This document shows, in pieces, positions 1-29,293 of a DNA stretch of 29,293 nucleotides. Position 1 is the first letter of the stretch; every line of letters starts with the position of its first letter. The position numbers and the translations under genes are program-made. The notes below the pieces were generated by a model. The model was not told the DNA's origin, did not search any database, and worked only from the letters and a program-made list of their open reading frames with translations. Source of the stretch: a virus. Where the stretch lies: the IMG/VR virus record IMGVR_UViG_3300046459_000076, positions 1-29,293 of that record; one strand, 5' to 3'.

Positions 1-87
1 ACCTTGTTGCTGATAGTGATTGAGGTGGGGTTCTGATTCACGTGAGACTCCAACTAGTGGACCTGATAGGGCAGATCCTTGACCCGT

Positions 88-140
88 GCTTCTCTGAACC
101 CTGACTCGCAGGGCTCAGAGAAGCGGCCCCGAAAGGGGCC
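88..140 (-). terminator. Tandem hairpins ending the leftward unit
   Basis: Two inverted repeats lie back to back just beyond the stop of the leftward gene. The first met by that transcript is a perfect 6-bp stem with a 4-nt loop (125-130 with 135-140). The second is a long stem (88-97 with 115-124, continued by 99-102 with 110-113 around one mismatch, 7-nt loop). Neither is followed by a clear U-tract, so intrinsic termination is an inference; protection of the transcript's 3' end is an alternative. Confidence 0.45.
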
Positions 141-148
141 AGACTTCC

Positions 149-490
149 TTACTCAGCGGCGGCGGCGGCGCTTTCCTCCATCGCCACGTTCGCGACAGCG
201 GCGGCCTTTTTGGCGCGGACTTCGATCCGGGTCCGCAGCGCTTCGCGGTCATACTTCGTCGCGGCGGCGGTCGTCGTCACGACGATCTTCGCCAGATCGA
301 CCGTCGGCGGTACCAGCGCGCGACCCGCGCCGATCCAGACGCGGCGATCTTCGAAGTTTTTGGAGGCGATTACCAGAACCTTCGTTTCCACGCCGTCGAC
401 CGTAGCGGCGACGTCAGGAACGGACTTCAGCGGCTTACGGGGTTCGAATTCGCAGGAAACGCCATTTACCAGTACGTAGGACTTCGACAT
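149..490 (-). CDS. Small hypothetical phage protein, Ala-rich C-terminus
   Basis: This is a 113-residue protein I do not recognise. The ATG (488-490) is preceded on the minus strand by GGAG six bases upstream, which supports this start. The first ~75 residues look like a compact alpha/beta domain (MSKSYVLVNGVSCEF at the N-terminus). The rest is charged helix followed by an Ala/Glu tail of about 15 residues. It has no membrane segment, no signal peptide and no recognised catalytic motif. It is the only leftward gene at this end and is separated by ~815 bp of repeat-rich DNA from the rightward late unit. Two hairpins lie immediately downstream. The position next to a possible control region would fit an early or accessory protein, but no function can be assigned. 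Confidence 0.75.
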   Translation of the reverse strand: MSKSYVLVNGVSCEFEPRKPLKSVPDVAATVDGVETKVLVIASKNFEDRRVWIGAGRALVPPTVDLAKIVVTTTAAATKYDREALRTRIEVRAKKAAAVANVAMEESAAAAAE

Positions 491-625
491 TTTAAACTCC
501 AGTCTAGGACGGCCATCCGGGCCGCTCGGTTTCCAGCCTTACCCTAGTTAGACTCCTGGAGGGCCGGAAAGTTCCCCGCAGGTGGGACCGTTCGTCGGCG
601 ACAAGCGGTAGAAATTTGCGGGTCG

Positions 626-679
626 GCAGGTACGATTATTTCCGGCAGCTACTTAGGTGCGGGAAATAATCGTACCTGC
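626..679. repeat. Perfect 18-bp inverted repeat
   Basis: Positions 626-643 (starting GCAGGTACGATTATTT) are the exact reverse complement of 662-679, with an 18-nt spacer. An exact 18-bp match across such a short spacer is far beyond chance. The arms have an AT-rich core flanked by GC. No U-tract follows on either strand, so a simple terminator is unlikely. An operator, an origin element or a cruciform site are the main options. A 14-bp palindrome (CGAACGATCGTTCG, 708-721) lies 28 bases downstream. Confidence 0.8.
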
Positions 680-686
680 GGCCGAT

Positions 687-982
687 CTACCCGCTACCTT
701 TTCTTGCCGAACGATCGTTCGATTCCCGACTAATGCGCTCGGGTATTAGGTAGCGGGTAGCGGGTAGCATAGTAGGCTACAGAATACCCGCTACCCGTGA
801 AAGGTCTTTAGAATCCGTAGGCTACAGTTAAAAGGTAGCGGGTAGCGGGTAGCGGGTAGATAAAGTCCTTAGTGCTTAGTCGGGTATTAAAGCCCTATTC
901 TGAGTAGGGACTTGACTAGCGGCCCCTTCCGCGAGCGGCGGTCGGCGTAATAGAGTCTACCCGCTACCCGATACCCGATACC
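687..982. repeat. Interspersed GGTAGCG heptamer arrays in both orientations
   Basis: Short tandem arrays of a 7-bp unit occur at 749-768 (about 3 units, plus orientation), 834-859 (3.7 perfect units, plus), 957-982 (about 3.7 units, minus, the last two carrying GATACCC in place of GCTACCC), and as shorter minus copies at 687-698 and 784-797. Related GGGTATT words occur at 741-747 and 881-887. Clustered, oriented, slightly diverged short repeats resemble iterons or multi-site operators. They lie entirely in the gene-free interval. Confidence 0.85.
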
Positions 983-1086
983 GCAGGAGAGTCTTGCCGC
1001 CCGGAGGCATATCCCTACTCCTGTTATGGGATTGGGCGGCAGGCGCCCAAGACCCCGCAGTCCAGTAGGGTATTCTGTAGCCTACT
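771..1086. repeat. Perfect 19-bp inverted repeat with ~280 bp between arms
   Basis: Positions 771-789 (AGTAGGCTACAGAATACCC) are the exact reverse complement of 1068-1086. A partial third copy of the inner word (GTAGGCTACA) occurs at 817-826. The arms bracket the second and third heptamer arrays and the GC hairpin region, so a protein bound at both arms could loop out this interval. The role is unknown. Confidence 0.75.
991..1053. other. Alternative, mutually exclusive GC-rich hairpins
   Basis: The word at 995-1002 (TGCCGCCC) pairs with 1034-1041, with an inner stem 1011-1015/1028-1032, giving a two-part hairpin. Bases 1032-1038 can instead pair with 1044-1050 in a 7-bp hairpin with a 5-nt loop. 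The two structures compete for the same GGGCGG stretch. GTCTTG (991-996) also has its complement at 1048-1053. This could be an RNA switch-like leader or simply structured origin DNA; only the pairings are observed. Confidence 0.4.
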
Positions 1087-1235
1087 GAAAAAAGCAATCT
1101 ACCATCCGGGCAGGACCCAGGGCAGGCCACCACGCCCGGCGGGTGGGGGGTAGGGTCGAGTATAATAGGCCAGTCCCGGAAAATATGACAGCATGTCGGT
1201 CCTGACACAGACCCCTGTACCGGGGTTCCCGGCAT

Positions 1236-1274
1236 ACGATTTCGCTTTACTTTCATAAGAAAAGCGAGTAAGAT
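1236..1274 (+). promoter_or_regulatory. Promoter-like element upstream of the late unit
   Basis: A sigma70-like arrangement is visible: TTTACT at 1246-1251, a 17-bp spacer and TAAGAT at 1269-1274. The predicted transcription start near 1281 would leave a leader of about 25 bases with GGGAG before the ATG at 1307. The upstream 20 bases (1236-1255) match 18 of 20 with the element before the scaffold gene (7087-7106) at identical spacing, and GAGTA (1266-1270) is also shared. An imperfect inverted repeat overlaps the site (1235-1248 with 1261-1278), so a regulator may bind here. Confidence 0.6.
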
Positions 1275-1306
1275 CGTAAGGGATTGAACAATTGGGAGAT
1301 AGGCAA

Positions 1307-1951
1307 ATGAACCCGAACAGGCTAGGCAGACCGGCTCAACCAGGTCCAAATTCAGCGCCGCAAGGACCCAATACAGGGTTCAATCCGGGTGGAGCGCAAC
1401 CTCCGTTCAGACTTCCACCGAACAGCCAGCAACCCCCACCGGGGCAAAAACCAGCCGGAGTACAACCAACTCCGGGAATGTACTCACCACCACCGGCGTC
1501 CGACCCGTGGTCCATGGAGGCGAGGAATCAGTCTCAAGCCTTACAAGGCCCGCCGACCACCCCATCCGGGTGGCAAAATCAAGGGCCGAGCGGAGCAGGT
1601 CAAGGCGGGTTTATGGGGCTAGGAACAGGGGCACCGACGTCCATGGGCCCAATCGGCGGATTTATGAGTGCGAGCGCGCCCGCGGGAGGCCAACTTCCGC
1701 AGTCCTCACCCAGTGGAGTCGGCTATCAGCAATCGCCGGCGCAACAGACTCCTATGATGCAAGGGCAAGGTTATAGGACAGCGCAGCCTAGCCAAATCGG
1801 TGGCGTGTCAAGCGGTCCAGGACTGCAGGATCCAAATCAGCAAGGAAACCTGGCCAGTACACCTATCGCAAACCCGACCGCCACGGCTAATGCCCTCCGT
1901 CAGGGCAGCGGACTCGGTGGTCCAGGCGGGCCGGGAACCAGTGCCGTCTAA
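1307..1951 (+). CDS. Pro/Gly/Gln-rich disordered protein, first gene of the late unit
   Basis: This 214-residue protein is of low complexity almost throughout and is dominated by Pro, Gly, Gln, Ser and Ala. It has no predicted globular core, no membrane segment and no cysteine. The ATG at 1307 is chosen over an upstream in-frame TTG at 1292 because GGGAG (1294-1298) lies 8 bases before it. It is the first gene after the intergenic region and its promoter-like element. Its C-terminal motif NPTATANALR resembles NPAATAAALR in the small protein encoded immediately downstream, which suggests related docking tails. Such disordered proteins next to terminase and portal genes are sometimes virion or head-associated, but no function can be assigned here. 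Confidence 0.8.
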   Translation: MNPNRLGRPAQPGPNSAPQGPNTGFNPGGAQPPFRLPPNSQQPPPGQKPAGVQPTPGMYSPPPASDPWSMEARNQSQALQGPPTTPSGWQNQGPSGAGQGGFMGLGTGAPTSMGPIGGFMSASAPAGGQLPQSSPSGVGYQQSPAQQTPMMQGQGYRTAQPSQIGGVSSGPGLQDPNQQGNLASTPIANPTATANALRQGSGLGGPGGPGTSAV

Positions 1952-1973
1952 GAGCCCAGCGCAGGAGCGGCTT

Positions 1974-2120
1974 ATGGCCGCAGCGGCCCATACTCCGGGT
2001 GGGTATGGCGGCGTGTCTCAGGCCGTGGGTCAAGAATTCAACGCCGCAGATCAGGCGAAGAAGATCAATCCTGCAGCTACTGCGGCAGCGTTGAGGAAGC
2101 CCAATGAGCAACCCAAATAA
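1974..2120 (+). CDS. Small 48-residue hypothetical protein
   Basis: The start ATG at 1974 has AGGAG six bases upstream (1963-1967), the best ribosome-binding site in this area, and the reading frame ends at 2120. The product is 48 residues, Ala/Gly-rich at first and then helical and charged (EFNAADQAKKINPAATAAAL). The NPAATAAALR segment resembles NPTATANALR near the end of the preceding protein. The last 17 bases overlap the next gene, as is typical of this unit. It is too short for a family assignment, and the evidence that it is real comes from its ribosome-binding site and packing. Confidence 0.6.
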   Translation: MAAAAHTPGGYGGVSQAVGQEFNAADQAKKINPAATAAALRKPNEQPK

Positions 2121-2415
2121 CCCAGTAAATGGCCTGCCGAGTACGCAGATGGAGGTCCAAAATTGGACCGACGCGCAAGCTCGCAGTAGGGTTAACTCAC
2201 AGAACGCGGATCGTGCCGTTTTCAACTTCAATCAGGCACATCGGCAAAGTGTGTTCAACCCAGATACAGGGCAGTTTAGCTTCATCACTGTTTACCCACC
2301 AGGAACTGGAAGTTTGACCGGTGGATCTTTCTTCTCAAATGGTAACCCGCCGAATGAGGGCAATCAGCAATACCCTGACCCGTGGTGGGATACAGGACCG
2401 GTGTCACCTCCCTAA
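2104..2415 (+). CDS. Hypothetical protein, 103 residues
   Basis: The ATG at 2104 follows GAGGAAG at close spacing and overlaps the end of the previous gene. The stop at 2413-2415 overlaps the next start as TAATG. The protein is polar, Asn/Gln/Pro/Gly-rich, with a middle part (RVNSQNADRAVFNFNQAHRQ) that may form a helix or small fold and a Pro/Gly-rich tail ending in TGPVSPP. It has no cysteine, membrane segment or known motif. It sits between two other small unknown proteins and the terminase genes, so a minor virion or packaging accessory role is possible but unproven. Confidence 0.7.
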   Translation: MSNPNNPVNGLPSTQMEVQNWTDAQARSRVNSQNADRAVFNFNQAHRQSVFNPDTGQFSFITVYPPGTGSLTGGSFFSNGNPPNEGNQQYPDPWWDTGPVSPP

Positions 2416-2630
2416 TGGCCGACCTCTCGCAATTTCAAGATGAGATAGATGCGTACGAGAAGCTGGATCCAGCGGGTACAGGACAGAAGCCGATTACGCC
2501 TCAGACCAAGGACGCCATAACAAAGGCCCTGAGGAAGAAGACAAACGACCCGTTTGAACTTGCCCTGCAGCATGCGGACGAAGAAGATGCCCGCATGAAC
2601 CGCAAGAAACCACCGAATAACACCATATGA
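2415..2630 (+). CDS. Small charged hypothetical protein, 71 residues
   Basis: The start is the ATG at 2415 in the TAATG overlap with the previous stop; an in-frame upstream start at 2382 would lie inside the previous gene and is less likely. The product (MADLSQFQDEIDAYEKLD...) is hydrophilic and probably helical, with acidic and Lys/Arg-rich patches (ITKALRKKTNDPFE). It ends at an ATGA overlap with the next gene, so translation is probably coupled. I do not recognise the family. The position directly before the candidate small terminase leaves open a packaging-related role. Confidence 0.7.
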   Translation: MADLSQFQDEIDAYEKLDPAGTGQKPITPQTKDAITKALRKKTNDPFELALQHADEEDARMNRKKPPNNTI

Positions 2631-3022
2631 CGCCAGAACAAAGTATCGTCGCGTCACAGCAGGTTCAAGAACTGGCTCCAGACGACATAGATGCTGGGCC
2701 GATTACCCCCTCCATAGAGGAAGTTGAGGCAAATCTTGTCGCTCTCGCTAGTGCCACTCGACTACCCGCCTATACAAAAACACGGAACGTCAGGCTCCAG
2801 TTCCAACATGCCTTTGAGCTCATCGGTGGCATCCCTCGGCTCGCCCATTGGGCCCACGCCAATCCCGACAAGTTCTACAGTCTATACTCCAAACTCATAC
2901 CGGCTCAGGTTAGCGGCTTGGATGGAGGAGCAATTCGGGTCGAATTGAGTTGGTTAAACGCACGAGATACCTCTGGCAGGTCGCCTGGCAAGATCATTGA
3001 CGTGGAGCCCACAAATGGCTGA
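2627..3022 (+). CDS. Candidate small terminase subunit
   Basis: This 131-residue protein lies one small gene upstream of the large terminase, the usual place for the small subunit, which recognises and feeds phage DNA to the motor. The N-terminal ~45 residues are acidic and probably disordered. The core (FELIGGIPRLAHWAHANPDKF, positions ~63-83, followed by YSLYSKLIPAQVSG) is helical and resembles a segment I recall from proteins encoded next to phage terminases and often annotated as small terminases. The start is the ATGA overlap at 2627, with no clear ribosome-binding site, consistent with coupling. The family role is recalled rather than proven: small terminases diverge strongly, and a DNA-binding helix-turn-helix cannot be shown by eye. 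Confidence 0.55.
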   Translation: MTPEQSIVASQQVQELAPDDIDAGPITPSIEEVEANLVALASATRLPAYTKTRNVRLQFQHAFELIGGIPRLAHWAHANPDKFYSLYSKLIPAQVSGLDGGAIRVELSWLNARDTSGRSPGKIIDVEPTNG

Positions 3023-3236
3023 TGAACAGCAAGACCTTGAGGACGAACTGCGGGCTACGCGCAGGAAAGCGTACCCAAATATGAACCCGCAGTTGACGGA
3101 CCCGAAGCAAGCCAATCCGTCTGGGCAACCGCTCACTCCTACCCCTGCGCCCGCGCCCGCGCCCGACCCCAACGCTAAGCCCAAGACCATTCGGGAGCAC
3201 CTTCAGGCCTTATTTGATCACTTTGGATACAAGTAG
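3015..3236 (+). CDS. Small protein with Pro-Ala repeat, between terminase genes
   Basis: The ATG at 3015 is preceded by GGAG (3003-3006) and overlaps the previous gene by 8 bases; its TAG overlaps the GTG of the large terminase. The 73-residue product has an acidic/basic helical start (DEQQDLEDELRATRRKAY), a linker containing TPTPAPAPAPDP, and a short C-terminal helix (IREHLQALFDHFGYK). A helix-linker-helix arrangement directly before TerL would suit an adaptor or a second small packaging factor. That is an inference from position, and no family is recognised. Confidence 0.7.
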   Translation: MADEQQDLEDELRATRRKAYPNMNPQLTDPKQANPSGQPLTPTPAPAPAPDPNAKPKTIREHLQALFDHFGYK

Positions 3237-4570
3237 TGTCCAAAATTGTACTCAGATACCAGCCTCGCGAGGCATTTTTACCGTTTCACAATCGCAAGGC
3301 TCGGTTTTCTGACCTCGTTTGCCACCGACGCTCAGGCAAGACCGTCGCGGCGGTCAATGACCTAATTATCGGCAGTCTCGAGTGTCAGCTGAAGCGTCCG
3401 CAGCTCGCGTATGTGGCCCCATCCTACCAGATGGCGAAGCGGATTGCTTGGGAATATGTCAAAGAATACGCCGCACCGCTAATAGAACAGACGCATGAGT
3501 CTGAACTGCGCGTTACACTTAAAAACGAGGCCAAGATATACCTCCTTGGAGCTGAGAACGCAGACTCACTCCGTGGTATTTACCTTGACGGCGCCGTACT
3601 GGACGAATACGCCCAAATGCGCCCTTCCGTGGTTTCCCAGGTTATCCTTCCATGTTTATCAGATAGGGGTGGATGGCTCGTAAAGATGGGGACCGTAAGG
3701 GGCAAGAACCACTTCTACGATTCATACCGGAAATCGCTTGCTGATCCCAAATCCTTCACGATGTTACTGAAGGCTTCGGAATCAGGTATCATTTCTAAGG
3801 AAGAACTTGATCTGATCCGTAGTCACATGGATGACGCGGATTATATGCAAGAATATGAGTGTTCATGGGATGCTTCGCTCAAGGGCGCAATCTATGGCAC
3901 TGAGATGGAAGCTGCCGAGCGTGAAGGCAGAGTTAAGGACTTTGAACTTGATCCGGCCCTCCCCATCGACGTAATCACCGACCTCGGGTACACTGATGAC
4001 ACCGTTCTTGGTTTTTTCCAGCAAGGACCGTCCGGCATTTTGATGCATGAGGTGTATTCTAACAACGAACAGGAGTGGGATGTATACCTTGATGAAATGG
4101 AGGCAAGAAATGTACGTGATGTATATTTGCCCCATGACGCGAAGGCCAAGAATCTTCAAACCGGACGGAGCATTGTCGAACAGACGATTAGGCGCGGCTA
4201 TCGTCCACGAATTGTCCCTGACCACAAGCTCAGGGATGGTATTTCGGCCACGCGCAAGCTCCTCCCCTATGTTTACTGGAACAGACCGCTGACTTCCGGG
4301 GCCGTTGAGGCCATGAAGTCATATCGTCGGGAGTGGGACGACAAACTCGGCTCTTATCGTGATCGACCAGTGCATGATTGGTCCTCTCATATCGCTGATA
4401 TGGTGAGATACCTCGGCGTGGTCTTCACAAACCTCCAGCCAGTGAAATCAAAGCTCATCCTCCCAGCTCACCTCCAAGAGAGGGCTGGAAACAACTATGC
4501 GTTTAGCCTGGACGACCTGGCTAGTAACCCGCATACGAACCCGCAGTTGAGGAGAGGCTTCTATGAGTGA
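3236..4570 (+). CDS. terL: Terminase large subunit (TerL), DNA packaging ATPase/nuclease
   Basis: This 444-residue motor protein cleaves concatemeric DNA and pumps it into the prohead. The N-terminal ATPase carries a Walker A (HRRSGKT, residues 30-36) and a Walker B with catalytic acidic residues (IYLDGAVLDEYA, 115-126), followed by a coupling-type segment (MGTVRGKNHFYDSY). The C-terminal RNase H-like nuclease shows the expected acidic positions: D249 in TDLGYTDDT, D301 in LPHDAK and D388 in SSHIADMVRYL. The length is normal for the family. The start is GTG within a TAGTG overlap with the previous gene; the ribosome-binding site is weak. Its stop lies inside the first codons of the portal gene. 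The packaging mode (headful or cohesive ends) cannot be read from the sequence. Confidence 0.95.
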   Translation: MSKIVLRYQPREAFLPFHNRKARFSDLVCHRRSGKTVAAVNDLIIGSLECQLKRPQLAYVAPSYQMAKRIAWEYVKEYAAPLIEQTHESELRVTLKNEAKIYLLGAENADSLRGIYLDGAVLDEYAQMRPSVVSQVILPCLSDRGGWLVKMGTVRGKNHFYDSYRKSLADPKSFTMLLKASESGIISKEELDLIRSHMDDADYMQEYECSWDASLKGAIYGTEMEAAEREGRVKDFELDPALPIDVITDLGYTDDTVLGFFQQGPSGILMHEVYSNNEQEWDVYLDEMEARNVRDVYLPHDAKAKNLQTGRSIVEQTIRRGYRPRIVPDHKLRDGISATRKLLPYVYWNRPLTSGAVEAMKSYRREWDDKLGSYRDRPVHDWSSHIADMVRYLGVVFTNLQPVKSKLILPAHLQERAGNNYAFSLDDLASNPHTNPQLRRGFYE

Positions 4571-6761
4571 AGTTACCAAGATCGAGTCTCTATCTGAGAC
4601 CGAGAAAGAGCAGGGCGGTGACTATGCCCGCTGGCAACAGGAAATTACGGCTGGCGAAAAGGAGCTTGAGAAGTTCAAGCGCAAGAGCCGTAAGATTGTC
4701 AAGATGTTCCGTGCTGAAGTGGCCGAATCTGCTATTGCGGATGACACGAATCAGCGCAACTTCAACCTGTTCCCCGCCAACGTCAACATCCTCCAGACTT
4801 CGCTTATAAACCAGGCTCCGCAGCCCACGGTAGACCGCGAATTCAAGGATGCACAGGACGATCTGGCCCGGATTGCCTGTAACATTATGGAACGTGCCCT
4901 TGCGTCCCATAATAACCGCAATTTTGCCACCTTCAACATGATGAAGCAGGTCGTACAAGACATGCTCGTCCCTGGAGTCGGCATTTCGTGGCACACATAC
5001 CATGCTGACATCGAACGAAGGACCACTGAGACGACGCCTAATGACCCCACTTCGGGCCTTAATCTGGATGGAGACGAAAAATCTGGGCCTCCGGACAGTA
5101 CTGTTGCAGAGGCTCTGGAATACGACGAGGTGGTTGGTGAACAGATACTAGATGAGTATGTCTACTGGGAAGACCTGATCTGGTCGCCGTGTCGATGCTA
5201 TGAAGAGCTGCGGTGGATCGGGCGCAAGACGTATCTGACGCGCGACCAGGGTGTCAAGCGGTTTGGAAAGAAGTTCAAGAAGGTCAACCTGGACTACAAG
5301 CCGAAGCGGAATGAAGCAAATGTTGAACCTAACAATATGATCTTCCAGCAGGCGGTTGTCTACGAAATCTGGGACAAGCCGTCTGAGAAGGTTATCTGGT
5401 TCTCCAAAGGTATGGATGAACTCCTCGATATCAAGGACGACTTCCTTGAACTCGATGATTTCTTCCCATGTCCGACTCCCTTGACTTCTACGGTGTCTAA
5501 TGGACAATACATCCCCATACCCGATTTCCACTATGCCAAGGATCAGTACCGGGAACTCAACGACATTAACACTCGGATTTCTCTCCTGGTTAAGGCTTGT
5601 CGACTGGCCGGAGTCTACGACAAGAATGCACCGGCGCTCGTCGCACTCATCTCAAACGCGGCGGAAAACCAACTTGTCCCAGTCGACCAGTGGGCTGCTT
5701 TCGCAGAAAAGGGCGGAATCAAGGGAGTTATTGATTGGCTCCCGCTGGATATGGTCGTCGCGGTCATTGAACAGCTTACCAAGAACCGCGAGGATGTCAA
5801 GAATCAGATTTACGAAGTCACGGGGATGTCGGATATCATTCGTGGCGCAAGTAAGGCAAGCGAGACGCTGGGTGCTCAGAAGATCAAAACAGCGTATGCG
5901 TCAATGCGTATACAGGATCGGCAGAAGAACGTAGCTCAGTACGCCTCTGAAGTGTTCGATCTGCAAGCACAGCTTATGCGGAAGCATATGGACCCGGCTG
6001 AGATTTCGAAGCTGGCCCAGGTCGACTTTATGGACGAGGACCAGAATCTGATTCAACAAGCGATGCTTCTGCTTAAGCACCCGGACTTCATCCTGCGGTG
6101 TAAGGTGGAGGCGGATACGCTTTCTGACATCGACTTCCAAGCGGAGAAGCAGGATCGCATGGAATACATGTCTACCATCACCAATTATCTGAAGGAAGTC
6201 CTCCCCACTATGCAGGGCGACCCGATAATGGGGCCGTTCCTCATGCAATTGCTCCAATTCTCGCTGGCCGGCTTCCGTGTTGGTAAGAAATTTGAAGGTG
6301 AGCTGGATCGGGCTATGACTGCGCTCCAGCAGAAACTGGCGAATCCCCAGCCACCGCAGCCTACACCTGAAGAGACGAAGGCGAACGCAACTGTACAGGC
6401 GATTCAGGCCAAGTCTCAGGCTGATCAAGAAAACCATGCCGCGGACCTCCAGTTCAAGCAACAAGAGGGCCAGCAGAAGCTTGGGTTTAAGCAGCAAGAG
6501 CTTCAACTGAAGCTCGTTGGAAAGCAGCAAGATGCGGCACTTAAGCATCAAACTGCGACCCAAAAGATGGTTGCAGAGCGCCAAAATCTGGCTGTTAAGC
6601 AACAAGCTCACGTACAACAGACGGCTCAGCAGGTAGAGACCGCAGGAGTTACACAACAGATCGCTAGGGACAAGATGTGGCGTCACCAGCAACAAAGCGC
6701 CCTAGATCAACAACATGCTGGAGATACCAGCGAAACACCAAGAGGAAATCGTGGCCCGTAG
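4563..6761 (+). CDS. Portal protein with long Gln-rich coiled-coil C-terminus
   Basis: This 732-residue protein would form the dodecameric ring at the head vertex that binds terminase and then the tail adaptor. The length is close to the P22 portal (725), and the N-terminal region (NLFPANVNILQTSLINQAPQ, ~68-87) is typical of podovirus portals. From about residue 605 to the end the sequence is a Gln/Lys/Ala-rich heptad-like helix (repeated words such as QFKQQ and FKQQELQLK), which would suit the internal barrel seen in P22. The start ATG follows GAGGAGAGG and overlaps TerL by 8 bases. The gene order TerL-portal-scaffold-coat supports the call. An internal barrel is an inference from the coiled coil. 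Confidence 0.93.
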   Translation: MSEVTKIESLSETEKEQGGDYARWQQEITAGEKELEKFKRKSRKIVKMFRAEVAESAIADDTNQRNFNLFPANVNILQTSLINQAPQPTVDREFKDAQDDLARIACNIMERALASHNNRNFATFNMMKQVVQDMLVPGVGISWHTYHADIERRTTETTPNDPTSGLNLDGDEKSGPPDSTVAEALEYDEVVGEQILDEYVYWEDLIWSPCRCYEELRWIGRKTYLTRDQGVKRFGKKFKKVNLDYKPKRNEANVEPNNMIFQQAVVYEIWDKPSEKVIWFSKGMDELLDIKDDFLELDDFFPCPTPLTSTVSNGQYIPIPDFHYAKDQYRELNDINTRISLLVKACRLAGVYDKNAPALVALISNAAENQLVPVDQWAAFAEKGGIKGVIDWLPLDMVVAVIEQLTKNREDVKNQIYEVTGMSDIIRGASKASETLGAQKIKTAYASMRIQDRQKNVAQYASEVFDLQAQLMRKHMDPAEISKLAQVDFMDEDQNLIQQAMLLLKHPDFILRCKVEADTLSDIDFQAEKQDRMEYMSTITNYLKEVLPTMQGDPIMGPFLMQLLQFSLAGFRVGKKFEGELDRAMTALQQKLANPQPPQPTPEETKANATVQAIQAKSQADQENHAADLQFKQQEGQQKLGFKQQELQLKLVGKQQDAALKHQTATQKMVAERQNLAVKQQAHVQQTAQQVETAGVTQQIARDKMWRHQQQSALDQQHAGDTSETPRGNRGP

Positions 6762-7083
6762 ACGATTCATCTTTTCCAAGGAGTTGGGCTGTCTCGTTGA
6801 GGTCTCACCTGACTACGAACAACCCAGTCGCAACGCTAACGACAACTTTACAAGCGATGCGATTTATGATGGGATGACCGCGACTGACGGAACTGACATC
6901 TCCACACGTACGAAGCACCGTGAGTATATGAAGCGCAACGGACTGACTACTGCGGATGACTTCAAAGAAACTTGGTCAAAGGCTGCCCAAGAAAGGGCCG
7001 AATATTACACGGGAAAGCGTGGTACAGTGACAAGAGAGGACATCGGGAGGGCGATACACCAACTGGAGAGTCGCAAACGGTAA
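6751..7083 (+). CDS. Conserved-looking hypothetical protein after the portal
   Basis: The reading frame extends back to 6715, but the GTG at 6751 has AGAGG (6741-6745) at proper spacing, so I start there; the product is 110 residues. It begins with a basic strand (ARRRFIFSKELGCLVEV) and continues with a mostly helical, charged C-terminal half (TKHREYMKRNGLTTADDFKE is a likely helix pair). There are no membrane segments. Its place between portal and scaffold is typical for small head-assembly or uncharacterised structural proteins of podoviruses. It overlaps the portal gene by 11 bases and is followed by a 48-bp gap carrying a promoter-like element, so it is the last gene before an internal promoter. 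Confidence 0.75.
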   Translation: MARRRFIFSKELGCLVEVSPDYEQPSRNANDNFTSDAIYDGMTATDGTDISTRTKHREYMKRNGLTTADDFKETWSKAAQERAEYYTGKRGTVTREDIGRAIHQLESRKR

Positions 7084-7086
7084 CAA

Positions 7087-7125
7087 ACGATTTCTCTTTA
7101 CTTCCAACGTAATTCGGAGTATACT
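7087..7125 (+). promoter_or_regulatory. Second copy of the promoter-like element, before the scaffold gene
   Basis: TTTACT (7097-7102), a 17-bp spacer and TATACT (7120-7125) form a good sigma70-type match. The block 7087-7106 matches the element at 1236-1255 in 18 of 20 positions, and GAGTA (7117-7121) is also shared at the same offset. It falls in one of the few gaps of the late unit, just before the scaffold and coat genes. The predicted start of transcription falls at or next to the ATG at 7132, so transcripts from it could be leaderless for the scaffold gene but normal for the coat gene. Confidence 0.6.
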
Positions 7126-7131
7126 CAGACT

Positions 7132-8175
7132 ATGGCTAATGAATCTGCTCTCCTTGACGACGAAGTGGTAGATGAGGCACCAAGCCTTCGGGATACCATC
7201 GAGGATGCAGTTGCCGAGCAAGAAGTAGAGGCAGCATCCACCGAAACAACCACGGTTCAACCTCCGGTTGAACCTACACCTGCTTCCACTGAGCCCGAAA
7301 CACCCAAGGGTGCGGAACAGGCGCAAGTTCCTCCCGCGACACCGCCATCAGTCCCCCTGCCCGCGGTCAGCACTGAACTAAAAGCGCCGGCTCAGTGGAA
7401 ACCAGCTGTTCGTGAGAAGTGGAATGCACTTCCGCGTGAAGTACAGGAAGAAGTCCTGAGACGTGAAGCTGACTCGATGAGACTCATCGGGTCGGTCGGG
7501 CCAAAGATCAAGATGGCCGACGATATGCGTCAGCATCTTGAGCCATTCCGCGAGAGCCTGCAGCAAACGGGGGTCTCATTCCCGACGTTCGTTGCTGACG
7601 TGTTTCAGTCCGTCAAGACTCTGAAGGATGGCAACCCGCAAGATAAGGCAGAGGTTGTAGCCAACATTGTTACTGCCTACGGTGTGGACCTGAAAACCCT
7701 GGATAACATCCTCTCCAGGCGCATCTCGGCCCCACCGGAGGTGTTGGAAGCTCGTCGCACTCAAGCTCGAGCTCAAGCAATAATCGACCAGAATCAAGGT
7801 GTACAACAGCATCAAACTGCCATGGAAGCCGAAAGGTCCGTGGTGGCGTTTGGAGCCGATCCCAAACATGAGTTTATCGAGGACGTGCGCGACATGATGG
7901 CAGACCTTATTGAGCTCGGCAAGGTGAATAACCTTGAAGACGCTTATGCGGCGGCCATCTGGGCAAACCCGAACACTCGACAAATCCTCCTGCAGAGAGA
8001 AGCCCAATCCCGCGCGGGTAGTAAGCAATCCCGCGCAAACGCAGCTCGTAGAGCATCCTCAAGTGTCCACGGAGCGCCGACCGCTGGTCGGGTCGCCCCG
8101 AATGGAGCCACTGGGGAGCAACTGAGTCTGCGTGCAGAGATTGAAGCGGCTTTCGACGAAGCATCCCCACTCTAA
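7132..8175 (+). CDS. Head scaffolding protein
   Basis: This 347-residue acidic, helical protein is encoded directly before the major capsid protein, the standard scaffold position. The first ~35 residues are acidic, residues ~40-85 are Pro/Thr/Glu-rich and disordered, and a conserved-looking helix region follows (AQWKPAVREKWNALPREVQE, ~86-105). Helices continue to about 300 (AYAAAIWANPNTRQILLQ), and a basic Ser/Arg/Ala segment (SRAGSKQSRANAARR) near the C-terminus could be the coat-binding part. Scaffolds guide coat assembly into a prohead and then leave or are degraded. The ATG has only a distant GGAG (12 bases), overlapping the promoter-like element. No protease domain is visible. Confidence 0.85.
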   Translation: MANESALLDDEVVDEAPSLRDTIEDAVAEQEVEAASTETTTVQPPVEPTPASTEPETPKGAEQAQVPPATPPSVPLPAVSTELKAPAQWKPAVREKWNALPREVQEEVLRREADSMRLIGSVGPKIKMADDMRQHLEPFRESLQQTGVSFPTFVADVFQSVKTLKDGNPQDKAEVVANIVTAYGVDLKTLDNILSRRISAPPEVLEARRTQARAQAIIDQNQGVQQHQTAMEAERSVVAFGADPKHEFIEDVRDMMADLIELGKVNNLEDAYAAAIWANPNTRQILLQREAQSRAGSKQSRANAARRASSSVHGAPTAGRVAPNGATGEQLSLRAEIEAAFDEASPL

Positions 8176-8187
8176 CAGGAGAATTAA

Positions 8188-9168
8188 ATGGCATTCCCTA
8201 ACCTTACTGACATCGTCTCCACGACGATTCAGAACAGGTCGCGAGCCATTGCGGACAACGTGACGAAGAACAACGCCCTGAGCATGAAGCTCAGCCAGCG
8301 GGGCAACGTCAAGACGTTCAGCGGTGGTAACACGATCATGCAGGAACTGTCGTTCGCACAGAACGGCAACGGTGGTTGGTACAGCGGGTACGACCTGCTG
8401 CCGGTCGCCGCGCAAGATGTGATCTCCTCAGCTGAATTCGCGATCAAGCAGCTCGCCTGCCCGATCGTGATGTCCGGCCTGGAGCAGCTGCAAAATGCTG
8501 GTCGTGAGCAGATGATCGACCTCCTGGAAGGCCGTATCACCGTCGCCGAAAATACCATGGCGAACCTGCTCGCGGGCGGGCTGTACGCGGACGGTACTGG
8601 CTCGGGCGGCAAGGAACTGACGGGCCTGAACGCCGCCGTTCCGACCAACCCGGCAACTGGAGTGTACGGCGGTATTGACCGTCAATCGTGGACGTTCTGG
8701 TCGAGCCAACTGTTTAGCTCGGCCTCGCTCTCCACGCCGGCGGCCATGTCCCCGACGAACATCCAAGAAGCGATGAACAAGCTGTGGACCTCGCTGGTCC
8801 GTGGCGCGGATCGTCCCGACCTGATCGTGTTCGACAACGCCTTCTGGACGTTCTACATCCAGTCGCTCCAAGCTTTGCAACGCTTCACGCAAGCAGAGAC
8901 GGGCAAGCTGGGATTCCCGAGCATCAAATTCATGGACGCGGACGTTGTTCTGGACGGCGGCATTGGCGGGTACTGCCCGATCAAGACCGGCTTCTTCCTG
9001 AACACGAAGTACATCTTCCTCCGTCCGCACTCGGCCCGCAACATGACCTCGCTGAGCCCGAATCGCCGGTATTCTGTCAACCAGGACGCGGAAGTTCAAA
9101 TCCTGGCATGGGCGGGGAACCTGACGACCAACGGTGCCCAGTTCCAAGGACGGCTGGTCTCGACGTAA
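8188..9168 (+). CDS. Major capsid (coat) protein
   Basis: This 326-residue protein lies right after the scaffold gene. It has the recognisable coat-protein segments of a common podovirus/siphovirus family: an N-terminal helix region with NALSMKLSQRGNVKTFSGG (~29-47), the middle segment LAGGLYADGTGSGGKELTGL (~129-148) followed by N, and a C-terminal part with FDNAFWTFYIQSLQALQRF and the closing SVNQDAEVQILAWAGNLT. An HK97-type fold is expected for the family. The ATG follows a strong site (AGGAGAATTAA), identical to that of the next gene, suggesting high, matched expression. Composition is more GC-biased at third positions than in neighbouring genes, as often seen for abundant virion proteins. 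Confidence 0.93.
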   Translation: MAFPNLTDIVSTTIQNRSRAIADNVTKNNALSMKLSQRGNVKTFSGGNTIMQELSFAQNGNGGWYSGYDLLPVAAQDVISSAEFAIKQLACPIVMSGLEQLQNAGREQMIDLLEGRITVAENTMANLLAGGLYADGTGSGGKELTGLNAAVPTNPATGVYGGIDRQSWTFWSSQLFSSASLSTPAAMSPTNIQEAMNKLWTSLVRGADRPDLIVFDNAFWTFYIQSLQALQRFTQAETGKLGFPSIKFMDADVVLDGGIGGYCPIKTGFFLNTKYIFLRPHSARNMTSLSPNRRYSVNQDAEVQILAWAGNLTTNGAQFQGRLVST

Positions 9169-9212
9169 CCCTGACGGGTTGCCCGAAACCACTTTCCTTC
9201 AAGGAGAATTAA

Positions 9213-9938
9213 ATGTTTGCACCTGTTGACCAAGTAATCGGCGTTCCGTCGATTGCCAATTGGGCCGCACCGGACTTGACGACTGCCAAGGCAACTCTCG
9301 GCACGATCATCAATGCCGTCGACCCGTACTGGGGTGGTGGGGAATTCATCTACCTTCAGATGCCGGCTTCCCAGGCAGTGAAGGTGGGCGGCGTCCTCGC
9401 CTATGACGTTGCGACGGCTTACCTGGCTACCCTGATGGCTAATGCAGCCATCCTGGGCAAGGCAGCGGCTATCTGTACCGTCCCCGTTGCATCCAACGCG
9501 ACCGCGCAGTATGCGTGGTGCCAACTGTCTGGTTACGGCCCGATCTGGTCTAACGCCTCCATCGCGGCCAACACGGCCATCGGTGTCGTGGCCGCGGGCC
9601 AAGCCGGTGCTGGCGCGGCGGGTAAGCAGTTGAACAACTGTCGGGTGACGAAGCCTGCTACAGGCTCGGACCTCACGAAAGTGTGCGGAACGACCCTGTC
9701 GACGACCCTCCAAACCCCGAACAGTGATGGTCTGTACGTCGGTATGCTGCTTTCTGGTACGGGCATCCCGGCGACGACCTACATCAGCACCATCGCAGTT
9801 GATGGGAAGTCGCTGGTGATGACGAACGCGGCTACGGCATCCAACTCGGTTACGATCACGTTCTCGAATGCGGCTACCCCCGACTTCTGGAACCTGTGCG
9901 TGTTCGACCGGATCGCCATGCAAGGGCCGATCACGTAA
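9213..9938 (+). CDS. Capsid-associated protein, likely decoration or head protein
   Basis: This 241-residue protein directly follows the coat gene and uses exactly the same translation-initiation sequence (AGGAGAATTAAATG), which suggests production at comparable level. It is rich in Ala, Gly, Thr and Val and probably beta-structured. The first ~150 residues resemble small phage proteins that deal with surface exposure of capsids (AVDPYWGGGEFIYLQMPAS). The C-terminal ~80 residues (LSTTLQTPNSDGLYVGMLLSG...TASNSVTITFSNA) look like a separate Ig-like or phage beta-domain seen in virion proteins. Coordination with the coat gene is seen; the decoration role is inferred from position. A strong hairpin terminator follows the stop codon. 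Confidence 0.75.
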   Translation: MFAPVDQVIGVPSIANWAAPDLTTAKATLGTIINAVDPYWGGGEFIYLQMPASQAVKVGGVLAYDVATAYLATLMANAAILGKAAAICTVPVASNATAQYAWCQLSGYGPIWSNASIAANTAIGVVAAGQAGAGAAGKQLNNCRVTKPATGSDLTKVCGTTLSTTLQTPNSDGLYVGMLLSGTGIPATTYISTIAVDGKSLVMTNAATASNSVTITFSNAATPDFWNLCVFDRIAMQGPIT

Positions 9939-9953
9939 GAAAGCCTCGCAATC

Positions 9954-9981
9954 CCCGACCGCTCACAAGGCGGTCGGGTTT
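9954..9981 (+). terminator. Intrinsic terminator after the capsid genes
   Basis: A perfect 9-bp stem (9954-9962 with 9970-9978, starting CCCGACCG), a 7-nt loop and TTT follow the stop of the capsid-associated gene. It lies just before the ribosome-binding site of the next rightward gene. With such a short U-run it is probably partial and would lower the downstream gene dose relative to coat protein. Confidence 0.7.
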
Positions 9982-9995
9982 ACAAGGAGTAAGAA

Positions 9996-10583
9996 ATGGA
10001 ATCAATTTTGTTGGCTCCGACCGATTGGTCAAAAGTGCCCGAAGGTGTCACGGAAGATCAGCCGCGCTTCGCCATGGACGCCAAGCTTCACGTTCAGTTC
10101 TATTCGCGCCCCATCAAGCTCCTCGCTGAGTCAGAGGCCGAGGGACGACCCATTTATCACGATGTCGATCACATTCGTATCCTTGTTCCTGGGGATAAGT
10201 TGAACCAGATCGACCGCGTTGCTTCAGAAGATGACATCCGGCGCTTTGCCGAACACTGGGCCAAGTACAAGGCCGGCAAGGGCAACGAGGTCATCGGTAC
10301 GCGTCTGGAAGTAGTGCCCTGGATGACGCGTGCGAAGGTTGAGGAATACAAATTCTTCAACATTCACACGGTCGAACAGCTCGCCGCTGCCAGCGACGAG
10401 GTTGGCCAGAAGTTCCCCGGCTTCCAGACGGACAAGCAGAAGGCCCAGAAATTCCTTGAAGCCACGCATGGTACGGACGCGCGGGTCAAGAAACTGGAAG
10501 ACACCATCGCTGAACTCCTGGCCGAAAAGGCCACCCGCGATGCCGCTGTTCAAACCCTGACCTCGACTCCTGCTAAGAAATGA
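9996..10583 (+). CDS. Conserved-looking phage protein of unknown function with coiled-coil tail
   Basis: This 195-residue protein starts after AAGGAG at good spacing. The first ~90 residues contain a beta-rich segment (IYHDVDHIRILVPGDKLN) followed by helix (FAEHWAKYKAGKGNEVIG). The middle (YKFFNIHTVEQLAAASDE, ~117-134) looks like a short helix-hairpin-helix-like repeat. The last ~35 residues form a charged coiled coil (VKKLEDTIAELLAEKATRD). It lies between the capsid genes and a fibre-like virion gene and probably belongs to the virion or its assembly. I know the type from podovirus head modules but not an established function. Confidence 0.75.
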   Translation: MESILLAPTDWSKVPEGVTEDQPRFAMDAKLHVQFYSRPIKLLAESEAEGRPIYHDVDHIRILVPGDKLNQIDRVASEDDIRRFAEHWAKYKAGKGNEVIGTRLEVVPWMTRAKVEEYKFFNIHTVEQLAAASDEVGQKFPGFQTDKQKAQKFLEATHGTDARVKKLEDTIAELLAEKATRDAAVQTLTSTPAKK

Positions 10584-12049
10584 CTTTTGCCTCACTAGTC
10601 AACGGCGCTCCCATAGATTCTGGTGGTCGGGTTCTCACCGACACCGGAACGGGCGCTGTTGACACTGTGAGCAATGGATTCCCCTATAAGTCCAGCGGAG
10701 CGTTGATGCTTACGCTTGCGACGTTCTTCGCAGCATTCAAGGATGCCGGAAGCGGAGTTGTAAATATCACGACTGGGGTAGGCACTGGAGCGGGGACGTT
10801 TACCAGGGCTACTACCGCAGCCGCTCGGTTGGCTACCGGATTGTGGAACCTCGGAGTTGCTATCAACTCCCCGCGCAGTCACTACCTCCCATCGGGTGAG
10901 TATGGCGGGTATCTGAGCGAGGACGCGGCGACGCAGTTACTCCTGAACCCGCGCGATATGACTCAGGCCGCGTGGGTCGTCACTAACCTGACCCCATTGC
11001 AGAACGTCGCCGGTATTGATGGGGTGGCCAGTTCTTGTACTCGACTGACCGCAACGCTTGCTAATGCGACGATTCTTCAGACTATAACCGCTGCGGCTTC
11101 TACCCGAACATACTCCTGCTATGTTAAGCGACTGACGGGTACTGGAGCGATTGGGATTTGCCAGGACGGGGTGACCTTCACGGACATCACAGCTCTGATC
11201 AACTCTACCACATTTACACTTATCCAACTTACGGCCTCGCAGTTGAACGCCGTTCTTGGGTTCCGTATCAGTGCTAACGGTGATGCGATCGCCGTTGACT
11301 GTAACCAATTTGAGGCCGGCGCATTCGCAACTACCCCCATCCCGGCGGCTGGAACTAGAGGTGCGGATGTACTGACCTACCCCTACACGGCGAATGTTGA
11401 TACGGCGATTGGTACCGTGTACGCTGAACTCTCTACAGAGTGGGCGGTCTCAACTCTCAACTTCGCGGTAGCCTCAGGCGCTCTAGCTTGTACCAATAAC
11501 TACGCCCTGGGAGATCAAGCCGGGGCTGCGTCCACCGTAATTGGGATCCAAGATGGAGTCAATGCGGCTCTCGCCACGATTCCCGACATGCGCAATGTAG
11601 TGCGTAGAGTTATGTCTACGTGGGGCGCTGCGGGCATAAGGCTTGGTGGTAACGGCGGTGCCATAGTTGGCGGGTCATTTGACAATACCCTGTTCAACGG
11701 AATCACAAATCTACAGATTGGTTGCGGTAACAGCGTCGGTCAATGGCAAGGCACTATCAAGAATGTGAGCTTGTGGAAGGCTCAGCTCAGCGATGCTGAC
11801 ATAACAGCAGTTACAGGGACGACTAACCCACAGTCCCCTGTACGAGCAGATACGTACATGCCTTATCCGTTCACGAACGGTAAGTTGCTTGCAGTGATCT
11901 CAGAAGTTGACCCGGTCAGTCCGACTTGGATCAACGGCTTTGTTTGTAACGGCTCCAATGGAGCCCCGATCTTCAATCTGACGCTTCCTGTTGCCGGTGC
12001 TAAGTCTGGCTGGCCAGTAGCCTCCAATGGTACAATTTGTGCTATCTAA
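10580..12049 (+). CDS. Virion protein with lectin-like beta-sandwich domains (head fibre or appendage candidate)
   Basis: This 489-residue protein is rich in Ala, Thr, Gly and Ser, with beta-strand periodicity and few charged residues, as in phage fibres and carbohydrate-binding virion proteins. Residues ~110-250 (GYLSEDAATQLLLNPRDMTQ, then an alternating-strand domain ending in DCNQFEAGAF) resemble the jelly-roll modules of phage surface proteins. Residues ~270-400 (VYAELSTEW ... GTIKNVSLWKAQLSDADI) match the pattern of concanavalin A/LamG-like domains. The start overlaps the preceding stop (ATGA). Because the gene sits with head genes rather than with the tail fibres at 20.4-22.8 kb, a head-surface fibre that binds sugars is plausible. 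That location is inferred, and an adhesion enzyme cannot be excluded. Confidence 0.75.
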   Translation: MTFASLVNGAPIDSGGRVLTDTGTGAVDTVSNGFPYKSSGALMLTLATFFAAFKDAGSGVVNITTGVGTGAGTFTRATTAAARLATGLWNLGVAINSPRSHYLPSGEYGGYLSEDAATQLLLNPRDMTQAAWVVTNLTPLQNVAGIDGVASSCTRLTATLANATILQTITAAASTRTYSCYVKRLTGTGAIGICQDGVTFTDITALINSTTFTLIQLTASQLNAVLGFRISANGDAIAVDCNQFEAGAFATTPIPAAGTRGADVLTYPYTANVDTAIGTVYAELSTEWAVSTLNFAVASGALACTNNYALGDQAGAASTVIGIQDGVNAALATIPDMRNVVRRVMSTWGAAGIRLGGNGGAIVGGSFDNTLFNGITNLQIGCGNSVGQWQGTIKNVSLWKAQLSDADITAVTGTTNPQSPVRADTYMPYPFTNGKLLAVISEVDPVSPTWINGFVCNGSNGAPIFNLTLPVAGAKSGWPVASNGTICAI

Positions 12050-12060
12050 TGGGGGTTTAA

Positions 12061-12828
12061 ATGGCTGCGCCTCTAGGGTCGACTCTCCTTGAGATAGTCC
12101 AGAAAGTAGCACGTTCTGTAGGGCACCCGACACCTACCACCGTAGCCGCCTCAACTGACGAGGCTATTCTGCGGATGCAGTACTACGCCAATTTGGCGGG
12201 CCAAGAACTCCTTTACATGTCTGATTGGCAGATGTTGTCACAGACTGCCGTTATTCAGATTGTAGCCGACGTTGCTGGTCAGGATGCAAAGGGCTTCAAT
12301 CTCCCACTTGACTTCAAGTGTATGACGGACGATACACAGTGGGATAGCAATACCCAACTGCCCGCTATCGGCCCGATCAACGCCCAGGACTGGCAGTCCT
12401 TGATACAGCGCGTCGGGCAGATCACGACCCGCTTCCTCTGGCGTATCCGTGGAGGACAACTCTGGATCAAGTCCCCTCCGCCACCTGGAAGTCCGCAGCC
12501 CTTCAGTTTTGAGTACGTCTCCAAATATTGGGCGTTCAACCCGAACGTGAGCGGTAATCCCGCAGATCCTCCGACTCCTGTTGAGTCGATGGAGCTTGAC
12601 ACATCGTGGCATATCTACCCGCCGGTACTCATGGTCCTCTACACTCGAGCAAAATGGTTCGAGAATGAGGGTTACGATGCATCTGCGGCGTTCGCGGACT
12701 TCCAAAAGGCGTTCAACTTTGAGGCTGGTACCGACAAGGCTGCGACGGCTCTGAGCCTCGTTCCGAATGCGATGTACCCCTTCATTAACGCCACCTACAA
12801 CACTCCTGATACAGGGTTCGGTAGCTGA
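12061..12828 (+). CDS. Head-tail adaptor (P22 gp4 / T7 gp11-like)
   Basis: This 255-residue protein would bind below the portal ring and connect head to tail. The N-terminal helices (STLLEIVQKVARSVGH and EAILRMQYYANLAGQELL) and the central pattern with a DF-KC-T-D-TQWDSNT element (~85-96), then WQSLIQRVGQITTRFLWRIRG (~114-134), are typical of podovirus adaptor/tail-tube A proteins. A C-terminal helical part (YTRAKWFENEGYDAS) closes the fold. The start has GGGGG before it, and its stop overlaps the next ATG as TGATG. Its partner, a gp10-like hub, is the next gene, as in P22-like tails. The choice between the P22-type and T7-type name is open. Confidence 0.8.
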   Translation: MAAPLGSTLLEIVQKVARSVGHPTPTTVAASTDEAILRMQYYANLAGQELLYMSDWQMLSQTAVIQIVADVAGQDAKGFNLPLDFKCMTDDTQWDSNTQLPAIGPINAQDWQSLIQRVGQITTRFLWRIRGGQLWIKSPPPPGSPQPFSFEYVSKYWAFNPNVSGNPADPPTPVESMELDTSWHIYPPVLMVLYTRAKWFENEGYDASAAFADFQKAFNFEAGTDKAATALSLVPNAMYPFINATYNTPDTGFGS

Positions 12829-14489
12829 TGGTTGCTCAGACTCAAATTCGGACTGAGAAGCACCGTTCTGTAACTCAGAAACAGACACGTGTAGCATCGC
12901 CTACGGGCGGGCTGAATTACATTAATTCAACGATGGACTTCCCGGCGTCTGACGCCTACATCCTTGATAACATAATCCCCAAACCTTTCGGCTGCGAGAT
13001 TCGCAAGGGATGGCAAAACTGGTTCCCGACTGCGAACATATTTTCCGCTGCGGTTACGACTATTCTGCCCTTTACGGCAGAAAAGACTGCCTTTTCTCGG
13101 CTGTTTGCATCCCCTGCGGTTAGCCCGAGCCTGATCTATGACATTTCGACCCCGAATGCCGCACCGACCCTCAGCCTTACGCCCTCCACTAACTCAGATG
13201 TGCCCGGAGAATGGTACTACACCAACTTCGTCACCATAGGTGGCAACTTCCTGCTCGCAGTGGCCGCTGGGGCAGGTTACTACACGTTTTCCGCGCCCGC
13301 AGGCGTGGGCGCTTGGGTCGAACACATTAACGGGGCGGGCGCGGGCCAAATTCAGTGGCCTGCAGGGGTCGCTCTCACGTCTAAGGACATCTCGTTTGTC
13401 TTTATCTGGAAGAACCGGGTTTGGTTCCTCGTCAGAAACTCGGCTACTGCCTACTACCTCCCTGTAAGTCAGCTTTCGGGGCAGCTCAACGCTTTCGACT
13501 TCGGTCAGCAACTTACTATGGGTGGGGCGCTCTCGTGGGGCACTAGCTGGACCTACGATGCGGGCGATGGAATTGATGACTCGCTTATTTTGACCTCAGA
13601 TCAAGGCCAAGTTCTGGTCTATACGGGCACGGACCCGGACTCAGCCCAGGCCTTTCAGAAGAAGGGTGTGTGGTACGCCGGTCGCCCTCCGGTTGGGCGC
13701 AGAGCCTTTGCTCAGCAAGGCGGTGACGTTTTATTCCTGAGCGAATACGGAGTCATTGCTGTATCCGACTTGGTCTCAGGAAAGCTTCACTCTGCTAACT
13801 TGACTGGCTCAGTTGGGTATAAGGTCAATCCATTCGTGTCTCAACAGACGACCTTCTACCTGACTACTCCGTACTGGTTTATGCAGCCGTACCCCAACGA
13901 GGAGTTGATGTACGTTGGTACACCCATCTTGACTGAGTCTGGAAATGCCCAGGACTTGGGGATGTATTCGCTGAATAACGCCTGGTGCACCTTCTCTGGG
14001 ATGGACGTTCTCTGTGCAGCGGTATGGAACGGGAAGTTCATTTTCGGCTCTACCAATGGTATGGTGAACCAAGCCTTTACAGGCTTTCAGGATAATGTAT
14101 CGTCAGATGGATTGACTAAGGGCGATGAGGTTACGGCCCGAATTCAAGGACCGTTTGGCGACTACGATACACCTGACATGAACAAGCGGATGCTCCGTAT
14201 CAAGATATACGGGCTGTCCTCAGACGACCCCACATACTTCGCCCGTTTCCTGTCGGAGTACAACCTGACTACCCCAATTAACTCGCCTCAGCCGGTCTCC
14301 TCCATCACGAATGGGTGGGACTCCGGTAAGTGGGACCAAGCTCTCTGGGCTGGTGGCGGGTCGTTCCGTAAGTGGTTTGGCGTGACCGGTTATGGCAAGA
14401 AGCTCTCGCTGCAGCTGGCCCTCCGCGGTACTGGTAAGGTGGTCTACACTGACCACGAAGTCCTCCACGAAGTGGGGATTGGGCTATGA
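12828..14489 (+). CDS. Tail hub / DNA-stabilisation protein (P22 gp10 / T7 gp12-like)
   Basis: This 553-residue, beta-rich protein matches the family of podovirus tail-nozzle or hub proteins that plug the portal and retain packaged DNA. The signature N-terminus is present: SPTGGLNYINSTMDFPASDAYILDNIIPKPFGCEIRKGW (residues 24-62) in pieces such as GGLNY, AYILDN and FGCEIRKGW. Repeated blade-like segments follow (WKNRVWFLV, GDVLFLSEYGVIAVSD, WNGKFIFGSTNG), suggesting a beta-propeller. The last part (TPDMNKRMLRIKIYGLSS...) resembles the distal domain. It is coupled to the adaptor gene by TGATG. The assignment rests on N-terminal motif and position. Confidence 0.85.
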   Translation: MVAQTQIRTEKHRSVTQKQTRVASPTGGLNYINSTMDFPASDAYILDNIIPKPFGCEIRKGWQNWFPTANIFSAAVTTILPFTAEKTAFSRLFASPAVSPSLIYDISTPNAAPTLSLTPSTNSDVPGEWYYTNFVTIGGNFLLAVAAGAGYYTFSAPAGVGAWVEHINGAGAGQIQWPAGVALTSKDISFVFIWKNRVWFLVRNSATAYYLPVSQLSGQLNAFDFGQQLTMGGALSWGTSWTYDAGDGIDDSLILTSDQGQVLVYTGTDPDSAQAFQKKGVWYAGRPPVGRRAFAQQGGDVLFLSEYGVIAVSDLVSGKLHSANLTGSVGYKVNPFVSQQTTFYLTTPYWFMQPYPNEELMYVGTPILTESGNAQDLGMYSLNNAWCTFSGMDVLCAAVWNGKFIFGSTNGMVNQAFTGFQDNVSSDGLTKGDEVTARIQGPFGDYDTPDMNKRMLRIKIYGLSSDDPTYFARFLSEYNLTTPINSPQPVSSITNGWDSGKWDQALWAGGGSFRKWFGVTGYGKKLSLQLALRGTGKVVYTDHEVLHEVGIGL

Positions 14490-14932
14490 GTACAGCTATC
14501 GCGCTGCGGGATGCAGTAGTGAGACTTGAAGATGCCATCTACGGTGGGATCAATGAGGGTGAATTGCTTGAAGTCAAATTCCCTCTCCGACACTTCTTTG
14601 CAAAGGGAGTGTACTTGCGTCAAATGTGTGCTCCAGCGGGAACAGTTGCTACTGGAAAGATACATAACTTTACGCAAATCCACATTATCCTTGTTGGAGA
14701 AGTAACGATCAAGACAGTCGGTGTAGACGGTGGGGCCATGAGAGTCAAAGGCCCGTATATCTGGACTGCGCCGGCTGGTGCAAAGCGGGCGTGTTATTTT
14801 CACGAAGATACAGTGTGGTGCGAAGTCCACGGCACCGACAAGACTGACGTGGACGACATTGAATCAGAGTTCATTTCGCAGAGTTTCGAGGAGTTTGATC
14901 GACTCCCTCTGCAATTAGAATTGGAGGCGTAA
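14486..14932 (+). CDS. Cupin-fold phage protein
   Basis: This 148-residue protein shows both cupin motifs. Motif 1 is approximated by H60, H66 and E72 in GKIHNFTQIHIILVGEV, and motif 2 by G89, P96, G98 and H106 in APAGAKRACYFHED. The spacing agrees with a small beta-barrel, and metal binding by the His and Glu residues is possible. Small cupin-like proteins are encoded in the virion module of many podoviruses, but their role is not established; structural (tail/neck) and enzymatic roles are both open. The gene overlaps the hub gene by four bases and is followed by a TAAATG junction with an internal virion protein, so it is co-translated with virion proteins. Confidence 0.75.
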   Translation: MSTAIALRDAVVRLEDAIYGGINEGELLEVKFPLRHFFAKGVYLRQMCAPAGTVATGKIHNFTQIHIILVGEVTIKTVGVDGGAMRVKGPYIWTAPAGAKRACYFHEDTVWCEVHGTDKTDVDDIESEFISQSFEEFDRLPLQLELEA

Positions 14933-15592
14933 ATGGTCTGGGCAGCTATCGGAGCAGCGGCAGTTGGCGTGGTGGGCGGGGCGATAAACGCCAAGTCTGG
15001 TAAACAAGCTGCACAGACTTCAGCGGGAATGTCCCAAGCTGACCGGGACTTCTACAATCAGACTTACCAACAATCGCTGGGTGACAACCGAGCCACTCAA
15101 ACCAACGATTTTGGGACCCAAGGTTGGACTAAGGGGCCTGACGGTAAGTGGACCCAGGAGAACAAGTTAAATCCTGCGGAGGCTGCACGCCTGGAGGATT
15201 ATCGACAGGTAGCAGCCGACCGTATGGCCGATGCCAAGGCTGGTTACCACACTGACTGGAATTCCTTGGGCTTCGGTAAGCTCAACGCCGCTGTACACGG
15301 CGTACCTGGAGATACCGGTCGGGTGCACGGTACTGGTGTTGGCGGAAACTACATGCCAGGGCAGCAGACTTCTGCGTTCCCCTCGGCTGGTGGTAACATT
15401 CTCCATTCGGGGACCCAGATCGCCCCGAATTACCAACCTGGGTCCCAATTTATGCCACCACCCGCGCCGCCCAGCGCAGAACCGCCCCCACCTGGATCGG
15501 ATGGGAAGGTGACTATTGACCCGATTCAACAAGCCCAAGCTGATGCTCTTCGGAAGCAACAAGAGCAGGGCGGATGGCAGGGAGGCTCGTAA
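14933..15592 (+). CDS. Internal virion / DNA-ejection protein candidate
   Basis: This 219-residue protein has a short N-terminal hydrophobic Gly/Ala/Val segment (AAIGAAAVGVVGGAINA, ~4-20), as in small podovirus ejection proteins. The remainder is hydrophilic: a helical portion (ADRDFYNQTYQQSLGD, LNPAEAARLEDYRQVAADR), a Gly/Asn/His-rich middle and a Pro-rich stretch (MPPPAPPSAEPPPPGSD) before a C-terminal helix. It is the first of three adjacent genes encoding disordered, Gln/Ala-rich proteins ending with a transglycosylase protein. This matches the set of small internal proteins released before DNA. Its exact counterpart (for example P22 gp7) cannot be set by eye. Confidence 0.7.
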   Translation: MVWAAIGAAAVGVVGGAINAKSGKQAAQTSAGMSQADRDFYNQTYQQSLGDNRATQTNDFGTQGWTKGPDGKWTQENKLNPAEAARLEDYRQVAADRMADAKAGYHTDWNSLGFGKLNAAVHGVPGDTGRVHGTGVGGNYMPGQQTSAFPSAGGNILHSGTQIAPNYQPGSQFMPPPAPPSAEPPPPGSDGKVTIDPIQQAQADALRKQQEQGGWQGGS

Positions 15593-16656
15593 TGGCCGGC
15601 TCTCTTGGCGGTAACGCCGTACAGACTCAACAAGGGAATCTGTACTCAGGAAATAATATGGCGGCTATGGGGCAGTCTGCCCCCACTAGCGACCCTCTTG
15701 CGCTTCCGGGTGGGGGACAGGATTACTGGGCCGGTCATAATGCAAACCCTAGGCCATTGGGTACACCCGCAACTCCTGGAGCGCCTGGACCTGGCGTTGT
15801 ACCAAATCCGGGGGCTCAAGGGCCTACGCTTGGTAACCAGAATACTGGCGCTTTCGACACGACTACCAAAATTGATGGTAGTCAGGCCTACACTGACAAA
15901 GTAACCCAAGCTTTCTACGATCAGCAGAAGTCCATGCTTGATCCGCAGTGGCAACAAACTCAGGCGAATCAGGAAACTCAGCTTGCTAACATGGGCCTGT
16001 CTCGGGGAACTGAGGCGTGGAACCGCGAAGCTGATAACATGAATCGTCAAAAGACCCTAGCCTACGACACCGCTCAGCGTGGAGCGATTCTCGCTGGTGG
16101 ACAAGAAGCTACCCGGCAAGAACAACAGCAGATAGCAGCTCAGAAAGCGTTTAATGACGCACAATCGGCTCAACAAGCGGCGGCCCAAGGTTGGGAGCAA
16201 TTCTCTACGTCGCGTCACAATGCGAACACGGCGGCGCAAGCGTCCATGCATGGAGCCGATGTATCCGCGGGTGCGAGTCGGTACGCAACGGACAACGCTA
16301 GTCAGCTAGGGAATCGTGGCTACGATCTGAGCGAACGCGGACAAGATTTCTCTGAGGCTCAGGCCTTGGAGCGCGACCCGTATGAGCTCCAGAATCTCCA
16401 AATGGGTGGTCAGTACCCTACCGGACCAACGAATTACGGGGCCATTCCTACGGGCGCTGGAGCCACTATGAATGGCGCTAACTACGCAGCTCAGATCAAC
16501 CAAGGCAATGCTACGGCAAATGCTGGGATCGGGTCTGCGTTAGTAGCTGGCGGTCGGGCTCTTGGTGGCTACTACATGAACAACGTTGCGCCCGGAAGTC
16601 CTGGATCGTATGACCCCAACTATAATGGAGCTGGCGCTCCGCGAGGGGATGGTTGA
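15592..16656 (+). CDS. Internal virion / DNA-ejection protein candidate, Gln/Ala-rich
   Basis: The start ATG at 15592 lies in a TAATG overlap and follows GGGAGG at proper spacing; the in-frame upstream start at 15574 is less likely. The product is 354 residues. A helical segment (FYDQQKSMLDPQWQQTQANQ, then LANMGLSRGTEAWNREADNM, ~110-150) is a pattern common in phage internal virion proteins. The Gln/Ala-rich helical core is followed by a flexible Gly/Asn-rich C-terminus with a short hydrophobic patch (GSALVAGGRALGGYYM). It is flanked by an N-terminally hydrophobic protein and the 1260-residue transglycosylase protein, so an ejection role is likely. The details are inferred. Confidence 0.7.
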   Translation: MAGSLGGNAVQTQQGNLYSGNNMAAMGQSAPTSDPLALPGGGQDYWAGHNANPRPLGTPATPGAPGPGVVPNPGAQGPTLGNQNTGAFDTTTKIDGSQAYTDKVTQAFYDQQKSMLDPQWQQTQANQETQLANMGLSRGTEAWNREADNMNRQKTLAYDTAQRGAILAGGQEATRQEQQQIAAQKAFNDAQSAQQAAAQGWEQFSTSRHNANTAAQASMHGADVSAGASRYATDNASQLGNRGYDLSERGQDFSEAQALERDPYELQNLQMGGQYPTGPTNYGAIPTGAGATMNGANYAAQINQGNATANAGIGSALVAGGRALGGYYMNNVAPGSPGSYDPNYNGAGAPRGDG

Positions 16657-19600
16657 TGGCTGGCACAGACGACTACAGTCTTGATCCTCTACAAGTACAA
16701 GAGGACGAGCTTGCTCGCCAACAGGCGAAAATTCTCGCACAACGTCTGCGGGCCGCCCAGCCTGTACCGTTGAACGATGCCTACGGGCAGATGATGCGGA
16801 CCTACAGTGATGTGGATTCCGCGTATGGAGAACAGGATTTGAAGGGAAAGCGCGCTGCGCTTTCCGAGCAATATCAGAAACAGTTGGCCGATACGCTCCG
16901 CAAGGCTGGAGTCTCCCCACAAACCTCTGCGTTAGTGTCTAACCGCAGCACTCAGGGAGTGGGTAACAAGGCGCTTCAAGAAGAAGTCGATATGACTATC
17001 GACGACCGTGAGCGCGCTAACAGGGCTTCTCGCAAGGCCGTTGCTAACACCGCCGCTGGCCAACCTAACTCCCTTGGTGGAGGGGCTGTATCCGGCGGTG
17101 ATGACTATACCTATGCGGATGCTTTGGACGATATGCAGAGTATCAACCCGCGTCGGCAGGCTCGTGGTAAGGCAATGTACGAGACCATGAAGCCGACCGA
17201 CCCGACTCATATCACTCGAGTCAAGCCCGACGGCTCGACTGAGGTCATCCCTGGGGCAGAAGAAGGGCTGAAGCGTCAGATTGAAGCTGGTGCTCGCGCC
17301 CGCGACAAGGTCATTAAGGTCGACGACAACGAGGGCAACGAAGTCCAGGTATCCGAACAATGGTACCTCGACCAGCTTCGCCGTCAAGCCCGCGGGATGC
17401 CGAATGACATCGACAAGCCCCTGTTTGGCACGGGCGGTGTACCTGGCCCCGGAGGCACGCCAGCAACTCAAGGACCTGCCTCGCCTGCCGTTACGCGGCC
17501 TGGCCCGGCGCTTCCTGAGACTGTTAGGAATATGCCACCGGCGCCGCAAGCTGGTCCGCCGCCCCAATCTGCGCTTCCACAATCTACGGGTCAAATGCCG
17601 GCCGGGGCGCCTCCTGTTCCTCAAGCCCCGCCGCCGAACGTGCAGTCTGCGCTTCCACAGTCCACGGGCCAAACTCAACCGGTCAGTATGGCACCGTCGC
17701 AAGGTCCGACCCCACCGGTTGCCGCTGGTGGAACGGAGAATGCGCCGATCTTGTCCCTCATTCCGCGACTTGAGCGGTATGACCCCAAGAATCCGGTCAG
17801 TCCACGAGGAGCCCAGGGTCCGTTCCAAATCATGCCGGATAACGTGGCTGTACTGTCGCAACGAGCGGGTCGGCAGCTGAATCCTATGGACCCGGCTGAC
17901 GGCGCGTATATGGCCGACCAGATCCTCAACGATGGCAAGAAGCGTTATGGTAACAACCCCGAAGCTGTCATTGCCTATTACAACGGTGGACGACACGCGG
18001 GTGATGCAGTGGCCTCTGGCCGTCGTGCCCCGACGGAGGAGACACGGGATTATCTGGAACGCTTCCAGTACTTGACTAGTGCGGGCGGTTCGGCTGGTAC
18101 TGGGGCTCCTGGATCCAATGTAGTGGCCGGTCCTGGAGGAATGCCTCCCGCCGGTCCTCAGGGGGCTAAGCCTGGCCCAGAGCAATTCCTTGATCCGACG
18201 ACTCAGATTAAGCCGGTCGGTAACAACCCACAACTGAGGGAGCAATTCAAGGAACAGCGGAATCAGCAACAAATGCAGATGACGAAGCTCGCAGAGTCGA
18301 ATATCCACGCGGGCGAGGTCATTAAACTGCTTGATCAACTGGATAAGGTGATCGACAAGCCGACCTATCACAGTGGTACGGGGCAAGTCCTCGGTACTGT
18401 GGGTCAGAATCTTGCCCAGCTAATGCCTGGGCAACACGAGTCGTCCCCTGAGTACCGTAATACGCAAGAACTCGAGCAGGTTCGTATGGGTCTGGCTATT
18501 CCGCTGGCTAAACTCCTCGGTGTTAATCCTACTGAGTCCGACGTTCAGAACATCCTGAAGACATTCCCGCAGGTAAGTCAGGATAACCAAGGTCGTCGAA
18601 CGCTGTATAACAACATCGTCGATCAGGTCAAGAACCGGCTTCAGTACATCGACTTCGCTCAAAAGGCGGTAAATCAGGGGTACACGTTCTCGGGAGCTCA
18701 ACAAGCCTTCCAGAAATGGCAGGAATCACTTAAGCAGGCACCCGAAAACCCTACGCCAGCCGGAGGTAGCCAACCGGCTGCCCCGGCAGCTGTGCCTTCG
18801 TCTGTATCTTCCGCTGCGGCGGCGCCTCCACCGCCTGGAGCGCCACCCTCGGCGCTACCATCATCGGTCGCCGCAGCTGGCGGTTCTACCCCACCTGGAG
18901 GTCAGAATCCTCACCTAAATACACCTTGGCAAGAGGTTAAGCAGATCGGGAGTGGGCTGGTAGACAGCGCCATGTCATTGCCTAAGGCCCTGTTTGCTAG
19001 TAAGGGTGACTCCCCTGAGGGAATACCGATTGCTACGCCCTTTGGAGTAATGACCACTCCAAGTACCAAGGGTACGGATGCCTTCAAGGATTCGGCTGGT
19101 AACTTCGTGGAGGGAGCCAAAGAACTGGCTGGATATGGTGACCGACCCGCCGCTATGAAGGAAATTGCTCGGCAAGAGGAGCGTGCGCGTAACGATCCAG
19201 AGTATGCCCAAGCTAAGATTTTCAGCGACATTACGGGTGTACCAACCTCGTACATCCCTGGTACGACTATCGCCAAGATCGTCGCGGCGGGCGTGGCTCA
19301 AGGCATCCTTAACCCAGCTGCAGACCTTCAAACTCAGATCGAGAACGGGTTGAAGGCGGGGCTGTTCGCGGGCGTATTGGGCGGAGCTTCCAAGGCTCTA
19401 CCAAGTAAGGCTATCACCCCAGAGATGAAGGCTGCAACCGCTGAATTCCCCTCTGTACATCCTACTGCGGCCCAACTTAGCCCAGGTAGTTTGGAGTCTA
19501 AGTTAGCTGCGGGGCTCGGACTCAATGATGCAGCGGCGCTGAATCAGGTCAAGGCTCTGACTAAGGACATGTCAGCAAAGGCCGGTATTGAGGGCGAAAC

Positions 19601-20438
19601 GGTCACGATTAAATCAGTAGCGGATGCGGACAAGACACTGACGGATGGCTATAATAAGCTGTTCGCCGAAAAGCAGGGCGCTCTCCCGGTCAAGATTCGC
19701 CTCTCAACGGTAGATCAAAAGGCTATCAAGGATAGCCTCGACAACTTTACCAGAGTTCCTGGGTCTGCAGAGGCTGTAAGCGGGCCAGCTGGCCCTCAGG
19801 GCGTACAAAAGATCATGACCGATGAGTTGGCTCCCAACCTTAACAAGATTTACCAGGCATTTACCGGGACGAACCCTGTTAACCTCAGCCCGAAGGTTCT
19901 CCACGAAGCTTGGAAGGAAGTCAGCCTAGTCTCCAAGAACGGGGAAGCTGCAGGTGCGGTTCGGGCCGTCTTGGAAGACATTATCTCCAAGGGTATGAAG
20001 CCTGATTCCCTGGCTGCCTTCAAGGAGCTTAACAAGAAATACGGGAACCTCCAAGATATACAACGGGTCATGGAAGCTGGTGGGGCTGGGAAGGGATCGG
20101 CTGCGGGATACCTACAGCCTTCCAAGATCGAGGCTCTGGCCAAAGAGAGCATGGCTCCTAACTCTGACATCAAGAAGGCGTTGGAACTCATTAATCAAAT
20201 GCACCTCCGTGACGTGCGCGAAGGGATCATTTCTCCCTCCATCGCGTCGACTGCCTCGAACGTGGTGCGGGCTGGTAGGCAACTTGTGGGCAAGCCCCTG
20301 CAGTGGGCTGATCAAGCCTCACAATTTGTAGGCACTATCCCAGGCGTGGGCTACCTAGCCGATGCGCTTCGTCGCCACGTGCCACAAGTAAAGCCTGGGA
20401 TAGACCAGGCAGTTCAGGAGAATCAGAATGCCCCGTAA
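16656..20438 (+). CDS. Giant internal virion protein with lytic transglycosylase domain
   Basis: This 1260-residue protein starts at the ATG in a TGATG overlap with the previous gene (GAGGGG upstream). Residues ~1-250 are helical and charged, then a Pro-rich linker (~260-360) holds two copies of QSALPQSTGQ. Residues ~363-475 form a GH23/SLT-type lytic transglycosylase: E373 in PRLERYDPKNPVSPRGAQG aligns with the catalytic glutamate, followed by PFQIMP and AVIAYYNGG. A second Ala/Pro-rich linker (~695-755) precedes a C-terminal region with a Gly/Ala-rich hydrophobic stretch (~870-915) and long helices. Such proteins are injected and cut peptidoglycan while building a conduit through the envelope. 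The function beyond the muralytic step is inferred. Confidence 0.88.
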   Translation: MAGTDDYSLDPLQVQEDELARQQAKILAQRLRAAQPVPLNDAYGQMMRTYSDVDSAYGEQDLKGKRAALSEQYQKQLADTLRKAGVSPQTSALVSNRSTQGVGNKALQEEVDMTIDDRERANRASRKAVANTAAGQPNSLGGGAVSGGDDYTYADALDDMQSINPRRQARGKAMYETMKPTDPTHITRVKPDGSTEVIPGAEEGLKRQIEAGARARDKVIKVDDNEGNEVQVSEQWYLDQLRRQARGMPNDIDKPLFGTGGVPGPGGTPATQGPASPAVTRPGPALPETVRNMPPAPQAGPPPQSALPQSTGQMPAGAPPVPQAPPPNVQSALPQSTGQTQPVSMAPSQGPTPPVAAGGTENAPILSLIPRLERYDPKNPVSPRGAQGPFQIMPDNVAVLSQRAGRQLNPMDPADGAYMADQILNDGKKRYGNNPEAVIAYYNGGRHAGDAVASGRRAPTEETRDYLERFQYLTSAGGSAGTGAPGSNVVAGPGGMPPAGPQGAKPGPEQFLDPTTQIKPVGNNPQLREQFKEQRNQQQMQMTKLAESNIHAGEVIKLLDQLDKVIDKPTYHSGTGQVLGTVGQNLAQLMPGQHESSPEYRNTQELEQVRMGLAIPLAKLLGVNPTESDVQNILKTFPQVSQDNQGRRTLYNNIVDQVKNRLQYIDFAQKAVNQGYTFSGAQQAFQKWQESLKQAPENPTPAGGSQPAAPAAVPSSVSSAAAAPPPPGAPPSALPSSVAAAGGSTPPGGQNPHLNTPWQEVKQIGSGLVDSAMSLPKALFASKGDSPEGIPIATPFGVMTTPSTKGTDAFKDSAGNFVEGAKELAGYGDRPAAMKEIARQEERARNDPEYAQAKIFSDITGVPTSYIPGTTIAKIVAAGVAQGILNPAADLQTQIENGLKAGLFAGVLGGASKALPSKAITPEMKAATAEFPSVHPTAAQLSPGSLESKLAAGLGLNDAAALNQVKALTKDMSAKAGIEGETVTIKSVADADKTLTDGYNKLFAEKQGALPVKIRLSTVDQKAIKDSLDNFTRVPGSAEAVSGPAGPQGVQKIMTDELAPNLNKIYQAFTGTNPVNLSPKVLHEAWKEVSLVSKNGEAAGAVRAVLEDIISKGMKPDSLAAFKELNKKYGNLQDIQRVMEAGGAGKGSAAGYLQPSKIEALAKESMAPNSDIKKALELINQMHLRDVREGIISPSIASTASNVVRAGRQLVGKPLQWADQASQFVGTIPGVGYLADALRRHVPQVKPGIDQAVQENQNAP

Positions 20439-21690
20439 TGGAGTGGGGATTTACTCCCTGCCTGCTCTGAACCCGGTTGTACCGGCTACCACCATTACTT
20501 CGGCGTGGGGAAACAACACCATGACCGACCTGGCGACGGCCTTGACTCAGTCCATCGCTGCCAATGGAGTGACGACGCCGACCGCCAATCTCCCAATGGG
20601 TGGCTTTAAGCATACAGCGGTAGCAGCTGCCGTCGCCGCCGACCAGTATGCCCAGGCTCAGCAAGTACAGGAAAACTCGTTCTCCCTGATTACTGCCGTC
20701 GGAAGTTCTGTAGTTAGCGGTAACACGGCATATACAGGGAACCTCGTACTTGGTCAACCTGGGACTCGCGCCTTCGCCCTGAACCAGTCGATCATCTTCG
20801 TTCCAAATGCAGACGCCGTTGGCGCCCCCACTTTAGCCATAAACGGCGGGGCGGTGGCTAACATTCTCTCATTCGGCACGGTTACGGCTGCGAATTACCT
20901 CAAGAATGGCGGCTCAGTCATCCTTACCTGGAACGGTACAGCCTGGGTAATCTCTGGAAGCTCGATGTCTCAGAGCGAGTGGATAAGCGATGCCCATGCC
21001 TTCGTACAGGTGTCCGGTACGTCAATGAAGGTGGTAGGGATCGACGTCACAGCTACCTTCACGAAGGGTCGCCGGCTGCGTATTCTCCACAATACCGGAG
21101 CAACAACCTCTTACGCCACGATTACCAACTCAGTATTCGGCGCGGACACTACGATCACTATGGTCGTCGATGGAGGCACCGCCCTCGTCGCAACGATCAC
21201 TGCAGTGTCCTACGGCATCCTGGTCGCCACCGATCAGATGTCTCTCCCCATCTGGTCAACCTATCAGAATTCGCGGATCACGACTACCTGGGTCATCCCC
21301 GCTACGGGCAAGACAGAAATCGCCTGGAACAACGTGATGACCGATCTACTTGGCGAGGACTCGGGTGCACTCAATCGGTTCGTTGCTAAGTACGCTGGGT
21401 ACTACCAAGTATGGCTAAACGTGGGGATCATTACCGGTACTGTAGCGGCGGTGACGTTTACCATATCCTTGGACGGTAACGCCCTAGCAATTCCTATCGC
21501 TGAGGCTCGGATCAGTACTACAGCGGCGGCGTCGTACCTGACTCAACTGTGCTGTATGGGATTCGTGAAACTAGCGGCGGGCCAAGATATCCGTGGAAGT
21601 ATCACTACCTCGGTCCTTACAGGCTCTCCGTCCGTGGCGCTTACCTTTAATGGCGGCGGTGGCGGGATGATGGTGAGGCGGGTTGGCTAA
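20428..21690 (+). CDS. Tail fibre / host-recognition protein, trimer-type
   Basis: This 420-residue protein begins with an N-terminus seen in many phage fibres (MPRNGVGIYSLPALNPVVPA, then SAWGNNTMTDLATALTQSIA). The central part is Thr/Ala/Val-rich beta structure with the strand-rich pieces NGGAVANILSFGTVTAANYL and GGSVILTWNGTAWV. The last ~130 residues (RFVAKYAGYYQVWLNVGI ... AGQDIRGSITTS ... GGGGGMMVRRVG) match the pattern of C1q/TNF-like trimeric jelly rolls used as receptor-binding tips. AGGAG precedes the ATG. It is followed by two further fibre-like genes, suggesting a composite host-binding apparatus. The binding specificity cannot be inferred. Confidence 0.8.
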   Translation: MPRNGVGIYSLPALNPVVPATTITSAWGNNTMTDLATALTQSIAANGVTTPTANLPMGGFKHTAVAAAVAADQYAQAQQVQENSFSLITAVGSSVVSGNTAYTGNLVLGQPGTRAFALNQSIIFVPNADAVGAPTLAINGGAVANILSFGTVTAANYLKNGGSVILTWNGTAWVISGSSMSQSEWISDAHAFVQVSGTSMKVVGIDVTATFTKGRRLRILHNTGATTSYATITNSVFGADTTITMVVDGGTALVATITAVSYGILVATDQMSLPIWSTYQNSRITTTWVIPATGKTEIAWNNVMTDLLGEDSGALNRFVAKYAGYYQVWLNVGIITGTVAAVTFTISLDGNALAIPIAEARISTTAAASYLTQLCCMGFVKLAAGQDIRGSITTSVLTGSPSVALTFNGGGGGMMVRRVG

Positions 21691-22049
21691 TGGCTGACGA
21701 AAAAGCCCCAGTCCGTAAGCTGTTAGCGCAGATTCAGCTCACGAATGTGGCGCAGGACATCTACGTCCCCACTGTAGGAGCTGGTAACGTCGTCGCGGGC
21801 TCAACGTCCATCTGGATCTGTAACACGGACAACGTATTTCCGCGCACCCTTACTATGCGGTACGGTACTGGCGTACTGACTGCGGCCAATTCGCTGTTCG
21901 AGTTGTGCCCTATGCCGGTATCAACCACCTGGATCATTCACGAGGCTGAGTGGAGCCTAGCGTTCAAGTCTGGCGGGCCGAGACTCCAGGCCTTTGCGAG
22001 CGCCACCGGTAAGATCACTCTTTCGATCTTTGGGCAGGAGATCATCTAG
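21690..22049 (+). CDS. Small beta-rich virion protein next to the fibres
   Basis: This 119-residue protein starts in a TAATG overlap with the fibre gene and ends in a TAGTG overlap with the glycine-rich gene. The sequence alternates strands and turns (GAGNVVAGSTSIWICNTDN, NSLFELCPMPVSTTWII, RLQAFASATGKITLSIFG), typical of a small single-domain beta-sandwich. Proteins of this type occur among podovirus fibre genes. Its place between two receptor-binding candidates suggests a fibre accessory or connecting protein. No enzymatic motif is visible; the role is inferred from context only. Confidence 0.7.
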   Translation: MADEKAPVRKLLAQIQLTNVAQDIYVPTVGAGNVVAGSTSIWICNTDNVFPRTLTMRYGTGVLTAANSLFELCPMPVSTTWIIHEAEWSLAFKSGGPRLQAFASATGKITLSIFGQEII

Positions 22050-22777
22050 TGGTCGCACCATACATCTTCCCTCCTGTAGTTCAACCTACCCCCAAGACTC
22101 CTGCAGTAACCACATTTATAACAGGGGCTGGTAACTACACGCCGACCACTAACATGGTCCGCATTAGTATGATCGGTGGCGGAGCCGCAGGAGGTGGCTC
22201 TGTAGTCGGCGCGGTTGACTTCGGAGCTGGCGGCGGTTCAGCAGAATACATCTTTAACTTTGACTATCCATGCGTTGCAGGCACACCCATCGCTTACACC
22301 ATTGGGGCAGCCGGCATTCCTGTATCTGGAGCCGCTGGCGGTAACGGTGGCGACACAACGTTCGGCACTCTCACTGCTCACGGCGGTAAAGGTGGCCCCG
22401 TAGCGGGCGCAGCTACCACCGTAGGTGGACTGCCTGGAGGTTGGGGAGCCATCGCTGCGGCAGCTGGCGCAACGGGTGTAAACTCAGTACTTCAGGGTCC
22501 AGCCGCTGCATCTGGAGCTCAAGGTGGCGGGGGTAATACCTCAGGCCGGAACGGTGGAGGTTCGGGAACATTTATCACAGCCGTTGGCGGCGTTGGAGCT
22601 GGGTCCGCTGGCGGAAGTTCCCCATACGGGGCAGGTGGCGCGACTAGCGGAACCACTGGTAATACTCCTGCAGCAACCGCATATGGGGCTGCAGGTGGTG
22701 GAGCTGGAAGTGCTAATAACTTGGCTGGCGGTGCAGGGATTATCGGTCAGCTCATAATTGAGGAAGTAGGAAATTGA
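22049..22777 (+). CDS. Glycine-rich adhesin-like fibre tip
   Basis: This 242-residue protein has a short N-terminal part (YIFPPVVQPTPKTPAVTTF) followed by the pattern TGAGNYTPTTNMVRISMIGG, which introduces the Gly-rich domains of phage adhesins. Residues ~50-230 are Gly/Ala-rich with many GG, GGG and GGGG runs, and a closing strand (IIGQLIIEEVGN). The composition matches the polyglycine sandwich architecture known for T-even-like adhesins, in which glycine helices display variable loops that contact the receptor. The start is GTG after AGGAG, overlapping the previous stop. It is the last fibre gene before the lysis cassette. Its exact receptor is unknown, and this gene type often varies between relatives. 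Confidence 0.8.
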   Translation: MVAPYIFPPVVQPTPKTPAVTTFITGAGNYTPTTNMVRISMIGGGAAGGGSVVGAVDFGAGGGSAEYIFNFDYPCVAGTPIAYTIGAAGIPVSGAAGGNGGDTTFGTLTAHGGKGGPVAGAATTVGGLPGGWGAIAAAAGATGVNSVLQGPAAASGAQGGGGNTSGRNGGGSGTFITAVGGVGAGSAGGSSPYGAGGATSGTTGNTPAATAYGAAGGGAGSANNLAGGAGIIGQLIIEEVGN

Positions 22778-23160
22778 TAACGATTCAAGATTACTACATG
22801 GGCCGAGACGTGACTTATATGGATCAGCTAACGGAGCCAATTCGCGCCGCTTCTGAGGTCACCGTAGCCCGTGCTAATGAGCTGCTTAAGGCATTCGGGG
22901 AAGATCGCAAGGTTAACTCAGGGTGGAGACCGGCCGCAGTTAACGCCGCCACTCCTGGGGCCGCGCAGTTCTCCAAGCATATGCTTGGCAAGGCTATCGA
23001 CATAGCTGATCCTGAGGGAGACCTTGACGAATGGTGTATGCATTACCTCGATGTTTTAGAGGACATAGGGCTTTGGCAGGAGCATCCCGCTTCTACCAAG
23101 GGATGGTGTCATGTGCAGATAGTACCGCCCAAATCGGGCAATCGTGTGTTCTACCCATAG
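22774..23160 (+). CDS. M15-type peptidase endolysin
   Basis: This 128-residue enzyme is predicted to cut peptidoglycan peptides to release progeny. The zinc ligands of the M15 peptidase family are visible: H69 and D76 in SKHMLGKAIDIAD and H113 in GWCHVQ. A possible catalytic acid is E103 (LWQEH). The SGWR motif (49-52) is also typical. Length suits a single-domain catalytic enzyme without a wall-binding domain, as in phages of Gram-negative hosts. No signal peptide is visible, so it needs a holin. The start is TTG at 22774, preceded by AGGAAG/TAGGA. It is followed by several membrane proteins and spanins, which supports the lysis call. Confidence 0.88.
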   Translation: MITIQDYYMGRDVTYMDQLTEPIRAASEVTVARANELLKAFGEDRKVNSGWRPAAVNAATPGAAQFSKHMLGKAIDIADPEGDLDEWCMHYLDVLEDIGLWQEHPASTKGWCHVQIVPPKSGNRVFYP

Positions 23161-23168
23161 GAGCAAGT

Positions 23169-23585
23169 ATGTCCCAAACAATCGTGAAAGTGCCCTACGC
23201 CCCGCAAACGCTCGTTGACGGGAAAGTTTCGGGCGGCAAGGATCTGTCGTTTGAAATCGACGTGCCGGCGGACGCTGTACCCAATGGCAAGGGCTCGATC
23301 TCAGTCGGCTCGGGTGGGGGCGTGAACTTCAATGCCCGGGTTTGGCTGGCGAACAGCCCCACTGCCCAGGAAGGCAAGTACATGTCCCTCGACAGCGCCG
23401 GTACGTGGCAGTTCCAGATCGCCACGAACCCGCCGACACCGCATACGCCTGACCCCACCGTAGCACCGGTGTACCAAGTCGGCCCTGGTGAGAAGATGTA
23501 CCTCAATATCACCGTGGCGCACGACGGTAAGACGGGCAGCGATGAAGTGCGCACAGCCCGTTGCGAGTGCCGAGCGGCTCAATAA
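23169..23585 (+). CDS. Small beta-rich protein in the lysis region
   Basis: The ATG at 23169 has AGGAG six bases upstream and starts nine bases after the endolysin stop. The 138-residue product looks like one beta-sandwich domain with alternating strands (KDLSFEIDVPADAVPNGKG, GVNFNARVWLANSP, TWQFQIATNPP, GEKMYLNITVAHDG) and a Cys pair near the C-terminus (RCECRAAQ). Pro-rich segments join strands. It has no signal peptide or membrane segment. It has none of the features of a lysis protein, so it may be a virion or fibre-related protein encoded within the lysis block. I cannot name its family. Confidence 0.72.
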   Translation: MSQTIVKVPYAPQTLVDGKVSGGKDLSFEIDVPADAVPNGKGSISVGSGGGVNFNARVWLANSPTAQEGKYMSLDSAGTWQFQIATNPPTPHTPDPTVAPVYQVGPGEKMYLNITVAHDGKTGSDEVRTARCECRAAQ

Positions 23586-23678
23586 CTAGTATCCGTGGGC
23601 GTAAAGTCGTGGGTGGCATGCCGCTCCTTGACACGCGGCGACCCGAACCGATGAGTGCCCACCTTTTGGGGGATAAAG

Positions 23679-24053
23679 TTGAACGATGTGGTTGCGGAGA
23701 GGCGAGTTGCCGACTTGGAGTGGAAAGATTCTGTGGACAAGAAAATGGAGGAAGGTCAGCGAACCTTCGACCGCATTCTTGCTGAGCTGAAGCACAACAC
23801 AGAGGAGACCAAGGCTGTAAAGGCCCAGCTATCGGAACACGTAGAGCAGTATCAGGAATTCGCTGATACAATGAAGCCGGTAGCGGACACGATCAGAACC
23901 CTAGAGCCAGGGATTAAGGTGGCCGGACAAGTTGGAAACGGGCTCGCCTGGCTAGCTAAGTGGATTCGTCGGAGCATTATTTGGATCACTCCAGTAGCGA
24001 TGTTCGCAGCGGGTGTATGGCAAGCGATTAAACACTGGCCGGAAGTTAAGTGA
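23679..24053 (+). CDS. Coiled-coil protein with C-terminal membrane segment (lysis-region membrane protein)
   Basis: I choose the TTG at 23679 because GGGGGAT lies just before it; GTG at 23655 is possible but lacks a visible site. The 124-residue product has a long charged coiled-coil N-terminal part (~1-75) and a C-terminal hydrophobic helix (SIIWITPVAMFAAGVWQAI) preceded by basic residues (KWIRRS), fitting a type-II-like or tail-anchored membrane protein. It lies between the endolysin block and two further membrane proteins. Possible roles are holin partner, holin or anti-holin. None is proven; it is not the spanin, which is encoded at 24537. Confidence 0.65.
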   Translation: MNDVVAERRVADLEWKDSVDKKMEEGQRTFDRILAELKHNTEETKAVKAQLSEHVEQYQEFADTMKPVADTIRTLEPGIKVAGQVGNGLAWLAKWIRRSIIWITPVAMFAAGVWQAIKHWPEVK

Positions 24054-24322
24054 GGCTCGATCCCTCCAGTCCGTTTACGGACAACTTCGGGGCTTGGGAT
24101 ATAGGGCATATGATGGTTCCCGTTGCGGTGATAGGGATGTTGCTACTCTCCGCCTGGGCTATCCATAAGGGACAGGAATTTAAGCCTCAAGACTTGGGAA
24201 TTGGCATAGGCGCCATACTTGGGGGTCTTGGAGCTATGAAGTGGGGCCAGAGCACTGAGAAAAGGCCAGATTCTACTGAGGTTACAGTTGTCTCAACGAC
24301 GTCAACGGAGAAGCCAAAATGA
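24050..24322 (+). CDS. Small membrane protein, holin candidate (two hydrophobic segments)
   Basis: This 90-residue protein starts at a GTG that overlaps the previous stop (GTGA), with GGAAG upstream. Two hydrophobic segments are visible: VPVAVIGMLLLSAWAI (~23-38) and LGIGIGAILGGLGAM (~49-63), joined by a short polar loop and followed by a hydrophilic Thr/Ser tail. Size and layout fit class II-type holins or a helper protein. The next gene encodes another two-helix membrane protein, so one may be holin and the other antiholin or pinholin. Which one forms the lethal lesion cannot be decided here. Confidence 0.7.
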   Translation: MRLDPSSPFTDNFGAWDIGHMMVPVAVIGMLLLSAWAIHKGQEFKPQDLGIGIGAILGGLGAMKWGQSTEKRPDSTEVTVVSTTSTEKPK

Positions 24323-24540
24323 TGGGCATACTGAACTTCCTTATGGTTCTACTGCTGTTTGCGGTATTCGCAGCCGTCATCTGGTGGGTACTGAAGAAGA
24401 TCGAGACAATTCCTCTACCTGAGCCGTTTACCTGGGTATGGATCGTGGTGGAGGTGATCGTCGCCATCGCTCTTCTGATAGCATTCTTCGGCGCGGTAAC
24501 TGGCTCTGGCGGATTCCCGCAGATTAGGGTCATTCAGTGA
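24319..24540 (+). CDS. Small membrane protein, second holin candidate
   Basis: This 73-residue protein begins at the ATG at 24319, with GGAG seven bases upstream, overlapping the previous stop. It has two strongly hydrophobic helices (FLMVLLLFAVFAAVIWWVL, ~7-25, and WIVVEVIVAIALLIAFFGAV, ~41-60) separated by a short charged/Pro-rich loop (KKIETIPLPEPFT). This arrangement is typical of short phage holins. The stop overlaps the GTG of the i-spanin gene. The tight coupling to the spanin genes makes a lysis role likely; the choice of holin between this and the upstream gene is open. Confidence 0.72.
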   Translation: MMGILNFLMVLLLFAVFAAVIWWVLKKIETIPLPEPFTWVWIVVEVIVAIALLIAFFGAVTGSGGFPQIRVIQ

Positions 24541-25010
24541 TCTGGTTCAAGCTCGGGTTTCTTGCAATAGTCATCGCGGCCATTACGTTTGGGGTACACT
24601 CCTACAACGAGGGTCTCCGACAAGATGGCCGTGATGAGAAACAAGCGGAGTGGGATGCAGCTAAGGCTGCTCAGAAAGAACGTGAGGCTAAGGCCGCAAA
24701 GGAAGCAGATGACTTCGCACTCAGACTCGACGCAAAGCGTACCGCCGACTATGCGGCTCTGGCTCGTCGCAACAAAGCTCTGGAGTCTAAGCTGGCTACT
24801 GAGCAGCTTAGTGGGGCTCTCGCTGGTAGCATGCGCGACGCAATCCGTACCTCCAACGGCCAAAGCCCCGGAGACACTCCGCAAGATTCCTCCCCCACTA
24901 CCGGACTTGCCGTCAAGCAATGGACAGAGCGAGCCACAGAACAGTACCGAGCCTGCCGGGAGCAAGTAATGGGGTGGGTTAAATGGGACGATGAAAGGGT
25001 TGCACCATGA
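24537..25010 (+). CDS. Rz: i-spanin (Rz-like)
   Basis: This 157-residue protein has one N-terminal membrane helix (FLAIVIAAITFGVHSY, ~8-23), a long Ala/Lys/Glu-rich coiled coil in the periplasm (~30-110) and a variable C-terminal part. That is the inner-membrane half of the spanin complex, which fuses inner and outer membranes in the last step of lysis of Gram-negative bacteria. The GTG start overlaps the preceding stop as GTGA. The outer-membrane partner is encoded inside this gene in the next frame (24751-24969), which strongly supports the identity. Confidence 0.85.
   Translation: MIWFKLGFLAIVIAAITFGVHSYNEGLRQDGRDEKQAEWDAAKAAQKEREAKAAKEADDFALRLDAKRTADYAALARRNKALESKLATEQLSGALAGSMRDAIRTSNGQSPGDTPQDSSPTTGLAVKQWTERATEQYRACREQVMGWVKWDDERVAP
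24751..24969 (+). CDS. Rz1: o-spanin (Rz1-like lipoprotein) embedded inside Rz
   Basis: This 72-residue reading frame lies entirely within the Rz gene, one frame over, like lambda Rz1. It starts at the ATG at 24751 (MRLWLVATKLWSLSWLL) with a hydrophobic signal sequence and a lipobox-like site, LVAC, with the lipidated cysteine at C28. The mature part is short and Pro-rich (ATQSVPPTAKAPETLRKIPP, then PLPDLPSSNG), as in known o-spanins. It would be anchored in the outer membrane and bind the C-terminus of the i-spanin. The upstream extension of the frame (from 24589) is a shadow; the start here is chosen from the signal peptide, and the ribosome-binding site is weak. Confidence 0.8.
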   Translation: MRLWLVATKLWSLSWLLSSLVGLSLVACATQSVPPTAKAPETLRKIPPPLPDLPSSNGQSEPQNSTEPAGSK

Positions 25011-25162
25011 CGATGTTTCTTCTTGGATTTGGAATCGGTGGCTTGTTAGGTCTGGTATTTGGGCAACACCCGGATCAGGCCAAAGCTTCCATGATAGCTC
25101 TCTGGGGCAAGATTCGGTCCATCTTCGCCCGTAAGCCGAAAACCCCGGAATCCGGCGGGTAA
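25007..25162 (+). CDS. 51-residue single-helix membrane protein ending the late unit
   Basis: The ATG at 25007 overlaps the Rz stop (ATGA) and has AAAGGG just upstream. The product has one N-terminal glycine-rich membrane helix (MFLLGFGIGGLLGLVFG, ~3-19) followed by a short amphipathic and basic part (ASMIALWGKIRSIFARKPK). It is the last gene of the rightward unit; a hairpin terminator follows ten bases later. Small membrane proteins of this kind occur near spanin genes and may help or time lysis, but the function is unknown. The short length and the ATGA overlap are the evidence that it is real. Confidence 0.7.
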   Translation: MTMFLLGFGIGGLLGLVFGQHPDQAKASMIALWGKIRSIFARKPKTPESGG

Positions 25163-25194
25163 AACAAGAAAAGAGGCCCGTTTAACAGGCCTCT
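25162..25194 (-). terminator. Convergent intrinsic terminator between late and replication/modification units
   Basis: A 7-bp stem (25172-25178 with 25188-25194, AGAGGCC/GGCCTCT) with a 9-nt loop. On the minus strand it is followed by TTTCTTGTTTT, a good U-tract, so it ends the leftward unit; on the plus strand it follows the last late gene by 9 bases. Positions 25195-25237 show no gene. Confidence 0.8.
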
Positions 25195-25237
25195 ACAGAA
25201 TTTAAAATCGCGCCGGGTTAGATACCGACCCCGAAGA

Positions 25238-25420
25238 TTATTTGAGTTTTATGGGGTAGCCGTTGAATTGAGCTTTTGGCTTTCTTTTCTTCTTGGGGAA
25301 TTTAGCTGATCTGAGGTTTGCATCTTGGACCCCACGCGCCCCGGCCTCAGCCCTTTCCTTCCTGAGCCTGATAACCTCCCTCCAGTGGGCATCCTGTATC
25401 TGCTGGAGGGTGAGCTTCAT
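25238..25420 (-). CDS. Small basic hypothetical protein, last gene of the leftward unit
   Basis: This 60-residue, Lys/Arg-rich protein starts in an ATGA overlap with the previous gene. It has a charged helix (LQQIQDAHWREVIRLRKERA) followed by a very basic tail (FPKKKRKPKAQ). It could bind nucleic acid, but no known domain is recognisable. It ends 44 bases before the convergent terminator. It is translated with the base-modification operon by coupling, so a nucleic-acid role in the same pathway is possible but not shown. Confidence 0.65.
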   Translation of the reverse strand: MKLTLQQIQDAHWREVIRLRKERAEAGARGVQDANLRSAKFPKKKRKPKAQFNGYPIKLK

Positions 25421-25740
25421 AGTGTGACTCGGGCGACTATCTGTTCGAGGTTGCGTCGCATGCTATAGAGTCTGTTGACGTAACCTACAAGCATGTCGTG
25501 TAGCGGGGAGAACGACTGTTTGTGAGCTACGTCAGTCTGTACCGGCGGAGTTGCCGGCGCGAGGACTGGTTGAATCCTTCCTACCAGGTCGCCGATCATA
25601 CCATCTAGCATGTCGATCCCTTGGGACAACTCGGTCAATTGTTGGGCTATTACACCCTCTGTACAGTCAGGTCCACGTACGGCCATATTTCCTTGTTCCA
25701 TAGCCGACCTTGGATTCATCTTCGCTCCGTAATCACTCAT
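25417..25740 (-). CDS. Hypothetical protein, helical, 107 residues
   Basis: The ATG at 25738-25740 follows GGGAGGTGAGC on the minus strand, an excellent ribosome-binding site, so a longer upstream frame (to 25866) is rejected. The protein overlaps the preceding gene by eight bases. The first ~25 residues are polar and probably flexible (MSDYGAKMNPRSAMEQGNMA). Then come an amphipathic helix (IAQQLTELSQGIDMLDGMIG), a Pro/Thr linker and a second helix (LHDMLVGYVNRLYSMRRNLE). Two helices joined by a linker may form a dimeric bundle. No family is recognised, and the relation to the upstream DNA-modification genes is unknown. Confidence 0.7.
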   Translation of the reverse strand: MSDYGAKMNPRSAMEQGNMAVRGPDCTEGVIAQQLTELSQGIDMLDGMIGDLVGRIQPVLAPATPPVQTDVAHKQSFSPLHDMLVGYVNRLYSMRRNLEQIVARVTL

Positions 25741-26230
25741 GCTCACCTCCCGTGCAAGTGTGGACTTCATTCGGATTGCCGTGTGATACGGTATTGAACC
25801 GCACTCGACACTTGGTACATCTGAACCACTCGCCATCTGCGTCTCCTCCTTCATAAGTATAACCAATCCAACCCTTCGGATCGCGCTCTGCCCCGTAGGA
25901 CTTAACTGAGGGGTGGAGTTTGTCCTCGACCCACTCTACTACCGTCTGTTGCCCCTTCTTCAGTTCCGTGTCCGGTCTATACATTGGCAGCGGGTCGGGA
26001 TCAGGATTTAACTTGTCCCCGTTCTCCACCAGTTCGATGTACTTCTCGATGGCGTGCTGAGCCTTCTTCAAGTCCTCGACGCCACCCTTGTCCCTCCACC
26101 GTTCGACCCACTTGGTAATGATGTACTGGAACGGGTCGTACTGAAGACGCCATGCCCTATCCCAGTGTTCTTCGCCGCCCCTCTTGTAGTGGTCCCCGCC
26201 TACTTGGCGGTCATTCGCCTTGTTATCCAT
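25733..26230 (-). CDS. DUF3310-type protein with C-terminal zinc-ribbon-like tail
   Basis: The start is the ATG at 26228-26230, with GGAAGGAGG on the minus strand; the longer frame to 26251 begins at a TTG. The 165-residue product contains the DUF3310 signature (VGGDHYKRGGEEHWDRAW, ~10-27, and WRDKGGVEDLKKAQHAIEKY, ~45-64), a domain common in phages near replication and nucleotide-metabolism genes. The C-terminal third adds a zinc-ribbon-like segment: FRCTKCRVRF supplies a CxxC, with a His/Cys pair near VHTCTGGEHE. It overlaps the end of the ThyA-like gene by 31 bases. The function of DUF3310 is unestablished; the extra tail suggests nucleic-acid or partner binding. Confidence 0.75.
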   Translation of the reverse strand: MDNKANDRQVGGDHYKRGGEEHWDRAWRLQYDPFQYIITKWVERWRDKGGVEDLKKAQHAIEKYIELVENGDKLNPDPDPLPMYRPDTELKKGQQTVVEWVEDKLHPSVKSYGAERDPKGWIGYTYEGGDADGEWFRCTKCRVRFNTVSHGNPNEVHTCTGGEHE

Positions 26231-27192
26231 CGTGCGCAAGCCTCCTTCCAATCCTCGTCGTGAATGTTACCTACATGGTGTAAGGCCAAGTGGTCGTCGC
26301 CGTCCTTATGAGCCATCCAGGCGTTGAACATAGGGCCAGCGTTATCCCTCAAGATACGGCACCGGGGCGAGCTAGAGTCCAGGAAGAAATCTGGATCCTC
26401 TACAAAGTCTGCAGCCTCGCCCCAGTCGAAGTTGTCACTACTGAACTCCCACCTCAAGAAGGTCGGGTTGCGCCTATACCAGTGATCCGGCGTTTCGCTG
26501 TACTTATCTGTCCCTCCCCATCCCTCGTACACGTGAAGGTTGTTCGTAAACTGATACAAGTTACCCATCTTGAGCCCTACCGTATTGGCTATATACTCAA
26601 GAAGGATTCCAAAGTGGACGTAGTTAGCCCCAAGCATTCCCCAGACCATGTCGTTCGACCGATTGAGGACGGTCATGTGGAGGGAATCCTGAACCACCCG
26701 GAGGTACAACTGGGTATTACAGGGTAAGTCCTTGGAGTCTACGTCGAGGTCAAGCATTGGATCCCACATCGAGATCACTAGTCGTCTGGATCCGGGATCG
26801 GATTTGAGACGGTGAACAACGGTGTCGATTTGGTCAATTTCGAACGCTTGCCTCCAACGGTAGCCATAAGCGCCATGGAGAGTGATTCCATCGTCGGAAT
26901 ATTGACGAATTTGTTTGGCGAATCTGGAGGGAAAATCAACGTTTTCCGACCCGGAAAGCATCCAGATGGCTTCCATGTAGTGGAAAAACGGGTTAGCATC
27001 CCGTTTATCATCGAACAGTACTCGACAACCCGGAACTGCGGAGCACAGAAGGACGGGATACTGAAAGGCGCGGGCTGGTCCATTGCGAGTTTCCTCCACT
27101 TCTGTAAATTGTTCCTTGACCCTCTGCATTTCGCTGTAGGCGTCGTTGATATCTTGATACGTGAAGATCATCGGGCCGACGTCATTTAGCAT
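26200..27192 (-). CDS. ThyA-family enzyme, probable dUMP hydroxymethylase (or thymidylate synthase)
   Basis: About 330 residues; ThyA-fold motifs are present: HGAYGYRWR (~106-114), SRRLVISMWDP (~135-145), the catalytic cysteine in LPCNTQLYLRV (C158) and the substrate-binding NRSNDMVWGMLGANYVHF with the Asn (N190) that in thymidylate synthase recognises the uracil ring; then NNLHVYEG. In the ThyA family the cysteine attacks C6 of dUMP and methylene-tetrahydrofolate supplies the C1 unit. ThyA-like dUMP hydroxymethylases use the same scaffold to make 5-hydroxymethyl-dUMP. The Asn argues against dCMP hydroxymethylation. The genes for the two enzymes acting on hmdU lie directly upstream, favouring hydroxymethylation. 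The start is in a TGATG overlap with a GGGAG site; an in-frame GTG one codon upstream is possible. Confidence 0.8.
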   Translation of the reverse strand: MLNDVGPMIFTYQDINDAYSEMQRVKEQFTEVEETRNGPARAFQYPVLLCSAVPGCRVLFDDKRDANPFFHYMEAIWMLSGSENVDFPSRFAKQIRQYSDDGITLHGAYGYRWRQAFEIDQIDTVVHRLKSDPGSRRLVISMWDPMLDLDVDSKDLPCNTQLYLRVVQDSLHMTVLNRSNDMVWGMLGANYVHFGILLEYIANTVGLKMGNLYQFTNNLHVYEGWGGTDKYSETPDHWYRRNPTFLRWEFSSDNFDWGEAADFVEDPDFFLDSSSPRCRILRDNAGPMFNAWMAHKDGDDHLALHHVGNIHDEDWKEACARWITRRMTAK

Positions 27193-28007
27193 CACGCTCT
27201 CCCGTTGTAGCCAGATCGAGGAAGCCCCTCACCGTTCTTAACCCTGAGATACTTATCCAGTTCGCAGAGACAGTTCTGTACGTCCTGGAGACATAGATTC
27301 AGGTCGAGAGCCTTTCTGACTGCAATCAGCTCAGCAAGCCCTGCTTCTTGGCGGACTTTGAAGGTAATGGGTCGTCCGTGAATGCGATTAAGACCTCGCA
27401 TTGAACCTGGTCCGACTGCGGCCCAGTTCCACCAGTCATCAGCGGAACGGAGATGCCGAGTGTGCTTAAGATCTGCGATAATTTGTCCAGCGATAAAAGG
27501 CCCGACACACGGATATTTGTTTCCAATTATCGTCTCCCAAGATTTCTGGATTGAGTTAGGGTCAAGTTTCGGCGGGTTCTCAAAATACGACTTGGCATTA
27601 CCCAGAACCCAGTCGTTCTTACTGACGCCGGTGGGGCCAGCGGTTATCATGTACGCGCCGGTATACACTTTCTGTCCCCGAGACATCATCTTATCCATCA
27701 CGGCCTTGATCTCCCAGGGTTTCCACTCCACCGGGAACCCGATCGCGCTAAGAGTGTCGGGCCAGTTGATCGTCCGACCGAGCATGATCGCCGCGATGAA
27801 GTTGGGCTCGTCCCAGTACTTCGGGTGGCGCCAATTAAGGGCGAACCACTTGGTTACGTGGTCGTCCTCTCGGTGGACATTACAGAACTTGTAGTTCTGT
27901 AGAATCGGGTCGTTGGTCCAAGGCTTAGGTTTGAATGCCTTAGCTTCCCTGATCTCCTCGCGCTCTCTGATCCAATAGGACAGAGCTTGAAGCACATCTT
28001 CTCTCAT
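27192..28007 (-). CDS. Alpha-glutamyl/putrescinyl-thymine pyrophosphorylase-like enzyme (aGPT-PPlase family)
   Basis: This 271-residue protein matches the DNA base-modifying family that displaces pyrophosphate from 5-(pyrophosphoryloxymethyl)-uracil in DNA and attaches an amine or amino acid. Diagnostic segments visible are PWTNDPILQNYKFCNVHRE (29-47), VGPFIAGQIIADL (168-180, helix-hairpin-helix-like), DDWWNWAAVGPGSMRGLNRI (190-209) and the closing LQDVQNCLCELDKYLR (240-255) with GEGLPRSGYNG. The fold is distantly related to helical DNA glycosylases. The start overlaps the kinase stop (ATGA) with GGAGG upstream; the stop overlaps the ThyA-like start. The family assignment is strong; which nucleophile is attached cannot be read. 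Confidence 0.85.
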   Translation of the reverse strand: MREDVLQALSYWIREREEIREAKAFKPKPWTNDPILQNYKFCNVHREDDHVTKWFALNWRHPKYWDEPNFIAAIMLGRTINWPDTLSAIGFPVEWKPWEIKAVMDKMMSRGQKVYTGAYMITAGPTGVSKNDWVLGNAKSYFENPPKLDPNSIQKSWETIIGNKYPCVGPFIAGQIIADLKHTRHLRSADDWWNWAAVGPGSMRGLNRIHGRPITFKVRQEAGLAELIAVRKALDLNLCLQDVQNCLCELDKYLRVKNGEGLPRSGYNGRA

Positions 28008-28591
28008 GTGGCCTCCGCTTCGTCAGCAAGCCGGAGCATATCAAGGATCTGATCTACTGGCCGCTTGTAATCAATGTAGGCGACTTCTCGCCCAAGTTCG
28101 TACTTCAGTTTACGGTACAGTCGCTCGATCTTGGGGATACGCCCACGCGTGTTCTCCTCATTGAGAGGCTTGGTATTCCCAGCATCGAACCGACGCTGCT
28201 TCACTCGTTCGATACAGACCTCGATGGGTGTATCCAGGAAAGCAAAAACGTGCGATTTCCCAAATCTCTCTGACGCCTTGCCCATCGCGCCATAGCACTC
28301 AGAGCCAAGAAGCCCCTCGTACAGAACGTGCCCAAGGTTGGCGTAGCGATCCAACATTCTAGCGTGGTTAAGGGTTCCTGCAACCGCATCGAGTCCTCCG
28401 CACCAGGATTTACCGTATGGCCCGAGAACCACTACTGGCTTCATGACTCCGGGCAAGTGGAGGAGGTGAGCTTCAATCCTCCCTGAGTCGGTGTTAATAC
28501 AGTCCGCCGGTACAGGGTCGGACAGCTCTAACAGGGCTCGGACGATGGTGGTCTTACCTGAGCCGGACGTTCCGTGGATTTTAATGATCAT
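28004..28591 (-). CDS. P-loop kinase, probable 5-hydroxymethyl-dU DNA kinase
   Basis: This 195-residue small kinase has Walker A GTSGSGKTT (7-15), a middle motif VVLGPYGKSWCGGLDAV (54-70) characteristic of the phage hmdU DNA kinase family, a beta-strand with VLYEGLLGS (89-97), and a lid-like arginine-rich part (FLDTPIEVCIERVKQRR, 118-134). The family pyrophosphorylates 5-hydroxymethyluracil in DNA, producing the substrate for the aGPT-PPlase encoded next. Its order before aGPT-PPlase and the ThyA-family gene matches the known pathway set. The start is ATG with AAAGGA eight bases upstream, within the end of the helicase gene. A generic nucleotide kinase is the alternative, but the context argues against it. 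Confidence 0.82.
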   Translation of the reverse strand: MIIKIHGTSGSGKTTIVRALLELSDPVPADCINTDSGRIEAHLLHLPGVMKPVVVLGPYGKSWCGGLDAVAGTLNHARMLDRYANLGHVLYEGLLGSECYGAMGKASERFGKSHVFAFLDTPIEVCIERVKQRRFDAGNTKPLNEENTRGRIPKIERLYRKLKYELGREVAYIDYKRPVDQILDMLRLADEAEAT

Positions 28592-29293
28592 TTCTCATTC
28601 CTTTGATGGCATCGCTGAAGGCGGTAGCTGTCCTCTCTTTATTGAGGAGAGTCCTGGTTACTGTACGGTCGAGAGTCTTGTCCGCCATAATTCGGTGAAC
28701 GAACACTCGGTTGGAGGGCTGACCTTGTCTCCAGACTCTACAGATCATCTGGTTATAGGTGTCGTAGTCCCACGGAAGCCCGTACCAAGCTATGTGATAG
28801 CACGATCCTTGTAGATTTAGCCCGTGGCCCGCCGACGCAGGATGACCGAGCAACACCGGGATTGTTCCTGCGTTGAATTGGTCGACCATACGGTCCAGCT
28901 TCGTCCCAGATGCTCCAGTGAGACATGGCGCATCGGGGAATACACGTCTGATCCTTTCAAGATCGTGCTGGAACTCATACCCAACAAGGAGAGGCTTCCC
29001 TTGGAGCTGTTCCACCAAATCGACCAATGCCTGAGTTTTGAGGTCGTGGACGAAGTGATCGATATGGTTCTCGTCGTACACTCCTCCGTTCGCAACTTGT
29101 CGGCATTTACTTCCAACTGCAGCCGCATTAACCGACATGATAACCTCATCCCCCACCTCCGCTAGAAAGTCATCCTCGAACTGTTTATAAATCTTGCGAC
29201 TCGCCGGGTCCAGTTCGATCATTATGTCGTTAAAGATCAACTCAGGCATGTCGAGGTGATCCTCGGCATCAAGTCTCATAACGATGGGCTTGA
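28581..29293 (-). CDS. SNF2-like (SF2) helicase/ATPase, C-terminal part, 5' end outside the window
   Basis: The reading frame is still open at the window edge (codons before the ATG at 29277-29279 read KPIV), so this is a C-terminal fragment of 236 residues. The second RecA-like domain shows motif V (LLGHPASAGHGLNLQG) and motif VI (QMICRVWRQGQPSNRV). The start of the fragment, RLDAEDHLDMPELIFN, and ELDPASRKIYKQF match the region after the first lobe of SNF2-family proteins. These enzymes move along duplex DNA; in phages they are found in replication/recombination modules. Its stop overlaps the kinase start by 11 bases, so it is co-expressed with the modification genes. Family membership is clear; the specific role is not. 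Confidence 0.88.
   Translation of the reverse strand, partial: KPIVMRLDAEDHLDMPELIFNDIMIELDPASRKIYKQFEDDFLAEVGDEVIMSVNAAAVGSKCRQVANGGVYDENHIDHFVHDLKTQALVDLVEQLQGKPLLVGYEFQHDLERIRRVFPDAPCLTGASGTKLDRMVDQFNAGTIPVLLGHPASAGHGLNLQGSCYHIAWYGLPWDYDTYNQMICRVWRQGQPSNRVFVHRIMADKTLDRTVTRTLLNKERTATAFSDAIKGMRNDH

Follow-up and report, generated by a model that had tools for sequence, protein, structure and literature searches.

Thymidine hypermodification is a system already known from phages. In M6, ViI and phiW-14, a kinase phosphorylates hmdU in DNA before further modification takes place; thymidine is only partly replaced, and the restriction-resistant sites carry TG/TC, a feature attributed to the hmdU DNA kinase (PMC6449724). 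Podoviruses with parts of the pathway have also been published: among pelagiphages, the HTVC023P-type viruses of clades V, VIII and IX carry ThyA and aGPT-PPlase1 near polA, as here, and thymidine hypermodification was proposed for them (PMC9599517). The transferases of solved structure, which couple amino acids to phosphorylated hmdU, namely PaMx11 gp46 (8z2m/8z2n, the latter entitled 5-phosphomethyl-dU glycinyltransferase) and M6 gp51 (25qc), belong to family PF18724 and not to PF18723. In M6, SN1 and CN2, PLP and radical-SAM genes lie between PF18724 and the kinase, and M6 additionally has Nmad5 and HD genes. In Pseudomonas phage PaMx11 the same interval holds the flavin enzyme gp47 and the acetyltransferase gp48. 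The product of the Pseudomonas phage M6 / Yuavirus operon is 5-NedU.

The window analysed here is a complete virus record of 29,293 bases, the end of which falls inside a helicase gene. It probably carries the downstream part of an M6/PaMx11-type thymidine-hypermodification operon in a putative P22-type podovirus; its contribution is a compact form of the system that includes a helicase and lacks visible tailoring. Related loci were collected by a search of viral contigs, which gave 12 at first and then 80 with a profile, and those displaying 60-68% identity in PF18723 define the close clade. The operon logic is that of M6, SN1, PaMx11, CN2 and Pam3. M6 presents PF18724, HMUDK, PF18723, a ThyA-type hydroxymethylase and a DUF3310-like gene in the same order, with 33% (PF18723) and 41% (ThyA) identity to the window proteins, while PaMx11 shares the kinase, PF18723, ThyA and PF18724 core. 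In contrast to the siphovirus M6, the podovirus-type clade has no PLP, radical-SAM or Nmad5 genes and places an SNF2 helicase between PF18724 and the kinase; similarly, neither gp47 nor gp48 of PaMx11 was found in the clade. The P22-like podoviruses Rhodoferax phage P26218 and ctfPj964 share polA, helicase, PF18724, HMUDK, ThyA, HD and DUF3310 genes, have a related TerL and, like the clade, are devoid of PLP and radical-SAM genes; however, they lack PF18723, their helicase precedes PF18724 and their kinase is just 28-29% identical. The HTVC023P-type reports describe only ThyA and PF18723 (with a glucosyltransferase in some), whereas a kinase is also present here and PF18724 in the relatives.

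Organization of the locus and proposed pathway

Rightward structural genes extend as far as about 25,160, and a leftward early operon spans the interval between the right end of the record and about 25,240. Between these convergent blocks, on the minus strand, lies a terminator-like hairpin (25172..25194) with a 10-bp stem and a T-rich tail, although a hairpin scan of the surrounding region gave 7 vs 4.2 in shuffles, a count not far above. From 5' to 3' the minus-strand operon comprises the SNF2-type helicase, cut by the record end and represented by its C-terminal part only (28581..29291; PF00271 1e-7, phrog_62 6e-67), the predicted 5-hmdU DNA kinase (HMUDK) of 195 aa (28004..28591), the PF18723 protein of 271 aa (27192..28007), the ThyA homologue of 331 aa (26200..27195), a DUF3310-like small protein (25733..26230) and a pair of small unknown ORFs. 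The first five genes all overlap their neighbours. The overlap extends over 11 nt at the helicase/kinase junction, consists of ATGA at the kinase/PF18723 junction and of GTGATG at the PF18723/ThyA junction, and ThyA runs into the DUF3310-like gene, whose ATG is at 26230. These overlaps are compatible with translational coupling.

A preliminary description had placed three consecutive leftward genes with characteristic motifs at 26200-28591, and the ORF check recovered them exactly as described, with overlapping junctions, from 28591 to 26200 on the minus strand; the quoted motifs GPYGKSWCGGLD, PWTNDPILQNYKFCNV and VGPGSMRGLN are all present in the predicted proteins. The profile searches that it had proposed agree with the three families, the matches being to PF18748 for the kinase (30.0 bits, just above the cut-off of 27), to PF18723 for the 271-aa protein (132 bits, cut-off 25, covering residues 4-258) and to PF00303 for the ThyA homologue (85 bits, cut-off 24; 5e-24). 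The gene order kinase–PF18723–ThyA is conserved in related viral contigs and, since the profile scores also exceed their cut-offs, a chance grouping is excluded. Thus the profile matches, the 33-41% identity to M6-type proteins and the gene order uphold the earlier designation of a thymidine-hypermodification cassette, but not the aGPT-PPlase role it had included. An alignment of the kinase that includes M6, PaMx11, Pam3, P26218 and relatives from the clade shows no variation in the P-loop G10xGK13xT15 or at residues G57, Y59, G66 and D68; compared with M6 and PaMx11, the P-loop and the GxY...GGxD residues are invariant or nearly so. This 195-aa P-loop protein is a predicted hmdU-DNA-kinase-type enzyme. 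The P22-like virion suggested at the outset is plausible: the TerL of the close relatives is 74-77% identical to that of the window and 37-38% identical to the TerL of two P22-like podoviruses. The portal falls in phrog_12082 and the coat in phrog_9953. A DNA search with window bases 1-25000 gave no match to known phages, and the only hit from a scan of genome collections for a host or prophage was a distant relative (26%), which came from a Candidatus Amesbacteria MAG.

Family membership, gene order, the predicted fold of the PF18723 protein and the presence of PF18724 in the relatives suggest the following chemistry. The ThyA homologue would hydroxymethylate dUMP, and the resulting hmdUMP would be converted to the triphosphate by the DUF3310 protein and/or host kinases and inserted into DNA by the phage polymerase. 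The P-loop kinase would then phosphorylate hmdU in DNA at preferred sites, and a PF18724 transferase, presumably encoded beyond the record end and present in the relatives, would put an amino acid or amine in place of the phosphate. The PF18723 protein would assist, probably as a base-flipping or base-presenting partner of the kinase or the transferase. As no tailoring step follows, the primary adduct would probably be the final base. Avoidance of palindromic sites with TG/TC, compared with sites without, displayed no consistent difference in the window and its relatives and is uninformative.

A predicted upstream transferase and the probable nature of the adduct

PF18724 is absent from the 29,293-base record, which stops within the helicase. 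In the close clade, all 11 loci that reach far enough have, next to the helicase on its upstream side, a PF18724-type gene that encodes about 300 aa, and these loci represent about 7 independent lineages (L002/L078, L003, L005, L008, L009/L010/L011, L012 and L041/L042). Pfam recognises PF18724 in about half of them (L002, L003, L008, L012 and L078, three above cut-off), the upstream genes of L005, L009, L010 and L011 are 48-55% identical to that of L002, and those of L041 and L042 were detected with a profile built from the other clade transferases. The L002 transferase (L002:4329-5228) matches 25qc with 2.5e-22 and the 8z2m glycinyltransferase with 1.4e-17; the upstream gene of the relatives is homologous to PaMx11 gp46. 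The 18 residues invariant in the family, in an alignment with M6, PaMx11, phiW-14 and P26218, are all kept by the aligned clade transferases. The window helicase shares 81% identity with its 470-aa counterpart in L002 (5225-6637), immediately upstream of which lies PF18724, and therefore the corresponding gene probably starts about 700 bases past the record end. Judging from these relatives, the most likely place for a PF18724-type transferase gene is immediately beyond base 29293.

The group that such an enzyme would attach need not be glycine. In the unrooted transferase tree, the clade transferases are united with 100/100 and a split of 94/95 sets the M6/PaMx11 glycine group apart from them; they cluster, in no resolved order, with phiW-14, P26218 and two phages of Acinetobacter. 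The best database match to the clade transferase is gp109 of Delftia phage phiW-14 (32.5% identity vs 28.6% for M6), a phage whose DNA contains alpha-putrescinyl thymine; its 157-kb genome sets it apart, and the tree leaves its link to the clade unresolved. Both the tree and the gp109 match hint at a substrate other than glycine. An otherwise identical pathway in which the attached group is a polyamine or a different amino acid, as with the putrescinyl thymine of phiW-14, is accordingly a serious if minority prospect, weakened by a tree placement that falls below the strong-support threshold. A bolder proposal appears unlikely, namely that a divergent PF18724 transferase uses an amino acid or amine beyond those known and yields an undescribed base, with the primary adduct being final and the SNF2 helicase linked to the modification enzymes by translational coupling.

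The preliminary description was right that no recognised tailoring enzyme follows in the window, where the record ends on the upstream side. PLP, radical-SAM, flavin and acetyltransferase families were found neither in the window nor in the clade loci, and the interval between PF18724 and the kinase, where M6 and PaMx11 keep their tailoring genes, is occupied in the clade by the SNF2 helicase. When another 69 genes of the relatives, most of them non-structural, were scanned with Pfam, contigs of 35 and 40.7 kb included, the scan revealed only ligase, exonuclease, primase-type, HD, HNH and small families and no tailoring family. The contigs of the relatives are possibly incomplete genomes and a tailoring gene may belong to an unrecognised family; the absence is thus strong but not final. 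Small intergenic ORFs were considered as hiding places for tailoring genes and rejected, those of some relatives (62-84 aa) being too small; one of them scanned alone (L012:10946-11200) matched no Pfam family. Tailoring enzymes encoded elsewhere in the phage genome, leading to a 5-NedU-like or acetylated product, would be in keeping with an incomplete record of 29.3 kb and with Pam3 and some other contigs, in which tailoring genes lie several kb away from the kinase, but no clade locus holds the tailoring genes of M6 or PaMx11 and the 69-gene scan also speaks against them, which makes this explanation rather improbable. Of the genes once suspected beyond 29293, the relatives thus favour a transferase and speak against tailoring genes that have escaped notice. 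The likely end product is an adduct with an amino acid or amine that undergoes no tailoring. The locus would in this case add a compact, possibly tailoring-free thymidine hypermodification for small podoviruses and, if the primary adduct is the end product, such phages would reveal the product of the transferase acting by itself, and also whether an adduct without decoration suffices to block restriction.

The PF18723 protein

The 271-aa protein belongs to the family currently named HMUDK_hel in Pfam, for which phage records keep the older name aGPT-Pplase1 (aGPT-PPlase1). Its AlphaFold model (pLDDT 89.6, pTM 0.85) aligns about equally well by VIA-align with the archaeal 8-oxoG glycosylase 3knt and with the 8z2n glycinyltransferase (Z 10.8). 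The top rows are mostly HhH glycosylases or 8z2n, with DUF2419 queuine enzymes also present and Z reaching 10.8; a Z of about 10 is moderate for helical proteins, and the match holds at the level of the fold only. Foldseek returned nothing at E<=0.001 with the model, and a PDB sequence search with the protein returned nothing relevant. PF18723 and PF18724 display similar C-terminal motifs at the same position (DVQNCLC at 242 and EVETILC at 241, respectively), while their profile-profile comparison gave just a 15-column C-terminal match with a probability of 0.8%, and thus the link between the two families rests on fold and motif position, not on sequence. The modelled PF18723 protein looks like an HhH-glycosylase-like fold, an apparent sister fold of the PF18724 transferase.

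The earlier assignment, which gave this 271-residue protein the exchange of phosphate for an amine, conflicts with the placement of the solved transferases in PF18724. Such a role, under which the protein itself would swap phosphate for an amine or amino acid and the pathway would be complete within the window, draws on the fold shared with 8z2n, on the C-terminal motif and on the historical name. However, the Z to 8z2n equals that to plain glycosylases, leaving the fold alone silent on function, and the protein has no sequence match to a relevant solved protein. In addition, PF18723 and PF18724 stand side by side in M6, PaMx11 and the clade, and tblastn did not find PF18723 in P26218 and ctfPj964, both with kinase and PF18724. 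A transferase role is thus improbable, and PF18723 should not be called a transferase, which corrects the role names. The preferred reading is that of a putative base-flipping or base-presenting accessory. As P26218 and ctfPj964 illustrate, kinase and transferase can also occur in the absence of PF18723; nor should the protein be tied only to the kinase, since many viral contigs carry PF18723 where profiles detect neither kinase nor PF18724. In some of these contigs a glycosyltransferase, a radical-SAM/SPASM enzyme or adenine methyltransferases adjoin PF18723.

The ThyA homologue and the DUF3310-like protein

The ThyA homologue (phrog_5131 3e-88) has the deoxyuridylate hydroxymethyltransferase of Yuavirus as its 41% identical counterpart, and its closest solved relative is the CMP 5-hydroxymethylase 5jnh/5b6d (6e-21), ahead of all thymidylate synthases. 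It retains the catalytic cysteine C159 and N191, the asparagine of uracil-specific enzymes; at the position matching N191, T4 dCMP hydroxymethylase has an aspartate. Both tryptophans of thymidylate synthase (E. coli W80/W83) are lost, likewise in M6, PaMx11 and the CMP hydroxymethylase. These residues fit a predicted dUMP hydroxymethylase. An ordinary thymidylate synthase with unrelated or decayed neighbours, for which its membership of PF00303 and the thymidylate synthase models that alone are listed by NCBIfam could be cited, is very improbable given a score far below every NCBIfam thymidylate-synthase cut-off, the lost tryptophans, the closeness to CMP hydroxymethylase and a cassette in which all genes are intact and the order is kept across about 7 lineages.

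Downstream, the protein encoded at 25733..26230 matches phrog_5839 (4e-15) and phrog_236, annotated as 'nucleotide kinase' (7e-10), with its Pfam DUF3310 match being below cut-off. The gene, which overlaps the ThyA 3' end, occupies the same position in the relatives, in M6 and in RHph_I65, and its product is possibly the hmdUMP/hmdUDP kinase.

PF18723 proteins apart from the kinase and the transferase

The HMUDK kinase and the amino acid:DNA transferase PF18724 are both missing within 6 kb in 26 of the 80 PF18723 loci, all 26 with at least 3.5 kb of sequence upstream, and thus 'HMUDK helical domain' may describe the family too narrowly. Neither HMUDK nor PF18724 was detected in the viral contigs carrying L064:7980, L066:7977, L067:7968, L071:7962, L074:7980 and L084:7989, whose PF18723 proteins share ~40% identity with that of the window. 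A gene for a TET-associated glycosyltransferase lies nearby in L064 and one for a radical-SAM/SPASM enzyme in L067; L066, L084 and L071 have D12/MT-A70/Dam adenine methyltransferase genes in the vicinity. A distant PF18723 relative (26%) lies on a Candidatus Amesbacteria MAG contig (L113:5526-6353).

Related cassettes and kinase annotation

The P22-like podoviruses P26218, a cultured phage with a Rhodoferax isolation host, and ctfPj964 carry PF18724-HMUDK-ThyA-HD cassettes (L024:9773-12780 and L027:20063-23175, respectively), mostly annotated as hypothetical, from which PF18723 and tailoring genes are both missing. RefSeq gives the HMUDK-type kinases of M6 (gp54, L026:12254-12817; Pfam PF18748, 7.7e-18), PaMx11 and P26218 (gp15, L024:10603-11181) the name 'terminase small subunit', and PHROG 800 (phrog_800) uses it for such kinases too; this label is a propagated misannotation.

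HD phosphohydrolase and structural-region proteins

A YfbR-like HD phosphohydrolase gene, absent from the window and its relative L002, is present in some relatives only, flanked by ThyA and DUF3310 genes (L009:5155-5721 and L012:12159-12680); the M6 operon likewise includes an HD gene. The enzyme perhaps trims competing dTMP/dTTP. In the window, positions 16653-20438 encode a virion protein of 1261 aa that contains an SLT transglycosylase domain (PF01464) and is probably a peptidoglycan-cutting ejection protein; a glycine-rich domain protein (PF21722; 22049-22777) is encoded among the structural genes.
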